A DNA stretch of 64,000 nt, taken from positions 1 to 64,000 of the forward strand of contig JAFGIN010000027.1 in assembly GCA_016929595.1 (NCBI GenBank), written 5' to 3'. The translations under genes and the position numbers were made by a program. Origin of the DNA: Chitinispirillaceae bacterium. GTDB taxonomy: Bacteria > Fibrobacterota > Chitinivibrionia > Chitinivibrionales > Chitinispirillaceae. Of the stretch, positions 1-64,000 are shown piece by piece (the first letter of the stretch is position 1; every line of letters begins with the position of its first letter). The notes beneath the pieces are model-generated. The model was not told the origin of the DNA. It did no database searches and saw nothing but the letters and a program-made list of their open reading frames with translations.

Positions 1-77
1 CTCTTCTCTGGCCGTCCCCTTGTCTCTTTGTCTTTCGTCTCTTTGTCTTTCGCCTCTTCGCCCCTTCTCATCCCCGC
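1..77. repeat. Pyrimidine-rich simple-repeat tract
   Basis: The + strand is almost all C and T and is built from degenerate words such as TTGTCTCT and TTTCGTCTC. It lies directly downstream of the stop codon of the minus-strand surface-protein gene. The opening word TCTGGCCGTC, followed by a CTTGTCTC pattern, recurs at 3564-3590 downstream of the neighbouring surface-protein gene, so the two tracts are probably related. No open frame here looks coding. Confidence 0.6.
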
Positions 78-3000
78 TCACTCCACCCGCACCCAACCCT
101 TACTCCCAAGTTTCCACGTGCGACTACTGTCTGCGTCGTCAATGTACATCGTTCCAAGCGGAGCTGTTGCGGCTGTTGAATCCGGGTTCCCGTAGCCGTA
201 TATCACTTTTATTCCACTGGTAAACGCATACGGTGCAGCGGTTAAGCGCAGTCGGGGGGCGACCTGTTCGAATGTACCATTCTTGCCGGCATGCATCTCT
301 GCATATACTTCTTTTTGCGCAGCGGTAACTCTCTGAAGATCCTTATCGGAGTTACCATGACCTAACACAATAGTGAAAGCACCTTCTTTGACAAGAACAC
401 TTTTATGTGTTTCTGTATACAATGGGCTTCCCCCTGTTTTTCTTGTAAAGAGCATTGTTTTAAATTCATAGAGTTCAGGCGCATTCTTACCCATAAGGGA
501 GCCTTTACCATTATAAAGATCACCTGTTATTGCAATGCTCTGTCGGGTATCGTTGAGAGATTTTACTTTTAAAATTGCGACATCTGAAGTATCGGAAGTC
601 ACTCCATTTTCGATGATACAATAAAATTGAGCATTATTATCAGCCAGAGTTACCGGACCATAGATACAACGGTTTGTGGAAAAGCCGGGCAATAATGCAC
701 TGTTTTTATACCATGTATACGCACGATTAGGACATACCACCTGAATTTCTGTCTGATAGGTTTCTTTTTCCATGAGAGTATCACCACGGGGGTGCTGGAT
801 GATTTTACAGGGATTGATATCGGTTATCACCAGTTTTGCAGGATCGCTGATCACAGAGCTTCCACAATCGGTTGTCACCTTTACACGATATTCATCAAGG
901 TTATTATATGTATGGGCCGTTGTGATTGTATAATCCGGACCGTTGGCATTTTCAATAACAGTATTATTTCGTAACCACTGATATTTCAACCTGAGCCCTG
1001 TAGAGACAACCGAGAATGCTGCAGGATGTCCAAGCATGACTGTATCATCATCCGGCTGATCTGTAATTAAAGGTTCTGTACAATCCCATACCGATAAAAC
1101 CGCAGCATTAGAGAGTGCTTCACTGCATCCATTTGATATCCGGCATGAAAATACAGCTCCGTTATCTGATAATGATGTATGTACGATTGAATAGGTTGCC
1201 TGATTTGCCCATGGAACCGCAGCACCATCACGGTACCATTGATACATCGGTACTGCTCCACGCGACTGTACTTCACAGCTGAATACAACGGTTGAATGTA
1301 CATACACTGTAGTATCAGAAGGATTTCGAATGAGAATTACCGGTGAGCAGGTATCCTGTGAACAGGAGATGAGAATGTTATCAAGATGTGGAGTAAGCGG
1401 CAGTGTCATATCATTACGCATATATCTGAATGTCAGCGCAGTAAGATTTGTAAGTGCAAAGGGGATGGAATCAAAAATCTGTCGCAGGTACAAGCCATTA
1501 TTATACAGTAACCCTGATTTTCCGGTCGGATAGATCCTGAACTCGAAGTGAAGCTCTTTTCCTACCGGTGTTTTCTCATTTGACGCATACGAAAACAGCG
1601 TGTCATTACCGCATCTGAAAAGAAAATCTGTGCAGGAATCTGAATAGTCTGAACGATGAGTCGTATACAGCAGACTCTGCAGTGGCTGACTGGTGTTTTC
1701 ATTTATTAAACAGACCTCAAGCTCATTACTTTTCTGGAGTCCGGCAGTATTGTTAACAAATAATCGAACATCCGGTTCACATGTTATTCTTTCAGCATAA
1801 AGACCACCGGTGATCATACAATTTCTCGACACAATACGCACCGGTGCATCGGGCACAAAAAAGTAGCCCATCAAAAACACATCGGCGCCTATGTTCATCG
1901 TTGTATCCTGATTTGAATAAAAGGTTACATGCGACCAGGCGGTAGAATCAGTAAGTTTCATTTCAGTCCGATCGGCCAATTGAAAATTCTGCGCAATATT
2001 TACATCGATCCTGCTGCTGATATTCACCGTACAATAGATTTTTACTTCCGGCTCTGTTACAAATGATCGGAAATGATATTCTCCTGGTAAAAGTCGTACC
2101 CTGGAATTTGAATAAGCATGAAATGTACTGTAATATCCGGGTAGAAGATTAACCGAATCATTCGGGTTAATAATGACAGAATCAATCCCGGGAGAAACAG
2201 TACGAACAGGAAATACCGGTGGAATTATGGATGTATGCTGAGTAATGGTTCCGGTAACCGATGCATCAACCAGAAGTGAACATGTGCCGGTTACCACTAC
2301 ATTGCCATTCACCCGCGATCGTTCTCTATGAAGAGTAGATCCGATAGAAAAAACATTGGCGTTTATCGTATCATTCCAGCCAATGTCAATATCTGAAGCA
2401 CACCCTATCCGATTGCCTGTGATTTTTGACCGATCCCCTAATTGCAGCTGCTGCATTGAGAAAATCCCGTAATCGAACAGATATGCCATGCTGTCACCAT
2501 CACAAAGAAGATCCCATGAAACGGTTATATTTTCGCTGCCCAATTGTGTAAGAAATTGCGGTGTTTTAATAAAAGCGCTACACACGGGCACTGAAGGCAG
2601 AACCGTTTTTATATAGCCGGCCGTATCTTTCTCCCAGTTGAAAACAGAGCGGAATCCCTGCGATACAAGTGATACAGTGTCTTCGAAATCGTACAGTACA
2701 GGGGTACATGATGGCGGGCTTTGAGGTTCTTCAATGAACCCGGTAAAGTTGTCAATAGCTGACGACGAATTGACACTGTCGGAATGTGATGTGTGTACAG
2801 CTCCGATTAACAGAGCCGAAGAGTATTGTAATTGATAAGAACCACAATTTTGCCATGCTGATTCCGATGTCAATTTTGAAAAAAGTTTGATATTCTGTCC
2901 AGCCCTTTTTATACGCAACCAATCATAAATATTCTTTGATACAACAATCGTGCTGACATCACCATTAACAGCAGTTCGGTACCGGAATGCGATACCCTGT

Positions 3001-3350
3001 TCCTGAAGAATCACCAGTGCACAGAATGGCGATCCTTCGGTTGTATCAACACGAACCATCAGGCCTGTTTCAGAATTGCTGGAGATATCTGTAATGTAAG
3101 CGACATGAATAGATACATCAAAGTTACCACTGGCGCTCCCCCATGCGAAAACCACATTATCCCCGGTATCACTGAAACCACTGCCCCTTCCGTTTAGCTC
3201 CACAGAGGAACCGCTGATCCAGCGTGAACTGCTGTCAACGGCCGCTCCAATACTGCTGAATGTCAAAAGAGGTTTTGCCTCGGCCAGTCCACCGATACAC
3301 AACAGGATTAACCATAGATACCGAAAAAAATTATCACACACAGATTTCAT
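78..3350 (-). CDS. Large secreted multidomain surface protein with Ig-like domains
   Basis: Predicted exported cell-surface protein of about 1090 residues with no assignable activity. The ATG at 3350 is chosen over an upstream in-frame ATG at 3380 because AAGGA lies just before it and a signal peptide (WLILLCIGGLAEA core) follows at once. A concanavalin-like beta-sandwich fills roughly residues 15-210. A strand-rich, beta-helix-like region with short turns occupies about 330-560. Three Ig-like repeats follow (about 680-930), each with paired Cys and a YQW- or YTW-type core. The last ~150 residues are a module running from ITGDL through PRLRLTAAPYAF to GWVRVE, which recurs in the next gene upstream. 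Family knowledge: PR...PYA modules occur near the ends of large secreted or fibre-like proteins in several phyla. No T9SS tail or sortase motif is visible. Adhesion or substrate binding is inference only. Confidence 0.8.
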   Translation of the reverse strand: MKSVCDNFFRYLWLILLCIGGLAEAKPLLTFSSIGAAVDSSSRWISGSSVELNGRGSGFSDTGDNVVFAWGSASGNFDVSIHVAYITDISSNSETGLMVRVDTTEGSPFCALVILQEQGIAFRYRTAVNGDVSTIVVSKNIYDWLRIKRAGQNIKLFSKLTSESAWQNCGSYQLQYSSALLIGAVHTSHSDSVNSSSAIDNFTGFIEEPQSPPSCTPVLYDFEDTVSLVSQGFRSVFNWEKDTAGYIKTVLPSVPVCSAFIKTPQFLTQLGSENITVSWDLLCDGDSMAYLFDYGIFSMQQLQLGDRSKITGNRIGCASDIDIGWNDTINANVFSIGSTLHRERSRVNGNVVVTGTCSLLVDASVTGTITQHTSIIPPVFPVRTVSPGIDSVIINPNDSVNLLPGYYSTFHAYSNSRVRLLPGEYHFRSFVTEPEVKIYCTVNISSRIDVNIAQNFQLADRTEMKLTDSTAWSHVTFYSNQDTTMNIGADVFLMGYFFVPDAPVRIVSRNCMITGGLYAERITCEPDVRLFVNNTAGLQKSNELEVCLINENTSQPLQSLLYTTHRSDYSDSCTDFLFRCGNDTLFSYASNEKTPVGKELHFEFRIYPTGKSGLLYNNGLYLRQIFDSIPFALTNLTALTFRYMRNDMTLPLTPHLDNILISCSQDTCSPVILIRNPSDTTVYVHSTVVFSCEVQSRGAVPMYQWYRDGAAVPWANQATYSIVHTSLSDNGAVFSCRISNGCSEALSNAAVLSVWDCTEPLITDQPDDDTVMLGHPAAFSVVSTGLRLKYQWLRNNTVIENANGPDYTITTAHTYNNLDEYRVKVTTDCGSSVISDPAKLVITDINPCKIIQHPRGDTLMEKETYQTEIQVVCPNRAYTWYKNSALLPGFSTNRCIYGPVTLADNNAQFYCIIENGVTSDTSDVAILKVKSLNDTRQSIAITGDLYNGKGSLMGKNAPELYEFKTMLFTRKTGGSPLYTETHKSVLVKEGAFTIVLGHGNSDKDLQRVTAAQKEVYAEMHAGKNGTFEQVAPRLRLTAAPYAFTSGIKVIYGYGNPDSTAATAPLGTMYIDDADSSRTWKLGSKGWVRVE

Positions 3351-3382
3351 ATTTTTCCTTGAGTATTGTTTACAGAACAATA

Positions 3383-3722
3383 TTCGCGTTTTTAGCTTTT
3401 ATTGAGACCTCACCCGGCGTTATCACGCCGTGGCCTCTCACCTCGACTACGCTCGGCGCATCGCCTGTCAGAGAGGCATTCATGCCAAAGGCATGGGAGG
3501 GAGTAATAGCGCGCATTCGCATCTTCCCGCCTTCGCATCTTCCCATTTTCTCTCTCAGGCAGTCTGGCCGTCTCCTTGTCTCCTTGTCTCCTTGTCTCCT
3601 GTCTCCTGTCTCCTGTCTCCTTTCTCCTTTCTCCTGTCTCCTGTCTCCTTTCTCCTGTCTCCTGTCTCCTTTCTCCTGTCTCCTTTCTCCTTCTCCTCCT
3701 TGTCGTCCGCTTGCCCCCCGCA
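3383..3722. repeat. Intergenic repeat region: heptamer/octamer array plus hairpins
   Basis: From 3571 to 3700 the sequence is an uninterrupted array of TTGTCTCC octamers grading into CTCCTGT and CTCCTTT heptamers, purine-rich on the minus strand. Before it lie a perfect hairpin CATGCC-AAA-GGCATG (3481-3495), a GGCGT-tatc-ACGCC hairpin near 3418-3431, and the word CGACTACGCTCGG, which resembles a motif dispersed in many bacterial genomes. The array separates two minus-strand surface-protein genes and would form the 3' end or spacer of the upstream gene's transcript. Long open frames here are Arg/Glu/Lys/Gln repeats created by the array and are not accepted as genes. Confidence 0.8.
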
Positions 3723-6713
3723 CTACTCCCCCATCCTCGCCCACCCGCGATGCGTCCTGATATACGTATCATTGGTACTAGTCCGAACATAATGAGTGCC
3801 GATCGGTGCTTCGATCATTGCGCTGTCCGGATTGACAATTCCTTTTAGAATCTGTGGTAAAGCGGATAATGCGTAGGGTGATGCTGTAAATGGCACCTTC
3901 CTATCGAGAGTTTCGAAATTGCCCCCAATCGAGGCGATACTGAATGAGATAAAAATATTTGGATAGGTACGCACTATATCTGCGAGGTTATCATCCGTTT
4001 TTCCAGTTCCAAGATGAATCGCGAATTTCCCATCCTTTACTGCAATAGCCTGATTGTTTGTATCAATGAATGTTTCTGTATAAATAGCACTGTCTGAGGT
4101 TACCGATGCATACAGCCGGACAATAAAATTCATTCTGGTTTCATCCTGAATTCCAACCCTGATATTCCTGCTGGTTAACAAATCGCCTGTTATGATAACC
4201 GTCTGGCTTGATGGACGACGTACCGTCAGGAGTGCATTGCGACTTTGCATACCGGCTATATTGTTTGTTACCATACAATAATAATTTTTCCCGTTATCGA
4301 CTATACCAACCGGACCTGTTTTATAAACAGAATCGGTTGCACCGGAAATAGCAACACCGTTACAAAACCACTGGAAAGTAAATGGTGCCGTACCAGTTAC
4401 AGTGATGTTGAGCTCAGCAGAGTCACCTTCAGCAAGAATTTGTGCCTGTGGGTGCCTGATAATAATTGGCGCTTCAGGCCGTAACGTTACAGATAATAGT
4501 GCGCTGCCCGAAGTGTCCTGCCCGACACTATTGATAACTATACAGTCAAAGCTTGCTCCGCTATCGGCAAGAGTTACAAAGGGAATCGAATATAACCCTG
4601 AACCTGCTCCTGTTGGAATACCATTTCTGCGCCACTGATAGGTGAAGGGCGGCGATCCGGTTACCGAAATGCTGAATGTTGCAGGATCTCCCTCAAGAAC
4701 AGAAATATTCGCCGGATTTGCAGTAATTTGTGGCGGATACTTCTGATCATTATCGGTAATTTGAATAATCGCACTATCATTCCCTCCAATACGATACGTT
4801 GTATCCGGCATAATAAATACACCGACAACCTCATCCCCCTCATCAAGAGTATCCTCTACGGGAGTAAAATATATCGGTACCGTTACATGTGTAGATTCTG
4901 CAGCTAACAACAGATTTACAGAACCGGGAAGAGGATCAAAATCTGTTATGCTTTGAGCATTGCCAAAAGAGCCAAGATTAACAGATAGAGATATCGGTGA
5001 TGGTTGTGGAGCTGCAACTGAAAGTAATACATTAACGACGTGTGTTGTAATCGATGTTTCAGCGACAGCTGGAACAAGTTGAGTCAATGACAGTAATGGG
5101 AGATCACAGACATCTTCAATAGAGAGCCACGATGTTCCGGTTTTGCTGCTTTCATAAGAAAGCTTTATCCAATCTGATGTGAATGCATTATGTGCAACAG
5201 AGACTTCATCGATCTGCCCATTGAACCTCTGACTCGAAGGTGCATCAGGCCAGTTTGTTAAATTACCGTACCCGATTCGCCAGTACCCGGAATAATTCTG
5301 GGCAGATGAGACAGAATTACTTGCAACCGTTACACCATCAACATACAACTTCATGCCAGTCGAAAACAGCCGGCCGGTAACCTGATGCCATACTCCATCG
5401 TTATATGTTGCTGTGGAAGCAAGTACATTGTAAGTTCCATTGTAGATACCGAAATAGATTTTTCCACTATTATCCATATATATATGTTTATCGTAACTGG
5501 TACTTGCACCGGTTTGCATATTTCCAAACCCGACAATTCTGCCGCCCTGATTGGTGGTCGTTTTAAACCAGGCAGATATGGTAAGTCTTGTTATGTTGCT
5601 ATACTGCTTTGCTGAAGATATATGATCATCAACGCCATCGAATTCGAGCCCTTTTCCGATCACTCCATTAATGAGATCTGAAGAATTCATCCCACCCTGC
5701 GCTGTTCCATTATTGCCAGCACCAGACGCATCAGAAAATTGCGGGGCGCTTGTTGAAGGGTTTTCTGAACAGTGCCAAACACCTTTGAAACCATTCGACG
5801 TATCAAAAACTCCGTTTCCGGATGATCGGGAAACAGCATCCGCTTTTCCCCAGAACATTTCAATATACTGGGCACTGTTATTTCCGTATACCGTATCTAT
5901 CTTTACCCAGATCTGGGCTTGCTGCGAAAGTGAATCCCATTGCTCTATCTGGTAATAAAGATGTGTTCCGTCCGGTTTCGCAAACCGTATATCAGCACCA
6001 TCCCCCCGAGCTGTATTAAATTGAAAGTTTTCAGTATTCAATCGAATTAGCGCCTGAAAATTTGTAACATTACTGCTCACTGCTGCACCACTTGAAGTCG
6101 TATTTAAATGGATTTCAGCAGATCTGCTCCATAACGAGTAGTCATCATCATCAAGAACCGGGGAGAGCCTTGATGCTGGTATCGGCCGCTCATAGGTTGA
6201 ACCGGGCAATTGCCATCCAACAGCAAGATTATCATTTGAAGTCCCTTCTTTATGTAATGCCTCGATGTAATATCTTTTCCCGGCTTCAAGATGTATCGCT
6301 CCTGATTGCTGAGTTGTATAGGTGGTCCATGCCCGCGATGCGGTATACCCCTCATGCCAGGCAATCACCTGTTTGTTCGCCTGCTTGTCATCTGTAGATA
6401 ACCACAACTCACAATGATCATCACCTGCAATCCAGAAGATATAATTACCAGTCTCCGGCGGATGTACAAACCCCCGGATTCTTGTTCCGTAATTATCATT
6501 CCAGTTCGTTGGAGCTTCAAAATAGTCGGTAAGATAGGTTTTTTCTGTCGGATTAGAAGGAAAATTCGTATTATCTGTCAGTGTTGAAATGGTAATTCCG
6601 CTTATATCATTCCAGCATTCACGAAGAATAGAACCAGTCTGAGACTGACACAGTGAATAAAAAATCGCAATACCCATAAACACGGCGTCTTTAAAACGCA
6701 ATCGAATATTCAT
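3723..6713 (-). CDS. Secreted PA14-DUF2341-LamG-Calx-beta-Ig surface protein
   Basis: Predicted exported, carbohydrate- or matrix-binding surface protein of about 996 residues. The ATG at 6713 is preferred to an upstream frame start at 6809 because GGGAGA precedes it and a signal peptide (VFMGIAIFYSLCQS) follows. Visible order: a PA14-like domain (about 25-190, with FVHPPETGNYIFWIAGDD), a DUF2341 domain (about 200-320), a LamG/concanavalin-type domain (about 320-510), a Calx-beta-like repeat (about 540-660, containing DEGDEV), two Ig-like domains (about 665-830, each with a TYQW or TFQW core), and the ~150-residue C-terminal module shared with the downstream neighbour (ITGDL, TASPYAL, NPDS, API-GT, GWARMGE). 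PA14 and LamG domains usually bind glycans. It is tandem with the preceding surface protein but 370 bases of repeat DNA separate them. Catalysis is not indicated. Confidence 0.85.
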   Translation of the reverse strand: MNIRLRFKDAVFMGIAIFYSLCQSQTGSILRECWNDISGITISTLTDNTNFPSNPTEKTYLTDYFEAPTNWNDNYGTRIRGFVHPPETGNYIFWIAGDDHCELWLSTDDKQANKQVIAWHEGYTASRAWTTYTTQQSGAIHLEAGKRYYIEALHKEGTSNDNLAVGWQLPGSTYERPIPASRLSPVLDDDDYSLWSRSAEIHLNTTSSGAAVSSNVTNFQALIRLNTENFQFNTARGDGADIRFAKPDGTHLYYQIEQWDSLSQQAQIWVKIDTVYGNNSAQYIEMFWGKADAVSRSSGNGVFDTSNGFKGVWHCSENPSTSAPQFSDASGAGNNGTAQGGMNSSDLINGVIGKGLEFDGVDDHISSAKQYSNITRLTISAWFKTTTNQGGRIVGFGNMQTGASTSYDKHIYMDNSGKIYFGIYNGTYNVLASTATYNDGVWHQVTGRLFSTGMKLYVDGVTVASNSVSSAQNYSGYWRIGYGNLTNWPDAPSSQRFNGQIDEVSVAHNAFTSDWIKLSYESSKTGTSWLSIEDVCDLPLLSLTQLVPAVAETSITTHVVNVLLSVAAPQPSPISLSVNLGSFGNAQSITDFDPLPGSVNLLLAAESTHVTVPIYFTPVEDTLDEGDEVVGVFIMPDTTYRIGGNDSAIIQITDNDQKYPPQITANPANISVLEGDPATFSISVTGSPPFTYQWRRNGIPTGAGSGLYSIPFVTLADSGASFDCIVINSVGQDTSGSALLSVTLRPEAPIIIRHPQAQILAEGDSAELNITVTGTAPFTFQWFCNGVAISGATDSVYKTGPVGIVDNGKNYYCMVTNNIAGMQSRNALLTVRRPSSQTVIITGDLLTSRNIRVGIQDETRMNFIVRLYASVTSDSAIYTETFIDTNNQAIAVKDGKFAIHLGTGKTDDNLADIVRTYPNIFISFSIASIGGNFETLDRKVPFTASPYALSALPQILKGIVNPDSAMIEAPIGTHYVRTSTNDTYIRTHRGWARMGE

Positions 6714-7126
6714 CAATTCTCCCTTAATAGAAGAGTACTTTTTATTATCGCCTGAAATGATATATTTGTGTAATACGGTTGCCATCTTGTTGTATGATAA
6801 CAAAACCACGTATCATTCTAGCTTTGACACAAAGACAATATATATTATGTTTATTAAAATGTAATTAAAAAATCTGTTTTGGTAACACTTTTTAAAAAGG
6901 CCATTAAATATCAACATCTATGGGTACAAAAGTAAATTTATATAGTATATAATATGGTACTACCAGGTCTGGCAAAGATTCGTAACGCCTATGGCAGCAC
7001 TCTTTTATATTTTCAATGGCAGTGCATCAGATATGAACAGGAAATGGAATGAACTAACAAAACACCAATACTATTTTCGTAACTATTCAGGTACATTGAC
7101 ACCAATATTTACGGGGCCACTAGTGT

Positions 7127-7272
7127 TGAGCAGTAATCGGGGTCGCTGTCGGTATCGGAATCGGGATCGATTCTCAAATGCGGCGTTTTTCGATGCCGAT
7201 ACCGATTGCGACCCCGACCCCGACTTCAAAATGAAAGCCTCTGCATTATTCGGTCGTACCCCTGAGCAGTAA
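7127..7272. repeat. Palindromic hexanucleotide-repeat element, copy 1
   Basis: The left arm (7136-7171) is a run of six-base words of the type ATCGGN, GGTCGC, TGTCGG, TATCGG, AATCGG. The right arm (7191-7226) is the complementary run CGATGC, CGATAC, CGATTG, CGACCC, CGACCC. A loop of about 20 bases lies between them. The whole is flanked by an exact 10-base direct repeat TGAGCAGTAA (7127-7136 and 7263-7272), which looks like a target duplication. A diverged copy occurs at 44284-44366, with colinear sequence in the arms, loop and the AATGAAA flank. Confidence 0.7.
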
Positions 7273-7573
7273 CTCTGATTTTTTACCACCATACATTTTA
7301 ACACGTTCTTCATAAAAAAACTTTTCCTGATCAACATGAGCGGTGTTTCTCAGGTAAAATTTAAGCATTTTGCCGCTCACATCGCTTGTCGATGTATCAT
7401 TTCCCATCTCTTTAGAGCAGACTCAACCATATTTTTCTTTTAACCCTAACCTTTTCTATATTGGACTGCTGGAAAGCTCCCATGATGTTACCAATTATAG
7501 CAGCCAATAATATATTCGAAATCATAATTTACCTTTTTTCAAAAGGTTACGACTGATTTTACAGAGAGAGTAT

Positions 7574-7589
7574 GTACTCAATACAGTAC
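7574..7589. promoter_or_regulatory. Inverted repeat upstream of the TIGR02147 gene
   Basis: GTACT-N6-AGTAC sits 65 bases upstream of the start of the TIGR02147 gene. Its size and placement suit an operator for a dimeric HTH protein. This is inference from symmetry only; the other TIGR02147 gene in the window has different candidate sites. Confidence 0.3.
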
Positions 7590-7653
7590 AAAAAATGATG
7601 TTAAAATTAAAAATTTCCATTTAAATGTTTAATTATCCTTATATTGTCCGTAT

Positions 7654-8511
7654 ATGCAATCAATAGAATTTTACACCGATTATCGCCAGTTTCTTCAGGA
7701 CTACTACACCTGGAAAAAGGAGTCTTCGCGCTATTTTTCCTATCGGCAGTTTACAATCAAAGCAGGACTGAACTCGCCATCGATCTACCGTGAAGTTGTT
7801 GCCGGGAAACGTAATCTTACCATTCAGACAATCGCATCATTCATAAAAGGCCTTGGGCTCAACGAGCGAGATGGTCGATTCTTCGAAAACCTTGTTCTCT
7901 TTAATCAGGCAAAAAGTGAAGAATCTAAAAAGAAGTACTTGTCGGTTCTCAGAGGGTTGCGCTACAGGAAACCTCAGAAGCAGATACCGGTACACTTGTA
8001 TGAGTACTATGAAAAATGGTATAATCCTGTTATTCGTGAGCTTGCGGTCTCATTAGACTGGAAAGATGATTATTCGCTGTTAGCGCGTTCTGTAAATCCG
8101 TCGATAAAGGCATCCCAGGCGCGTGAAAGTGTTGAGTTTTTGCTCAGCCTTGGCTTTCTTAAGAAAAATTTTGACGGGACATACGAACAGACAAACCCTG
8201 ATATAACCACTGGTTCAGAAGTCAATTCTCTTGCGGTCAGAGCATTAAACCGCGAATATGCACGACTTGGTGTTGAATCAATCGACCGGTTTCCACCATC
8301 ACAACGGGACGTTTCAAGCGTGATTATGGCGATACCAAGGAAAAAGTTGTCTGATTTCAAACGCGAAATTGTTGACTTCAGAAAAAAACTTATCACCCTT
8401 GCCGGCGATACAGACCTTAAAGCTGATTGTTATTATTCTCTTGTTGTGGAATTTTTTCCGGTTGGTCAATCATCCCCAGCATCAAAGGATCTAAATGAAA
8501 CGGTTGATTGA
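7654..8511 (+). CDS. TIGR02147 family HTH/DUF4423 protein
   Basis: A 285-residue cytoplasmic protein of the TIGR02147/DUF4423 family, paralogues of which are numerous in Fibrobacter and whose role is not established. The N-terminus (about 5-75) has the family hallmark FYTDYRQFLQDYY followed by an XRE-like helix-turn-helix (SYRQFTIKAGLNSPSIYREVVAGKRNLT). The rest is the helical DUF4423 region containing the YEKWYNPVIRELAV element. There is no signal peptide or membrane segment. The start has no obvious Shine-Dalgarno sequence. The 3' end overlaps the next gene by 17 bases, so the two are probably co-translated. A paralogue with the same arrangement lies at 30877-31713. Expected to be a DNA-binding regulator controlling or responding to the coupled surface protein; that link is inference. 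Confidence 0.9.
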   Translation: MQSIEFYTDYRQFLQDYYTWKKESSRYFSYRQFTIKAGLNSPSIYREVVAGKRNLTIQTIASFIKGLGLNERDGRFFENLVLFNQAKSEESKKKYLSVLRGLRYRKPQKQIPVHLYEYYEKWYNPVIRELAVSLDWKDDYSLLARSVNPSIKASQARESVEFLLSLGFLKKNFDGTYEQTNPDITTGSEVNSLAVRALNREYARLGVESIDRFPPSQRDVSSVIMAIPRKKLSDFKREIVDFRKKLITLAGDTDLKADCYYSLVVEFFPVGQSSPASKDLNETVD

Positions 8512-10129
8512 TGTATTTGTGACTGGATGTATGTTTTTCTGTTTTTGCACAAATGGAGATTCTCCTTTGAGCGGAACCAGCGAACAAGGCAATGCCCGCG
8601 TTGCAGCGACAATCTGTAATCCTGATTTGAGCCCATCAATCGGAACAAGTGTTACCTTACGAAGAAGTGATTATATTGCAAACACAGCACAATCAATTCC
8701 AGATGCGCGAATCTACAGAGACGCTGTTACGGGATCTGATGGCTCATTCATTATTGATTCAGTTGACACAGGCTCCTATTTTATAGAAGTAAACGATCAT
8801 ATCGCAAACGCAGTATTATTGAAATGTTCGATCACAACATCAGATACATTTGTCGCATTTGGAAAAGATACCCTCCAGCCATATTCTATAGTCAAGGGCA
8901 AAGCACCATCTGTATCACCTGATAAAAAATACTCCGTTAAGATTGATGGTCTGGAACGATTTTACGAAGTTAATCCTGACGGATCATTCAGTGCACCCGA
9001 TCTTCCCCGGGGTACATTTACATTCAGGATAACAGATCAGACTTCCACTGAAAAGCCGCATATAATACCGGATATTACTACGCAACCGGGAATGCTGACA
9101 ATACTTCCCGGTAACGGATGGCTCTTTTTCAAACCGGTATACCTTAACACAACCTCAACAGGAGCGGCTATCACCAGTAATCTGTATCGGTTTCCGGTTC
9201 TCATCCGCCTCAACAGTTCGAACTTTCCATTCAATGAAGCCAAAATTGACGGTAGCGACATCCGTTTTATCAAGACCGGACCTGATTCAACCCAGTTAAC
9301 ATTTGAAATTGAACGATGGGACGCTATGAACAATCAGGCTGAAATCTGGGTCACCTTTGATACCATTTACGGTAATTCTGATAAAAAGATGTGTATCATG
9401 CAATGGGGGAATCCGGATGCTGCCGAAGGTGTGTCTGCCGGAACAGCCTTTGATACTGCTGATGGATTCGGAGCGGTTCTGCACCTTTCCGATAACATAA
9501 CTGCTGCGGATGCTACACCGAACAGGTTCAACGGACAGCCCTCCAATATTGAAAAAATCAGGGGTATGGTCGGCAATGCCGGAGGATTTTCCGTTATAAA
9601 CAAGAGCCATATCAGTATCGAAAACTCAGCGGGCGGCACGCTTAACTTCCCGCAAAACGGATCCTATACCATTTCAGCCTGGATCAACGCCGACAGTACT
9701 GCCAGCAATCGGGTCATTATCGGCAAAGGAGACCTTCAGTATTATCTCAGGATTCACAATCTTAACTGGCATTTTGCAGAATATCATGATACACCCTCAA
9801 AAGGTTGGGAATTTACTTCATCACCCTATTCATTCGGAAAATGGGTCTATGTATGTGGCGTTCGCGATGGAACTTCGCAGTACCTTTATGTAGACGGGGT
9901 ATGTGTTGATAGCAGCAAAACCCTTATGGGTGACAGTGATGGTACCCGCACCGATACTTTTGATATCGATATCGGAAGGAAATTACAGTCTGACGGGACT
10001 GCAAATCTTCATTTTTCCGGGGGAATTGACGAAGTCAGAATATGTACAACAGCAAGAAATGCCGAATGGATAAAACTAAGCTACAGTAACCAATGCAACG
10101 ATAACAATCTGGTAAAATTCGATAATTGA
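8495..10129 (+). CDS. DUF2341/LamG surface (lipo)protein coupled to TIGR02147
   Basis: A 544-residue exported protein whose ATG lies inside the end of the TIGR02147 gene, preceded by AAAGGA. The hydrophobic N-terminus has several Cys residues (12, 16, 18), so lipoprotein processing is possible, but no canonical lipobox is present. A carboxypeptidase-regulatory-like beta-sandwich follows (about 30-110, with GSFIIDSVDTGSYFIEV) and a second, similar segment at about 130-180. A DUF2341 domain spans about 205-325 (FPVLIRLNSSNFPFNEA, EIWVTFDTIYGN). The C-terminal third is a LamG/concanavalin-type lectin fold (SAWINAD, DEVRI). It has the same domain order as the gene at 29216-30880. Family knowledge suggests glycan binding at the surface. 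A pectin methylesterase follows 214 bases downstream on the same strand. Confidence 0.85.
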   Translation: MKRLIDVFVTGCMFFCFCTNGDSPLSGTSEQGNARVAATICNPDLSPSIGTSVTLRRSDYIANTAQSIPDARIYRDAVTGSDGSFIIDSVDTGSYFIEVNDHIANAVLLKCSITTSDTFVAFGKDTLQPYSIVKGKAPSVSPDKKYSVKIDGLERFYEVNPDGSFSAPDLPRGTFTFRITDQTSTEKPHIIPDITTQPGMLTILPGNGWLFFKPVYLNTTSTGAAITSNLYRFPVLIRLNSSNFPFNEAKIDGSDIRFIKTGPDSTQLTFEIERWDAMNNQAEIWVTFDTIYGNSDKKMCIMQWGNPDAAEGVSAGTAFDTADGFGAVLHLSDNITAADATPNRFNGQPSNIEKIRGMVGNAGGFSVINKSHISIENSAGGTLNFPQNGSYTISAWINADSTASNRVIIGKGDLQYYLRIHNLNWHFAEYHDTPSKGWEFTSSPYSFGKWVYVCGVRDGTSQYLYVDGVCVDSSKTLMGDSDGTRTDTFDIDIGRKLQSDGTANLHFSGGIDEVRICTTARNAEWIKLSYSNQCNDNNLVKFDN

Positions 10130-10131
10130 TA

Positions 10132-10207
10132 CCTGTTCAGAATTGAGTAAATTTTCCGCACATCGTTATCTTGCCAACTGATAGTGCGGAAATTCACTCT
10201 GAACAGG
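10132..10207. promoter_or_regulatory. Large imperfect hairpin between surface protein and pectinesterase genes
   Basis: CCTGTTCAGA (10132-10141) pairs exactly with TCTGAACAGG (10198-10207), and inside it TTCCGCAC (10154-10161) pairs with GTGCGGAA (10184-10191), leaving a 22-base loop and a six-base asymmetric bulge. No U-run follows, so a classical terminator is less likely than an RNA stability or processing element, or an operator for the pectinesterase gene 140 bases further on. Confidence 0.5.
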
Positions 10208-10343
10208 ATATTGATTAGTCAAAACGGAGAATACATTGTGAGATTAGAGCACCCGAAGAATACAATTATTATTTACGAGTCTCAGTCAATGAACGTTTTT
10301 CCATATCTCAGGTAGTAATTTTTTCAATAAAAGGAGAAAAACA

Positions 10344-11867
10344 ATGTTCAGAAATAAAAAAACCTTCTTTTTTTCCGGAATACTTTATTTACTCTCTCTA
10401 TTTACAATAGAAACAGAAGCTGTTATTAAAAAAAAAGTGTTCGATTTTGTTGTCGGAGTCGATGGTGATTTCAAAGCGGCGATGGCTGCTGCTGCCAAAT
10501 CGGCATCTTCAAGTAACCGTTTTTTCCTCTTTTTTCCCAGTGGGCAATATAATATCGGAAAACTTACGGGTGATGCAAACGAGGTTACAACTTTTGCTAC
10601 ATCAAATGTATCTTTTATCGGTGAAAATGCTGATAGTACTGTCATTTTTAATAAAGCAATCAATGAAGGGATCAGTATCACTTCAACACTTTATTTTAAA
10701 AACGCCAGCAATCTCTATCTTCAGGATCTCTCAATTTTAAACAAAGCAAATTTCCAGAATGGCGCGAATTTGAATGTGACGGGAAGATATGTTGCAGTCA
10801 GGGAACAGGGAGATAAATTAATTTACAAAAACGTGAAACTCCTGAGTACGCAGGATACGTATTACACCCAGGGTAAACGCACATACTGGGAAAATGGTGA
10901 GATTCATGGATCTGTAGATTTTATATGCGGCCAGGGTGACGTTTTTTTTAATAAGTGTCTTCTATACCTTGAGAGGGATAAAAGTTGCATCACAGCTCCG
11001 GCGACAAAGAGCTCCTGGGGGTATGTATTTATGAATTGTACCATCGATGGGACCGGAAGTAACCACATGCTTGGCCGCTCCTGGAGCAACACACCCCGAT
11101 GTGTTTATATTAACACAACAATGAAAAAATTACCTACAGCAGCAGCCTGGGGAGATCCGATGAATGTTGTGCCCTCACTGTTTGCAGAATATAACAGTAA
11201 AACAGCATCAGGCTCGAAGGTTGATCTGAGTAAACGACGCACATCATATTCAAAAAATGGGGCGAGTGCAACAATAAAGCCGGTTTTAACTGAAGCCCAG
11301 GCAGCTGAGTATACGATAGCCAACGTGCTCAAAGGCAGCGACAACTGGCAACCAGAGAAGTATACAAAGCAGATACCGGCCCCCACTCTACGCAACTCCG
11401 GTTCAGCACTCAAGTGGGATGACAACGAGAACGCCCTGTGCTGGGTCGTTTTTAAAGATAAGAAGTTTTATAAATGTGTCAAAGTAAATAATTGTGATAT
11501 AACCCCGGATGCAAAAGTAAAATATTATGTCCGCGCTGCAAATGAAATGGGTGGATTAGGCCCGGCTTCAAATACGGTTGACGGTATTACCACTGCTATC
11601 GAATATGTGCATAAATTCTCACCCCATAAAATCAGACCAATTGTTGATTATTCACAAAGAAGGCTCAGTTTTGACGTTTCTTCAATAAAAAGCCTCAACA
11701 TTGCCCTGTTTAGGCTCAATGGTACACCTGTTGTTTCAAAAAGCTTCGATAACATTTCGGAAAATTCAAAACTCGAAATTCCCATGGATGGGTTCAGCAG
11801 TGGCACATACCTTTTTAAAACTGACTATGAGGGTACTAAAAAATCCGGATATGTACATATACGGTAG
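10344..11867 (+). CDS. Secreted pectin methylesterase (CE8) with C-terminal secretion tail
   Basis: Hydrolyses methyl esters of homogalacturonan, releasing methanol and exposing pectate for lyases. The 507-residue product starts at an ATG preceded by AAGGAG and has a signal peptide (residues 1-26). The CE8 right-handed beta-helix covers about 30-330. The catalytic signatures are visible: Gln170-Asp171 in QDTYY, Asp192 in GSVDFICG, and Arg245/Trp247 in GRSW. A short fibronectin-like segment lies at about 345-415. The last ~75 residues (LFRLNGTPVVSKSF, GTYLFKTDYEG, YVHIR) match the pattern of type IX secretion sorting domains, so surface display or release by T9SS is expected. It follows the TIGR02147/DUF2341 pair, which suggests joint use or control in pectin breakdown. 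The partner lyase is at 26845-29133. Confidence 0.92.
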   Translation: MFRNKKTFFFSGILYLLSLFTIETEAVIKKKVFDFVVGVDGDFKAAMAAAAKSASSSNRFFLFFPSGQYNIGKLTGDANEVTTFATSNVSFIGENADSTVIFNKAINEGISITSTLYFKNASNLYLQDLSILNKANFQNGANLNVTGRYVAVREQGDKLIYKNVKLLSTQDTYYTQGKRTYWENGEIHGSVDFICGQGDVFFNKCLLYLERDKSCITAPATKSSWGYVFMNCTIDGTGSNHMLGRSWSNTPRCVYINTTMKKLPTAAAWGDPMNVVPSLFAEYNSKTASGSKVDLSKRRTSYSKNGASATIKPVLTEAQAAEYTIANVLKGSDNWQPEKYTKQIPAPTLRNSGSALKWDDNENALCWVVFKDKKFYKCVKVNNCDITPDAKVKYYVRAANEMGGLGPASNTVDGITTAIEYVHKFSPHKIRPIVDYSQRRLSFDVSSIKSLNIALFRLNGTPVVSKSFDNISENSKLEIPMDGFSSGTYLFKTDYEGTKKSGYVHIR

Positions 11868-12000
11868 TTCATTGTTTTTGCGATCTCAGATTTTTACTGT
11901 TTATGCTATTTTCTGTAAAGCAATACCCTGTGAGTTAAATGACACGTTTTTAATGACGCTCACAAATGCTCCCACAGAGCGGTTCGCGATTTAGAATGAT

Positions 12001-12024
12001 GCTGCGCAGTAACAACTGCGCAGC
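12001..12024. terminator. Hairpin between convergent pectinesterase and hcp genes
   Basis: GCTGCGCAGT-AACA-ACTGCGCAGC is a perfect 10-bp stem with a four-base loop, 10 bases past the hcp stop and 134 bases past the pectinesterase stop. Neither side has a strong U-run, but the position between convergent genes suggests a shared bidirectional terminator. Confidence 0.6.
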
Positions 12025-12033
12025 TTATGAAGA

Positions 12034-13665
12034 CTATTTTTTAAGAATAGCAGCAAGATCCTGATCAGGCGTGGTTATCGGCATGATATTGAAGTTTTCA
12101 ACAAGGAAGTTAAGAATGTTAGGTGTAACGAATGCCGGCAGTGTCGGACCGAGTCTGATATTCTTTATCCCAAGCGACAGCAGGGAAAGAAGAATTACTA
12201 CAGCTTTCTGTTCATACCAGGATAGTATAAAAGATAACGGAAGATCGTTAACTCCGCACTTGAATGCATCTGCAAGAGCAAGCGCAATCTTGACTGCACT
12301 GTAAGCATCATTGCACTGTCCAACATCCAACAGGCGTGGAATACCGCCAATTTCTCCGATATCAAGATGATTGAATCTGAATTTACCGCAGGCAAGGGTC
12401 AGCACAACGGTGTCTTTCGGTGTTTTTTCAACAAATTCTGTATAATAATTGCGTCCAGGCTTTGCGCCGTCACACCCACCAACCAGGAAGAAATGCTTTA
12501 TCGCGCCAGCTTTCACTGCGTCGATTACCGTTCCAGCAACACTCATCACTGTGTTGCGTGCAAAACCGGTTGTCAGGGTGATACCATCCTTTGCAGGAAG
12601 ACCGCCCAGTGCTTTGGCTTTATTTATGACTGCAGAAAAATCTTTGTTTACAACGTGCACACATCCGGGGAACTGGACAAGACCACAGGTAAAGACTCTG
12701 TCTGAGTAAGATTCTCTGGGCTTCTGAATGCAGTTAGTTGTAAAGAGAAACGCCGCAGGAACATTGTCAAACTCTTTCTGCTGATTCTGCCAGGCGGTTC
12801 CAAAATGTCCAACAAGATGTTGGTATTTTTTCAATTCCGGGTATCCGTGTGCAGGAAGCATTTCACCATGTGTGTAGATATTTACCCCGGTCCCATCTGT
12901 CTGTTTCAGCAGTTGTTCAAGATCGAGAAGATCGTGACCGCTCACAACGATTGCAGGACCCGCTTTCCATGCAGTTGACACTTTGGTTGGTTCAGGATGG
13001 CCGTATGTACCGGTGTTGGCGTCGTCAAGTATCTCCATTGTTCTTATATTTACCTGGCCGCATTTCATATTCAGGGCAACCATTTCATCTACTGTCGGAT
13101 TCTCTTTGTTCAAAGCTGCGAGCGCTTCTGCCACAAATGCGAATATCGCTTCATCTTTTCTACCAAGTACATAGGCGTGATCTGCATACGCAGCGAGGCC
13201 CTTCAGTCCAAGTACAAGCAACTGCTGTAATGAGCGGATATCCTCATTTGGCTGGCTTGCAGGAATACTGTGTGCTTCACCCTGTGCAATAATAGCAGCA
13301 TCACTGGAAGCCGGAGTGAATGTAACCGATGCTGGCGCATTATCGAATACTACACCGGCATTTTTGAGTTTCGCAATAAAATCGGTTTTAATTTTTTCAG
13401 CTGTCTGAATTAAACTGATTATTGTTGCATCATAAAAATTAACATTTGTTACTGTGGTAAACAAAGCTTCAATGATATATTTGTCAACTGCTTCATCCTT
13501 GACATTATTTTTTCGACCTTCATTTGCTAACCAGCCCAGACCATGCAACTGGTAAATTAAAAGGTCCTGAAGTGATGATGTCGATGGTTCTTTACCACAA
13601 ACACCTTTGACAGTACAGCCTTTTCCCTGTACTGTTTGTTCACACTGATAACAGAACATTCCCAT
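12034..13665 (-). CDS. hcp: Hydroxylamine reductase / hybrid cluster protein
   Basis: A 543-residue hybrid-cluster protein carrying a cubane [4Fe-4S] cluster and an Fe-S-O hybrid cluster. Family members reduce hydroxylamine and, physiologically, nitric oxide in anaerobes. The N-terminal cysteines are C5-x2-C8-x8-C17-x5-C23, the spacing of the class found in strict anaerobes rather than the enterobacterial CX2CX11CX6C type. Hybrid-cluster ligand regions (HGEMLPAHGYPEL, CGLVQFPGCVHVVNKDF, GGCDGAKPGR, LACGKFRFN) are intact. The start at 13665 has AAGGAG eight bases upstream. Its leader contains a perfect FNR-type palindrome at 13927-13940 and an unusual 84-base symmetric palindrome. It lies next to asrABC and a flavodiiron gene, forming a nitrosative-stress and anaerobic cluster. 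Confidence 0.96.
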   Translation of the reverse strand: MGMFCYQCEQTVQGKGCTVKGVCGKEPSTSSLQDLLIYQLHGLGWLANEGRKNNVKDEAVDKYIIEALFTTVTNVNFYDATIISLIQTAEKIKTDFIAKLKNAGVVFDNAPASVTFTPASSDAAIIAQGEAHSIPASQPNEDIRSLQQLLVLGLKGLAAYADHAYVLGRKDEAIFAFVAEALAALNKENPTVDEMVALNMKCGQVNIRTMEILDDANTGTYGHPEPTKVSTAWKAGPAIVVSGHDLLDLEQLLKQTDGTGVNIYTHGEMLPAHGYPELKKYQHLVGHFGTAWQNQQKEFDNVPAAFLFTTNCIQKPRESYSDRVFTCGLVQFPGCVHVVNKDFSAVINKAKALGGLPAKDGITLTTGFARNTVMSVAGTVIDAVKAGAIKHFFLVGGCDGAKPGRNYYTEFVEKTPKDTVVLTLACGKFRFNHLDIGEIGGIPRLLDVGQCNDAYSAVKIALALADAFKCGVNDLPLSFILSWYEQKAVVILLSLLSLGIKNIRLGPTLPAFVTPNILNFLVENFNIMPITTPDQDLAAILKK

Positions 13666-13752
13666 TTTAACTCCTTCATAGTATTTGAAACTATTTTAAT
13701 TAAATGATATTTAGTACCCCATTTCATAAATATACTCACCTATAATTTGCTC

Positions 13753-13836
13753 TTTTTCTCTCTATCTTTGTCACTTGTCAGTTAAATACTGCCATGGTAG
13801 TATTCGACCTTCCTCGTTTCGCGATAGAGAGAAAAA
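13753..13836. promoter_or_regulatory. 84-nt two-tier symmetric palindrome in the hcp leader
   Basis: The outer arms TTTTTCTCTCTATC (13753-13766) and GATAGAGAGAAAAA (13823-13836) are perfect 14-base complements. The inner AATACTGCCATGGTAGTATT (13785-13804) is complementary to itself at 18 of 20 positions. Both share the exact centre 13794.5, with 18-base unpaired spacers on each side. It lies 88-171 bases upstream of the hcp start. It could be an RNA element, a regulator site or a miniature mobile element. Confidence 0.75.
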
Positions 13837-13926
13837 TTGCGGCGTTCTCCTGTGACCATATTTATGAAAAGGGGTACTTAGTTCTTTCACGCTATAGTAA
13901 TATGCCATAAGCCGGTGTTTAAATCC

Positions 13927-13940
13927 TTGATTCAGATCAA
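13927..13940. promoter_or_regulatory. FNR/CRP-family binding site upstream of hcp
   Basis: TTGAT-TCAG-ATCAA is a perfect copy of the FNR-type consensus (TTGAT-N4-ATCAA). A weak -10-like CATATT on the minus strand (13899-13904) is 32 bases from the site centre, the geometry of class II activation, pointing toward hcp. HcpR, Dnr and FNR regulators use similar sites; which one acts here cannot be told. Confidence 0.7.
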
Positions 13941-13983
13941 GAAAAAGCTATTTAAGTCTCACGGTAAAGTGTAAATCACATCT

Positions 13984-14070
13984 TTATTTGATAATCGTTA
14001 TAGCAGAAACCGGACATCTTTCAGCAGCCTGCTTACAATCAGACTTCATATCCTTATGGGTAGCAGGGAG
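13984..14070 (-). pseudogene. C-terminal remnant of a 4Fe-4S ferredoxin
   Basis: The minus strand, open from a TAG codon at 14071-14073, encodes about 28 residues ending in MKSDCKQAAERCPVSAITII-K and stop. The spacing C-x6-C-P-V-x-A-I is that of the end of bacterial ferredoxins (compare the intact ferredoxin at 49371-49568). No start with a ribosome site and no first CxxCxxC motif remain, so it appears to be a decayed gene between the HD-domain gene and hcp. The alternative is a chance match, but the terminal CPxxAI is specific. Confidence 0.55.
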
Positions 14071-14085
14071 CTATACTATCGAATT

Positions 14086-14490
14086 TTACCGTTCAGACTC
14101 CATTCGATTAACAATTGCATCGGCTTCTTTAAGTATAGCCAGTTCTATATAATCATATCTGGACCGGGAGTGATGATTCCCGATTATTTCCGAAATTTTC
14201 CTTATTCTGTCATTATCCATGCCGATACTTTGAAGAATTCGCTCAGCTTCAGGTGGCCCATATTTTTCCTGAAGAGGCCCGTTATTATAACCGTGAATTT
14301 TCTCTGCAGGTTTAATTCCGACATCATGCAGCAGTGCAGAGGCGATAAGGACCTCATGATCACTTCCGCTACTGTTCTCTGCAATTCGCAGAGCATGGTG
14401 TAGTACCGAAAGTGCATGTTCGATACGTCGGTAATCGTTTTCAAAGAATTGTATAAGTGCTTCAGTAATAATCGCTTTTGGATAATCCAT
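14086..14490 (-). CDS. HD-domain phosphohydrolase-like protein
   Basis: A 134-residue single-domain HD protein. Metal-binding residues are in place: His25 and His31/32, the His55-Asp56 pair (ALLHDVG), HH in IIGNHHSRS (about 98-99), and the late Asp in LKEADAIVNR. Small HD proteins of this kind hydrolyse phosphomonoesters or nucleotides; the substrate is unknown. AAAGGA precedes the start at 14490. It is the last intact gene of the minus-strand run asrA-asrB-asrC-(33-codon ORF)-HD. Family knowledge: similar HD genes are frequently placed beside hcp and asr genes in anaerobes, so a role in the same stress response is plausible. Confidence 0.85.
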   Translation of the reverse strand: MDYPKAIITEALIQFFENDYRRIEHALSVLHHALRIAENSSGSDHEVLIASALLHDVGIKPAEKIHGYNNGPLQEKYGPPEAERILQSIGMDNDRIRKISEIIGNHHSRSRYDYIELAILKEADAIVNRMESER

Positions 14491-14551
14491 AGTGATTCCT
14501 TTACATTTAAAATCCGCTTCAGGCTGATTTATTTGTCAATACCAGCAATCG

Positions 14552-14653
14552 TCAGTTTTTCTCAGGATAAATGTCGGTGCGTATCATAAAACTGTTGGTC
14601 GCTCCTGTCTCTATGTGTGTTTCTGCGATGGCTATGTTTTCTGCAGGTAACAT
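14552..14653 (-). CDS. Possible 33-residue small protein in the asr operon
   Basis: A short frame, MLPAENIAIAETHIETGATN and so on to FMIRTDIYPEKN-stop, begins 22 bases after the asrC stop and has a good Shine-Dalgarno (ATGGAG, seven bases before the ATG). It fills the gap between asrC and the HD gene. No family recognised; no signal peptide, cysteines or membrane segment. The well-placed ribosome site and operon position support expression, but the length makes chance possible. Confidence 0.35.
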   Translation of the reverse strand: MLPAENIAIAETHIETGATNSFMIRTDIYPEKN

Positions 14654-14674
14654 TTTTTACTCCATTTGCAAAAT

Positions 14675-15700
14675 TCATAAAGAGCCCGGAATGGTTGATT
14701 TTGTATCCCATGCGTCAGTGTCATACCCGTACATGTACCCACTCCATTGCATTGTGGGGGCAATCCGTGCTTCAGGGTTAAGAGTGATACCACGAAGTAA
14801 CCAGTCCCGGAATACCTGGTAGCCGGTTCGGTCAACGATGTAGCCGACATGTTCTTTAACGAGCGATTTGTCAATATATTGCTGAATGTAGGGATAGAGA
14901 TTTTCCATTATCCCAAGTACCACTTTAGCGGTTACCCATTCAGCAAATGGTGCAGCAAGGCGCGGATTTTTTTTCCCCGTGCGCCCCATCACCACAAGCC
15001 GGAAAAATTTCTGAGGATTTCTGGTCCAGGCCTGGGTTGGGCACACAAGCACACATTCACCGCACCCAATACATCTGCGAGGGTCTCTTTCCACCTTGAA
15101 ATCAACCATCGATAATGCGCCAGTCACTTTTTTCCTGCAATTCTTCACACATGCTTCACATCCGATGCATGACTGGGTTTCATATTCCGGAAGGGCCTGT
15201 CCGATGACCCCGATATCCTGCATATGTGCTTTAATGCAATCGTTTGGACAACCGGTGACCGCTATCTTGACATGAAAATCATTGGGGTATACAGTTTTCT
15301 CTATTTCCAGTGCCATTTTTGTTGTGTCAAAATTAGCGAATGGACATACACGATTACCTATACATGCTGATATGTTACGTGTCCCGGCAGCAGGGTAGCC
15401 CTCACGTGATGAGATCACCTCTGTAGAAAGGTGCTGTCCTGTAAAGGCAATGTAATCAGTAATCAGATTGTTAATTTCAGCCATTTTTTCGAATGGAATG
15501 CCTGGTATTTCAAACCCCTGTCGGGTTGTCAGGTGAACAGTACCGTTTCCGTATATTTCAGCAACTTTTTTCATCAGTTCAAGGTGTCTGGCCTCGAGAT
15601 GGCCGCCGGGTACTCTGATACGTAAACAGGTAAGTGCCCTGTTTTTTGTAATACGCCAGGCATTTTTAACAGTTTTTTTACGGTTGATATCACGTATCAT
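14675..15700 (-). CDS. asrC: Anaerobic sulfite reductase subunit C (siroheme)
   Basis: Catalytic subunit of the dissimilatory-like anaerobic sulfite reductase (AsrABC), which reduces sulfite to sulfide with NADH-derived electrons. In the 341 residues, the nitrite/sulfite reductase ferredoxin-like half is followed by the siroheme-[4Fe-4S] ligands in SACIGNRVC (C-x5-C) and GCPNDC (C-x3-C). Two ferredoxin-type motifs follow: CIGCEACVKNC and CIGCGECVLVCP. The length fits the Salmonella/Clostridium AsrC family. GGAGA precedes the ATG at 15700, 12 bases after the asrB stop, showing operon organisation. Cytoplasmic. Confidence 0.95.
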   Translation of the reverse strand: MIRDINRKKTVKNAWRITKNRALTCLRIRVPGGHLEARHLELMKKVAEIYGNGTVHLTTRQGFEIPGIPFEKMAEINNLITDYIAFTGQHLSTEVISSREGYPAAGTRNISACIGNRVCPFANFDTTKMALEIEKTVYPNDFHVKIAVTGCPNDCIKAHMQDIGVIGQALPEYETQSCIGCEACVKNCRKKVTGALSMVDFKVERDPRRCIGCGECVLVCPTQAWTRNPQKFFRLVVMGRTGKKNPRLAAPFAEWVTAKVVLGIMENLYPYIQQYIDKSLVKEHVGYIVDRTGYQVFRDWLLRGITLNPEARIAPTMQWSGYMYGYDTDAWDTKSTIPGSL

Positions 15701-15712
15701 ACATTCTCCATA

Positions 15713-16504
15713 TCAATCAATAAGATGTAAGGCTTTATCGTAACGGAATACTGGTCCATCAACACACACATAGCTGTTGTCGATTTTGCAGTGGCCGCAT
15801 TTTCCCAGGCCACAGGCCATGCGCCTTTCAAAAGAGAGCCAGATCTGTTCCTGTTTTATACCGCGACTGAAAAACTGTGCAGAAGTATATTTCATCATGA
15901 CGGGCGGTCCAACGATAACAACATGTGTCTGAGACAGGTCCGGGATATCTACATCTGCAACATGACTTGTGATTAACCCGGTACGCCCATTCCAGGAGCA
16001 CGCTTCTTTGTCGATGGTGACGATAGTTTGTACCAACTTGCTCCATTCATCAATCTCGTCTTTGTAGAGGACCGATTCGGGGTTTTTGAAACCGAATAGC
16101 AAGCGGGTGTTGGCCGCAAGCTTTTTGTCTGCAAGGCGGGACCGGATCAGGGTTCGTACCGGAGCGACAGCGCATCCACCAGCCGCAACCACCAGAGTCG
16201 CATTTTCATACAACGCAGATGGAAACGCAACACCATAGGGTCCACGAATGAACAGTTGCTCACCCACTTTGCATGTTGAAATCGCGCATGTTAAATGACC
16301 GACCGCCCGGATTGTCAGTTGAATCCAGCCATCGCCCGTACCACTGACTGAAATCGGCGCCTCTCCAATGCCTGGTATCGACACTTCAACAAATTGTCCA
16401 TGATCCGGTCTGATTGATGATTCGAGCGTAAATGTATATTCAACATCCGTTTCTTTAATAATATCTGTAATACGGTTTGCAACAGGGACCCATGCATTAT
16501 TCAT
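15713..16504 (-). CDS. asrB: Anaerobic sulfite reductase subunit B (flavoprotein)
   Basis: FAD- and NAD(P)H-binding electron-transfer subunit of AsrABC, related to the dihydroorotate dehydrogenase electron-transfer subunit. An FAD-binding barrel (about 1-100, with RPDHGQFVEVSIPG), an NAD-binding domain (about 100-220, AAGGCAVAPVRTL) and a C-terminal [2Fe-2S] motif (CGLGKCGHCKID-x4-C) are visible. The chosen ATG (MNNAWVP) at 16504 overlaps the asrA stop by eight bases, the usual coupling. A longer frame from 16537 would begin inside asrA and adds an unlikely leader. 263 residues, near the family length. Confidence 0.94.
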   Translation of the reverse strand: MNNAWVPVANRITDIIKETDVEYTFTLESSIRPDHGQFVEVSIPGIGEAPISVSGTGDGWIQLTIRAVGHLTCAISTCKVGEQLFIRGPYGVAFPSALYENATLVVAAGGCAVAPVRTLIRSRLADKKLAANTRLLFGFKNPESVLYKDEIDEWSKLVQTIVTIDKEACSWNGRTGLITSHVADVDIPDLSQTHVVIVGPPVMMKYTSAQFFSRGIKQEQIWLSFERRMACGLGKCGHCKIDNSYVCVDGPVFRYDKALHLID

Positions 16505-17528
16505 CGGGTGTACTCCTCGATTCATTGACAAGATCATTCACTTTGTTGATGCAATTAGCAAATGATATGTATTCAGGACACACATCATCACAGCGTCCAC
16601 ACCCTACGCACATATTGACGCCATACCTTTTCCTGTAATCGTAGATTTTATGAAAGGTCTTGAATCGCATCCGTGATCCACACTCTATACGGAATGCAGC
16701 TCCGCCAGCCATGTCCGTAAAACCATCAAGATGACAGCCATCCCATACACGCTGACGGCGGGCTATCTTGCTGTTGCTGTCGTGGCCGTAGGAGATATCG
16801 TGCACAGAGAAGCAACTGCACGTTGGACAGGAGGTGTTGCATCTTCCACAGGCGATACATCGTTTTGAGTACTCATCCCACATTTCATGGGTGAATAACT
16901 GCTCCTGCATCTCTTTGATATGCGGAACGTGGACATCTGCACCATTCTGTTGCGGAAATTGTAACTCAAATTCTGTATCTGTTCCGCTTCCTGCAATCTG
17001 TGATGTGAACCATTCATCACGAATGTCAATGAGTATGCCATCTTCTATACATCTCACCGCAGCTCCGAAATTGCTTACAGTATTTGTTCCCATTGCCACG
17101 CAAAAACAGGAATCAAACGGGACTGCACACTCCATAAGAACAAGCTTGAACCTGTCGCGTTTCTGCTTGTAGTAAGGATCCGGAGATGGTCCATTATTCA
17201 GAAAAATAGCATCAAGGCGTTCAATGGCATGAATATCACATGCTCTGAGAAAGAGTACCAGAATGGCATCTTCTACCGGTGGTTGAACCACTGTTGTGCC
17301 AGTAAAATCAAGCAGTGTTTCTGTTATTGGAAGGATCAATTCTTTTGCAGACAGATATGTTTTACTGTCCCATACAATATCGGTAAATGACTTTATCTGT
17401 CCATATTTGATCAGATCAGTGTCCGAAAAGCGACCGCGTCCCTTCAGCCGGACCGGTCCAAGGAATTGTACCCCGGAAGATGTTGATAGCAGCGCATCAA
17501 ATTCATCCTTTTGCAGTAATTTTTTCAT
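16497..17528 (-). CDS. asrA: Anaerobic sulfite reductase subunit A (iron-sulfur)
   Basis: Iron-sulfur electron-transfer subunit of AsrABC. The 343-residue product carries two ferredoxin motifs near the C-terminus (CIACGRCNTSCPTC at about 225-240 and CVGCGRCDDVCPEY at about 305-320), as in the 4Fe-4S dicluster domain of the family. The ATG at 17528 has AAAGG about nine bases upstream; a TTG two codons earlier is possible. Its 5' end overlaps by 26 bases the decayed FNT-channel gene. An FNR-type promoter at 17869-17910 would drive the operon asrA-asrB-asrC-HD. Confidence 0.94.
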   Translation of the reverse strand: MKKLLQKDEFDALLSTSSGVQFLGPVRLKGRGRFSDTDLIKYGQIKSFTDIVWDSKTYLSAKELILPITETLLDFTGTTVVQPPVEDAILVLFLRACDIHAIERLDAIFLNNGPSPDPYYKQKRDRFKLVLMECAVPFDSCFCVAMGTNTVSNFGAAVRCIEDGILIDIRDEWFTSQIAGSGTDTEFELQFPQQNGADVHVPHIKEMQEQLFTHEMWDEYSKRCIACGRCNTSCPTCSCFSVHDISYGHDSNSKIARRQRVWDGCHLDGFTDMAGGAAFRIECGSRMRFKTFHKIYDYRKRYGVNMCVGCGRCDDVCPEYISFANCINKVNDLVNESRSTPDE

Positions 17529-17816
17529 TTGCAACCTTTATTGTTGTTTCTTTCTGGGATGCTGGTTTACAATCGTGAGCCACAAAACAGTATGTTGCTC
17601 CAATAAAAACCGCTCCACCGCGAATATTAACAAGTGTTACCGGAATAAAATTTGCAAACAGACCTCTGGTTAATTCAAAAAAATAAGTATAATACCGAAC
17701 CCGACGTATACTCAAGCCATTACTGAAAGTATAAAATACTTTAATTGGTTTCAAAGGCCAAATTCTGTTTTTCTTACAGCAGTAAGGGCAAGATTTTCTA
17801 CCGACTGCTCAACCAT
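17503..17816 (-). pseudogene. Internally deleted FNT-family (formate/nitrite/hydrosulfide) channel
   Basis: An ATG at 17816 with CGGAGT upstream opens a 21-codon frame (MVEQSVENLALTAVRKTEFGL, written here in two parts: MVEQSVENL and ALTAVRKTEFGL) that ends in TGA. Shortly after, another frame encodes GLFANFIPVTL-VNIRGGAVFIGATYCFVAH, which matches the end of FNT channels (family form LIPVTLGNIIGGAVFVGLVYWF). About 200 residues of the membrane core are missing. In clostridia an FNT-type hydrosulfide channel is encoded with asrABC, so the remnant is probably the ancestral sulfide exporter of this operon. The leader and promoter appear intact. The N-terminal match is weaker than the C-terminal one. 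Confidence 0.6.
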
Positions 17817-17868
17817 GTTTTTTACTCCGGCTAGTGATTTTCACCAGAATTTTTCTAATTCAGATATA

Positions 17869-17910
17869 AGTATACTTTTTATTGATAGAATATGCATTGA
17901 TCTGAATCAA
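17869..17910 (-). promoter_or_regulatory. FNR-type class II promoter for the asr operon
   Basis: TTGAT-CTGA-ATCAA (17897-17910) is a perfect FNR/CRP-family palindrome. On the minus strand a TATACT -10 box (17869-17874) lies exactly 32 bases from the centre of the site, the geometry of FNR-activated class II promoters (site centred near -41.5). The start would be near 17862, running through the FNT remnant into asrA. In the plus direction, toward the flavodiiron gene, no comparable -10 box is present. Confidence 0.75.
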
Positions 17911-17975
17911 GAAAATCAAGGTTCAATCTCCATAGATGAGTACAGAATTGTCATCCGCCAAAAAGTGTTCATGTA

Positions 17976-18098
17976 ATGAAGGAGATTCTTGAGATTTTCG
18001 AAGTGGTAAACGCAGTACTGCTGAGTTCTGGATTCAAATGCAGGGAAAGTTCATCCGCATCCGATACTTTTCTGTGGCAACACACAGAAGGTAAATAA
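17976..18098 (+). CDS. Doubtful 40-codon ORF
   Basis: The frame MKEILEIFEVVNAVLL and so on, ending TFLWQHTEGK-stop, lies 108 bases before the flavodiiron gene on the same strand. Its amphipathic start looks protein-like, but no ribosome site precedes the ATG and no family is recognised. Could be a small protein or a gene fragment. Confidence 0.2.
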   Translation: MKEILEIFEVVNAVLLSSGFKCRESSSASDTFLWQHTEGK

Positions 18099-18205
18099 AA
18101 AGATGCCTAATATCCGGTATACTTGAAGATAAAAAGCGGCTTTTAGATTAAATATTTTTTATATTCGGATAACTGAGTAACTTTTTTTATTTTACGGAGG
18201 CACTT

Positions 18206-19402
18206 ATGGTAATACGAACGATTCGTGAAAACATCCATCTTCTTGGCGCGGTAGACTGGGACCGGCGACTTTTCGATTCGCTTATTCCACTTCCGGACGG
18301 CACCAGCTATAATGCGTATCTTATCACTGGAAAAGAAAAAAACGCGCTCCTGGACTGCGTTGATCCATCAATGACAGACACGCTCATGGAACAACTCGCT
18401 GATGTAAAAAAACTCGACTTCATAATTTCTCACCATACCGAACAGGATCATTCAGGCGCAATTCCCGTTGTACTTGAAAAATATCCGACTGCTAAAGTGG
18501 TAGCTACTCCCAAGGGTGTCGCCATGCTCATTGATCACCTTGGTATCAGCCCTGATCGGTGCATCGCCGTTGAGGACAATCAGGAAATCGCGTTAGGTGG
18601 ACAAACGTTACGATTTGTCCACACACCCTGGGTGCACTGGCCCGAAACAATGTGTACGTATGTGCCGGAATCGAAGATACTTTTCAGTTGCGATTTCTTT
18701 GGTTCTCACATCGCATCGACCGACATGTTCGTTACGGACAAACCGCGGGTTTACGAAGCCGCAAAGCGTTACTTCGCTGAAATCATGATGCCGTTCCGTA
18801 CTATCATCGCAAAAAATATCGCAAAAATTGAGGCTCTCGATATCGAAATTATTGCTCCGAGTCATGGATGCCTTTACGACGAGCCGGAATTTATTATTGA
18901 CGCCTACAAGGATTGGATTAGCAGCGAGCCAAAGAATCTGGTCGTGATTCCCTACATTTCGATGCACGGGAGCACCCGTAAAATGGTCGGGCATCTGGTA
19001 GGAGCGCTTGCTGCCCGGAATGTGACTGCTCAACAGTTTGAACTCTCAGGTACCGACATCGGTAAGCTGGCTATATCGCTCGTTGATGCCGCTACTATTG
19101 TCATTGGGACTCCTACTGTGCATATTGGGCCGCACCCGGCTATTTTTTATGCATCATTTCTTGCAAATGCACTGCGCCCGAAGCTGCGATTCGCATCAGT
19201 GATAGGCTCGTACGGATGGAGCAGCAAAGCCGTAGAGAAGATTACGGAGCTGATTCCCAATCTCAAAGTGGAACTTCTGGACCCGGTGTTATGCAAAGGT
19301 TTACCGTGTAGCGATACGATGGAAAGAATCGATGCAATGGCGGACTCTATAGCGAAAAAGCACCGGGAGAACGGTTTCAAGGAGATTTGCGGGATTTGTT
19401 AG
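18206..19402 (+). CDS. Flavodiiron protein (A-type flavoprotein, O2/NO reductase)
   Basis: A 398-residue soluble flavodiiron protein that reduces oxygen to water or nitric oxide to nitrous oxide in anaerobes, with electrons from rubredoxin or a partner. The beta-lactamase-like half (1-250) has the diiron ligands HTEQDHSG (H-x-E-x-D-H), His in TPWVHWPET, Asp in CDFFGSH and His in APSHG. The flavodoxin half starts at about 255 with the FMN loop SMHGSTRKM. GGAGG precedes the ATG. The last residues, EICGIC, carry a C-x2-C pair at the very end, not usual for the short-form family. There is no fused rubredoxin. Neighbours hcp and asr suggest shared control under anaerobic or nitrosative stress. Confidence 0.94.
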   Translation: MVIRTIRENIHLLGAVDWDRRLFDSLIPLPDGTSYNAYLITGKEKNALLDCVDPSMTDTLMEQLADVKKLDFIISHHTEQDHSGAIPVVLEKYPTAKVVATPKGVAMLIDHLGISPDRCIAVEDNQEIALGGQTLRFVHTPWVHWPETMCTYVPESKILFSCDFFGSHIASTDMFVTDKPRVYEAAKRYFAEIMMPFRTIIAKNIAKIEALDIEIIAPSHGCLYDEPEFIIDAYKDWISSEPKNLVVIPYISMHGSTRKMVGHLVGALAARNVTAQQFELSGTDIGKLAISLVDAATIVIGTPTVHIGPHPAIFYASFLANALRPKLRFASVIGSYGWSSKAVEKITELIPNLKVELLDPVLCKGLPCSDTMERIDAMADSIAKKHRENGFKEICGIC

Positions 19403-19418
19403 AAGTATCCGGCACCGG

Positions 19419-19446
19419 GCGGGTCGCGCAATAATGTGCGGCCTGC
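19419..19446. terminator. Hairpin between convergent flavodiiron and DUF302 genes
   Basis: GCGGGTCGC and GCGGCCTGC can pair over nine positions (two G-U wobbles) across a 10-base loop, 17 bases after the flavodiiron stop and eight bases from the DUF302 stop. No clear U-run, so moderate support as a shared terminator. Confidence 0.4.
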
Positions 19447-19454
19447 TATTCGTT

Positions 19455-19841
19455 TTATAAACTATTGATTACAGTCTGCAGCTTTTCCCGAATCTGGGCA
19501 GCGATTTCGCCGAGTTTATCATTACCCACTGATGACATGCTGGCCATAGGGTCTATTGCAGCGACTTCAATCTTCTTATCATCAGTTTCCTGGATAATTA
19601 AATTACAAGGCAGCATCACACCAATTTTATCTTCTGCAAGCAATGCTTTGTGTGCGTACTGTGGATTACAGGCTCCAAGGATCTTATATTTTCGAAAATC
19701 AATATCCAGTTTTTCCTTAAAGATAGCCTGTACATCGATCTCCGTAAGAACTCCAAAACCCTGCTCCTTGAGCAAATTACGGATTTTCTCTTCTGTCTGT
19801 GAAAAGTTCAGCTCAACTTTTTTTGAAATATTGAAATTCAT
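19455..19841 (-). CDS. DUF302 domain protein
   Basis: A 128-residue single-domain DUF302 protein. Family features are visible: the N-terminal FSQTEEKIRNLLKEQGFGVLTEIDVQ element, RKYKILGACNP, and the MLPCNLIIQE strand. There is no signal peptide, so it is probably cytoplasmic. AAAGGAG lies seven bases before the ATG. The biochemical role of DUF302 is not established; members often sit beside redox, sulfur or metal genes, as here. The domain call is firm, the function open. Confidence 0.9.
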   Translation of the reverse strand: MNFNISKKVELNFSQTEEKIRNLLKEQGFGVLTEIDVQAIFKEKLDIDFRKYKILGACNPQYAHKALLAEDKIGVMLPCNLIIQETDDKKIEVAAIDPMASMSSVGNDKLGEIAAQIREKLQTVINSL

Positions 19842-20218
19842 AAGTCTCCTTTGTAATTAAATGTTTTACAGGCAAGCAGAAAACGAGGAGTCATTCTTTT
19901 CCGGTTCCTTAAATATTTCACTTCGTACGTATCCTTAATGTTGGAGTTGTGTGGATGACTATCAGCAGTTTTTCTTGTTGACATAATAAAAGCTTCTTTG
20001 TTGAACTGGACTTGACATAGATAAATGTACGGTTATTGCACAACGGTGGTATCATAATTATTGCAAAGACCGCACCTTGTTTCATGAATGCTGCAATCTG
20101 GTTAAACATTAAACAGGGCTCAGATCTGATTTTTTCTGTATATGAGAATGCAATAAACCAACAGCATACTCGTAATAACTATTGAATTTTTAGTGGAAAT
20201 TGTGTAAATTGGACTATT
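19842..20218. other. Intergenic region upstream of the metal-efflux operon
   Basis: 377 bases between divergent genes. A minus-strand 63-codon frame (19918-20109) has no ribosome site and no recognisable family and is not called. Close to the operon, TTGAAT (20182-20187) and TAAATT (20205-20210) are spaced by 17 bases and could be the promoter. Transcription would then begin almost at the ATG at 20219, giving a leaderless message, which fits the absence of a Shine-Dalgarno sequence. No clear metalloregulator operator was seen. Confidence 0.35.
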
Positions 20219-20599
20219 ATGCGTTCAAAAAAAGCTATATCAATGATCACTGCGTTACTGGTTCTGATCGCAAACTTTGTAAGTATATGCCATGCCGGCA
20301 GTGAACAGAGTTCCAAAATCCATTTTATAGCTCAATCCTGTGATAATCACAAGTGTAATGAGAGTGGCGAATCTCATAGTGGCGTCATGGAAAAATGTAA
20401 CAACAAAATCTGTTCCGATCAATCTGTGCTCGGAGAATACATTACCAAAGCCCCGATCCAACTTAAGACATTTGTATCTCCCGTACCTGTAGTAGTCATC
20501 GAAGACCTGTTTTTGCTCAACAAACAATACGATCTTCTTATTTCCATTCCCTACTCTCCACCGGACCCATTCCAGCATTCGGCGGTTCTCCGTATTTAA
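20219..20599 (+). CDS. Small exported Cys-rich protein heading the metal-efflux operon
   Basis: A 126-residue protein with a signal peptide (cleavage likely after SICHA, residue 26). The mature part has five Cys in two clusters with His (CDNHKCNE, EKCNNKIC), suitable for metal binding, and ends in PPDPFQHSAVLRI. Family knowledge: short exported proteins with a similar proline-rich end often precede TolC genes in RND metal-efflux operons, without established function. No Shine-Dalgarno is visible before the ATG (see the upstream region). A periplasmic metal sensor or chaperone role is inference. Confidence 0.65.
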   Translation: MRSKKAISMITALLVLIANFVSICHAGSEQSSKIHFIAQSCDNHKCNESGESHSGVMEKCNNKICSDQSVLGEYITKAPIQLKTFVSPVPVVVIEDLFLLNKQYDLLISIPYSPPDPFQHSAVLRI

Positions 20600-20700
20600 A
20601 ATCCTTCCTTTTTTGCTACGTTTAAAGCGCTTATAGCAAATTGCATCGTCACAGGGCATCATATTTACATGTGATAGTGCATATGTACGAAAGGAAGATT

Positions 20701-21927
20701 ATGAAAAAATGGATCGTGATTTCGATTATTGGTTCGGGGGTACCTTTATTTGCCGCCCCTCCAACGCATTCTGTGCAGTCTTTATCCTTTACTGAGGCGA
20801 GGGAATTAATTCTTTCAGGAAACGCCGGGCTGAAATCTGCACAAACCGAAACTGATGCTGCCAAAGCAGGGGCCGCTCAAGCGGGTGTATACCCAAACCC
20901 TGGTATCGGGGTCGCCCTTAATAAATTCGGAGCAAATGAATTCGAAGCAGGTGTCGAGCAGACTATCGAGCTGGGCGGAAAAAGAAAACTCCGCACCGAA
21001 GCGGCACAAAAAAATACCGAAGCTACGATGAACGCCTGGAAACTAACCAGGCTTGAGCTTGAAACAGAAATTGTCCGTCGGTTCATTCCGATTGCAACCA
21101 CCAGCAACAAGCTGATGGTTGTGGATTCGATCCTTAAAATCACTGAAACCACCAGAGATCAGATTCAGCGCCGTGTTGATGCGGGTGGTTCCAGAATGAC
21201 CGACCTGGTTCGAATGGAGATAGAGATCGAGCAGCTGAGCAGGGAGCGAATTGCACTTGTTCGCGAAAACGAGCAGGCCCGCTTGAAATTTGCTGCTTTA
21301 GGCAGCGCGAAGGATAGCACTCTGAAAAACGTCTCCGGAGAACTGAATAATGAACTGGCAATTCCTGATCTTACGTCCCTTTTGAATGTAGTTGATGAAA
21401 ATCCGGTTCTTTCTTCATATACAATAGAACAGGCGTTTCTGGAAACCGAACGTAAACAGCTCCGGGCAGAAATTGCACCAGATCTTAATCTCTCAGCCGG
21501 GTATCTTCGCAATAATGCCGATCATTATAATTCTCCACTTCTGGGTATTTCAATGTCGATCCCTCTGTTCAACAGGAATACCGCTGCCCAGAAACAGGTT
21601 GAACTCAAGCAAAAAGCTGCTTCTGAACGACGAGAAAATCTACATCGTCTGCTCATAGCCGACATTCAGGAAATTCACAGTCAGCTAGAATTGATCGATC
21701 AGAAACTTAAGTCGCTTGAATCAAGTACTATACCAAAAGCCCAGCGGGTGTACACAATGCTTAAGGAATACTACAATGTCGGAAATGCGGGTTTTCTTGA
21801 CCTTGCAGAAGCTCAGGCAGATTTGCTTCGGTTAAAACTGGAACTGCTGGATATTCATCAAGAACGTGCATTGGGTCTGGCTGTTCTTATGCAAAATACT
21901 GCCACATATATGGAACTTGTCAAATAG
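20701..21927 (+). CDS. TolC-family outer membrane factor (CusC/CzcC-like)
   Basis: Outer-membrane channel of a tripartite RND efflux pump. The product is 408 residues from the ATG at 20701, chosen for AAAGGAAG upstream and the immediate signal peptide (VISIIGSGVPLFA). Longer in-frame starts from 20641 lack these. The two TolC-type coiled-coil repeats are visible: LSFTEARELILSGNAGLKSAQTE and so on in the first half, and the second repeat from about 210, with NADHYNSPLLGISMSIPLFNR. The length is close to CzcC. Ten bases separate it from the adaptor gene. Confidence 0.9.
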   Translation: MKKWIVISIIGSGVPLFAAPPTHSVQSLSFTEARELILSGNAGLKSAQTETDAAKAGAAQAGVYPNPGIGVALNKFGANEFEAGVEQTIELGGKRKLRTEAAQKNTEATMNAWKLTRLELETEIVRRFIPIATTSNKLMVVDSILKITETTRDQIQRRVDAGGSRMTDLVRMEIEIEQLSRERIALVRENEQARLKFAALGSAKDSTLKNVSGELNNELAIPDLTSLLNVVDENPVLSSYTIEQAFLETERKQLRAEIAPDLNLSAGYLRNNADHYNSPLLGISMSIPLFNRNTAAQKQVELKQKAASERRENLHRLLIADIQEIHSQLELIDQKLKSLESSTIPKAQRVYTMLKEYYNVGNAGFLDLAEAQADLLRLKLELLDIHQERALGLAVLMQNTATYMELVK

Positions 21928-21936
21928 GAGACTAAC

Positions 21937-22947
21937 ATGAAACTGAGATTACTATTAACCACTGCCGTTTTTTTGTCAATGGTAGTGTGGGCTGGGTGTA
22001 GTGATGCAAAAGAAGATGCCCACGCAGATCATAGCGGTCATGCCCACAGTGAGAAGACAAACAACTCTAATGCGAACGAAAGTCATGATCATGAAGGTCA
22101 CGATCATGAAGAGCCAGAAGGAGTAATGTTGAGCCCGCAATCTCAGAAGATAGCTGGTATCAGTGTACAAGCTGCAATGCGTCGCACTCTGCAGAAGACA
22201 ATTGAACTTCCAGGGCGTATCGGATACAATGAAGACCGGCTGATGCATATAACTCCACGCTACGCCGGGGTAGCACGCACAGTACGTGTCCAGCGAGGTC
22301 AATATGTTAAAACCGGCTATATACTCGCGGAAATTGAGAGTAATCAGAGTATGTCCGTCTATTCTGTCAAAGCACCATTTTCAGGCTATATTGTAGAAAA
22401 ACGTGTTGTTCCTGGTGAACATGTAGCAGAGGACCGTCAAATGTTTGTGCTTGCAGATTTGTCAAATGTCTGGGTCAATTGCGATATATTTGCATCAAAT
22501 ATGGATTATATCAAAACCGGTACGGAAGCCAGAGTGCTGGCCACCGGTACCCGTAGAAGCGATACTGGTACAATCAACTATGTTGCACCTCACTTCAACA
22601 GCTCGACCAACAGCGGCCTGGTTCGAATCGTCCTTCCAAACAGGGCCAGACAATGGCGACCGGGGATGTTTATCCGTGCACTGATAGCAGTTTCGCTTGA
22701 AGACTCCGTTATTGCAATTGAACGGGATGCAGTTCAGACTCTGGATGGGGAAACAGTGGTTTTTCTGCCCGGTCCTGGTAACACATTTAAAAATCAGTGT
22801 GTTAAGCTAGGACGTAAAGGTGGTCGTTATGTAGAGGTGCTGAACGGACTGAACGAAGGCGATCAATATGTTGCCGAAGGTGCTTTCGAAATAAAAGCAA
22901 CGATTGTTACCAGTGGCATGGATCCGCATGCCGGACACGGCCATTAA
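21937..22947 (+). CDS. RND periplasmic adaptor lipoprotein with His-rich arms
   Basis: Membrane-fusion subunit linking the RND pump to TolC. The 336-residue product begins at an ATG with AGGAGA upstream; VVWAGC (lipobox, Cys20) predicts a lipoprotein. Residues 25-62 are a His/Asp/Glu-rich segment with many HxH or DH pairs (DHSGHAHSE, HDHEGHDHEE), and the C-terminus ends DPHAGHGH. The middle has the standard beta-barrel, lipoyl and hairpin pattern (GQYVKTGYILAEIES, APFSGYIVEKRVVPGEHV). The His-rich arms point to capture of a transition metal such as Zn, Co, Ni or Cu; which one is not decidable. Confidence 0.92.
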   Translation: MKLRLLLTTAVFLSMVVWAGCSDAKEDAHADHSGHAHSEKTNNSNANESHDHEGHDHEEPEGVMLSPQSQKIAGISVQAAMRRTLQKTIELPGRIGYNEDRLMHITPRYAGVARTVRVQRGQYVKTGYILAEIESNQSMSVYSVKAPFSGYIVEKRVVPGEHVAEDRQMFVLADLSNVWVNCDIFASNMDYIKTGTEARVLATGTRRSDTGTINYVAPHFNSSTNSGLVRIVLPNRARQWRPGMFIRALIAVSLEDSVIAIERDAVQTLDGETVVFLPGPGNTFKNQCVKLGRKGGRYVEVLNGLNEGDQYVAEGAFEIKATIVTSGMDPHAGHGH

Positions 22948-22962
22948 TCAGGAGCTCTTAAT

Positions 22963-25900
22963 ATGATTGAAAAGATAATAGAAACTGCTTTACGTAACAA
23001 ATACATTGTATTGTTTGCAACACTCGGCCTGATCGCTTTTGGAGTTTATCAATACCGGGCATTACCAACTGATGCATTTCCCGATATTTCTCCTGTCATG
23101 GTACCAGTCTTCACAGATGCTGAAGGTATGGCTCCCGAGGAAGTTGAACGATTGATCACCATACCGGTTGAGTCCTCACTCAACGGGTTGCCTGATGTCA
23201 AAGAGCTCAAATCAACTTCTGCATTTGGTATGAATGTAATCTATGTATACTTTGAGGATCACGTTGACATTTATGCTGCGCGACAATTGGTTGCAGAAAG
23301 ACTTGCAGCTGCCGCTTCTGAGTTGCCCGCACTGCACTCACCGCCTGCCCTGGGACCTATTTCCACTGGTCTTGGTGAGGTTTTCATGTACAACCTCACT
23401 ATAAAAAAGGGAGCTGATACGCAGGGGAAACCACCGCTTACGTATCTTCGTGAAATAAATGACTGGCTGGTGAAATTCCAGATTCAGGCCGTGCCGGGTA
23501 TAACAGACGTACTGTCAATGGGTGGTAATGTACTCCAGTACCAGATTGAACTCGACCCGTATGCACTAAATCAATTTAGCCTGTCTCTGTCGGATGTTGT
23601 TAAAGCTCTTTCAGCGAATAACAGAAATGCAGGCGGGCAGTTTCTGGTGCTGGGATCAGAGGAATATCTGGTGCGCGGAATCGGTCTGGCCGATAAACTT
23701 GATGACATCCGTACTATAAGGGTAGCCACTGCTGAAGATGTTCCTGTCACCCTGGAACAAATTGCTAACGTCAACTACGGAGCAGAGATACGTCGCGGTG
23801 TGGTTACCCGTAATGGTGAAGAAGAGGTAGTATCGGGTATTGTCCTGAAATTGATAGGTGAAAACACTTCAGAGGTTATTGCTGCACTTAAAAAGCAGAT
23901 TCCGGTAATACAAAGCTCACTGCCTGAAGGGATACGGTTCGAACCCTTCTATGATCAGGGAGAGCTGGTCAGAAAAGCAACCAGCACACTTGAAACATCT
24001 CTTCTGATTGGTGGAACTCTTGTGCTTATGACGCTACTGTTGCTTCTGGGTGATATCCGTTCTGCACTCATTGTTGCAGTATCGCTTCCTGTTGCTGCAC
24101 TGGTTGCGGTACTGGGCATGAAGGCTGCGGGTTTGTCGGCAAATCTGATGACGCTTGGCGGTATCGCTGTCGCGATCGGAATGCTCTGTGATGGTGCAAT
24201 TGTTATGGTTGAAAACATTCACCGGCATCTGGGAGACCCGGCACTTTCGGACAGAAGCAAAGTATCGGTAGTTACCAATGCAGCCCTGGAAGTCGCCAGA
24301 CCGATAGTGTTTTCATTGTCAATTGTTGTTATAGTGTTCCTGCCGGTGTTTACCTTACAGGGTGTGGAAGGTAAAATGTTCCTCCCAATGGCATCGACGG
24401 TCATATTTTCAATTATCGGGGCTATCCTTGTAGCGGTTGTGCTTTCCCCGGTCCTATCTCTTCTTTTCCTCAAACACAAAAGTGTTCCAGAAGGTAAACT
24501 TTTCACCATACTTCAGCGGTTGTATAAATCGATTTTGACAATTGCACTCCGGTACAAAAAGACTGTTATAGTCTCGACACTGGTTGCCTTTGGGTTAAGC
24601 ATTGCTTTGCTGTTCCGGATCGGTACCGAGTTTGTCCCGACACTCGAAGAAGGTACGCTTGTGGTAGGCGTGAATCTCGCACCATCTTCATCTCTCGAAA
24701 AGAATGTAAAAGCTATCATGAAGGCCGAAAAAATGCTGATGGAATTCGATGAGGTAACAGAGACGGTGAGTAAAACCGGACGTCCTGAAGCTGGTGGGCA
24801 CCCCCACCCGGTAAATTACGCACTCATTCAGGTGAAAATGAAACCCCAAAGTCAATGGAAAAACTATAATTCAAAAGAGCAGATAATTGCCGCAATGGAG
24901 GCACAATTAAAGAGTATTCCGGGGATTCAGTTGAACTTTACACAACCGATTCAACATCTCTTTGATGATCTTATTACCGGCACCAGGAGTCAGTTGGCGA
25001 TCAAACTCTTTGGTACGGATCTCAATGTTCTTGAATCCAGGGCAAATGAGATCAAAAACGAAATACAGAACATAAACGGACTTGTTGACTTGTCAACTGA
25101 ACAGAGCTTCGGACAACCGCAGCTGCAAATAGTTGCTGATCGAAAAGCCTGTGCCCGGTATGGAGTTGATGTCGAAGATGTGCTTGAAGTTGTTGAGCTC
25201 GCAATCGGGGGCGAAGTCGTTGATCAGGTGTATGTCTCCAACCGGCGATTTGACCTGTTTGTACGATACAAGCAGGAGTATCGCGATGATCCTCTGGCTA
25301 TCGAGCAGTTACTGGTGTCAACCGCAAAAGGTAATCGAATTCCTCTTTCGCAAATCGCGCGTATCGAGGAGAAGCTTGGGCCTTTGCAGATCAACCGGGA
25401 AAAGAATCAGCGCCGCTGGATGATTCAGGCAAATATTCGGGGACGCGATATGGGAAGTGTGGTCAGCGAAATCCAGAAAACTGTTAAAGAGAAAATTACA
25501 CTTCCGGCAGGCTATTATCTGGAATATGGTGGCCAGTTTGAAAACCAGCAGCGTGCGATGAAGCGTCTGCTTCTCATCATCCCTGTTGCACTCTCACTAG
25601 TCATTCTCATGCTCTACCTGGCATTCCATTCAGTTAAAAGCGCAGTACTGGTTATGCTTAGCGTTCCGTTATCAATTATTGGTGGTATCATTGGATTGTA
25701 TTTCAGTGGCGAATACCTTTCTGTTCCTGCCGCTATCGGATTTATTGCACTTTTTGGCATAGCAATACAGGATGCCATGGTGATGGTTACCTGCATCGAT
25801 CAGCTGCGAAATGATGGAGAAGCGCTGGATACAGCGGTGGTCAAAGGTGCGCAGTTACGCCTTCGATCGGTCCTTATGACCTCAATAACAACTTTGCTGG

Positions 25901-26106
25901 GATTAGCGCCGCTTCTGATTTCTCATGGAATAGGTGCAGAAGTGCAACGACCACTGGCAATTGTAGTTACATCAGGACTTATCTCATCGACACTGCTCAC
26001 ACTGCTTTTGAAACCGGTGATGTACCACCTGCTCGAAGGAAATACGAGCAAAAAAGAAGATGCCTTTCGATCAGTACCGGAGAAAGGGGGGAATGCTGCA
26101 ATTTAA
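22963..26106 (+). CDS. Heavy-metal efflux RND transporter (CusA/CzcA family)
   Basis: Inner-membrane proton-driven pump of 1047 residues, the normal length of the HME-RND family. Twelve membrane helices are expected: one at the N-terminus, six at about 330-520 and five at about 865-1030. The proton-relay helix reads AIGMLCDGAIVMVEN, keeping the key Asp and Glu. This mixes features of the divalent (DG-A-V) and monovalent (AIG) metal subgroups, so substrate assignment is uncertain. The opening helix and the QYRALPTDAFPDISPVMV motif are family signatures. CAGGAGC precedes the ATG. Order in the operon: TolC, adaptor, pump, His-rich lipoprotein. Confidence 0.95.
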   Translation: MIEKIIETALRNKYIVLFATLGLIAFGVYQYRALPTDAFPDISPVMVPVFTDAEGMAPEEVERLITIPVESSLNGLPDVKELKSTSAFGMNVIYVYFEDHVDIYAARQLVAERLAAAASELPALHSPPALGPISTGLGEVFMYNLTIKKGADTQGKPPLTYLREINDWLVKFQIQAVPGITDVLSMGGNVLQYQIELDPYALNQFSLSLSDVVKALSANNRNAGGQFLVLGSEEYLVRGIGLADKLDDIRTIRVATAEDVPVTLEQIANVNYGAEIRRGVVTRNGEEEVVSGIVLKLIGENTSEVIAALKKQIPVIQSSLPEGIRFEPFYDQGELVRKATSTLETSLLIGGTLVLMTLLLLLGDIRSALIVAVSLPVAALVAVLGMKAAGLSANLMTLGGIAVAIGMLCDGAIVMVENIHRHLGDPALSDRSKVSVVTNAALEVARPIVFSLSIVVIVFLPVFTLQGVEGKMFLPMASTVIFSIIGAILVAVVLSPVLSLLFLKHKSVPEGKLFTILQRLYKSILTIALRYKKTVIVSTLVAFGLSIALLFRIGTEFVPTLEEGTLVVGVNLAPSSSLEKNVKAIMKAEKMLMEFDEVTETVSKTGRPEAGGHPHPVNYALIQVKMKPQSQWKNYNSKEQIIAAMEAQLKSIPGIQLNFTQPIQHLFDDLITGTRSQLAIKLFGTDLNVLESRANEIKNEIQNINGLVDLSTEQSFGQPQLQIVADRKACARYGVDVEDVLEVVELAIGGEVVDQVYVSNRRFDLFVRYKQEYRDDPLAIEQLLVSTAKGNRIPLSQIARIEEKLGPLQINREKNQRRWMIQANIRGRDMGSVVSEIQKTVKEKITLPAGYYLEYGGQFENQQRAMKRLLLIIPVALSLVILMLYLAFHSVKSAVLVMLSVPLSIIGGIIGLYFSGEYLSVPAAIGFIALFGIAIQDAMVMVTCIDQLRNDGEALDTAVVKGAQLRLRSVLMTSITTLLGLAPLLISHGIGAEVQRPLAIVVTSGLISSTLLTLLLKPVMYHLLEGNTSKKEDAFRSVPEKGGNAAI

Positions 26107-26170
26107 AGTGTAAATGAGCTAATTATGTCAACATAAAAATGTCTTTTTAACGTATCAGAAAGGAAATCAA

Positions 26171-26341
26171 ATGAAAAAGTTCTCCTTAATCATAGTGCTG
26201 GTGATCTTTGGTATTACAGTAATCAGTACTGGATGTCAGAAGAAAAACAGTGCAGCCAAAACCAAGCCGGCAACCGAACACAGCGAGCATGATGGTCATG
26301 ACCACAGTAGTCATAGTAAAGATGATGGTCATGGACATTAA
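26171..26341 (+). CDS. 56-residue His-rich lipoprotein of the metal-efflux operon
   Basis: A small gene beginning with AAAGGAAAT-6-ATG and encoding a signal peptide (FSLIIVLVIFGITVIS) with lipobox STGC (Cys22), then a hydrophilic tail rich in His: HSEHDGHDHSSHSKDDGHGH at the end. The composition parallels the His arms of the adaptor, so it is probably an anchored periplasmic or surface metal buffer or delivery factor for the pump. It lies 64 bases after the pump gene on the same strand. No larger domain is possible. Standard gene callers may miss it because of its size. Confidence 0.8.
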   Translation: MKKFSLIIVLVIFGITVISTGCQKKNSAAKTKPATEHSEHDGHDHSSHSKDDGHGH

Positions 26342-26360
26342 TATTTAAAAAAGAATGGTA

Positions 26361-26393
26361 AGCAGAACCGGACTGAATTCCATCGGTTCTGCT
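26361..26393 (+). terminator. Terminator-like hairpin after the metal-efflux operon
   Basis: AGCAGAACCG and CGGTTCTGCT form a perfect 10-bp stem with a 13-base loop, 20 bases after the stop of the His-rich lipoprotein gene. The following sequence (CTATTCG) lacks a U-run, so termination efficiency is uncertain. Confidence 0.5.
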
Positions 26394-26698
26394 CTATTCG
26401 CTTGAAGGAGCGTAGTATAAAACATCGGCACCGTATTTATTCTTTGTCGTGCTTATCGGAAATCAGACTTTTGCCCGAAGTATAATAGTAATAATGTTGC
26501 GCCGTAATAATTTCGTTAAGGTCTGCCTCACCTTTCTTTTCACCATCTTAAAAGATTTCTGGTGATAATTCCCGTTTATCACCTCATGATCATAATTTCA
26601 GTAAAATAACGTTGCTGGCGTTCTATTAATCGCATCACACTTTCTGCATAAAAGCAGCGATGAATATAAGGAAAGCTGAGGATGAATTCCAGAGATGT

Positions 26699-26812
26699 GT
26701 GAATTGTGAATTGTGAATTGTGAAATGAAGAAAGACCTCCATGTTCCTAATTTCCCCTTCACTCTTCACCTTTCCTCCTTCACCTTTCCTCCTTCATCCT
26801 TCATCCTTCCTC
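26699..26812. repeat. Simple-repeat island (GTGAATT / TTCACCTTTCCTCC)
   Basis: The left part is three to four copies of GTGAATT. The right part (from about 26757) has two copies of TTCACCTTTCCTCC and then TTCATCC repeats, so GTGAA-type words on the left face TTCAC-type words on the right. It ends in CGGCCCCGACTCTAAAATG, similar to the boundary of the element at 7127-7272 (CGACCCCGACTTCAAAATG). Confidence 0.6.
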
Positions 26813-26844
26813 GGCCCCGACTCTAAAATGTAACCTGCGCATAG

Positions 26845-29133
26845 TCATCTTTTAACAAATGTAATACTGTACATACCGGCTCTTAAAACATATACCCCGT
26901 TTTCCAGCTTGCTGATATCAATTGATTCAGAGATTTTCTGATTGTGAACGGTTTTTCCGAGTAGATTTAATATATACACTGGCTGCTCCTTCGCAAATTT
27001 CGCAATTGTATTGCTCAGCTGTAGTGTCGAACCCCGTTTTACAACAGTTATTTGTTCATTTACAGAACTCTTAGTATGCCGTAAATCTACGACAGGGGTC
27101 AGGGGCAACTCTGTCCCCTTGACATAAAGATCGTGAATACTAAGTACTCCCCCATCTGTTCGGTTATTAACAATAACGATGGTTACTGGTACAGAACTGA
27201 CTAACTCCGGAATGGTTGATGTCAGGTTGAGTTCATGTGCACCACTTTCATATTCAGAAGGAGAATTCCATGTTTTTTCGGTACCATTGGGACCGTAGCT
27301 AACTTTTAAACTCCTTCCTCCTGTAGCGTAGAAACGAATTTTCAGTTCTTCAAGCGATCTGAGGGTTAATGTCATCGATCCAGTTCCCTTATTAAGGCGT
27401 AATGCACCCCTTGAATATGAAACTCCGTTATCGGATTTGGACTCATCAAAGTATTCAGGCTCCACCTTTCCATTTGTAAATTTTACAAAATTCAGGGTTA
27501 CCGTACTCTGCTGAAATGTATACCAGTCCGCAAGTATACTGCCTGCAATTTTGATACTTATTGATGAAGAAAGTGTAACTGCCGGTGTTCCACCTTCAGT
27601 TGTCACAGAGATAGAACCTTCCTTTAGAGGTTTTCCTGTAATTGTAAGTGTTTTTGCGGTACTGTTTTTTGATGCTGATAACCCCTGGGGCAGTTCGTTG
27701 TATTTAACATCTGTAGCAGCACCGCCCCAGGTGAACACGATCGGTGTAATTTCCTTTCCGGAATCCACAGACTGTGACGCAGCTGAAACAACCAGAGATG
27801 GCAGCGATGGATCGGTCACAGTGATGGTAACCGGTGAAGATATGGTAACAGCTCCACTGTTATCGGTTGCTTTTGCTGTAACAGTGTGAGCTCCATGACC
27901 GGCATCGGTCCATGTAAAGGAGAATGGTGAAGAGTTATCACTTCCAAGGAGCCCTGTTCCATCAAAGAATTCCACTTTGGATATTGTACCATCCTTATCA
28001 CTTGCATTGGCACTGATTACAATAGATGCAGTCGTAACTAAAACAGCATTATTCGCAGGAGCTGTGATTGTAACGGTGGGCGATTCGTTGACTGGACCTC
28101 CGCATGATGAACAACCGCCTGGTGATGTCAGTTTTGCACCGGCACATGATTTGACAGGAGTTACAATCGTTGATGGATTGGCAACAGTGATGGTATATGG
28201 TGGCGTAAATGCGGTCTTCTTTGTAATATCACTTGCACCATAGTTGTTATATGCTCTGATTGCCGTATAATCGCCATCATATTCATCGATCGGTACTTTT
28301 TGTTTATCAAAATAGTTACCAACAGCATGAACATCAGCTTTATACCCTGCACGGATACAGTTGTTGGAGACACTGCTTGAAAACAGGCAGTTTACCATAT
28401 GAAGTTTTCCAAAGCGCATGCGGGGCATCCTTTCCCGGCATCCCTCTGCCCACCAGCAGTAATAAAATGTTACGTTAAGATGGCCTTCATCTCCATTAGC
28501 ATTATCAGAGGAACCGATAAGGTTTGAATACCGGTGATCACCAGATCCCCCTGAGCCTCCGGCTTTGGGCGGTTTCTCATAACCGAATGTACACCAGGTG
28601 ACAGAAATAAAGTCAGACTTGTTTTTAATGTCAAAATTTCCATCCATACCATCATGAAACTCGCAATGATCAACCCAGAAATTCTGACAATCATCAATAC
28701 AGAGGTTATCGTATCCATCATTATCGTAAGCACCAGGACCTTCAAATACCAGATTCCGCATGATAAAATTTTTACTCCGTTTGATGTACATGATACCTGA
28801 GCCATCTTTTGACATGTCACTGGAGATCATTCGTGATCCGGCCAGGCCGATAATCGTTTTCCCTGTCTGATCCTGAATCGTTAAACGTCCGCCGGCAGGG
28901 ATTGTTATTTTACCACTGATATGAACTACTTTAACCGTAGCGGAGGTGAGGGCACTTTTAAGCGCACCATAATCTGATACAACAGTTGCTGATGTGTTTC
29001 CACCACCAGTGACTCCACCATTTTGTGTTACCCACCCCACAGGCTTGCATAAATCCTGAGCAGATACATGTACATACGCTACTACTGAGATCATTAGGAT
29101 ATGCACGAACAGTTGTAGTTTTATTCTCTTCAT
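26845..29133 (-). CDS. Secreted pectate lyase (PL1) with Ig-like domain and secretion tail
   Basis: Cleaves de-esterified homogalacturonan by beta-elimination, normally with calcium. The 762-residue product has a signal peptide (1-25) and a PL1 beta-helix (about 30-330). Hallmarks: WVDHCEF (153-159), DGNFDIKNKSDFISVTWC, and RMPRMRFGKLH (235-245), which contains the catalytic Arg240 of the RxPxxR motif. A bacterial Ig-like domain (about 350-440, VTITAPANNAVL), a putative second beta-sandwich (445-530) and a carbohydrate-binding-like beta-sandwich (about 535-670) follow. The end (LQLSNTIAKFAK, VYILNLLGKTVHNQKI, NGVYVLRAG, ITFVKR) fits a type IX sorting domain. It lies 82 bases downstream of the second DUF2341 gene on the same strand, mirroring the pectinesterase arrangement. 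Confidence 0.93.
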   Translation of the reverse strand: MKRIKLQLFVHILMISVVAYVHVSAQDLCKPVGWVTQNGGVTGGGNTSATVVSDYGALKSALTSATVKVVHISGKITIPAGGRLTIQDQTGKTIIGLAGSRMISSDMSKDGSGIMYIKRSKNFIMRNLVFEGPGAYDNDGYDNLCIDDCQNFWVDHCEFHDGMDGNFDIKNKSDFISVTWCTFGYEKPPKAGGSGGSGDHRYSNLIGSSDNANGDEGHLNVTFYYCWWAEGCRERMPRMRFGKLHMVNCLFSSSVSNNCIRAGYKADVHAVGNYFDKQKVPIDEYDGDYTAIRAYNNYGASDITKKTAFTPPYTITVANPSTIVTPVKSCAGAKLTSPGGCSSCGGPVNESPTVTITAPANNAVLVTTASIVISANASDKDGTISKVEFFDGTGLLGSDNSSPFSFTWTDAGHGAHTVTAKATDNSGAVTISSPVTITVTDPSLPSLVVSAASQSVDSGKEITPIVFTWGGAATDVKYNELPQGLSASKNSTAKTLTITGKPLKEGSISVTTEGGTPAVTLSSSISIKIAGSILADWYTFQQSTVTLNFVKFTNGKVEPEYFDESKSDNGVSYSRGALRLNKGTGSMTLTLRSLEELKIRFYATGGRSLKVSYGPNGTEKTWNSPSEYESGAHELNLTSTIPELVSSVPVTIVIVNNRTDGGVLSIHDLYVKGTELPLTPVVDLRHTKSSVNEQITVVKRGSTLQLSNTIAKFAKEQPVYILNLLGKTVHNQKISESIDISKLENGVYVLRAGMYSITFVKR

Positions 29134-29215
29134 TTCGAACCCCCTCGAAGATTGAATGGCGATATTTTTGAAAAAAACTATATATGTTATGATATTTCAG
29201 AATATGTGCACCAAG

Positions 29216-30880
29216 TCACCGATTTCTCTCAAAAGAAACAGCGTTCTGGTTTTCCCGCTGCGTATGGTAACTTGCCTTAATCCATGGATCAGACAATTGC
29301 CTGTCATAAACTCTGAACTCATCGAGCACTCCTGAGAACCAGCCGGTATCTTGTGGCAGACACCCAAGACGAAGCACTGATGCAAGCACGTTTCCGATCC
29401 CATCGGAACTTTCCTGCGAAAAGGTACCTGCAAGGGAATCATTGACATAAATATAGTGTGATGAGCCTTTTCTTACGGCACTGATCAGTGACCATGTGTT
29501 ATAAGCGACAGGGGAAAAGCAGGTATCCATCTCTCCATTGGGTGTCAATCCGTATACCCCCCATCCTTTTTCCTTATCAATTAAAAGACCGTAATATCCG
29601 TTTTGCAGGCTGAAAACACCCTGGCTTCCTGTATTTTTATCGGATGATGGTTTTACCCATATAGTAAATGCAAATGAAGCATTTTCAGCATCAGAGTTAG
29701 TATTGCTTTCCAAAAAATTAAACTCGATGCGTTGAGAATCCTCTTCAAATTCCTGCGAACGTCCGATAATGCCGAAAATATCGTTTGCCCCATCCATTTC
29801 AGCAGGTATCCCACCGATATTATTTACGGTCGCATCAGCTTGCTCAGTACCTCCTGACTTGCCCAGATGCCATACACCTTTGTAACCGTAAGCCGTATCA
29901 AAAACCGTGGTGGGACTTGAAACTGATGATGCTTTCTGATTACCCCAGTAACAATAAAGCGTATGTTGCGGTTTACTTCCTGTAAGAGTATCGATCAGAA
30001 TCCAGATTGCAGCAAAGGAATTTGTGCTATCCCACCATTCAGTTTCAAAAGGAACAGGACGACCACGAGCGTTAACAACCCTTAAATCGGTGCCATTTTT
30101 CTTTGCAGTTGAGAAGTCAAAATTGGTAGCATCAAGTCTCAGTAGAAGAGGAAAATTGATAAGCGTCTCTGATTGTTCAAGCCCGGCAGCCTGACTGTTT
30201 ATTGTCAACACTCCATTATGATTCCACTCTGAAAACAACCCGATTCTGACAGTATCATTCGATTTAATTGTCACTGAATCAAGATCCTGGGGTTCTATTG
30301 ATGGATCCATGGAAAAAATACGGAAAGCATACTTTGCTGGCGGAAGGTCGGTAATAGAGTATCGCCCGGATTGCGAGTCGACAGGAGCCAGACGTTCCAT
30401 TCCATAGACCTGAACGGAATACCTGACATTTTTTGAAAGAAGAGCAGCATCCAGCACACCATTTACAACACCGACTGGTTCAGTATTCAGTACTCCTATG
30501 TTTTGTAAGTCGCCATTATCGATTCGACTCCTGACAACAACCCCCTGCTTTAAGATCGTATCCAGTACTTCAATAGTATAATTCCCTGCAATCAAATCGG
30601 AAACAATTACCGATCCATCCACACCTGTAAATGTATCCAGAACAGAACCAGTGCCATCAGCATCAGTAATGTTTCCTGAAGATGAGCAGTAATCATTAAA
30701 ACGGATGCGGACAGTTGCATTTTGAACGGCAGTACCGTCAGCATATTTGACCATTGCAGTAAAGCCATTCGTTGTAGTTGAACCCGAACCCCCGGCAATC
30801 TGCTGAGTGCAGGTTGTATGTAGTACAAAAACAAGTAGAAGAACCGATATTAATTTACTATACATATTTTTTATCTTCAT
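29216..30880 (-). CDS. DUF2341/LamG surface (lipo)protein, second copy
   Basis: A 554-residue paralogue of the gene at 8495-10129, with the same order: signal peptide (SVLLLVFVLHTTC; Cys24-25 region is a possible lipidation site without a perfect lipobox), carboxypeptidase-regulatory-like domain (about 40-110, VIVSDLIAGNYTIEV), a second short beta-sandwich (about 150-190, YSITDLPPAKYAFRI), DUF2341 (about 225-340) and a LamG-type lectin fold to the end (FTIWVKP, LDEFRVYDR). The true ATG at 30880 overlaps the TIGR02147 stop in the four-base ATGA form, so the pair is translationally coupled. A longer frame reaching 30964 runs inside the upstream gene and is rejected. The pectate lyase follows. 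Confidence 0.87.
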   Translation of the reverse strand: MKIKNMYSKLISVLLLVFVLHTTCTQQIAGGSGSTTTNGFTAMVKYADGTAVQNATVRIRFNDYCSSSGNITDADGTGSVLDTFTGVDGSVIVSDLIAGNYTIEVLDTILKQGVVVRSRIDNGDLQNIGVLNTEPVGVVNGVLDAALLSKNVRYSVQVYGMERLAPVDSQSGRYSITDLPPAKYAFRIFSMDPSIEPQDLDSVTIKSNDTVRIGLFSEWNHNGVLTINSQAAGLEQSETLINFPLLLRLDATNFDFSTAKKNGTDLRVVNARGRPVPFETEWWDSTNSFAAIWILIDTLTGSKPQHTLYCYWGNQKASSVSSPTTVFDTAYGYKGVWHLGKSGGTEQADATVNNIGGIPAEMDGANDIFGIIGRSQEFEEDSQRIEFNFLESNTNSDAENASFAFTIWVKPSSDKNTGSQGVFSLQNGYYGLLIDKEKGWGVYGLTPNGEMDTCFSPVAYNTWSLISAVRKGSSHYIYVNDSLAGTFSQESSDGIGNVLASVLRLGCLPQDTGWFSGVLDEFRVYDRQLSDPWIKASYHTQRENQNAVSFERNR

Positions 30881-31713
30881 GGTTGTTGATCTGCGTTTAT
30901 GATGGTTTTTGATACAGGAAACAGTTGCAGGTTTACCTGAAATGCCCTGTCTACAGAGTGGCATGATGCTGCAATTTCAATGATCTCTCTTCGCAAGTCA
31001 GCAAGTGCCTCCCGGATACGGTTTACGCCTTCATTGTTAAGCGAAACTGTCACCGTAGAGATATCCCTTTCATCTTTTGGAACAGAATCAATAGCACTTG
31101 CTGCAAGGCTGCACGCCTCCTTTTGAAACGATCGTACCGCAATTGACTTCCATTTTTCACCTGTCGTGACAAAACGATCACTTAACCGGTAATGACCATT
31201 TTCATCCGGAATAACCATACCAAGATTACAAAGAATCTTTACCGCTTTTTTTGCTTCTGAAATTGAAATTGGAGGGTGAACAGTTTCTGAAAGCATTTGA
31301 TAATCATCTTTAAATTTAACAATATTCAGTATTTCACGAACAGCAGTATAATACCAGTGTTGATAAAATTCATAATGGGCAGAGTCAATCTGTTTTTCTG
31401 AAATTTCGCTGAAAGCAAGAATCTTTTCGAAATATAATTTTCGTTCCTCATTGTTTTTTGCTTTGCCGAAAGTTACAAGCAGCATGAAATATTCCTTCTG
31501 GCGAACACTCAAACCAAGAAACGATGCAACACACTCTGCTTTTCCGTTACTTACATGCCTCTTTCCCTGCAATATTTTTAAAACCAGGGCATGATCCACA
31601 CCAATTTTTCCGGCAATATACCGATAAGAATAATTCGAATTCTGTGCTTTCTTCTCATCATAGAAATCTTTGATATACTTCCGGTAATCATAATAGGTAT
31701 AAATTGATCTCAC
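30877..31713 (-). CDS. TIGR02147 family HTH/DUF4423 protein, second copy
   Basis: A 278-residue paralogue of the 7654-8511 product. The N-terminal signature YTYYDYRKYIKDFYDEKK is followed by an XRE-like helix-turn-helix (SYRYIAGKIGVDHALVLKIL, then QGKRHVS), and then the DUF4423 region (HYEFYQHWYYTAVREILN). There is no membrane segment. The start codon is GTG at 31713 with only a weak ribosome site, as in the other copy. Coupled by ATGA to the DUF2341 lipoprotein gene. The upstream region holds repeated GGTGACA motifs that are candidate operators. Function unassigned; a regulator of the linked surface and pectin genes is the working inference. Confidence 0.9.
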   Translation of the reverse strand: MRSIYTYYDYRKYIKDFYDEKKAQNSNYSYRYIAGKIGVDHALVLKILQGKRHVSNGKAECVASFLGLSVRQKEYFMLLVTFGKAKNNEERKLYFEKILAFSEISEKQIDSAHYEFYQHWYYTAVREILNIVKFKDDYQMLSETVHPPISISEAKKAVKILCNLGMVIPDENGHYRLSDRFVTTGEKWKSIAVRSFQKEACSLAASAIDSVPKDERDISTVTVSLNNEGVNRIREALADLRREIIEIAASCHSVDRAFQVNLQLFPVSKTIINADQQP

Positions 31714-31789
31714 AATGATAACCCGATCTTGTATCCTGCCTGAATCCGATGAATTCCTGACACAGTTTCTTGTCTTTCACTCAAATAGA

Positions 31790-31851
31790 AGGTTCAGTTT
31801 GAGGTTTAGGTTGAAATAACCTGACAACACCATTTTCCTCAATCTAACCCC
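31790..31851. repeat. Degenerate GGTTYA-type repeat island
   Basis: GGTTCAGTTTGAGGTTTAGG on the left faces CCTCAATCTAACC on the right, the same word type and inverted layout as the clearer island at 44158-44228. Diverged. Confidence 0.45.
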
Positions 31852-31895
31852 CCATCATCTCTTTTTTAACAGAAAACAACCATACAATAGATGTT

Positions 31896-32074
31896 ACTGG
31901 TGACAAAATTATATCGATAATATACACTTTAAATTTTTATTTTTCAGAGTTATTTATGATAAGCCTCATTTTTAAGCATAAATTTGTATTTTATGTTATA
32001 GGCAGACAAGTAACTGGTGACATTTTTGTCACCTCTTTTCGATTTTTATTGTTTCCTCAATACCATCGGTCACC
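31896..32074. promoter_or_regulatory. Cluster of GGTGACA motifs upstream of TIGR02147 (copy 2)
   Basis: ACTGGTGACA occurs at 31896-31905 and 32013-32022. The second is part of a perfect palindrome GGTGACA-TTTT-TGTCACC (32016-32033). A third related site GGTCACCAAATTTTG lies at 32068-32082. Spaced repeats of a palindromic word upstream of an HTH regulator suggest operators, though recA on the other side could also be the target. Confidence 0.45.
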
Positions 32075-32133
32075 AAATTTTGTACGGTCGTGAAGAGTCT
32101 GTTTTGCATTTGAAACGGTAACATTTCCATGAA

Positions 32134-32155
32134 GTATGCTAGTATACCTCATACT
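32134..32155. promoter_or_regulatory. Inverted repeat in the recA upstream region
   Basis: GTATGCTAGTATAC (32134-32147) is complementary to itself at 12 of 14 positions, and AGTATG (32133-32138) also pairs with CATACT (32150-32155). It could be a LexA-type site, since recA is the classical target, but it does not match the Escherichia, Bacillus or published Fibrobacter boxes as remembered. It lies 305 bases from the recA start, which weakens the case. Confidence 0.3.
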
Positions 32156-32459
32156 ACAAATCTGTCGACACAACAGAGGTCTTTGGGAACTTACCCCCAC
32201 CCAAAACTCCCGTCAGTGCCGGTTGAACCAACCTGCATTTCGTAGATACTCTACCAGACCGGCTACTGTGAAAAAACCAGAAGAACATTGTTGAAGAATT
32301 TTGTAATAACACACCAAAAAGAGATTAAAAATGGTACAAAAACCTCTCAAATGCTTTCATCACCCCCATGCCAAATCGTATCTTTACTTACTACTTACAA
32401 TAATATTGTATATTAGAGATTTTATAGAATTTTTGATGTCACTCACGGAAGGATGCTTC

Positions 32460-33539
32460 ATGGCCAAGAAAAGCGTTGTTATTGAAGAAGAAAGCAAGGG
32501 CAGAAACGCAGCTCTGGAACAAGCTGTCAGCCAGATCGAGAAAAACCATGGAAAAGGCTCGATTATGAGGCTGGGAACATCGAGTCTTGATGTGGATATT
32601 CCGGTTATCTCTTCAGGATCACTTTCGCTCGATATTGCACTGGGTGTAGGCGGGTTCCCCAAAGGCAGAATAATAGAAATTTATGGCCCGGAATCATCAG
32701 GAAAAACAACGCTGGCGCTTCATGCGATCGCCAACGCACAGAAAAAAGGTGGTATTGCGGTACTTATTGATGCGGAGTACGCATTTGATGCAGCTTACGC
32801 AAAAAACCTTGGAGTCGATATCGATAATCTTCTGGTCTCACAGCCCGATACCGGAGAACAGGCTCTTGAAATAGCAGATACCCTGGTCCGAAGCGGTGCG
32901 ATTGACATTATAGTAGTTGACAGTGTTGCAGCGCTTGTACCCGCTGCTGAAATTGAAGGTGAGATGGGTGACAGCCATGTCGGTTTGCAGGCACGTTTGA
33001 TGTCACAGGCACTTCGTAAGTTAACAGGTATTATTTCACGTTCAAAAACATGTCTCGTTTTTATCAACCAGTTACGTATGAAAATCGGAGTAATGTTTGG
33101 AAACCCCGAAACTACAACTGGCGGAAATGCTCTTAAATTTTATTCGTCAGTCCGAATCGATATACGCCGTATCGCAGCACTCAAGGATGGCGAAAATGTG
33201 ATAGGTAACCGCACAAGAGCCAAGGTGGTCAAAAACAAAGTTGCACCTCCATTCCGTGAAGCAGAATTCGATATCCTTTACGGAAAGGGTATATCGTTTG
33301 AAGGAGACGTGCTTGATCTCGGAGCCAGTATGAACATTGTTGATAAGAGCGGCTCATGGTTCTCCTATAAAGGTGAACGTATCGGTCAGGGAAGGGAGAA
33401 AGCCCGCGATTTTCTTATGGAAAACCGTGACATTCTCAACACAATCGAAAAACAGGTACGTGAAAAAGGTGCAACCCGCCGCGCAGTATCAGAATCCGGC
33501 GCATCAGATGAAAGTGTCGGCGTGGTCGAGGCGGAATAA
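32460..33539 (+). CDS. recA: Recombinase RecA
   Basis: ATP-dependent DNA strand-exchange protein and SOS co-protease, 359 residues. The ATG at 32460 is preceded by GGAAGGA; the frame can be extended to 32331 but that leader has no RecA homology. Walker A is GPESSGKT (76-83), Walker B is [10 protein letters not shown], loop L1 [18 protein letters not shown] and L2 [16 protein letters not shown] are intact, and an acidic C-terminus ends EAE. One unusual feature: the conserved EHALD segment reads EYAFD (Tyr107). Gene order recA-alaS on the same strand is separated by 191 bases containing repeat words. Confidence 0.97.
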
Positions 33540-33542
33540 TAG

Positions 33543-33640
33543 AAGACAGATGTCAGTAGTCAGAGGCAGCAGGTTGTAGACAGTTGTCAGTAATCAGTAC
33601 AGGTGCTTGGCCTCCATCAACTGTCCTCCGATCGCTGGCC
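33543..33640. repeat. Simple-repeat island between recA and alaS
   Basis: Left part: degenerate GTCAGTAGTCAG / GACAGTTGTCAG words. Right part: CAACTGTC (33617-33624 region), an exact complement of GACAGTTG. It has the same inverted layout as other islands in the window but different words. Non-coding. Confidence 0.45.
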
Positions 33641-33730
33641 ACTGTGGGAAGTCCTTTGTCCAACAGACAATTTGCATTAATATAAGATATCAATAACAAC
33701 CGTTTTTCCGGAAGAAAAAACAGCATAACT

Positions 33731-36397
33731 ATGAAATCGTCAAGAGAGATCCGTAAAGAATTTATCGATTATTTTTCCAGCCATGAACACCAGTTCATTC
33801 CAACTGCTCCGGTTGTTCCACAGGATGATCCCACGCTTCTATTTACCAACGCAGGAATGAATCAGTTCAAGTCAATTTTTCTCGGGGACAATCCACGCGG
33901 CCTTAAACGAGCTGCCAATTCTCAGAAGTGTATGCGTGTTTCCGGAAAACATAACGACCTTGAAGAAGTTGGCCGTGACCACTATCACCATACATTCTTC
34001 GAAATGCTTGGTAACTGGTCATTTGGTAATTACTACAAAAAAGAAGCGATTAAATGGGCCTGGGATCTTCTGACTCGTGTCTGGAATATTCCAAAAGACC
34101 GCCTCTTCGCTACAGTACACTACTCTGATGAGGAAGCTATTGAGATCTGGAAAACCGAGACCGACATTCCACATAACCGGATCATGAAATTCGGTGACAA
34201 GAGTAACTTCTGGGAGATGGGTGAAACCGGTCCGTGCGGTCCATGTTCAGAGATCCACTACGACCTTGGTGATGCAGCAACCCGGGAAGAGACCTATACG
34301 GATCCTGTCAAGGGTGTTAATGGCGAAAACGCACGCTACCGAGAACTGTGGAATCTTGTGTTTATTCAGTATAACCGTGAAAAAGATGGCTCATTGAAAC
34401 CATTACCGCGCAAACATGTTGACACGGGTATGGGATTTGAACGAATCGTCGGAGTTATTCAGGGTGTCGAGTCCAATTACGATACCGATATTTTTCAAGC
34501 GATTATTCAGACGACCGCATCAATGAGTGGAAAAGCTTACGACCCTGGGGTCGAAGGAACCCCCCATCGTGTTATTGCAGATCATATCCGATCACTGGTT
34601 TTTGCAATTACCGATGGTGCATTCCCATCAAATGAAGGACGCGGCTATGTGTTGCGTCGTCTGCTGCGAAGAGCGTACCGTTTTGGCCGAGAGCTGGGTT
34701 TTAAAGAACCGTTCCTGTACAAACTGGTTAATGTGGTTATCAGAGAGATGGGTGATGCATTCCCCGAAATCACTCAGCGTCAGGCATTTGTTGAAGAAGT
34801 GATCCACTCTGAGGAGCAACGGTTTGGTGCTACACTGGAACAAGGTATCGAAAAATTCAATCTGATGGTTGAGAATTGTCTTAAAAAGAAAGAAACGACT
34901 CTGAATGGTCAGGACGTCTTTACATTATATGATACCTATGGATTCCCGATGGATCTTACACGTTTGATGGCACAGGAGAAAAATCTCGCTATAGACGAAT
35001 TAGAATACCGGAAACTTATGGACATACAAAAGGATCGTGCACGTGAAGCGCGCAAAACCAATGATGGTCTCACTCCTGAAGGATGGACTCAATTGCAGAC
35101 CATATCAGGTACAGAGTTTCTCGGTTACGAGCAGGACTATGCAGATGTTAACGTCGGCAGATATAAAATGGTTATCACCGATGAAGGCAGTGCCGTATAT
35201 TTCTGCATACTTGACAAAACACCTTTTTATGCGGAGACTGGCGGTCAGGTTGGTGATATTGGGACGCTCATTTGCGTTGACGGCACAGTTATCAACGTTG
35301 AAGACACCACTAAATGGAATGATCTGGTGATCCACCGCTGTACAAGTGCGGTTCCCCTTACAAAAGAGCTCCTTTCAAAACCGCTCACCGCACAGATAAA
35401 CATTACACAGCGAGAATCAATACGACGCAATCATACCGCAACACATCTTCTTCAGGCAGCGCTTCGTTCGGTACTGGGTGATCATGTTCAGCAATCAGGT
35501 TCCAAAGTTGAACCATCGGGTCTGCGCTTCGATTTCACTCACTTTAAAGCATTGTCAACTGAAGAACTGGTCGCAGTAGAAACACTCATAAATAAATGGA
35601 TCCTCGCTGATTTCCCTGTTACTACAGATATCAAGGATGTCGCAACGGCAAAAGCAGAAGGTGCAACTGCACTCTTTGGCGAAAAATATGGTGACAAGGT
35701 GCGGGTCGTTTCCGTTGGTCAGATCAGTAAAGAACTCTGCGGTGGTACCCATGTCAGAAGAAGCGGTGAGATCGGGCTGCTGCATATCACCGTTGAGACC
35801 AGTATCAGTGCCGGAGTTCGACGTATTGAAGCTGTCACCGGAACAAACACACTCAAGCTGCTTCTGAAAAAGGAAGCGGTTACCGGGCAGCTCTGCCTCA
35901 TGCTCAAAACCAGTGAAGATAACCTGATCGAACGGGTAGGAGTACTTCAGGATAGTGTCAGGCAGCTTGAACTTCAAATAAAAGAACTATCCGCCGCAAA
36001 ATCAGCAGGCCTGGTGAATGCACTCTTCGATGATGCAGCCAGAAGCGGTGGAAAATTCCAGTGGGTAGTCAGGAATCTTGGAACTGTCGACAAAGACTCT
36101 TTCACTAGTATAGCCAACACCATTTCCGATGAAATCAAGAATCGGAATCTTGGCACAATGGTAGTTTTTATCGGTGCGATTGTTGAAGATAAGGTTTTGT
36201 TTGCTGCAGGAGCCGGTAGTAATGTTATCAAAGCTGATGGGGTCCATTGCGGAGAGCTTGTCAAACTTGCAGCACAGAAAACTGGCGGTGGAGGCGGTGG
36301 AAGTCCGTTCCGTGCACAGGCAGGCGGAAAAGACAGTTCCAAACTTGAAGAATCACTTGCAGCTGTAAAAGATTTGCTTTCTTCAAAAGCGGGATGA
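33731..36397 (+). CDS. alaS: Alanyl-tRNA synthetase
   Basis: Charges tRNA-Ala; 888 residues, normal length. The class II catalytic core (1-about 460) begins MKSSREIRKEFIDYFSSHEH and contains LFTNAGMNQFKSIFLGD and the motif 3 region GRGYVLRRLLRRA. The editing domain has the zinc motif HTATH (in RRNHTATHLLQ) and CGGTH. The C-Ala domain ends with GGGGGGSPFRAQAGG. A weak ribosome site (GAAGAAAA) precedes the ATG. Seven bases separate the stop from the next ATG, suggesting co-transcription with the GGGP-synthase-family gene. Confidence 0.97.
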   Translation: MKSSREIRKEFIDYFSSHEHQFIPTAPVVPQDDPTLLFTNAGMNQFKSIFLGDNPRGLKRAANSQKCMRVSGKHNDLEEVGRDHYHHTFFEMLGNWSFGNYYKKEAIKWAWDLLTRVWNIPKDRLFATVHYSDEEAIEIWKTETDIPHNRIMKFGDKSNFWEMGETGPCGPCSEIHYDLGDAATREETYTDPVKGVNGENARYRELWNLVFIQYNREKDGSLKPLPRKHVDTGMGFERIVGVIQGVESNYDTDIFQAIIQTTASMSGKAYDPGVEGTPHRVIADHIRSLVFAITDGAFPSNEGRGYVLRRLLRRAYRFGRELGFKEPFLYKLVNVVIREMGDAFPEITQRQAFVEEVIHSEEQRFGATLEQGIEKFNLMVENCLKKKETTLNGQDVFTLYDTYGFPMDLTRLMAQEKNLAIDELEYRKLMDIQKDRAREARKTNDGLTPEGWTQLQTISGTEFLGYEQDYADVNVGRYKMVITDEGSAVYFCILDKTPFYAETGGQVGDIGTLICVDGTVINVEDTTKWNDLVIHRCTSAVPLTKELLSKPLTAQINITQRESIRRNHTATHLLQAALRSVLGDHVQQSGSKVEPSGLRFDFTHFKALSTEELVAVETLINKWILADFPVTTDIKDVATAKAEGATALFGEKYGDKVRVVSVGQISKELCGGTHVRRSGEIGLLHITVETSISAGVRRIEAVTGTNTLKLLLKKEAVTGQLCLMLKTSEDNLIERVGVLQDSVRQLELQIKELSAAKSAGLVNALFDDAARSGGKFQWVVRNLGTVDKDSFTSIANTISDEIKNRNLGTMVVFIGAIVEDKVLFAAGAGSNVIKADGVHCGELVKLAAQKTGGGGGGSPFRAQAGGKDSSKLEESLAAVKDLLSSKAG

Positions 36398-36404
36398 CAT
36401 CTTC

Positions 36405-37163
36405 ATGAAAACAACTATAATCGATACAATCTACGCAAAAGTAAAAACTGGTGAGAAATGTTACTGGGTTCTTCTGGACCCGGATGACTACTCGCTCGAT
36501 GAAGCACGGGATGTGGCAATCGAGTCGGAAAAATGCGGGGCTGACGGGCTTCTGATTGGAGGAAGCCTTCTTTACAGCAACCACTTTGATTCATTTGTCT
36601 CGACTATCAAAAAAGCTGTTTCAATACCGGTTATGCTCTTCCCCGGTGATTCAACCCAGCTCTCGAGGCACGCTGATGCACTGTTGTATCTGTCACTTAT
36701 CTCCGGTCGTAATCCAACAAACCTGATTGGTGAACATGTAAAGGCTGCTCCCATTATCCGGGAATCAAAAATTGAACCGATCGCCACTGCGTATATGCTT
36801 GTTGAATCAGGATCGGTAAGCTCCGTTGAATTCATGAGTAATACCCGTCCCCTGCCCCGCAGTAAACCGGGGATTGCTGCTGCACATGCGCTCGCTGCAC
36901 AATATATGGGAATGAAACTTGTCTATCTCGAAGCAGGAAGCGGAGCAACACTCTCTGTTCCTGCCGAAATGATATCCGTGGTAAAAAAATGGATTGACAT
37001 CCCGGTTATCGTCGGTGGAGGAATCCGTGATGCTGCAACAGTTCAGGAGAAGCTCGCTGCAGGCGCTGATATTATTGTTACCGGTACAATAGTGACTAAA
37101 AGCAACGGTTTATCAATTATGAAAGACATTTCTGAGACAATAAGAAAATTCAGCTCAAAATAA
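36405..37163 (+). CDS. Geranylgeranylglyceryl phosphate synthase family protein
   Basis: TIM-barrel prenyltransferase of the PcrB/GGGPS family, which joins a polyprenyl diphosphate to glycerol-1-phosphate to make an ether lipid precursor. The 252 residues show the family points: LLDPDDY near the N-terminus, DGLLIGGS, MLFPGD, the glycerol-phosphate loop YLEAGSGA (about 175-182), VGGGIRD (about 203-209) and VTGTIV near the end. The group II type occurs in archaea and in bacteria of the Bacteroidetes/Fibrobacteres lineage; prenyl chain length cannot be read safely. It follows alaS by seven bases. No glycerol-1-phosphate dehydrogenase or second prenyltransferase gene is in the window. Confidence 0.9.
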   Translation: MKTTIIDTIYAKVKTGEKCYWVLLDPDDYSLDEARDVAIESEKCGADGLLIGGSLLYSNHFDSFVSTIKKAVSIPVMLFPGDSTQLSRHADALLYLSLISGRNPTNLIGEHVKAAPIIRESKIEPIATAYMLVESGSVSSVEFMSNTRPLPRSKPGIAAAHALAAQYMGMKLVYLEAGSGATLSVPAEMISVVKKWIDIPVIVGGGIRDAATVQEKLAAGADIIVTGTIVTKSNGLSIMKDISETIRKFSSK

Positions 37164-37337
37164 AAACGACTCTGATAAAAAGTGTAACTGAACATTTTGC
37201 GATACATTTCTCTACCAGCAACTAATTGTTGCGCAGTTCCCGAAGCACAATGTAATCTTTCCAGGATTTTCCCGATTATGATATTACCCGAATGGGCATT
37301 TGTAAGTGCCCTTACGTGTTAAAACTCTTTTGTTCTC

Positions 37338-40300
37338 TCACACTCTCATCCCCTCCCCCGCCCCTATTATCATCCTCTTGAGCTCTTCCAGAGAATTTCT
37401 GTTGTGCGCTTTTATCGTTGATGATGAAAACAGATCACAACAGTACTGCTCAACATACCAGCGATGCCGCCAGAGCAATAGCTGCTCATTAGTCACCCGC
37501 ACATTAAATGCAAAGCTTACAGAAGTCATTTCCCTGAATGTATAAACATCCTGCATTCTCAGAGAATACTTCCTGAAATCATAGAATGCAGCATCGATTC
37601 TAGTATGTAATGAATCGAGAAAAGAAGGAATCTGTTCAAGAAAATAAAAGGGGGTCACCTCGGAAGTAATCACACGTTTAAAAAAATCCAGTTCCGAAAG
37701 TAATTCACCGCCTGCCAGAGAGCTACTCCCGTCATTCTTCCCAATCCGTTTCATGAGAGTAGTAAGCACACGTTCTGTAGAAATGATGATTTTATCAATT
37801 AATAGCTGGAGTTCTGTTTTAACATTTTTAAATTTATTTTCCGCTTCAGTTATCAATTCTTTCAGTTGTAATTCATTCACTGCATATTTTTGCGGATCTC
37901 CCAGGATATATCTGATTATCAGTGTAGAAACATACTGGCCTGTATCTGCTGTTTCAAATAGCTTTTCAAACTTCTGTCTTGTCACTGGCTTGAGTTGCAT
38001 CTCTTCGGAAGTCCATGCCAGCTGTTCTGCAAGAGTATCCAGTATAAGAGTTGTTGTAGCGTTAATCTGTGATGAAACCGCCTCATCCCTGTGAAGATAC
38101 AGTCTGGTTTTCACGCGGTTTCCATCAAAAAATAATGCTACCCAACCGCACAATGGTACCATTTGTGAATCGGTTTTCAGTTCAAATGCCGACAGTACAT
38201 CCGGATCTTTCCAGTTTACATTGTCGCTTATTTGTAATAGTGGAGATTCTACAAGAGATGGGGATTGGGTTTTTTCCTTTAAAAACGTTTCTTTTATGGG
38301 TGTGCGAACCACGCTCCGGCGATCTTTATCAATGTCAAAAGAAACTCTGATCCAGAGATATGGTGGAACGACAGTTTCAATATCTTCAACAGTAAGTTCA
38401 ATGCCGTGTTTTTTAAAAAAATTTACCACTGAAATTGAAAACGGCTCCAGAGGAAGCCGATGTGTTTCAAGAAATTCTCCGGCAATTCTTACAACAGCTT
38501 CACCAACGGGGTATTCCAGTTGCTGCAGGATGAACAGGATTCGCTGTCGAGTCAATTCCGGATGAACCCAGTCCCAGTAAAAAGAGGGTATCTGTGCGAA
38601 CATGATACCGCTCATATCAATAGTCACCCCATCATCGGCCTCTCCTGGATTCCAGAAATAATGACATGCGCACTGATGTTCAAGTATTGTAAGTGTATCC
38701 GGAAAGTTGCCAATGCAGACATCGGTATCATCCAGCATAAGCTCCTCACGTGAAACGCACAGAAAGCGGTCATTGCCTTCTTTCTTTATCTTTGATAACA
38801 ATTCTTTATCTGAACAGATATTTTCCAGACGTTCCTCGTAAAATGAGTGCAATACATCATCTCCCGCAAAGAGTGTTTTTCTTATTTTCTGTTCCATTGC
38901 GTGAATTGTCGAAATAACACTATTATTGCAGTTAATAAAATCAAATTGTATCATCGATTTCGCGTGTATAAGAGCTTGCTCTATGAAACACTCCGATGCA
39001 CGCTGACGGTTAAGGTTTTTCATATCGATAATTCTGTTTTTTGTCAAGGTAAGTCCTTTCCAGATCACCTCTTCCCTGCCCTTAACCTCTCCAGATTGCG
39101 GCTCATACCAGATTTCATCGATGTTATAGTGACATTGATATCTAAAGAGAGATTCAATCCACCGGGGGTTTATAACAGCCGCATATCGGCCGTAAATCTG
39201 TCCTGTTTCAACGATCTCATGACACAATACCCAATCCGGATTTTTCCTAAACAGTGATGAACCGGGAAACAGGCGGATATTACCGGTACTCACCCCTTCA
39301 TATTCAAATTGATTGCATCTTACAGCAACACCACCCGACATTCCGGACAACAGACTTTTATGAATCGCTTCATATCGTTGCTTGCTGTAAAAATCGATAT
39401 ATTTAAAAGGTGCTACATTGCAGTAGGAAACAATCTGCTGATGAATATTAACCCACTCCCGGATACGAAGATAAGATAACCCATACTCTCTGCAGAATGA
39501 ACGTATTCCACGATTTTTGTTATGCTCCCTGCATTTAAAGAGATTTAATTCTTTCCAGATAGAAAGGAATGTTAAAAAATCGGACTGGGGATGCCTGAAC
39601 TTTGCTGGATTATGTTTACCCTCTTCACCCTCTGACACTGTCAACCCATCCACCGAGAGCGCTGCGGCAATTACCGATATTTCATTAAATGTCCCGTTTC
39701 CCATGGAAAAAAGCAGCATTCTGGAAATTGAAGGATCTAACGGCAGTCGGGCCATTTTTCTTCCATTGACAGTAAGATTACCGCGACTGTCAACTGCCCC
39801 CAGTTCCCGTAACACCCCTAAACCATTATTGATTGCCGACTGATGCGGTCGTAGAATAAAGGGGAACTGTTTCACATAACGTGCACTCAATTGATACAAA
39901 CGCAATAACACTCCGGAAAGGTTCGATCGTTTGATCTCCGGTTGTGTGTAGAGTGGACGCGATAAAAAATCCTGTTCAGAATAAAGGCGGATGCAAAAGC
40001 CGTTTTCCGTCCGGCCGCACCGTCCGGCCCTCTGCTGTGCAGCAGATCTGGAGATCTTTTCAACGGGCATCCGGCTTATTGCAGCTTTTGTATCGTAACG
40101 TAAAATCCTTGCGAGTCCGGAATCGATAACATACCGGATTCCTGGTACTGTTATTGATGTTTCGGCTACATTGGTTGAAACAATCACTTTTCGCCCGGAT
40201 GTTTTTTCAAATATCCGTTTCTGGTCTACCGTTGAACTCCGGCTATGTAACGAAAAGAACTGAATATCGTTTTGAATTACCCTGTGTTGCAGTTTGTTTA

Positions 40301-41030
40301 CCGTATCATACACATCATCGATTGTTGGCAGAAAAACGAGAATATCTCCATCATTGCCAGTCTGGATCACTTCAAGTACATTGACTATTACGCCTTCAAT
40401 ATAGGAATCGATCGATTCGCCTTTCCATAATTCAATAACCGGGCGCCAGGAGATTTCTACAGGATACAAACGCCCCCTTATTGTCACCACCGGAGCATTG
40501 TTGAAATAACGGGAAAACAGTTCTGTATTCAATGTAGCGGAAGCAATTATAATATGAAGATCATCACGCTGCGACAGAAGCATCTTCAGAAATCCAAGCA
40601 GTAGATCGATGTTTACCGAACGCTCATGCACTTCATCAAGGATAATCGTATCATATCGAGCAAGGAGCGGATCGATTGACGCTTCAGCTACCAGTATGCC
40701 GTCGGTCATAAACCTGATGATACATTCATCAGCATTTTTTTCATTAAAACGAACTTTGTAACCAACCCTGTTACGAAACTCGGGTTCAAACCGGGATTCA
40801 ACGAAGTTGAAAAGAGTCTGGGCTGCAACTCTCCTTGGCTGTGTGCACCCGATTTTCCCGGTAGTACCCCGTCCAGCCTCAAGACAGAAGAGTGGAAGTT
40901 GTGTTGTTTTTCCGCAACCGGTTTCTCCCGAAAGAATAACAACACGCTCAGAACGGATCAGCGAGACTATTTCATCATGTTTTTCATGAACCGGCAGATG
41001 TGACAAATAGCGAAATTGCATTGCAGACAT
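37338..41030 (-). CDS. hrpA: ATP-dependent RNA helicase HrpA (DEAH/RHA family)
   Basis: Large DEAH-box 3'-5' RNA helicase, about 1230 residues, in the size range of bacterial HrpA, which acts on structured mRNA and stalled ribosomes. Motif I GETGCGKTT (about 34-42), motif II DEVHERS, motif III SATLN, motif VI QRAGRCGR are intact. The HA2 and OB-fold domains follow, then the DUF3418 C-terminal domain (FFDGNRVKTRLYLHRDEA region). The start is set at MSAMQF (41030); MQF three codons later is also possible. Convergent with the GGGPS gene. Cytoplasmic. Confidence 0.93.
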   Translation of the reverse strand: MSAMQFRYLSHLPVHEKHDEIVSLIRSERVVILSGETGCGKTTQLPLFCLEAGRGTTGKIGCTQPRRVAAQTLFNFVESRFEPEFRNRVGYKVRFNEKNADECIIRFMTDGILVAEASIDPLLARYDTIILDEVHERSVNIDLLLGFLKMLLSQRDDLHIIIASATLNTELFSRYFNNAPVVTIRGRLYPVEISWRPVIELWKGESIDSYIEGVIVNVLEVIQTGNDGDILVFLPTIDDVYDTVNKLQHRVIQNDIQFFSLHSRSSTVDQKRIFEKTSGRKVIVSTNVAETSITVPGIRYVIDSGLARILRYDTKAAISRMPVEKISRSAAQQRAGRCGRTENGFCIRLYSEQDFLSRPLYTQPEIKRSNLSGVLLRLYQLSARYVKQFPFILRPHQSAINNGLGVLRELGAVDSRGNLTVNGRKMARLPLDPSISRMLLFSMGNGTFNEISVIAAALSVDGLTVSEGEEGKHNPAKFRHPQSDFLTFLSIWKELNLFKCREHNKNRGIRSFCREYGLSYLRIREWVNIHQQIVSYCNVAPFKYIDFYSKQRYEAIHKSLLSGMSGGVAVRCNQFEYEGVSTGNIRLFPGSSLFRKNPDWVLCHEIVETGQIYGRYAAVINPRWIESLFRYQCHYNIDEIWYEPQSGEVKGREEVIWKGLTLTKNRIIDMKNLNRQRASECFIEQALIHAKSMIQFDFINCNNSVISTIHAMEQKIRKTLFAGDDVLHSFYEERLENICSDKELLSKIKKEGNDRFLCVSREELMLDDTDVCIGNFPDTLTILEHQCACHYFWNPGEADDGVTIDMSGIMFAQIPSFYWDWVHPELTRQRILFILQQLEYPVGEAVVRIAGEFLETHRLPLEPFSISVVNFFKKHGIELTVEDIETVVPPYLWIRVSFDIDKDRRSVVRTPIKETFLKEKTQSPSLVESPLLQISDNVNWKDPDVLSAFELKTDSQMVPLCGWVALFFDGNRVKTRLYLHRDEAVSSQINATTTLILDTLAEQLAWTSEEMQLKPVTRQKFEKLFETADTGQYVSTLIIRYILGDPQKYAVNELQLKELITEAENKFKNVKTELQLLIDKIIISTERVLTTLMKRIGKNDGSSSLAGGELLSELDFFKRVITSEVTPFYFLEQIPSFLDSLHTRIDAAFYDFRKYSLRMQDVYTFREMTSVSFAFNVRVTNEQLLLWRHRWYVEQYCCDLFSSSTIKAHNRNSLEELKRMIIGAGEGMRV

Positions 41031-41086
41031 TATCCACAAAGAAGCGGTGGAAGAAATCATTCTCAAAAGTCAGAATGTTTTACAAT

Positions 41087-41533
41087 TCAGACTTTCACTT
41101 TTACGACTATTTTGTGAAGCGTTCCCTGAATCGCCATTGGCGCGTGAGCATCATCAGGAAAGAACAGTGCAAAACTTCCGGGTGTCAAACCAAACCAGGT
41201 ATCCGGAACATCCTTATAAAATTGCACATCTTTTTCAGGATTGTACGTTCCATCCGCCTGAATACACTTTTGCAGCGGTTTCCATCCAATATTATCAATA
41301 CCATTTACAGCAACCTGAATATCGATATAAACTTTATGAGCCTCGAGCCTTGCCCGCTCCAGCCCTTTACCCATTCCACACGATGCTGTTGCATAAATCT
41401 GCTCACCGACTATAGCCCGTTTCCCACTTGTGAACGCAGCGAAATCGATAGATTTAAGAAATCCAAAAGCGGCGGGAAATGCCGGGTGAAGATGTTGATA
41501 TTTTTCAAAATTGGTCAAATCATCCAGAACCAT
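41087..41533 (-). CDS. YhcH/YjgK/YiaL family protein
   Basis: A 148-residue cupin-like (DUF386) protein. The metal-site pattern is present: EAHKVYIDIQV (His/Glu ligands), the PEKDVQFY segment and PDDAHAP near the end (second His). Family members are linked to sialic acid or other sugar-acid catabolism (possible sugar isomerase or anomerase), while EbgC is a beta-galactosidase subunit. Here the next genes upstream are a response regulator and a GH20 glycosidase on the same strand, consistent with sugar handling but not proof. Cytoplasmic, no signal peptide. Confidence 0.9.
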   Translation of the reverse strand: MVLDDLTNFEKYQHLHPAFPAAFGFLKSIDFAAFTSGKRAIVGEQIYATASCGMGKGLERARLEAHKVYIDIQVAVNGIDNIGWKPLQKCIQADGTYNPEKDVQFYKDVPDTWFGLTPGSFALFFPDDAHAPMAIQGTLHKIVVKVKV

Positions 41534-41658
41534 CCGACTACTCCTTAAACGTTGGTTTTAGTATAAATTCCAGAGGAAAACCACTCTTCAGAAATAACCA
41601 TTTCTGATACATGGAATGTTTTTAAGAGGTATTTTGCTACTGAACTCGGGCTGGAAAA

Positions 41659-42051
41659 TTATGATGAAGCTTTTTCGGTCTCTCTTGTTTCTGCTTCAAT
41701 CAGCTTTATTTTTTCTTCCAGCTTTGAACGCTCAACAGGTTTTAATATATAACCCTGTACACCGATTTTCAAAGCCTGAAGAATATTAGCTTTTTCATGA
41801 ACTGTGGTAACCATAATTACTGCAATTTTCTCTGTTTTGGGGTTTGATCGGATCTGCTTTAGAAAATCCAACCCGCTTATTACCGGAAGATTCCAATCCA
41901 GTAAAATGAGATCATAGTGCTCTTTTGACAATAGCGGAAGAGCCTCGTCAGCCGATCCCAGTGCGGTAATATTTCTATACCCAATATCTTTCAACAGTTT
42001 GACCATCATAAAACGAAGCGAATTAGAATCATCAATAATGAGTATTTTCAC
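41659..42051 (-). CDS. Single-domain response regulator (CheY-like)
   Basis: A 130-residue receiver domain with a short acidic tail. The phosphorylation site is in LILLDWNLP (Asp about 52), the acidic pair is IIDDS (residues 6-7), and the switch residues are Thr in MVTT (about 82) and Lys in ILKPVE (about 104). No output domain is present, so it acts through protein contacts (chemotaxis- or relay-type). The cognate kinase is unknown; a hybrid kinase is encoded at 55203-57272 but not adjacent. Confidence 0.92.
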   Translation of the reverse strand: MKILIIDDSNSLRFMMVKLLKDIGYRNITALGSADEALPLLSKEHYDLILLDWNLPVISGLDFLKQIRSNPKTEKIAVIMVTTVHEKANILQALKIGVQGYILKPVERSKLEEKIKLIEAETRETEKASS

Positions 42052-42261
42052 AAATTACCTCGAGCATGAAATATTTTAGAGCTTTTATATAATGAAGTAT
42101 AACAAAGTCTCATAAAAAAGTGAAGTCTTTTAACCGCAATTTTCCAGATCTTTTTTGACGCTACCCGAACACCTTTCAAACGGTATTCACATGGTTATCA
42201 GAGTGTACCGCAGCATCGAGCGAAGTCAAAATGTCCAGATAATCCATTCTGCGTAAAAATG

Positions 42262-44106
42262 TCACATGCCTTCTATCATCCTTATTACATCACTGAATAT
42301 ATCAAGGACATTTTTCAATTCAGATTCTTTATTGCGCCTTCTCCATAATATTTTGAATTCTATTATCAGTTGGAATGCATGAGTTATTAAATCACTTTTT
42401 TTAATTAATATCGATGATTTTTGGCCAAACTGGTTAATTTTCTTAAATATGAGAAGTTCACAGGTCCACAAAATCGCTCGTGAGCTCCAGATAAACTCAT
42501 CCAGATCCCGCAGGATGCGCACATCTGCCAGAGAATGCATCTTTTTAAATTCATCCCCTATTGCGTCCGCTCGATTGAGTGAAACGATCAGATCCTCTAT
42601 CGTCATGGTTTCAACATCATTCTCCTTATTCCAGAGACCCGTAAGATTTTTGATCCACCCGTACATATTTCCAAAATGGTACCAGGTGCAACTGCCAAGT
42701 TCCCGCAGCAGCACTCCAATTTTTTCGTACTCTTCTCCCCATTGAACAATCGAAAATTCTTTATCAAATTGACTTTCGTCAAATTTTTTTCCGGAGTTCC
42801 AGGAAAGAGAGGCACCCAGAGCCAGGCCGTGAAGAGCTCCTGAAAAAAAATTAACATTTGCACAATCGCCCCAATTTGTATTGATAACTCCCATAGCTCC
42901 GTATTTTTTACCAAAAGATACCATTTTTCTAATGTTCACTGATGCATCAATAATATTATTGGCAAACCTGCTCCATCCCATTACTCCGGGACATACACAG
43001 AATGGTACTTTTGCATCTGAAAATTTTCTCGTGGATTCACAGGTCACATCAGCACCATAGCCCCAGTTGAGAAAAATTGTTTCTTTCGGAAATGAGGAGA
43101 GTATTTCAGGATGGTTCAGGATAATATCCCCCCACATCATTGGAGTTTTCCCGTTTTCGATGATAATATTGAGAATTGAATTTACAAAACCGGCATACAC
43201 CACTCCGACACCGCTCTGTTTTGCAGCTTCCTTACTTTTCCCTTCACCCAGATCAAACGTTTCATCAGCACAAATATTGAAACGGGATGATGAAAACAGC
43301 GGGAGAATCTCCCCGATCATCGAACCTATCAGCTCAAGCCCCTCCTTACTGCCCGGATACATTGTATAATGAGCCATTCTGTCCCACAAGTCATGAGGCA
43401 TTGTTGATGCATCAATATCAAGTTCATTAAGATGTGAGAATCGTTTTATCCGTAGTAACTCATAGAGATGACCAAACGTTGCAAGAGCCGGAACAAGCTC
43501 GATGTAATGTTTTCTGCAAAATTCATCAAGTTCAAGAATATCATCAGAAGTCAGTGGGTCACTATCAACGGAGAATTCTGGTATCATTGAAAATGCGAAG
43601 GAATGTTCTATATACAACTGCAAATGGTTGACTTTGTAAAACGCACACTGCAATGCTATTTCCTTAAGAGAATCGACTGTTGGAACCTTTCCCCTGGTAG
43701 TATCATGAAGAAAGCCTCTGATTCCAAAATCGGGAAAATCTGATATCCGGCAACAGGGAATAACAGACCCGGTACTTTTTACCATTTGAATGAATGTTGT
43801 AACACCACGGAACAGTGCGCAATCCGATACCCCATTAATTTCAACACTATTTTCAGTTACCACAATCGTGTATGATTCGTCGCTGCCCTGATTATCACCG
43901 GAGGTAAGTGCGATCTTTTTTACTGATAGCAATTCATGTACAACAGGTAATCTCAACCCTGTACAGTTCTCAAGTTGAGAAACCAGAAATATCACAATGT
44001 GAGATTTCTCATAATAATCTGACAAGAGTGACAGCACGCAGGATCTGTCAAGTTTAAATGATCCTTCAGTTTCGTTGATATATTTTACAGCAGGCAGTAT
44101 ATGCAT
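42262..44106 (-). CDS. Glycoside hydrolase family 20 (beta-N-acetylhexosaminidase-like), cytoplasmic
   Basis: A 614-residue GH20 enzyme expected to remove terminal beta-linked GlcNAc or GalNAc by substrate-assisted catalysis. An N-terminal GH20b-like alpha/beta domain (1-about 120) precedes the TIM barrel. The catalytic Asp281-Glu282 pair sits in FNICADETFDLG. Other barrel features are GIRGFLHDTTRGKVP (about 128-142) and the aromatic MMWGDIIL. There is no signal peptide, so it would act inside the cell on imported saccharides or glycoconjugates. The C-terminal ~150 residues are helical. AGGA lies about nine bases before the ATG. The upstream 280 bases are repeat islands. Confidence 0.88.
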   Translation of the reverse strand: MHILPAVKYINETEGSFKLDRSCVLSLLSDYYEKSHIVIFLVSQLENCTGLRLPVVHELLSVKKIALTSGDNQGSDESYTIVVTENSVEINGVSDCALFRGVTTFIQMVKSTGSVIPCCRISDFPDFGIRGFLHDTTRGKVPTVDSLKEIALQCAFYKVNHLQLYIEHSFAFSMIPEFSVDSDPLTSDDILELDEFCRKHYIELVPALATFGHLYELLRIKRFSHLNELDIDASTMPHDLWDRMAHYTMYPGSKEGLELIGSMIGEILPLFSSSRFNICADETFDLGEGKSKEAAKQSGVGVVYAGFVNSILNIIIENGKTPMMWGDIILNHPEILSSFPKETIFLNWGYGADVTCESTRKFSDAKVPFCVCPGVMGWSRFANNIIDASVNIRKMVSFGKKYGAMGVINTNWGDCANVNFFSGALHGLALGASLSWNSGKKFDESQFDKEFSIVQWGEEYEKIGVLLRELGSCTWYHFGNMYGWIKNLTGLWNKENDVETMTIEDLIVSLNRADAIGDEFKKMHSLADVRILRDLDEFIWSSRAILWTCELLIFKKINQFGQKSSILIKKSDLITHAFQLIIEFKILWRRRNKESELKNVLDIFSDVIRMIEGM

Positions 44107-44157
44107 TTAGTGGTCCTGAATAGTGGAGACGGGTTACATGAATTACGTGCGGCAAAG

Positions 44158-44228
44158 AAGTTAAGGTTAAGGTTAAGATTGAGAATGTGTGCGTTTTTTT
44201 CCTCAACCTCAACCTCAGCCTCAACCTT
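44158..44228. repeat. GGTTAA-type inverted simple-repeat island
   Basis: The left arm is GTTAAGGTTAAGGTTAAG (six-base period). The right arm is CCTCAACCTCAACCTCAGCC and on to CAACC (44201-44226), the near complement, with a T-run in the loop. The layout equals the ATCGGN elements but the word differs. It lies upstream of the GH20 gene. The plus-strand frame 44101-44379 that reads through both islands (Leu/Arg then Ser/Thr repeats) is not a gene. Confidence 0.7.
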
Positions 44229-44283
44229 TCTATATTCCCCAAAAAGAGCCACCGGACTCAGGCTTATTAACGGTCTTATAATT

Positions 44284-44372
44284 ATCGGAGTCGCTGTCGG
44301 CATCGCATTGGGATCAATCCTCAATTACTATGCTTTTCGATACCGATACCGAAATGAAAAACTGTGCATTGT
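44284..44372. repeat. Palindromic hexanucleotide-repeat element, copy 2
   Basis: Homologous to the element at 7127-7272. The stretches TCGG-GTCGCTGTCGG, ATCG, GGATC, CTCAA, then TTTTCGAT-CCGATACCGA and AATGAAAA occur in the same order. Arms are shorter and more diverged. No direct repeat flanks it, but TTATTAAC (44264-44271) and GTTAATAA (44384-44391) are inverted flanks, the latter overlapping the sigma-factor stop codon, so it may also serve as its terminator. Confidence 0.65.
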
Positions 44373-44384
44373 AGTATGAGACAG

Positions 44385-45263
44385 TTAATAAATCTCACCC
44401 TTGCGAAAAGAACGGAGTTTTTTGCCCTTTGATGTATTCTTGAGACGCCGCAGTGCTTTTTCTTTAATTTGACGAACTCTTTCACGCGTAAGATTAAACC
44501 GTTGCCCGATTTCTTCCAGGGTATGAGCAGTATCCTCCCCGATACCGAAGTAGAGTTTGACAACCTCTTTTTCTCTTTCGGAAAGAGATTCAAGAGTTAG
44601 ATCAATTTCATGCTGCAGAGAAATCCCCATAATCCCATCATCGGGAGAAACCTGGTTTTCATCCTGAATCATATCAATCATGCGGGTATCTTCACCCTGC
44701 TGGAGCGGTGCATCCAGAGACATATGAGAGTTACCGATCTTGAAGGTCTCCATAACCTCCTCTTCACCGATATCGAGTTCCTCAGCAATCTCCTCAACAT
44801 TAGGCGTTCTGAACAATTTCTGTTCCAGTTTACTTTGAGTTTTGCCGATTTTGTGTATAGTACCTACACGATTCAGAGGCAGTTTGATAATCCTTGACTG
44901 TTCAGCCAGCGCCTGAAGAATAGCCTGACGAACCCACCAGACAGCGTAAGAGATAAATTTGAAATTTTTTTTCTCATCAAACCTCCTCGCAGCTCGTATC
45001 AGCCCAAGATTTCCCTCGTTAATAAGATCATTGAGAGGTAAGCCCTGATTTTGATAGTTTTTACACACGCTGACCACAAATCTAAGATTTGCTTTAACCA
45101 GTTTTTCGAGAGCTTTTCGATCACCCTCTTTTATTCTGACTGCGAGTTTTGATTCTTCTTCGAGCGTAAGCGATTTGTTCCTGCTTATCTCCCTGAGATA
45201 AAGAGCAAGAGAGCCTTCCTCTGATATATATCGGCTACCGGATTCATTTGATGCCACTGACAT
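44385..45263 (-). CDS. RNA polymerase sigma-70 factor, primary/group 2 type
   Basis: Sigma factor of 292 residues without region 1.1. Region 1.2 (LALYLREISR), regions 2.1-2.4 (LVKANLRFVVSVCKNYQ, DLINEGNLGLIRAARRFD, FISYAVWWVRQAILQALAEQ), region 3 and region 4 (TLEEIGQRFNLTRERVRQIKEKAL) are complete. Short primary sigma factors of this build are typical of the Bacteroidetes/Chlorobi/Fibrobacteres group, so it may be the housekeeping factor or an RpoS-like second one. The start at 45263 (MSVASNES) is chosen for conserved length; frame starts up to 45338 exist. Divergent from the AraC gene. Confidence 0.9.
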   Translation of the reverse strand: MSVASNESGSRYISEEGSLALYLREISRNKSLTLEEESKLAVRIKEGDRKALEKLVKANLRFVVSVCKNYQNQGLPLNDLINEGNLGLIRAARRFDEKKNFKFISYAVWWVRQAILQALAEQSRIIKLPLNRVGTIHKIGKTQSKLEQKLFRTPNVEEIAEELDIGEEEVMETFKIGNSHMSLDAPLQQGEDTRMIDMIQDENQVSPDDGIMGISLQHEIDLTLESLSEREKEVVKLYFGIGEDTAHTLEEIGQRFNLTRERVRQIKEKALRRLKNTSKGKKLRSFRKGEIY

Positions 45264-45371
45264 ATATGAAGGGTATATTTCCTGATAAGAAGTGTACTGA
45301 TTTTCTTTCAAATATATAATTCGCTCAATAATAATCAAAACAGGGCCGGTAATAATATATTTTCACCACTG

Positions 45372-46370
45372 ATGTTTTCGACTAAAAATGAGTTGCTCTC
45401 ACAGTTTAAGAATCCTGTTTTTGAGGCCCATCCGGTTTACTCTTCATTGAGTACATTCAGTTGTTTGAAGGGATGGAAAGAAAAGCCGCTCATAGAATTG
45501 TCCAGACTGCGTCTGGAAATCTCCGGAGTTGATTATTTATCACAATCTTGTACGAATATTGTTGAGCCAGCCAGTCCGGGGCAATTAAAATTTCAGCAGA
45601 ATTGTTTCAAATTATGGTACCAGATGGATGGTACAGGAATTCTTCAGAATGAGACTCGGGGAACATTTGGTACTGCACGACCCGGGTTGCTGGGGATTAT
45701 CGAACGGGGAGAACGTTACTCATATCTGCACCAGAAGGGTAACTTTGAGTGTTTCCAACTTCTCTTCTCGTTACTTCCATCAGGTCAGGCAAAATGTTAC
45801 TGGAATTCAGAAATTGAAGGTAAAGTAATTATCGATGGAAATGAACGTGTCTATTTTGAAAACCTTGTTTTCGACCTGATAAGTGTAATTTCCAGAAAAA
45901 AAGAGTTCCTTGGCCTTGCAACGATTTCCAGAATTCTGGAGATACTGGTAGTACTGTTCAAAAAAGGTATTCTTCTGGTCGAAGACACCCAGTTCCCCAA
46001 GAATAAAGCCAGAAGCCTGATTTCCAAAGCAAAAACGTTCATGGACCTTAACTACAAAAACATGCATCATCAGGAAGACCTTGAAAAAGAGTGCGGGGTG
46101 GATATCAACTACCTGAATATCATTTTCAAAAAAGAAACAGGAAAAACTCTTTATCAATATATAACAGGTGTCCGCATGGAGCATGCAAAGTATCTTCTTG
46201 AAACATCAAAAAACTCTATAACCACAATTGCCGATCAAACCGGCTATCCAAACAGTAACTCATTCAGCCGTGCATTCAAGCGGCATGTAAAAAAAACACC
46301 TAATAACTATAGAGATTTATACAGAAAATTAACAACACAAAAAAAAACTGAAGCCTTAAGTCTGGAGTAA
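45372..46370 (+). CDS. AraC-family transcriptional regulator
   Basis: A 332-residue regulator with an N-terminal cupin-like sensing half (about 1-210) and a C-terminal AraC/XylS DNA-binding domain: first HTH LEKECGVDINYLNIIFKKET, second HTH ITTIADQTGYPNSNSFSRAF, followed by KRHVKKTPNNYR. The ligand is unknown. The stop is two bases from the aspartate kinase ATG, so the two are co-transcribed, and the regulator may control amino acid synthesis, though no such case is known to me. No strong ribosome site precedes the ATG. Confidence 0.9.
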   Translation: MFSTKNELLSQFKNPVFEAHPVYSSLSTFSCLKGWKEKPLIELSRLRLEISGVDYLSQSCTNIVEPASPGQLKFQQNCFKLWYQMDGTGILQNETRGTFGTARPGLLGIIERGERYSYLHQKGNFECFQLLFSLLPSGQAKCYWNSEIEGKVIIDGNERVYFENLVFDLISVISRKKEFLGLATISRILEILVVLFKKGILLVEDTQFPKNKARSLISKAKTFMDLNYKNMHHQEDLEKECGVDINYLNIIFKKETGKTLYQYITGVRMEHAKYLLETSKNSITTIADQTGYPNSNSFSRAFKRHVKKTPNNYRDLYRKLTTQKKTEALSLE

Positions 46371-46372
46371 GT

Positions 46373-47737
46373 ATGCCGTTTATCGTATCAAAATTCGGTG
46401 GAACATCAGTTGCGACAAGCGAGAAGCTGCAACTCATCCATAATATAATCAAAATGGATTCCCGAAGAAAATGTATCATTTTGTCTGCACCGGGAAAAGC
46501 CCAGGGGTATCCAGTTAAAGTCACCGACATTCTTATTAATATAGTTAAAGCGGTTACGCAGAAAAAAGATGTTACAAGTCTTGTAAAAGATCTTCGTGAA
46601 CGTTTCTTTTCGATTTATAGACCACTAAATGTCCCTGATGAAAAAATTAGTGAAGTTATCTCTGAATTTGATTCACGAATCAGTACCTCAACCGAAAATC
46701 AAGGTAAATTCCGCGATTTGATTGTGGCTTCTGGTGAAGATTTCAACTGTCGGCTTTTTGCCCAGTATCTTGCTTTATCTGGAACTGATGCAGTTTATGT
46801 AAACCCGAAAGATGCAGGTATGCTTGTCACGCCTGTTTTCGGTGATGCACAGCCGGAACCAGATGCAACTATGCATTTAGCCGCATTAAAGAAGATCTGC
46901 GCGGAAAAGGTAGTAATATTTCCGGGGTTTTTTGGCTATACAAGAGAGGGTGATATTGCAACATTCAGCAGAGGCGGTTCCGATCTGACAGGATCCATCC
47001 TTGCAGAAGCAATCGATGCTGTTGAGTATGAAAACTGGACAGATGTTGATGGTATATTCAGCGCACATCCAGGAACAGTACCAAATCCGGAAATTATCCC
47101 GGCTTTAACATACAGGGAAATGCGGGAGCTTTCATACATAGGATTTAATGTTTTACACGAAGAGGCTGTACGTCCGGTAATGCGTAAGAGAATTCCCATT
47201 CGCCTGAGAAATACGAATAATTTAGAGCACCAGGGAACTCTTATTGTTTCAGAAAGATTACCTAACGAACGTGAAGTAATCGGTATCGCAAGCAGCAGCG
47301 GATACTGCTCTTTTACACTTCAGAAATTCCTGATGAATCGTGAGAAGGGATTTGGAAGAAAACTGCTTTCTATTTTTGAAGATATGGACCTCTCATATGA
47401 ACACTGTCCATCAGGAGTAGATAACATTTCGGTCATTCTGGATCAGAATCAACTTAAACCGGAAGTTGTAAATAACATAATCAGAGAATTTCACGAAAAA
47501 CTCCATCCTGACGACGTCAGAAGCGAATTTGGAATCGCTCTTGTTTCTGTTGTCGGTGAAGGTTTACTGCATAAAATCGGCGTAATGGCACAATCTGCAA
47601 AGGCACTGTCAAACGCAGGAGTTAATATCAAAATGGTTAACCAGGGCAGTTCTGAAATCAGTATCATTTTTGGTATAGACGCTTCAGATGAAAAAAAGGC
47701 AGTAAATGCCCTCTACGACGAGTTCTTTAAGAGCTGA
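46373..47737 (+). CDS. lysC: Aspartate kinase
   Basis: Phosphorylates aspartate at the start of lysine, threonine and methionine synthesis. The 454 residues open with the substrate motif SKFGGTSVAT and contain RGGSDLTGS (about 203-211) of the kinase core. Two C-terminal ACT domains are visible (SFTLQKFLMNREKGFGRK region and VVGEGLLHKIGVMAQSAKAL with NQGSSEIS), so feedback control by lysine or threonine is expected. It is a stand-alone kinase, not fused to homoserine dehydrogenase. The symbol follows usage for mono-functional enzymes; the effector is not decided. Confidence 0.92.
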   Translation: MPFIVSKFGGTSVATSEKLQLIHNIIKMDSRRKCIILSAPGKAQGYPVKVTDILINIVKAVTQKKDVTSLVKDLRERFFSIYRPLNVPDEKISEVISEFDSRISTSTENQGKFRDLIVASGEDFNCRLFAQYLALSGTDAVYVNPKDAGMLVTPVFGDAQPEPDATMHLAALKKICAEKVVIFPGFFGYTREGDIATFSRGGSDLTGSILAEAIDAVEYENWTDVDGIFSAHPGTVPNPEIIPALTYREMRELSYIGFNVLHEEAVRPVMRKRIPIRLRNTNNLEHQGTLIVSERLPNEREVIGIASSSGYCSFTLQKFLMNREKGFGRKLLSIFEDMDLSYEHCPSGVDNISVILDQNQLKPEVVNNIIREFHEKLHPDDVRSEFGIALVSVVGEGLLHKIGVMAQSAKALSNAGVNIKMVNQGSSEISIIFGIDASDEKKAVNALYDEFFKS

Positions 47738-47748
47738 AAACTTATTTA

Positions 47749-47791
47749 CCAGCCTGAAAAGAAGCATACCCGAAAATCTTGTTCAGGCTGG
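47749..47791 (+). terminator. Terminator-like hairpin after aspartate kinase
   Basis: CCAGCCTGAA and TTCAGGCTGG form a perfect 10-bp stem with a 23-base loop, 12 bases after the stop codon. The tail (CATTTCCG) is only weakly U-rich. Confidence 0.45.
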
Positions 47792-48731
47792 CATTTCCGT
47801 AATTTTCGACATTTTTTATTCTCCATTAACAACTGCCTGTCAAAGACAATTAGTCATCCTTTATGCTGTTTTACTTTTACCTGATGTATATCCAATTTTC
47901 TGGTTCAGCTATTGCTATACCAGTGTATGTTCACAAGTACCTTTACGTGCATTTTGAAATCAGAATCTATCCATGCAATCCAGAATTTTTACAACCAGAA
48001 TAGGATTGATACGGATTAGACAATAAATTATGACAAAAATCGCAATCTATTAATTCTAAAAATGAGAAATGTTCTTCTTAACCTATACACCAGACTCAGG
48101 GAAATTGCATTTATCCTTTGCCCCGCTTCTGGTTGCCGATGCATTTTCCTGTCGGAGTTAAGCAGAATGGAAGCATAAATCTTTCAACCGTTCCCTGAAT
48201 CCTGAACCATCCCGCGCCCGGCTGCAGGACTGGTTCATGAGAAACATTTCTGCCAGAAAAGGGCCACACTCTCCTTACCCCTTTTTTGTGCATAAGTTAG
48301 GTAATAGCTTACAGGTTCAGTTAATGTATTAGTTGTAATTTATAGATTTGGAATTCTTTTGTAAGAAGGAGAAAATAAACTCCTTACGTTAAATGACAGG
48401 AACAAATAAAGCGTTTTAGTACTGAAATACATGTAACAAATTACAAATTGAGTTGTCTAACAATTGAAACGCAGAAGACAACCTGAACACATAAAGAATA
48501 TTATTACACATTGGAAGAGTAAGCTAGAAAAAGGAAGGTTTCATTTACCTGTATCCGCAGAGAAAAACGGAAATATTCTGTTTTTTCAAGCCTTATTTGA
48601 GAATAATTGATCTCATAAGTAAGCTAATTGAACATTGAAAATACATAATCACCTGGTAATAAGACATTTAAGTCACTTCAAATAAAAGAATCATATTATC
48701 AAGTTATTTTTCACTTTTTTTTAATTTATAC

Positions 48732-48827
48732 TTGCATATCTGAAAAAATTATGTTATTTTACAATAAATAAGTACTTTATTTATTACATAATAGAAGTAA
48801 AAGTACGGTCTGACATAAATAAGTATT
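48732..48827 (+). promoter_or_regulatory. Promoter and direct repeats upstream of the small HTH gene
   Basis: TTGCAT (48732-48737) and TATTTT (48755-48760) are spaced by 17 bases. Just downstream lie two direct repeats, ATAAATAAGTACT (48764-48776) and ATAAATAAGTATT (48815-48827), 51 bases apart, five helical turns, the first over the expected start site. They could be operators for autoregulation by the encoded HTH protein. Confidence 0.45.
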
Positions 48828-48885
48828 GTTTTGTTTTTCGATTATTTATAAATTAACTGTTAATTTTTTTGAAAGGAGTCCTGAA

Positions 48886-49191
48886 ATGGCAAGAATTAGT
48901 AAACAGGAACTTATTAGACTTCAGAAGAAGTTTAAGACAGATGCTCGTATTGGAGAAGAATTCGGTATCACAAGACAGGCTGTTCATCAGCTGCGTAAAA
49001 AATATGATATCGAATCAAGGACAGCCGGAAACCCGGAAAGAAACAAAGAAATGGTTGTTATGAGAGACAATGGATCAAGTGTTGAGGCAATTGCCAAAAA
49101 ATACAAACTGTCTATTCCTCAGACATATCGTATTCTCAAAGAGACTTCAGCACCACCAAAGTCTTCAAAGAAAAAAGCAAAGAAAAGATAA
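48886..49191 (+). CDS. Small basic protein with two helix-turn-helix motifs
   Basis: A 101-residue DNA-binding protein. The ATG at 48886 has AAAGGAG eight bases before it; the frame extends to 48826 but that leader is not conserved-looking. The first HTH is TDARIGEEFGITRQAVHQLR (about 17-36), the second SVEAIAKKYKLSIPQTYRIL (about 65-84). The tail is Lys-rich (KKKAKKR), as in nucleoid proteins. No exact family recognised; Hin-type resolvase C-termini and transposase-like HTHs are similar in pattern. It has its own promoter and a strong terminator, so it is a monocistronic, possibly abundant regulator or nucleoid protein. Confidence 0.8.
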   Translation: MARISKQELIRLQKKFKTDARIGEEFGITRQAVHQLRKKYDIESRTAGNPERNKEMVVMRDNGSSVEAIAKKYKLSIPQTYRILKETSAPPKSSKKKAKKR

Positions 49192-49199
49192 ACCAAAAA

Positions 49200-49229
49200 A
49201 ACCGGTAATAACAATTACCGGTTTTTTTT
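49200..49229 (+). terminator. Strong intrinsic terminator of the small HTH gene
   Basis: ACCGGTAAT-AACA-ATTACCGGT, a perfect nine-bp stem (ten with the flanking A-T) with a four-base loop, followed by eight T. It begins eight bases after the stop codon. Confidence 0.9.
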
Positions 49230-49370
49230 GCAATTGCAATTGATTTAAACGTCTAAATTGCCTCCTGGAAACTCCAATTTCTGAAATACTCCCATTTTTC
49301 ACATTATAAACAACTCTCTTACATTGCATTTCCCTTCAACGAAATATTTTTTTTATTTCACAAACGATTA

Positions 49371-49568
49371 TCAGACCTGGCAATACACCTTTATAGCATC
49401 CTCGGGACAATTATCAGCTGCAACCTGATACTCCTGTTCCAACCATGCAGGAATAGCTTTATGCCTTGGAACGGCCTTTCCCTCCCCTCCCATATCGAAC
49501 GCATCTGGAGACAAACTGGCACACAACCCGCACCCGTTACAACAGTCATTATCAACAACAACTCGCAT
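49371..49568 (-). CDS. Single-cluster [4Fe-4S] ferredoxin
   Basis: A 65-residue ferredoxin with cluster ligands C10-x2-C13-x2-C16 and the distant Cys-Pro in DNCPEDAI (about residue 54). This is the short type that carries one cluster in a fold originally for two, as in Thermotoga and Desulfovibrio ferredoxin I. Low-potential electron carrier in the cytoplasm; the partner is unknown. GGGAGGAAT lies just before the ATG, a strong ribosome site. Stands alone between the HTH gene and mlaE. Confidence 0.92.
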   Translation of the reverse strand: MRVVVDNDCCNGCGLCASLSPDAFDMGGEGKAVPRHKAIPAWLEQEYQVAADNCPEDAIKVYCQV

Positions 49569-49847
49569 ATTCCTCCCACTCCCTCTTGAAATTCAGGTTG
49601 AATTATAAGCTTTTTATAACGATACTACCAGCAACACCAGTGCCTGAATTCTTATTTTAAATTCCACCTTGTTAATTTATCTTAAAAATTGGCGTTTTTA
49701 TTGCATTCTACTGAGTTCAGAATGAACCAGCTTGTTTAGAGAGATACATCATACAGATAAGCAATGAAGTTACGGCCAATGTCAGTACTATGCTTAACAT
49801 ACGTAATCCGGTTATTCCTCAAATGAAAAAAGGTGAACTATTCTTTT

Positions 49848-50627
49848 ATGCATAATAAGAGCCGCTTTTTACTACGTAAATTATCAAGTATGCAGGATTT
49901 TTATCTGTTCGGTTACAAAGGAACAATCGGATTTTTCAGAAAACCTTTTTATTTCAGGGATTTTATTGAACAGCTTGATTACTCGGGTAGCGGAACTGCT
50001 TTGATAATATTACTGGTTGCATTATTCATAGGAATGGCACTTACATTGCAAATTGCAGCAGAATTTTCGAAACTTGGAATGCAAATGTATACCGGAAGGG
50101 TTGTCGGTATCTCGATAATAGGAGAAATCGGACCGGTTGCTGCAGCACTGGTATTTGCAGGCAGGACAGGCTCCGGCATGTCATCTGAGCTTGGGTCAAT
50201 GATTTTGAGACATCAGGTAGATACCTTACGGGTTTTCGGGATTGACCCGCTTAAAAAATTAATATGCCCGCGGATTTTTAGTGCAATAATAATGCTACCT
50301 CTTTTGACCATTATTGCCGATGCTGTCGCACTTGCAGGAGGCTGGTATATTATTTCTGCTGTCAATAATCAGAGCGGGTCGGTTTACTGGGACTCTGTCA
50401 GAGTGATCCTTGAACCCCGGCATATAATTTCCGGAACAATCAAACCGTTTATTTTCGGGTTTATTATTTCAACAATCAGTTGTTTTACAGGTTTTTCAAC
50501 TCACGGTGGTGCCGCCGGATTGAAAAGTGCGACAACAAATGCATTTGTATATTCAACTGTCTGCATCATTATTTTTGATTTTATTATTTCAAAAACAATT
50601 CTCTTCTTTACAGGGTACCATGTATGA
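49848..50627 (+). CDS. mlaE: MlaE-family ABC transporter permease
   Basis: Permease of the Mla/MCE phospholipid transport system at the inner membrane, exchanging lipids with the outer membrane. The 259 residues contain the MlaE core: IILLVALFIGMALTLQ, EIGPVAAALVFAGRTGSGMSSELGSM, and several later membrane helices. The start at 49848 (MHNKSR) has AAGGTGA upstream; a GTG at 49833 is an alternative within that site. The stop overlaps the mlaF start in the form ATGA. The operon is mlaE-mlaF-mlaD; MlaB and MlaC partners are not nearby. Confidence 0.93.
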   Translation: MHNKSRFLLRKLSSMQDFYLFGYKGTIGFFRKPFYFRDFIEQLDYSGSGTALIILLVALFIGMALTLQIAAEFSKLGMQMYTGRVVGISIIGEIGPVAAALVFAGRTGSGMSSELGSMILRHQVDTLRVFGIDPLKKLICPRIFSAIIMLPLLTIIADAVALAGGWYIISAVNNQSGSVYWDSVRVILEPRHIISGTIKPFIFGFIISTISCFTGFSTHGGAAGLKSATTNAFVYSTVCIIIFDFIISKTILFFTGYHV

Positions 50628-51355
50628 TTGAATTCAGACATGTTGTCTTTAACCGGGGAAGAAAAACGGTTTTGAATGATATCTGTTTCTCTATTGCTTT
50701 TACCGAAAAAGTCGCAATACTCGGAAGCAGTGGCGAAGGGAAAACCACGTTATTGAAATTGATCATGCGACTGCTGGTTCCCGATTCGGGACAGATACTT
50801 ATTAATTCTACCGATATCACAAATCTCAAAGAAACAGAACTGCGAAGTATTCGAAGACAATTTGGCCTTGTGTTTCAAGATGGCGCACTTTTCGATTCTC
50901 TTACAGTTAAAGAAAATGTCGCCTTCCATTTCAGAGAATTCACCAGACTTCCTGAACCGGAAATAGAGTCAAGAGTACGAACATTGTTAAAATATGTCGG
51001 TGTTGAAGACGCTTTGCATATGATGCCGGAGGAGCTTAGCGGTGGAATGCAGCGAAGAGTAGCGCTTGCACGGACACTGGCTGCAGAAGAGCCACAAATG
51101 TTTCTTTACGATGAACCTACCAGTGATCTTGACCCCATTAACGCCATGCGAATACGCAATCTCATTCAAGAGCTTACCAGCAATCACCGAGGGTTTATTA
51201 TCGTTACACATGAGATGCATGATGCATTGAAACTTGCTGAAAGGTTTATTTTTTTAAAAGGTGGAAAAATACTTTTTGATGGAGCTTATGATGCTCTTTT
51301 CCGTTCGGATGTATCTGATCTTAAGATATTTCTGGATGAACTTCACGGAGACTAA
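50624..51355 (+). CDS. mlaF: MlaF-family ABC transporter ATP-binding protein
   Basis: ATPase of the Mla/MCE lipid transporter; 243 residues. Walker A GSSGEGKTT (about 35-43), Q-loop GLVFQDGALFDSL, signature LSGGMQRRVALART, Walker B MFLYDEPTSDLDP and the switch His in IIVTHEM are intact. Translationally coupled with mlaE (ATGA overlap) and followed by mlaD after three bases. Confidence 0.95.
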   Translation: MIEFRHVVFNRGRKTVLNDICFSIAFTEKVAILGSSGEGKTTLLKLIMRLLVPDSGQILINSTDITNLKETELRSIRRQFGLVFQDGALFDSLTVKENVAFHFREFTRLPEPEIESRVRTLLKYVGVEDALHMMPEELSGGMQRRVALARTLAAEEPQMFLYDEPTSDLDPINAMRIRNLIQELTSNHRGFIIVTHEMHDALKLAERFIFLKGGKILFDGAYDALFRSDVSDLKIFLDELHGD

Positions 51356-51358
51356 AAA

Positions 51359-52261
51359 ATGTACGAAATAAACAGAAAACTTACCTGGTCTAGTGTAAAA
51401 GCTGGAATAGTAATAACGGTGGCCCTTTTTATATTACTAATACTGGTACTGTTTACGGGAGTACTTAATGAACTGTTTGAACCAAAATCGATTGTTTATG
51501 CGAAATTCAAAAATGTAGAAGGCATGAGACCCGGAGCCGTAGTCTGGCTGTATGGTCTCGAAAAAGGTCATATACGTGCAATTAACATCACAAAAAATGG
51601 TGCATATATCAAGATCGCTATTAACAGAAGTGCATTTCGATTATTGCGAACTGATGCATCAGCTAAGATCAATACAATGGGGATACTGGGCGATAAATTT
51701 GTGGAATTGAACACCGGAAATTCTGATGGTTTTGTTTCTGAAAATGATACCATTAAAGGGATAAACAGCACCGGTTTTGACGACGTAATATCATCATCAA
51801 CTGCTACACTGAAACAGCTTGACAGTCTAACTAAAAATCTTACATTGCTGATACAGTCGGTCAACAAAGATGATGGGTCCATTGGCAAGCTGATCAACGA
51901 TTCAATGCTTTATAACAATTTTAATGCAGCGGTAAAATCAATTAAACAAACTACCGATCATATCCGTTTTGCCAGAGGCTCAGTGAACCGTTTGATAAAC
52001 GACACGGTGTTTTACAGGAACCTTAACAACGCCACCACTGGTGTAAACAATCTAGCTGTTGACATACGCAACCTCATTGGAACAATCGATGAGGGGGTAA
52101 GTAATGGAAGCCTTGCATCTGCACTACTTACCGACTCTGACCTTGTTGACTCTTTGCGACAGACAATAAGCAGCTACCGCACAACGGCTAAAACAATTTC
52201 TGTATTGATAGAAGATATAAAGGAAAATCCAAAAAAATACTTCAAAATAGAAGTTTTTTGA
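51359..52261 (+). CDS. mlaD: MlaD-family MCE-domain protein
   Basis: Membrane-anchored substrate-binding subunit of the Mla system. One N-terminal membrane helix (AGIVITVALFILLILVLFTG) precedes the MCE domain (about 38-120, AKFKNVEGMRPGAVVWLYGLEKGHI and GILGDKFVEL). The remaining ~170 residues are helical repeats with DSxLYNNFNAAVKSI-like periodicity, which in MCE proteins form a tunnel or needle. GGAGAC precedes the ATG. Ends 13 bases from the convergent AsmA gene. Confidence 0.93.
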   Translation: MYEINRKLTWSSVKAGIVITVALFILLILVLFTGVLNELFEPKSIVYAKFKNVEGMRPGAVVWLYGLEKGHIRAINITKNGAYIKIAINRSAFRLLRTDASAKINTMGILGDKFVELNTGNSDGFVSENDTIKGINSTGFDDVISSSTATLKQLDSLTKNLTLLIQSVNKDDGSIGKLINDSMLYNNFNAAVKSIKQTTDHIRFARGSVNRLINDTVFYRNLNNATTGVNNLAVDIRNLIGTIDEGVSNGSLASALLTDSDLVDSLRQTISSYRTTAKTISVLIEDIKENPKKYFKIEVF

Positions 52262-52274
52262 CCATTTTGGTTTT

Positions 52275-55097
52275 TCAGAAAAGTTTCTTCAGCGTTGAGC
52301 CAGCCTTTTTCTTAAGGTCCTCACCCTGTTTTTTAATCTTTTCATTTTTAATAAGCTTATCAGCTTCTTCTGCAAGTTTCTGCTCTTCAAGCTTTTTCTT
52401 CACCAGCGCTTCGGCATTCTGCCGTTCTTCATCAAGCTTCTGCTTCGCCAGAGCTTCTGCCTTTTTACGCTCTTCCTGCAGTTTCTTTTCCAGTTCTGCT
52501 CTTTTCTGATCAATTACCTCTTTTGCTTTATCCTTTACCTGACTTTGTACTGAAGCACCACCGCTTCCTGATTTGTCACCTTCACCAAATCCAAGAAATT
52601 GCGGTCTGGGATCCGTGGCTGTTCCTCCCAAACCCAGTCTCAGTGTAATCCTGCCTTCTTTATCAGAAGGTATACCAGCATTATCAATCAGCTCGCTCCC
52701 CATTCCAGCCAGACTGCTTCCCCCAAGTAATCCTTTAAGAGCATTTTTTCCGGTATTTTGTAACTGAAGAGTCTTTTGTGATACCGATCTGCTCAGACGG
52801 TTGTTAACTTTCATAGCCAGTGATGCATCAAATCCGACATCACCAAGGACATCCCAGTCCCCCATCTCACCGGCATTAATTTTACATTGGTTAAATTTCA
52901 CTCTCTGGTTATCAATCTGCAATTTCATGTTCATTTCCCGGAATGTTATATCATCAACTTTGGTAAATTTTTCCACAACACCCGAAAGCCGTTTCATGAT
53001 AATAGAATTCTCAATACGCCCGTCAGCCACTTTCGCATCTATATTACCCGTGAGTGTTTTTGTAAGCTCCTCAGCAGTCCCTCCACTTCCGCTCATCTTA
53101 CTTGATAACGAAAGGGTTCCTGAGAGGCTCTTCCGGAGATTGATCAATTCGCGATTGAGCGGAGTTGAAGGTTCAATAAAATTGCCGAATTTTCCGAGCA
53201 GCTCTGCAACCTCAACACTACTGATCTTCAAATTATTTGTATATGACACCGAACGTACATTCCGTAAATCGGCATGGATTACGTTTTCGATCGTCCCTTT
53301 GGAAAAACCGGTTTTAATATCAACATCTGCAATGTCGTTAACTACCTTGACTTTCATAAGCAATCGATCCATTTCAATACCTGTATAGATTATTTTAGCA
53401 GCACTCACCGTTCCGGTCAAATCCACCCCGGGAAGTGGCGCAATCAGAGGTACGGAACTTCCAACCGGTGTTGTTGTATCCGGTTTCGTGGCGTTTTGCG
53501 GCTCCTTCGATGGTGGCATGAACTCATCAACATTTAACATTGGAGATGTCAGTGTGAATTGCGCTGAAGGTCTTGGATGATTTCTCTTTGTGGTATCCGG
53601 CAACAAAAGTGATAAATAATTGCTGACAGACGCATTCATGCTCAACGATGAACTGCCGATAACAACTGTCATATTTTCCCCGATTGCCCTTGAAGAAAGT
53701 GTAAATGTGCCATTGATCACCGCAGGCTTTACAAGAGGTGACCATAATACCGAAACATCCTGAAAAACAGTAGCTCCTTTGACATCAAGCTTTGATGGAT
53801 CTGCGGGATCTATAAGACCATGAGCAGAAATATCAGCATTTATAAGTCCCGCCATCGCCGCACCCGATGGCAACTCCATCATATCTTTAAGATCACCAAG
53901 ATTCACTTTTGCTTTAAGATCCAGATCAAGAAGCGGTCTTTTGAAATTAGACACAACAGCCCGCAGCTCAACAGGATTCTCTCCAAACCGGCACCGGAGC
54001 TGCTCAATATTCAATAGGGAATCATTGAATGCAATCGAAGCATTAAAAGCATTGATCGACTTTGGAAGATCTCTATGCTGTATTGAGCAATCCTTAACAA
54101 GAAGCGATCCCTGAACAGGTAAATGTTCACTATTGCCAAGTGTTCCATTGACAGCAAGTTTCAAATCCAGAATACCTGATGCTTTAAGTCTGGCCAGATC
54201 TGGAACAAGTTCGGGGGGGATCTCCGCCAGAAGGTTTTTCAATTCTACCGGATCAGAAATAATCGTTAGATCATATTTCGGCACACTGTTTAAATCGGAA
54301 ATCGTACCACTGCAGTTAAGAAAAACCTTTTGTAATGACAGCCTTAACTGATTAATTGAAGCGGTCCCATCAACCAGGTTCGCACCGACATCATGGCTTA
54401 ACGTTATCGTGAGATTTGAAAGCGGCTTTTTAATGCTCTTCTCTTTTACAGAAACATTGCTGAAAACAAGATCCCCGGATGTATGAACATCTTTAAGCTC
54501 TTTATCAATAACGAAAGAAATTTCGTTATCAATATTTCCAACATTGAACTCGAGTTTTCCTTTTCGATCAATATATTCAAAAGATCCCTTTTCAATAACA
54601 AAACTTTTGAGCGACAACGGTATGGGTAAAACGGGTAAACCACCACTCTTCTTTTCTGTTTTCTTTACCATAGTATCCGTTTTCAGAACAGCCAGATCAC
54701 TGTAGTTGAAACTCCCGCTCACATCCGTTTCAAGAAGAATAAACGGCTTCTTCAGGATTATCCTGGTTACCTCAGGTTTAGCTTTTAAAAGAGATATGAC
54801 TGATATCTGAATTAAAAACTTATCAATTTTTACGAAGTGAGTGTCTGAAAATCCAGCCCTCGAGGTATTATCTATTTTTACCCCGTTCAGAGAAAAACCC
54901 AACACCGGGAAAATACTTATTCCTGCACCATCAACAGACACCTCTCTTCCAAGCGCTTTGCTCACCTCTGGTAGAAGCATCGCCTTAATTTTCTGAGGCG
55001 GAAACATGAGTGCAAGTGTTCCAACTGCAATTCCAATTAAAACCACAACGGTAATAACGGCGTAAAATAGTATCTTAGTACCAGATTTTTTCCCCAT
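52275..55097 (-). CDS. AsmA-family protein
   Basis: A 940-residue envelope protein of the AsmA family, related to bridge-like lipid transfer proteins and often linked to outer-membrane assembly and lipid traffic. An N-terminal membrane anchor (FYAVITVVVLIGIAVGTLALMF) leads to the AsmA opening (VSKALGREVSVDGAGISIFP, FSLNGVKIDN) and long beta-rich repeats typical of these proteins. A C-terminal part (about 590-760) has the AsmA_2-like region with LSKMSGSGGTAEELTKTLTG. The last ~85 residues form a charged Lys/Glu coiled coil. Convergent with mlaEFD, a sensible functional neighbour. Confidence 0.9.
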   Translation of the reverse strand: MGKKSGTKILFYAVITVVVLIGIAVGTLALMFPPQKIKAMLLPEVSKALGREVSVDGAGISIFPVLGFSLNGVKIDNTSRAGFSDTHFVKIDKFLIQISVISLLKAKPEVTRIILKKPFILLETDVSGSFNYSDLAVLKTDTMVKKTEKKSGGLPVLPIPLSLKSFVIEKGSFEYIDRKGKLEFNVGNIDNEISFVIDKELKDVHTSGDLVFSNVSVKEKSIKKPLSNLTITLSHDVGANLVDGTASINQLRLSLQKVFLNCSGTISDLNSVPKYDLTIISDPVELKNLLAEIPPELVPDLARLKASGILDLKLAVNGTLGNSEHLPVQGSLLVKDCSIQHRDLPKSINAFNASIAFNDSLLNIEQLRCRFGENPVELRAVVSNFKRPLLDLDLKAKVNLGDLKDMMELPSGAAMAGLINADISAHGLIDPADPSKLDVKGATVFQDVSVLWSPLVKPAVINGTFTLSSRAIGENMTVVIGSSSLSMNASVSNYLSLLLPDTTKRNHPRPSAQFTLTSPMLNVDEFMPPSKEPQNATKPDTTTPVGSSVPLIAPLPGVDLTGTVSAAKIIYTGIEMDRLLMKVKVVNDIADVDIKTGFSKGTIENVIHADLRNVRSVSYTNNLKISSVEVAELLGKFGNFIEPSTPLNRELINLRKSLSGTLSLSSKMSGSGGTAEELTKTLTGNIDAKVADGRIENSIIMKRLSGVVEKFTKVDDITFREMNMKLQIDNQRVKFNQCKINAGEMGDWDVLGDVGFDASLAMKVNNRLSRSVSQKTLQLQNTGKNALKGLLGGSSLAGMGSELIDNAGIPSDKEGRITLRLGLGGTATDPRPQFLGFGEGDKSGSGGASVQSQVKDKAKEVIDQKRAELEKKLQEERKKAEALAKQKLDEERQNAEALVKKKLEEQKLAEEADKLIKNEKIKKQGEDLKKKAGSTLKKLF

Positions 55098-55202
55098 AAA
55101 TTCTCCAATATATAACGATATAAATAAAATGGTTTTCGTAACTGCTCGGGTACAGTATTAAGAAATATAAAATTCCCGAGTCTGAAATTCCAGTGTCTGG
55201 AT

Positions 55203-57272
55203 TTACCCTGCAACCTGCATCTTATGGAGAATTCTCTGAATTTCGATGTCCAGTTGATTTTTGTCGTATGGTTTTGTAAACCATCGATGAATTCGCATCT
55301 TTTCAATGCTTGATTGTTGAGGAGAGTACCCTGAAACCACGATGACAACAAGATTGTTTTTGATAGCCCGAAGATTATTAATTATTACATGCGGATTTTC
55401 ATTTCCGATTCTCCAGTCCATAATTGCAATTGAAACTACATCAGAATTTGCTTTGAGCTTTTGAATAGCTTCGTCGCTGTTTGATGCCTCAATTACAGAA
55501 TATTTAAACTCTTTCAGAAATATTTTCAGCACATCCCTTATTTTAGGATCATCATCAACCAGCATGACCGTTGAAAAGATTCTATTCATAAGCAGTGCTT
55601 TAGTGTCACTTTCCACGCAGTCCTGTTCACTTAGTGGAAGTTCAATTCTGAATGTCGTGCCCTCATACCCTGTTTTTTCGACAAATATGGTCCCGTTGTG
55701 CAGCATCACAATTCGCCTCACAAGCGCAAGCCCCAGTCCGGTACCTTTTCCAGGTTTTTTTGTTGTAAAGAACGGATCGAAAATTTTCTCAGTAAGTTCG
55801 GGTGGAATACCAGTCCCGGTGTCACTGACTCTGATTATCACGACAGTACTCTTTGTATCCATTTCACCGGGAGTGACAGAGATTGTTATCGTCCCCCCTT
55901 CAGGCATTGCATCACGGGAATTACCAATGAGATTCTGAAAGACTCTCTTGAGATAATCTGTATCTGCCTGTACCCAGAACTGGTTATCTGATATTTCAAG
56001 AGTCAATGAGAAGTTAGGCCCGAGGAAATTGTTAAACTGAGGTGTAATCGCTTCAAGGTAGGAAACAAGATCAATTGATCTATAGTCCAGAGGTTTTTTC
56101 CTTCCAAGAGCAAAAAGCTCCGAAACAAGAAACTTCGCATCAGCCATCGTTTCTTTTATCAGATTCACCCGGTGTACTGTAATCTCTTCCTGCGACTCTT
56201 TCTGAATCAGACTGATAGTGTCATTAACATTCTGTAAAATGTTATTAAAATCATGTGCCATGCCACTTGCCAGTGTACCAAGAGACTCCATTTTCTGATA
56301 TTGAAACAATCGGTTAACCATCTCTTCACGTTGAGAAATAGCTAGTTCTCTGTCAGTGACATCAGAGACAAATCCTTCAAAGGTAGCACTGCTTCCTTCA
56401 TCATCCACAGATTGAATCACACAGTCAACAAACTTTCGATTCCCTGTGAAGTCATAAATTTCAAATGTCCCTTTTATACCCCCCTTGTCAAGTCTCAATG
56501 ATTCCGGATTTACCAGAAAACTCTTCAGACTTCTTCCGGTCAGAACTTTTGCCGGAACTCCAAGAATGGTATGACTTGCCATATTTGACCACAAAAAATT
56601 GCCATGAGAATCCAGTGTAAAAAGCATTTCGCTAAGCCGGTGAACAAGGTTGTGATAGCGTATTTCTGAAGAAATAACCTGCTGAATGGTACGGGAGTTG
56701 TTTCTCGAAACAATACTTCCCAGTCCGGCAACCGCCATTAAAAGAAACACTCTTACAATGTAATCATTGATCATCGCTGAAGGTGATGGTTGATCGCGCA
56801 TGAAAATAAGGTACAGTATTGAATAACCAACAACTGATAATACGCCGCAATAGAGAGAAAGACTGGTTTTATGATGAAGTGCAGTAAAAATAATAGCTAT
56901 AAAATAAGCACCATAAACTGCACTGGTGATAAAATACGGGTTATGATTATTAACAAAATATGACCATATAATGAGAGTTATAACCGTAACATCCAGAAAA
57001 ATCAGGATGTATAGAAAGGAACCCTGAATGATCCTGTTGTTATGGTTATACAGATAGTAGCCGCTATAGGCAAAAAGGCCCAGTACTGCAAGTGCCTGAA
57101 TGGAAAATGCAGCTGGTGAAGTACGCCCGAGGAGTACCCCGAACACTGCAACAAAAGAATAGAAACCTGCAATCAGTATTCTAACCCAGGACAACCACTT
57201 CTCAGACTGAATTTCAGCCATGATAATAGTCTGGGTTCTTCCCAGAAAGTTCTTTTGTGTTTCAAAACTCAT
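55203..57272 (-). CDS. Hybrid sensor histidine kinase with receiver domain
   Basis: A 689-residue membrane kinase. Six predicted membrane helices fill about 28-190. A PAS domain follows (about 205-320, LSEMLFTLDSHGNFLW), then the phosphoacceptor His in SGMAHDFNNILQ, the N-box NLIGNSRDAMPEGG, G1 DTGTGIPPE and G2 KGTGLGLALVRR of the ATPase, and a C-terminal receiver (about 570-685) with Asp in IAIMDWR and Lys in WFTKPYD. The HDFNN-type His box belongs to the HisKA_4/PleC-like class often found in hybrid kinases. Ligand unknown. The start at 57272 is uncertain; MAEIQS at 57221 is possible. Upstream gene ends 18 bases before. Confidence 0.92.
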   Translation of the reverse strand: MSFETQKNFLGRTQTIIMAEIQSEKWLSWVRILIAGFYSFVAVFGVLLGRTSPAAFSIQALAVLGLFAYSGYYLYNHNNRIIQGSFLYILIFLDVTVITLIIWSYFVNNHNPYFITSAVYGAYFIAIIFTALHHKTSLSLYCGVLSVVGYSILYLIFMRDQPSPSAMINDYIVRVFLLMAVAGLGSIVSRNNSRTIQQVISSEIRYHNLVHRLSEMLFTLDSHGNFLWSNMASHTILGVPAKVLTGRSLKSFLVNPESLRLDKGGIKGTFEIYDFTGNRKFVDCVIQSVDDEGSSATFEGFVSDVTDRELAISQREEMVNRLFQYQKMESLGTLASGMAHDFNNILQNVNDTISLIQKESQEEITVHRVNLIKETMADAKFLVSELFALGRKKPLDYRSIDLVSYLEAITPQFNNFLGPNFSLTLEISDNQFWVQADTDYLKRVFQNLIGNSRDAMPEGGTITISVTPGEMDTKSTVVIIRVSDTGTGIPPELTEKIFDPFFTTKKPGKGTGLGLALVRRIVMLHNGTIFVEKTGYEGTTFRIELPLSEQDCVESDTKALLMNRIFSTVMLVDDDPKIRDVLKIFLKEFKYSVIEASNSDEAIQKLKANSDVVSIAIMDWRIGNENPHVIINNLRAIKNNLVVIVVSGYSPQQSSIEKMRIHRWFTKPYDKNQLDIEIQRILHKMQVAG

Positions 57273-57289
57273 AAAATTAAAACAATTCC

Positions 57290-58600
57290 CTATTTTGAGA
57301 GGCTGTAATTAATTTTCGTGCTCTGATCTGGTTCCAGTCTGATACTCCATTCAATATAAGAATTTTTTTCTGAATAGTTATTATGATTTGAAGTCAAACG
57401 CTTACCAGCGCACGCATAATCCCTGACCAACACCTGAAATGCTTTTTTCTTATTATTTTTTACTTCTATTATATAATTATTTCCCTTACCCTGCTCTATA
57501 ACTTTCTTTCGTGTCGCAGTGATATCCGTAACAGTATTTATTTTAACATCAAAAGATACATTAGATTTCACATCATCCATACAGTCATCGCCAATATACC
57601 AGTTTTTTCCCTGTGAATCTTTTCTTGAAACCCGCACCACCCCACCCGGAAAGGGTAAACCAAGAGCGTTAGACTGATTATTTTCTATATGAGCTGCATT
57701 CCAGCATTCACCGGAAGTAATCTGGTCAGAGTCCGCAAATTCAACAATTATTTTTGGTTGAAACTTAATTTTTGTTTCTGGAACCCATTCTATCTGTTTT
57801 TTCTGGTTATCACTTATTGTTACAGGACGATTGATTGTGTAAAAATAAAAATCACCATATATTTTTTCCGAACCCGATGTTCTGCATTTTTCGTTTTTAA
57901 TGCGGTGTACATTGCCGGTAACAAAAGTTATCATAGCATCCTTACAGAACACCCCCGAATGATTATCGAACAGTATTGCTCCGCTCAAAACCGCAGAACT
58001 ATCCTTAATGTTAAGATCCAGAGAGTAAAGTGCTTTCCATTCAATTCCTTCAGTTGTGTACTCTGTAGTTACTTCAACATCCTGGCGTTCCTGAGATTCA
58101 ACATCCCATATGAGCGTTGGCTTTGTATACAAATTATCGGGAAGATAGGGAAACAGTATTCTTCCGATCTGGCCAAAAGTAATCTTGGTGCCAACGCGAA
58201 AAACCGGTTGTTCACCATTGATACTGATCAGTTCAGCTACTTTTGGCACTGTATCATCAGTACCTGAAGGTATAATTTCCAGTTCTTTGCCAATATATTT
58301 CTCCATGAGTTTGACAGGACTAATTAAATCGAACTCGTAGGACTGACCCAGAACGGTAAGTTTCCCGGGACCTGACCAACTGATTTCTGCCGATGATTCC
58401 TGAATTCCTGTGGCAACCTCCTCAAATCGGATACGGTTTGAGCCTTTAAGCAAACTCACCTTTCGAACATCCTGAACAACACCAAAATCTCTGTAGACGG
58501 TAACCTGCAACGATTTACGAGCCTTGCTCGTAACTGCAATATCAGAAAAACAAGCTCCCACCACCGTTATCATCAGAAGCCCAATACCAGCAACTTTCAT
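57290..58600 (-). CDS. Exported DUF4139 domain protein
   Basis: A 436-residue protein with a signal peptide (GIGLLMITVVGACFS) and a C-terminal DUF4139-type beta-rich domain (from about 175 to the end, TTEYTTEGIEWKALYSLDL, GAILFDNHSG, ending in EWSIRLEPDQSTKINYSL). The shorter N-terminal part (VTVYRDFGVVQDVRKVSLLKG) resembles the DUF4140-like start of such proteins. Function unknown; the mucoidy-inhibitor-like members are envelope proteins. GAAGGT precedes the ATG. Upstream in a minus-strand run with the MBL-fold protein and two outer-membrane-like proteins. Confidence 0.85.
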   Translation of the reverse strand: MKVAGIGLLMITVVGACFSDIAVTSKARKSLQVTVYRDFGVVQDVRKVSLLKGSNRIRFEEVATGIQESSAEISWSGPGKLTVLGQSYEFDLISPVKLMEKYIGKELEIIPSGTDDTVPKVAELISINGEQPVFRVGTKITFGQIGRILFPYLPDNLYTKPTLIWDVESQERQDVEVTTEYTTEGIEWKALYSLDLNIKDSSAVLSGAILFDNHSGVFCKDAMITFVTGNVHRIKNEKCRTSGSEKIYGDFYFYTINRPVTISDNQKKQIEWVPETKIKFQPKIIVEFADSDQITSGECWNAAHIENNQSNALGLPFPGGVVRVSRKDSQGKNWYIGDDCMDDVKSNVSFDVKINTVTDITATRKKVIEQGKGNNYIIEVKNNKKKAFQVLVRDYACAGKRLTSNHNNYSEKNSYIEWSIRLEPDQSTKINYSLSK

Positions 58601-58670
58601 TGAAAGTACCTTCGCCTTTCACCTTGATGTAAATTGATAAAATACCTTAATCGCTAAAAAAATTCCAGAA

Positions 58671-59531
58671 CTACCAGCATTGCGACCAGTAAAAGCCATT
58701 ACTATTGAAAAAATATGAGCCTCTTTCAGCGGTAAATCCTACCTGGCAATCCATTGAAAACAGTAGCGAAATTACCTTCGATGACGGATGACCATAACTA
58801 TTTTCACCATAGGATATTACTGCACAATTTGGTTGAACTGAACTAAAAAAGCTATAATTATATGAATATATACTTCCGTGATGCGGAACTACAAACAAAT
58901 CTGACCGGATCTGGTTTCCATACCGAAGAAAGATCTCTTCGCACGCAAACGAATCAATATCGGAGGATATAAGTGCTGAAGAATATCCGTGAATTACCTG
59001 AAACACCAGTGAATACCTGTTCGGTTCGAACGTCTCCTCGTTTTCCATCTGATTTGATGGAGGCCAGAGGCATCGTATATGCACATCATCCCCTACCATC
59101 AATGTATCATCCTGGCATATAGTCCTGAAAAATATCGGTTTTGTCCACTTTTTGCATCGTTCCCGGATGATTGCTGTATCCGTAAAAGCATTTAATCCAA
59201 TCTGACCAGACCAATTTATATCTGGAGTTATGAAACTCAACCCTCCTGTGTGATCAAGATCACCATGAGAGAGTATAATTACATTGATTCCCGGACTCCC
59301 TGATTTTTTGTAGACATTGAGCCATTCATTGTATCCCTCCTCTCTTCCCAGATCCCAGACCACCGCACGTTCTCTGTAAACCCCTATCTGAGATAAACCC
59401 TGCCCGACATCGATAACACTGAAGAGAAACTCACAGCTCTCCTGCGGCGCAGTTATACAACCGATACAGACAAGAAAAAGCAGAGAGCATGAAAGTTCTG
59501 CTATTTTAGAATGCAAACCACATTTTCGCAT
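58671..59531 (-). CDS. Exported ComEC-type metallo-beta-lactamase fold protein
   Basis: A 286-residue stand-alone version of the C-terminal domain of ComEC/Rec2. Metal ligands: HGDLDHTG (H-x-D-x-D-H, about 91-96), VVPHHGS and the late GHPSSKV His. The N-terminus has a lipoprotein-like signal (LLFLVCIGC). Probably a periplasmic hydrolase of nucleic acid or phosphodiester substrate; that is inferred from ComEC, where this domain is thought to degrade the non-transported strand. No ComEC membrane domain is fused or adjacent. The start overlaps the end of the upstream gene by 26 bases, showing operon linkage. Confidence 0.85.
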   Translation of the reverse strand: MRKCGLHSKIAELSCSLLFLVCIGCITAPQESCEFLFSVIDVGQGLSQIGVYRERAVVWDLGREEGYNEWLNVYKKSGSPGINVIILSHGDLDHTGGLSFITPDINWSGQIGLNAFTDTAIIRERCKKWTKPIFFRTICQDDTLMVGDDVHIRCLWPPSNQMENEETFEPNRYSLVFQVIHGYSSALISSDIDSFACEEIFLRYGNQIRSDLFVVPHHGSIYSYNYSFFSSVQPNCAVISYGENSYGHPSSKVISLLFSMDCQVGFTAERGSYFFNSNGFYWSQCW

Positions 59532-61155
59532 TTAGTCGAAACGGTCCTTTTTGTTTTGTAAATGAAATATATTTTTCCACTGAACAATCAGAATAAATCG
59601 CTTTAAATAGTGTCATTGTATATGACAGTGATAACGCTATCTGATTTGTTGTACCAGTTGAATTGCAATATTTTACCCCCGGCTTTATCTGTATTTCCGG
59701 TGAGAGCTCTACCTTCTGCTCCACTACCGTTACCGTGTGCCAGTTATTCCCGGAAAAATGTTTTGCCCTGAAATCAATCTTTAGATCGTTTTTTTTAAAC
59801 AGTTCTGCCACAAAGTCAGCTTTAAAATAATCGATATCTCCCCTTTCTTCGCGCCAGAGCTCCTCAAACCTCTGGTATTCGATAATAAACCGGAAGCGTT
59901 CCCTTTTCATCGAGACGTTTACCCCCGAATTAATATACCGTACTAAATAATCTGATGTTCGTAATGTCAGTGATGGGGTAATGACAGCATTCGGGGTTAC
60001 CTGATGCACCCATGTCATTTGACTATAGAGCAGGTCCTGAGCTACCGGTATCATCATCGAATCGCTCTCTGTAAAATTTTTCAATAAATTACTCAACGGT
60101 CCAAAGAACCCTTCAGGAAAATAGACGAGTTCAATTCTTAACCTGTCCTTTTCTCTCTGATAATTCAGCCTGAAGCGTCCGGGAACTGCAGGCAGTCTCA
60201 AATCCAGAGGTGCGACCAGCGCAATTTCAACCTCACCCACCGGATACCTGAATCTAATCGATCCGATCCCATACATCAGCGTGTCATCGCTCTCTTTTAT
60301 ATCCATTCCAACAAAATCAATTTGACTCTCAATATCCGGGTGTACTGCGACATTGACTGAAATACCAGCAACATCTTCCGATTTTCTTTTATGTAAAAAA
60401 GATTCAACACTGATCTTTTTCAGCAATTTATCAGTATAGAAATCGGTGATAAATGTATTCCAGCTTCTCCTGTCGCCATAAAGCCAGTTTTCCATTAATG
60501 AATTCTCATCATTTTTCTCAATTCCAAACGCACCACTGACAAGCCCATAACGATCTGTTCGCGGAGCGACGTTCCCAGCTTTAAAAGAACACCATTCCAC
60601 CGGTGTTATTGAGATCTTTCTGTTTTTCCATCTGGCTGAATGCTCAGTAATGCTGAACCTTCCGTCAACAGAAACCCATGAAAAGGGTTCAAGCGAGAAT
60701 TGTATTCGTTGTGAAGACTCTCTGAGGACACCATCACGGTCAATAAAGACACCAACTCTTCCTGATTTCACTGGCAGATTCATTGAGAAATCAAGTATTG
60801 GCTTAAAGTAAAGCAATTCAGGCCAGTCTTCAAAAAACATCGCTATACTCTTTTTATCCCATGGAATGTACTTTGATAACTGGTGCTCACTGACAGGCAA
60901 ACTGCTGTAGAGCTCGGGAAACAGCAGTGTAAGAATATCGAGTTCTCCATGTGGAACCGATATTGGTTGATGATAAAACGGTTCAACAATTTCCCACAAT
61001 GCAGAATCAAACAGATGACTGGTAATCATTGCAGCAGCTTCAATTTCATCTGCCGGAAGTGGTTCCCGTTTAAGAGAATACGGCGATGAAAAAAGAAACA
61101 GAAGTATTGCAACTGTATTTGCAATAAAGCATTTTTTATCTTTTGTCGCATTCAC
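59506..61155 (-). CDS. Hypothetical exported protein, beta-strand-rich (possible outer membrane)
   Basis: A 549-residue protein of no recognised family. A short hydrophobic start (IANTVAILLFLFSSPYS) is a probable signal peptide. Residues about 30-130 are helical with HHH-like spacing (ELDILTLLFPELYSSLPVS). From about 150 the sequence alternates aromatic and charged residues in strands, with a terminal aromatic (WFAF), as in outer-membrane barrels. It sits between the MBL-fold lipoprotein and another barrel-like protein, suggesting an envelope-located set. Function not assigned. Confidence 0.65.
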   Translation of the reverse strand: MNATKDKKCFIANTVAILLFLFSSPYSLKREPLPADEIEAAAMITSHLFDSALWEIVEPFYHQPISVPHGELDILTLLFPELYSSLPVSEHQLSKYIPWDKKSIAMFFEDWPELLYFKPILDFSMNLPVKSGRVGVFIDRDGVLRESSQRIQFSLEPFSWVSVDGRFSITEHSARWKNRKISITPVEWCSFKAGNVAPRTDRYGLVSGAFGIEKNDENSLMENWLYGDRRSWNTFITDFYTDKLLKKISVESFLHKRKSEDVAGISVNVAVHPDIESQIDFVGMDIKESDDTLMYGIGSIRFRYPVGEVEIALVAPLDLRLPAVPGRFRLNYQREKDRLRIELVYFPEGFFGPLSNLLKNFTESDSMMIPVAQDLLYSQMTWVHQVTPNAVITPSLTLRTSDYLVRYINSGVNVSMKRERFRFIIEYQRFEELWREERGDIDYFKADFVAELFKKNDLKIDFRAKHFSGNNWHTVTVVEQKVELSPEIQIKPGVKYCNSTGTTNQIALSLSYTMTLFKAIYSDCSVEKYISFTKQKGPFRLNAKMWFAF

Positions 61156-61161
61156 GACATA

Positions 61162-62178
61162 TCACCTGGTTGAAACTGCGGCTCTTTTCTTCCATACCAT
61201 TCCCCAGTAGCACCCTGCCACCCATTGATCAGTGCATGATGTCAAACCTTTTTCGAGATTGAGGGAAATAGTGGATTTATAACAATTCAGATTGAACAAT
61301 AATCGCGCAACAGAATAATGTGCAAGACGTGTTGACGAAAGACCATTGTACATGCCAGCAATTTCAGCTTTCATATTCAGCCATTCAAGTTTCTTATATT
61401 CGACAGAAAGACCATACGGAATTTCATCTGCCTGTCTGCCGAATCCACTGAACCCGCCAGCAAGGACAGGACTCCCGACCGGAATCAGGCCAATACGACT
61501 GTGAAGAGTGAAGTCGGATGAAACTTTTTTTGACATTGTAAAGAGTATGATGTAATCGGCAACACCGGTTCCTGCCCCGGCCAGTCCATTACTCTCATCG
61601 TAGTTATGCCTGTCATGCCAGATCGTATAAGGCTTTGCGCTTGACCACTTGACACCAAGAGTCAATGCTATTGCCGGTGCTATGCGCCGTTCATTGAGCA
61701 GCAGGATTTTTGTACGTACACGAGGCGATTTACCACCCATGTTCTCGTGGTTTTTGAAAGGGAACTCGATAAACAGGTCTGTTATGTCGAACTGAACAGA
61801 CATTACTTTGCAGGGTGTATACTCGATGCCCAGCGGAATCATCAGGATTGTACGCTTTTTCCATTCAGGGTTCCTCACCAGCGGCATCTCCGGAGTGTAA
61901 TAAGCAATAAACCCTGTTAAAAAAGAAAAACTTCCGGGTGGATTAAAGTACGCGCTATCAAATTTTGAATACATGTACCCCAATTGATGTCCAAAGTTAA
62001 AATTTTGTCTTCTGATTGTATTGCCGGAATCAGAACTGGCAGTAGTTGAAATGGTATGCTGTTGAAGATTCTGAATGAAATTTGTTTTTGAAAAGGTACG
62101 ATTCTCTCCAATGCAGATCTGATGACTAATAATTACCAGTAGAATATGCATCCTGAATTTAAGGAAAAAATCACACAT
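61162..62178 (-). CDS. Hypothetical exported barrel-like protein
   Basis: A 338-residue protein with a signal peptide (FRMHILLVIISHQICIG) and then strand-rich sequence with Gly/aromatic patterns (FNFGHQLGYMYSKFD, IALTLGVKWSSAKPY, LHSRIGLIPVG), as in outer-membrane beta-barrels. No family recognised. The ATG at 62178 is chosen because GGAG lies about nine bases upstream; ATGs at 62193 and 62151 are alternatives. Six bases separate its stop from the next gene, so it heads the minus-strand operon. Confidence 0.6.
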   Translation of the reverse strand: MCDFFLKFRMHILLVIISHQICIGENRTFSKTNFIQNLQQHTISTTASSDSGNTIRRQNFNFGHQLGYMYSKFDSAYFNPPGSFSFLTGFIAYYTPEMPLVRNPEWKKRTILMIPLGIEYTPCKVMSVQFDITDLFIEFPFKNHENMGGKSPRVRTKILLLNERRIAPAIALTLGVKWSSAKPYTIWHDRHNYDESNGLAGAGTGVADYIILFTMSKKVSSDFTLHSRIGLIPVGSPVLAGGFSGFGRQADEIPYGLSVEYKKLEWLNMKAEIAGMYNGLSSTRLAHYSVARLLFNLNCYKSTISLNLEKGLTSCTDQWVAGCYWGMVWKKRAAVSTR

Positions 62179-62557
62179 TGAACATGGCTCCATCAGTAAA
62201 ACAATTCAGTAGAATTGAAGCGAACTGCGATTTATAAAATAAGTTGAATACTCATTAAATTCAAGAGATTATCAGTTATTGTTCTCTGATTGCACGACAG
62301 GGCTGGAAATTTACTCAATAAATTAAAAACAGAACAGTACCTCTGAGAAAATCAGTTGAGCAACAACTGCTTCAGGCGAAAATTATTTTAGTAGCAGATT
62401 TATTCACCGGAGATCAGATACGAAATATGCAATTTGCCCTCCGTCCCGTGCATAAGTCAGGTACTTTATCAGGCAGGAAAATTCAAATGTACTATCACAG
62501 ACAGAGAGTGTTTTGATCAGAGCAATACTCAAATATGATTTCCGGTTTTTAAAAAAA
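62179..62557. other. Divergent intergenic region before the patatin gene
   Basis: AT-rich region of about 380 bases, presumably with promoters for both directions. It includes GTGCATAAGTCAGGTA (62448-62463), nearly identical to GTGCATAAGTTAGGTA at 48288-48303. No gene or other structure recognised. Confidence 0.4.
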
Positions 62558-64000
62558 ATGTTCAGAGTTTTTGCATTACTGCTTATCTTGCAGAATTTCT
62601 GCAGTTCCGATACAGTAGATTCGACACCAGACCATTTTAAAAAGAAATTTGCTCTGGTGCTCAGTGGCGGTGGAGCACGTGGTCTTGCTCAGATTGGAGT
62701 AATAAAAGCTCTTGAAGAAAACCAGTTGCGGCCGGATCTTATCGTCGGAACCAGTATGGGAGCCGTTATCGGTGCACTGTATGCAGCCGGGTACGCACCC
62801 GACAGTATCGAGAGTCTTGCTCAGCAAAATGATTGGGATGAGATTTTCAGTAACACATCTAAGCGCAAAAAACGATTTGTTAATCAAAAATCGCCTACTG
62901 AAAACTACCTTTTTGAGATACGTTTCGATTATGACCTCACGCCGATAGTACCCAGCTCAATCTCATTTGGTCAATCTTTTTACAATCTTCTTACTCCACT
63001 TTTAGCTGTTCCCCAGTATAAGACATCAATGAATTTCGACAGTCTTCCAATCCCGTTACGCATTATCGCAACCGATCTTGTATCCGGTGGAAAGGTTGTT
63101 TTTTCAAAGGGTAATATGGTAACAGCAATCAGAGCCTCCTGTTCGATTCCACTGGCGTACGCTCCTGTCCATTTGAATAATATGGTTCTCATTGATGGAG
63201 GGCTGAGCGCAAATATCCCTGTTGAAACAGCGATCTCTGAAGGAGCGGGAGTAATTGTCGTTTCGGATGTAACTTCACCATTGTGGAAGATAAAAGATCT
63301 CGATAATCCTGTTAAACTGGTCGATCAAATTATGAATATCGGTATTACAAGACAGAAAGAGATCGAAAAACAGAAGTGTGACATTCTTCTTTCACCAGAC
63401 CTCACCTCATTTTCAAACACCGACTTTGACAAAATTGATTCTATGATAAAAATAGGGTACGCAGAAACGATCCGTCATATACGTTTAATAAAAAATAAAC
63501 TCCAGGTACTCTATCCCATGGACTCCGTATTGGCAAAAACCACCATATCTGACACAGAGCAGAGAGCAGCCTTTTCAATTAAAAAGCACAACCGCAGGAA
63601 TCCGCTGCAGATGTTTCATTCAGAAAACGATATCACCTATCAGGAGCTTCTGCAAAAGTACTCTTTTTCATCCGTAAGCATGGCCACCGATTCTTCATCG
63701 GGTATAAGTAACGAAGTAGTTAGCCCCGGAATAATCAGAAACATTGTTATACAGGGAAACGAACGTACACAGGAACGTGTGATTATTACCGCTTCCGGGC
63801 TATCAGTAAGTGATACACTGCAACAGCAGATACTGTCAAAGTGCCTCCATTCCCTCTATTCAACAGGTCTATTTCAGAATGTCAACATCCAGTTTGACAG
63901 TTCCAGCACCTTAACTATTATCGTGGAAGAAAAAAAGTATCTCAGAAGCAGAGTAGGTCTTCGCTTCGATCAGTTTAATCTTGGTGAAGGGTATATTGAA
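62558..64000 (+). CDS. Patatin-like phospholipase fused to POTRA/BamA domains, partial
   Basis: Truncated by the window end (481 codons seen). The exported N-terminus (FALLLILQNF) leads to a patatin domain: oxyanion loop SGGGARGL (36-43), nucleophile GTSMG (Ser66) and catalytic Asp in LIDGGLSANIPV. A POTRA-type domain follows (IRNIVIQGNERTQERVII, then LYSTGLFQNVNI), and the sequence ends entering what should be a BamA/Omp85 barrel (SRVGLRFDQFNLGEGY). Such fusions are surface- or periplasm-exposed lipases related to PlpD-type type V secretion. The ATG has a poor ribosome site (A-run); a TTG at 62513 in phase is an alternative. Confidence 0.9.
   Translation, partial: MFRVFALLLILQNFCSSDTVDSTPDHFKKKFALVLSGGGARGLAQIGVIKALEENQLRPDLIVGTSMGAVIGALYAAGYAPDSIESLAQQNDWDEIFSNTSKRKKRFVNQKSPTENYLFEIRFDYDLTPIVPSSISFGQSFYNLLTPLLAVPQYKTSMNFDSLPIPLRIIATDLVSGGKVVFSKGNMVTAIRASCSIPLAYAPVHLNNMVLIDGGLSANIPVETAISEGAGVIVVSDVTSPLWKIKDLDNPVKLVDQIMNIGITRQKEIEKQKCDILLSPDLTSFSNTDFDKIDSMIKIGYAETIRHIRLIKNKLQVLYPMDSVLAKTTISDTEQRAAFSIKKHNRRNPLQMFHSENDITYQELLQKYSFSSVSMATDSSSGISNEVVSPGIIRNIVIQGNERTQERVIITASGLSVSDTLQQQILSKCLHSLYSTGLFQNVNIQFDSSSTLTIIVEEKKYLRSRVGLRFDQFNLGEGYIE

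Follow-up and report, generated by a model that had tools for sequence, protein, structure and literature searches.

Pairing of TIGR02147 helix-turn-helix proteins with exported proteins carrying a short N-terminal tag in two bacterial phyla

Streptomyces genomes harbor many paralogous pairs of an XRE-type regulator, WhiJ, and a BldB/DUF397 partner (PMC10294661, PMC10364602), and the intergenic region belonging to WhiJ9 contains direct repeats that this regulator binds (PMC10294661). TIGR02147 proteins resemble WhiJ in being multi-copy helix-turn-helix (HTH) regulators whose genes each lie next to that of a partner. The DUF397 partners are small and are not described as exported in the abstracts of these papers (PMC10294661, PMC10364602), whereas the TIGR02147 partner carries a signal peptide and has large, variable domains outside the cell. 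No DUF397 match was found by Pfam in the partner described below, and DUF397 is not one of the families listed for 50 partners. The family entry TIGR02147 (Fsuc_second; PF14394, DUF4423) is a paralog model without function, and neither a tagged exported partner nor its reach into Bdellovibrionota was found in the open literature searched.

Several other systems share single features with these pairs. Peptide pheromone receptors of the RRNPP type, e.g. PrgX, likewise tie an HTH regulator to an exported product, with the difference that the conserved element of the TIGR02147 partners lies in the mature protein and not in the signal peptide. The lipoprotein export signal of Bacteroidota is a short motif after the lipobox Cys, and so is the partner tag, which nevertheless consists of other residues, also occurs on proteins without a lipobox and, in the sampled genome, is confined to proteins paired with a single regulator family. 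Restriction-modification controller proteins are small autoregulators heading an operon, and two of them, C.BclI and C.AhdI, are the best match of the TIGR02147 HTH, although TIGR02147 extends beyond it with a winged-helix and a C-terminal part, and its partner is unrelated. No sigma factor or membrane anti-sigma factor domain, as in FecIR-type signalling, was detected by Pfam in the pair, and neither SusC nor SusD is among the Pfam families listed, 25 to a list, for the pair, the partners or the next genes. A type II toxin-antitoxin module was rejected, the partner being an exported protein with LamG and DUF2341 domains and not a small cytoplasmic toxin.

The window, i.e. the whole 64,000-nt stretch of Chitinispirillaceae DNA that was analysed, contains two TIGR02147 pairs, the first of which is followed by a pectinesterase gene (Table 1). 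The product of the first gene is a member of TIGR02147 by curated score, with 260.4 bits against a cut-off of 50 over positions 1–269 of the 272 in the model, and reaches 93.9 bits for DUF4423 (cut-off 30). The middle protein exceeds the curated cut-offs for both DUF2341 (38.5 bits) and Laminin_G_3 (74.2 bits) and is a predicted lipoprotein because it has the lipobox Cys18, a residue invariant across 18 aligned partners. The CE8 pectinesterase possesses the VDFI.G and LGR.W motifs, read in the sequence as GSVDFICG and LGRSWS. The three ORFs, their families and the 17-nt overlap had been given in the same way in an earlier note on this DNA, and coordinates and profile scores agree with it.

Table 1 Features of the locus and the window.
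Feature	Coordinates	Strand	Details
Candidate operator TGTACT-N6-AGTACA, ~65 nt upstream of TIGR02147 start codon	7573..7590	.	read directly
Candidate -10 box TATATT, 8 nt before TIGR02147 start codon	7640..7645	+	
TIGR02147/DUF4423 protein, predicted cytoplasmic regulator	7654..8511	+	285 aa; PF14394
XRE-type HTH of TIGR02147, residues ~21-72	7714..7869	+	
DUF4423 region, residues 106-270: winged-helix-like part and C-terminal helices	7969..8463	+	PF14394
Exported lipoprotein with CarboxypepD_reg-like, DUF2341 and LamG domains	8495..10129	+	544 aa; Pfam, AlphaFold
Overlap of TIGR02147 and lipoprotein genes, 17 nt	8495..8511	+	
Signal peptide, residues 1-17	8495..8545	+	lipobox pattern; lipobox Cys18 encoded at 8546-8548
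N-terminal tag TSEQGNA, residues 28-34 of lipoprotein	8576..8596	+	motif score 18.2
Inverted repeat TTCCGCAC...GTGCGGAA, between pair and pectinesterase gene	10154..10191	.	read directly
CE8 pectinesterase	10344..11867	+	507 aa; PF01095 83.1 bits, above curated cut-off
Lipoprotein partner of second TIGR02147 gene	29216..30880	-	4-nt overlap; tag GSTTTNG
Second TIGR02147 gene of the window	30877..31707	-	282 bits

The regulator is modelled by AlphaFold (mean pLDDT 91) as an XRE-type HTH plus a winged helix. The HTH part matched C.BclI and C.AhdI with a Foldseek probability of 0.98, and a profile of 51 paralogs searched against the PDB hit C.BclI with E=0.0037 over positions 22–71. For the DUF4423 region, the Foldseek probability was 0.97 to 4g6q, which we take to be a winged-helix protein, with nothing at E<0.001. 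The alignment of the 51 members contained no stretch conserved enough for a scan of sequence collections.

The earlier note regarded the HTH protein and the exported protein as a fixed unit and proposed a survey of neighbouring genes, which was run and showed the neighbours of TIGR02147 to be non-random. The source genome, whose loci were gathered piecewise, has 54 TIGR02147 matches, and 46 of the 53 assessable genes have an ORF with a lipobox within 60 nt downstream, compared with 12 of 196 background genes; in other Fibrobacterota this holds for 57 of 58. Close pairs in the source genome overlap or abut in 35 of 50 cases, most commonly by 4 nt (21 pairs), so the 17-nt overlap of the window pair is nothing special, and the fixed stoichiometry that had been read from it does not follow from overlapping genes. 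The observation made at this single locus is thus confirmed and is much larger in extent than was noted. In Bdellovibrionota, whose genomes were reached with a Bdellovibrio 16S signature, solitary TIGR02147 genes occur as well, and the pairing in B. bacteriovorus is loose: in a sample of 400 kb, a tag-like partner accompanies about 3 of 10 TIGR02147 genes. No TIGR02147 gene was found on the plasmids searched.

That the partner is an exported protein was borne out, but its definition by DUF2341/LamG was not, since these domains are carried by only 18 and 19 of the 50 partners in the source genome. Other partners contain LRR, Kelch and further domain types, two in the source genome are untagged exported transglutaminase/TPR-like proteins, and those of Bdellovibrionota are often small. 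What defines the partner is an N-terminal tag combined with either a lipobox or a signal peptide.

This tag, common to most partners, is a short motif after the signal peptide which reads roughly G-[TS]-[ED]-x-[GT]-N-[GPA]. A strict threshold was passed by 26 and a looser one by 33 of the 50 close partners in the source genome, and when a model trained on Fibrobacterota only was applied to Bdellovibrionota partners as a held-out test, 43 of 65 exceeded the 95% shuffle level and 32 the 99% level. Both lipoproteins and proteins lacking a lipobox carry the tag; its distance varies, and some partners have two to three copies of it (loci L239, L240, L244 and L268). In the first of the two partners in the window it lies within or adjoining a low-confidence N-terminal stretch of the AlphaFold model (residues 11–31 below 50), which is presumably flexible. 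All 23 strong tags in 1.16 Mb of the source genome adjoin TIGR02147, and none was present in 112 signal-peptide-like ORFs from 400 kb of that genome devoid of TIGR02147; likewise, when the partner N-terminus was run as a profile against the whole genome, the tag-bearing part was matched in partners, the other matches being to the downstream domain. Within this sampled part of the source genome the tag is therefore restricted to TIGR02147 partners, and a general lipoprotein sorting signal is disfavoured by its absence from other sampled exported ORFs and its presence on non-lipoproteins. Third codon bases vary within the tag, therefore selection acts on the protein, and the idea that the tag is an intragenic DNA or RNA element was rejected.

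The tag motif covaries with TIGR02147 in the source genome (Mantel r=0.32, p=0.002), whereas the signal peptide (0.02) and the next 80 aa (0.07) do not. In both phyla the covariation of the tag remains significant once the next 80 aa are taken into account, although in Bdellovibrionota these 80 aa covary with TIGR02147 even more. Part of the covariation can come from common descent of the pair. Coupling between single columns of TIGR02147 and the tag is diffuse and scattered and singles out no pocket, so it was set aside as evidence of a contact site.

Upstream palindromes of the TIGR02147 paralogs peak at −120 to −60, where 14 of 52 regions have one with p≤0.05 (about 2.6 expected), the significance being limited to part of the paralogs and the peak being weaker outside the Chitinispirillaceae source genome. 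The palindrome at 7573–7590 is only a candidate operator because it is not the top-scoring one of its own upstream region. In 14 of 53 paralogs an exact TATATTA lies within the final 40 nt of the upstream region, against 0.9 expected from mononucleotide shuffles, and Fibrobacter promoters have subfamily-specific boxes. Together, fold and palindrome enrichment indirectly support putative DNA binding and autoregulation by TIGR02147.

These data bear on who reads the tag. TIGR02147 might be only a local autoregulator of each operon, as the palindromes suggest, with the tag being read by a common envelope machine for surface export, processing or anchoring, and the two staying together because the pair always duplicates as a unit. 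A single tag across all paralogs would fit a single shared reader, and its position near the lipid anchor or the signal-peptide cleavage site is in keeping with this; however, lipobox-free proteins carry it too, its distance varies, other exported proteins sampled in the source genome lack it, and if unit duplication were the whole cause, the following domain would be expected to covary too, which in that genome it does not. We consider this explanation rather improbable, though not far behind the reading preferred below. It is quite improbable that TIGR02147 is a secretion pilot or chaperone which binds the nascent tagged partner in the cytoplasm and delivers it, its HTH contacting protein or RNA: the obligate neighbour, the translational overlap and the covariation with the tag would suit such a role, but the canonical-length XRE HTH, the winged helix and the promoter palindromes point to DNA.

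Polysaccharide enzymes seem to be enriched beside the pairs: among the 34 next genes that share the strand of the pair, about eight to ten look polysaccharide-related (e.g. GH43, glucuronyl esterase, pectate lyase), compared with one of 40 random genes. The pectinesterase itself was rejected as a member of the recurrent unit, since what comes after the pair differs from locus to locus and in 12 of 46 cases lies on the other strand. It starts 214 nt past the pair, has a ribosome-binding-like site of its own (AAGGAG, 10331–10336) and is separated from the pair by an inverted repeat with no T run after it. In a substrate-responsive module, as suggested by the earlier note, a polysaccharide would be sensed by the surface lectin, and the regulator would switch on a degradative enzyme, for example the pectinesterase. 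This would agree with the enrichment and with the frequent LamG or DUF2341 domains of the partners, and yet most next genes are unrelated, the pair is without a transmembrane signalling part, Bdellovibrionota partners are often small, and no sign of pectin sensing was seen in the sequence, making such a module unlikely.

The adjacency of an HTH regulator and an exported protein, the conservation of a short motif and the tandem tags of some partners could also mean that a tag-containing fragment is released, re-imported and recognised by TIGR02147 much as a peptide pheromone is by its receptor. This is very improbable, as Pfam found no C-terminal TPR receptor domain of the RRNPP type in TIGR02147, PrgX was matched by Foldseek with a probability of at most 0.20, and the signal peptides do not covary with the regulator.

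The reading we prefer, with a probability of somewhat less than 0.4, is a self-contained two-gene control unit in which the regulator reads the tag of its not-yet-exported partner. TIGR02147 would act as a cytoplasmic HTH/winged-helix regulator that binds its own operator before the pair and controls the pair, the overlapping genes allowing both proteins to be made together. The variable outer domains of the exported protein would do the work of binding glycans or other targets, while its mature N-terminus would bear the short flexible tag, to be recognised by TIGR02147 as long as the partner is still cytoplasmic. Export would remove the tag from the compartment of the regulator, and the cell could thus match the synthesis of each surface protein to its export. 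We infer both the physical reading of the tag and this export-feedback logic. The wider proposal, that TIGR02147 proteins in two phyla are cytoplasmic readers of a dedicated linear N-terminal tag, so that each surface protein would have an export-coupled feedback circuit of its own and a cell would run dozens of them independently, is slightly more tentative still.

In Fibrobacterota, TIGR02147 paralogs make up a very large family, for which a single genome can have up to 88 first-look candidates; the family is also widespread in Bdellovibrionota, a phylum that includes predators. The nearly obligate tagged partner makes the family testable, and the seven-residue signature predicts which exported proteins are members. 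Tagged pairs may explain how these bacteria manage their large sets of surface proteins and, if the reading given above is true, a DNA-binding protein whose dedicated partner leaves the cytoplasm would be a new principle. The pattern, with dozens of copies per genome in two phyla, points to an undescribed control of individual surface proteins.

The window contains two TIGR02147 (DUF4423) genes, each directly followed by a gene for an exported protein, here called the partner, and for the first locus the gene positions, the families and the overlap are as an earlier note had given them.

Genes of the window discussed here
Feature	Position	Strand	Basis
TIGR02147 gene	7654-8511	+	family match
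Exported DUF2341/LamG protein	8495-10129	+	17-nt overlap with TIGR02147; predicted lipoprotein, lipobox Cys18
CE8 pectinesterase	10344-11867	+	family match
Second TIGR02147 gene	30877-31707	-	TIGR02147 match
Partner of second TIGR02147 gene	29216-30880	-	adjoins TIGR02147 30877-31707

A 1028-aa protein with PA14, DUF2341, LamG and two Ig domains is encoded divergently from the first pair (3723-6809, minus strand) and has DUF2341-LamG in common with the partner; no TIGR02147 gene was found upstream of it among the listed ORFs.

The genome has 54 TIGR02147 matches, nearly all full length. The next same-strand ORF, assessable for 53 of them, starts no more than 60 nt away in 50, and 46 of these 50 ORFs have a lipobox-like N-terminus, compared with a lipobox partner for 12 of 196 other genes treated by the same procedure. 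The two genes overlap or abut in 35 pairs, by exactly 4 nt in 21. The lipoprotein lies farther off in a few cases, for example 373 nt beyond the gene C160, a stretch with an open frame containing PYPILPPLTGEG (L074:4530-4901) which resembles an inserted repeat. The remaining exceptions are C12, which has no partner, the truncated copy C113, and C76 and C149, which precede exported transglutaminase/TPR-like proteins of 955-965 aa with neither lipobox nor tag (L080:2367-5231, L037:3641-6535). TIGR02147 is present in 130 of 137 Fibrobacterota genomes, and in other members of the phylum, drawn from many of its families, a lipobox partner follows 57 of 58 assessable genes; about half of these genes belong to Fibrobacter genomes that are close relatives, which brings the independent number nearer to 27.

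LamG and DUF2341, which the earlier note treated as characteristic of the partner, do not define it: of 50 partners, 19 have LamG and 18 DUF2341; a CarboxypepD_reg-type match occurs in 36, and LRR, Kelch and transglutaminase-like domains in others. What recurs is a short stretch beyond the lipobox Cys, the tag, roughly G-[TS]-[ED]-x-[GT]-N-[GPA], as in LSGTSEQGNA (window), AGTETTNG, AGGSEIGNP and AGTVTDTGNT. Its third codon positions vary, which indicates that the protein is conserved and rules out a DNA or RNA element. The structural model of the lipoprotein in the window places the tag within or beside a low-confidence, presumably flexible segment that links the signal peptide to the first strand, as would be expected of a linear motif. 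In 760 kb of the genome around TIGR02147 genes a strong tag was found in 23 of 285 signal-peptide-like ORFs, all 23 being partners, and in 400 kb of the same genome without TIGR02147 in none of 112, at a strict threshold that misses weaker tags in both sets alike. Likewise, a whole-genome profile search with the partner N-terminus matched the tag-bearing part in partners, the other matches covering the downstream domain only. Four carboxypeptidase regulatory-like lipoproteins of F. succinogenes, quantified in the envelope, with lower levels on cellulose (FSU_2817, FSU_1088, FSU_2134, FSU_0627; PMC6851124, Table 3), may be such partners.

TIGR02147 also occurs in 131 of 144 Bdellovibrionota genomes. 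At 98 loci, 65 partners with a signal-peptide-like N-terminus were scored against shuffled sequences with a seven-residue matrix trained on Fibrobacterota only; 43 scored above the 95% shuffle level, where 3 are expected, and 32 above the 99% level, where fewer than 1 is expected, with tags such as GTDTGNP, GTEVGNG, GGEIGNA, GVDVGNG and GFEIGNG. Many tag-bearing partners are non-lipoproteins and many are small, and four (L239, L240, L244, L268) carry two or three tag copies near the N-terminus (GTEVGNGGP...GTEVGNGGP; STGGGNKRRSTGGGNKYSTGGGNGG). Not every TIGR02147 gene of this phylum is paired: some are solitary, and in B. bacteriovorus the arrangement is loose. For five loci with a longer TIGR02147 (L185, L186, L187, L188, L190; open frames of 318-404 aa) no downstream exported partner was found, and this group may reveal the regulator's role without one.

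Distances between TIGR02147 proteins correlate with those between 11-residue tag regions in the genome of the window (r=0.32, p=0.002), in Fibrobacterota (r=0.40) and in Bdellovibrionota (r=0.50). In the former genome they are uncorrelated with the signal peptide (0.02) and the next 80 residues (0.07); in both phyla the tag correlation remains significant given these residues, and in Bdellovibrionota the residues after the tag covary as well. Column-level coupling is diffuse, and common descent of the pairs may contribute to the covariation. Although the tag is exported along with the partner, it is the element that varies with the cytoplasmic regulator. The simplest reading is that the two meet before export. 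Lying close to the N-terminus, the tag emerges early from the ribosome; it is probably flexible, and it can occur in more than one copy. A regulator binding it would register the amount of its own partner not yet exported. This reading is tentative, at a probability of about 0.38. The main rival, a shared envelope reader for the tag with TIGR02147 as a plain autoregulator, is considered only a little less probable.

The window TIGR02147 model (mean pLDDT 91, pTM 0.73) combines an XRE HTH, which matches C.BclI by profile (E=0.0037) and reaches a Foldseek probability of 0.98, a region resembling a winged helix (Foldseek 0.97 to 4g6q) and helices at the C-terminus. Foldseek gave no significant structural relative over the full length. 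An exact TATATTA box lies within 40 nt of the start codon in 14 of 53 upstream regions (0.9 expected), and palindromes at -120..-60 reach p<=0.05 in 14 of 52 (2 to 8 in other windows), varying from paralog to paralog; in the set from other genomes this peak is weaker and a further one appears at -240..-150. These upstream elements support, without proving, autoregulation through paralog-specific sites. In Fibrobacter promoters (L088-L113), GTGTTCCCAAAAAA is common to the subfamily with the tag TDTGNT and AGTGTGGACTTTT to that with TEAEST, which suggests cross-regulation among paralogs.

The pectinesterase gene starts 214 nt beyond the pair, with its own ribosome-binding-like site and an inverted repeat in between. 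At 34 of 46 loci of the genome the gene after the pair has the same orientation, and at least about eight to ten of these genes are polysaccharide-related (three GH43, two glucuronyl-esterase-like, pectinesterase, pectate lyase, GH116, acetyl- or feruloyl-esterase-like), compared with at least one carbohydrate-binding protein among 40 random genes. Polysaccharide-related genes thus tend to follow the pair, without this being a rule.

TIGR02147 was not mentioned in the open literature searched, and DUF4423 appeared in one paper, where a table lists it for a Bdellovibrio protein; the adjacency may have been noticed before in subscription literature. The nearest described system is the WhiJ/BldB pairs of Streptomyces, which likewise form many regulator-partner pairs but for which no exported, tagged partner is described (PMC10294661). 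If the tag is an ordinary envelope signal, the TIGR02147 system reduces to a variant of autoregulated surface-protein operons. To our knowledge, no other system is known in which a tag carried by exported proteins is tied to a cytoplasmic family of DNA-binding type.
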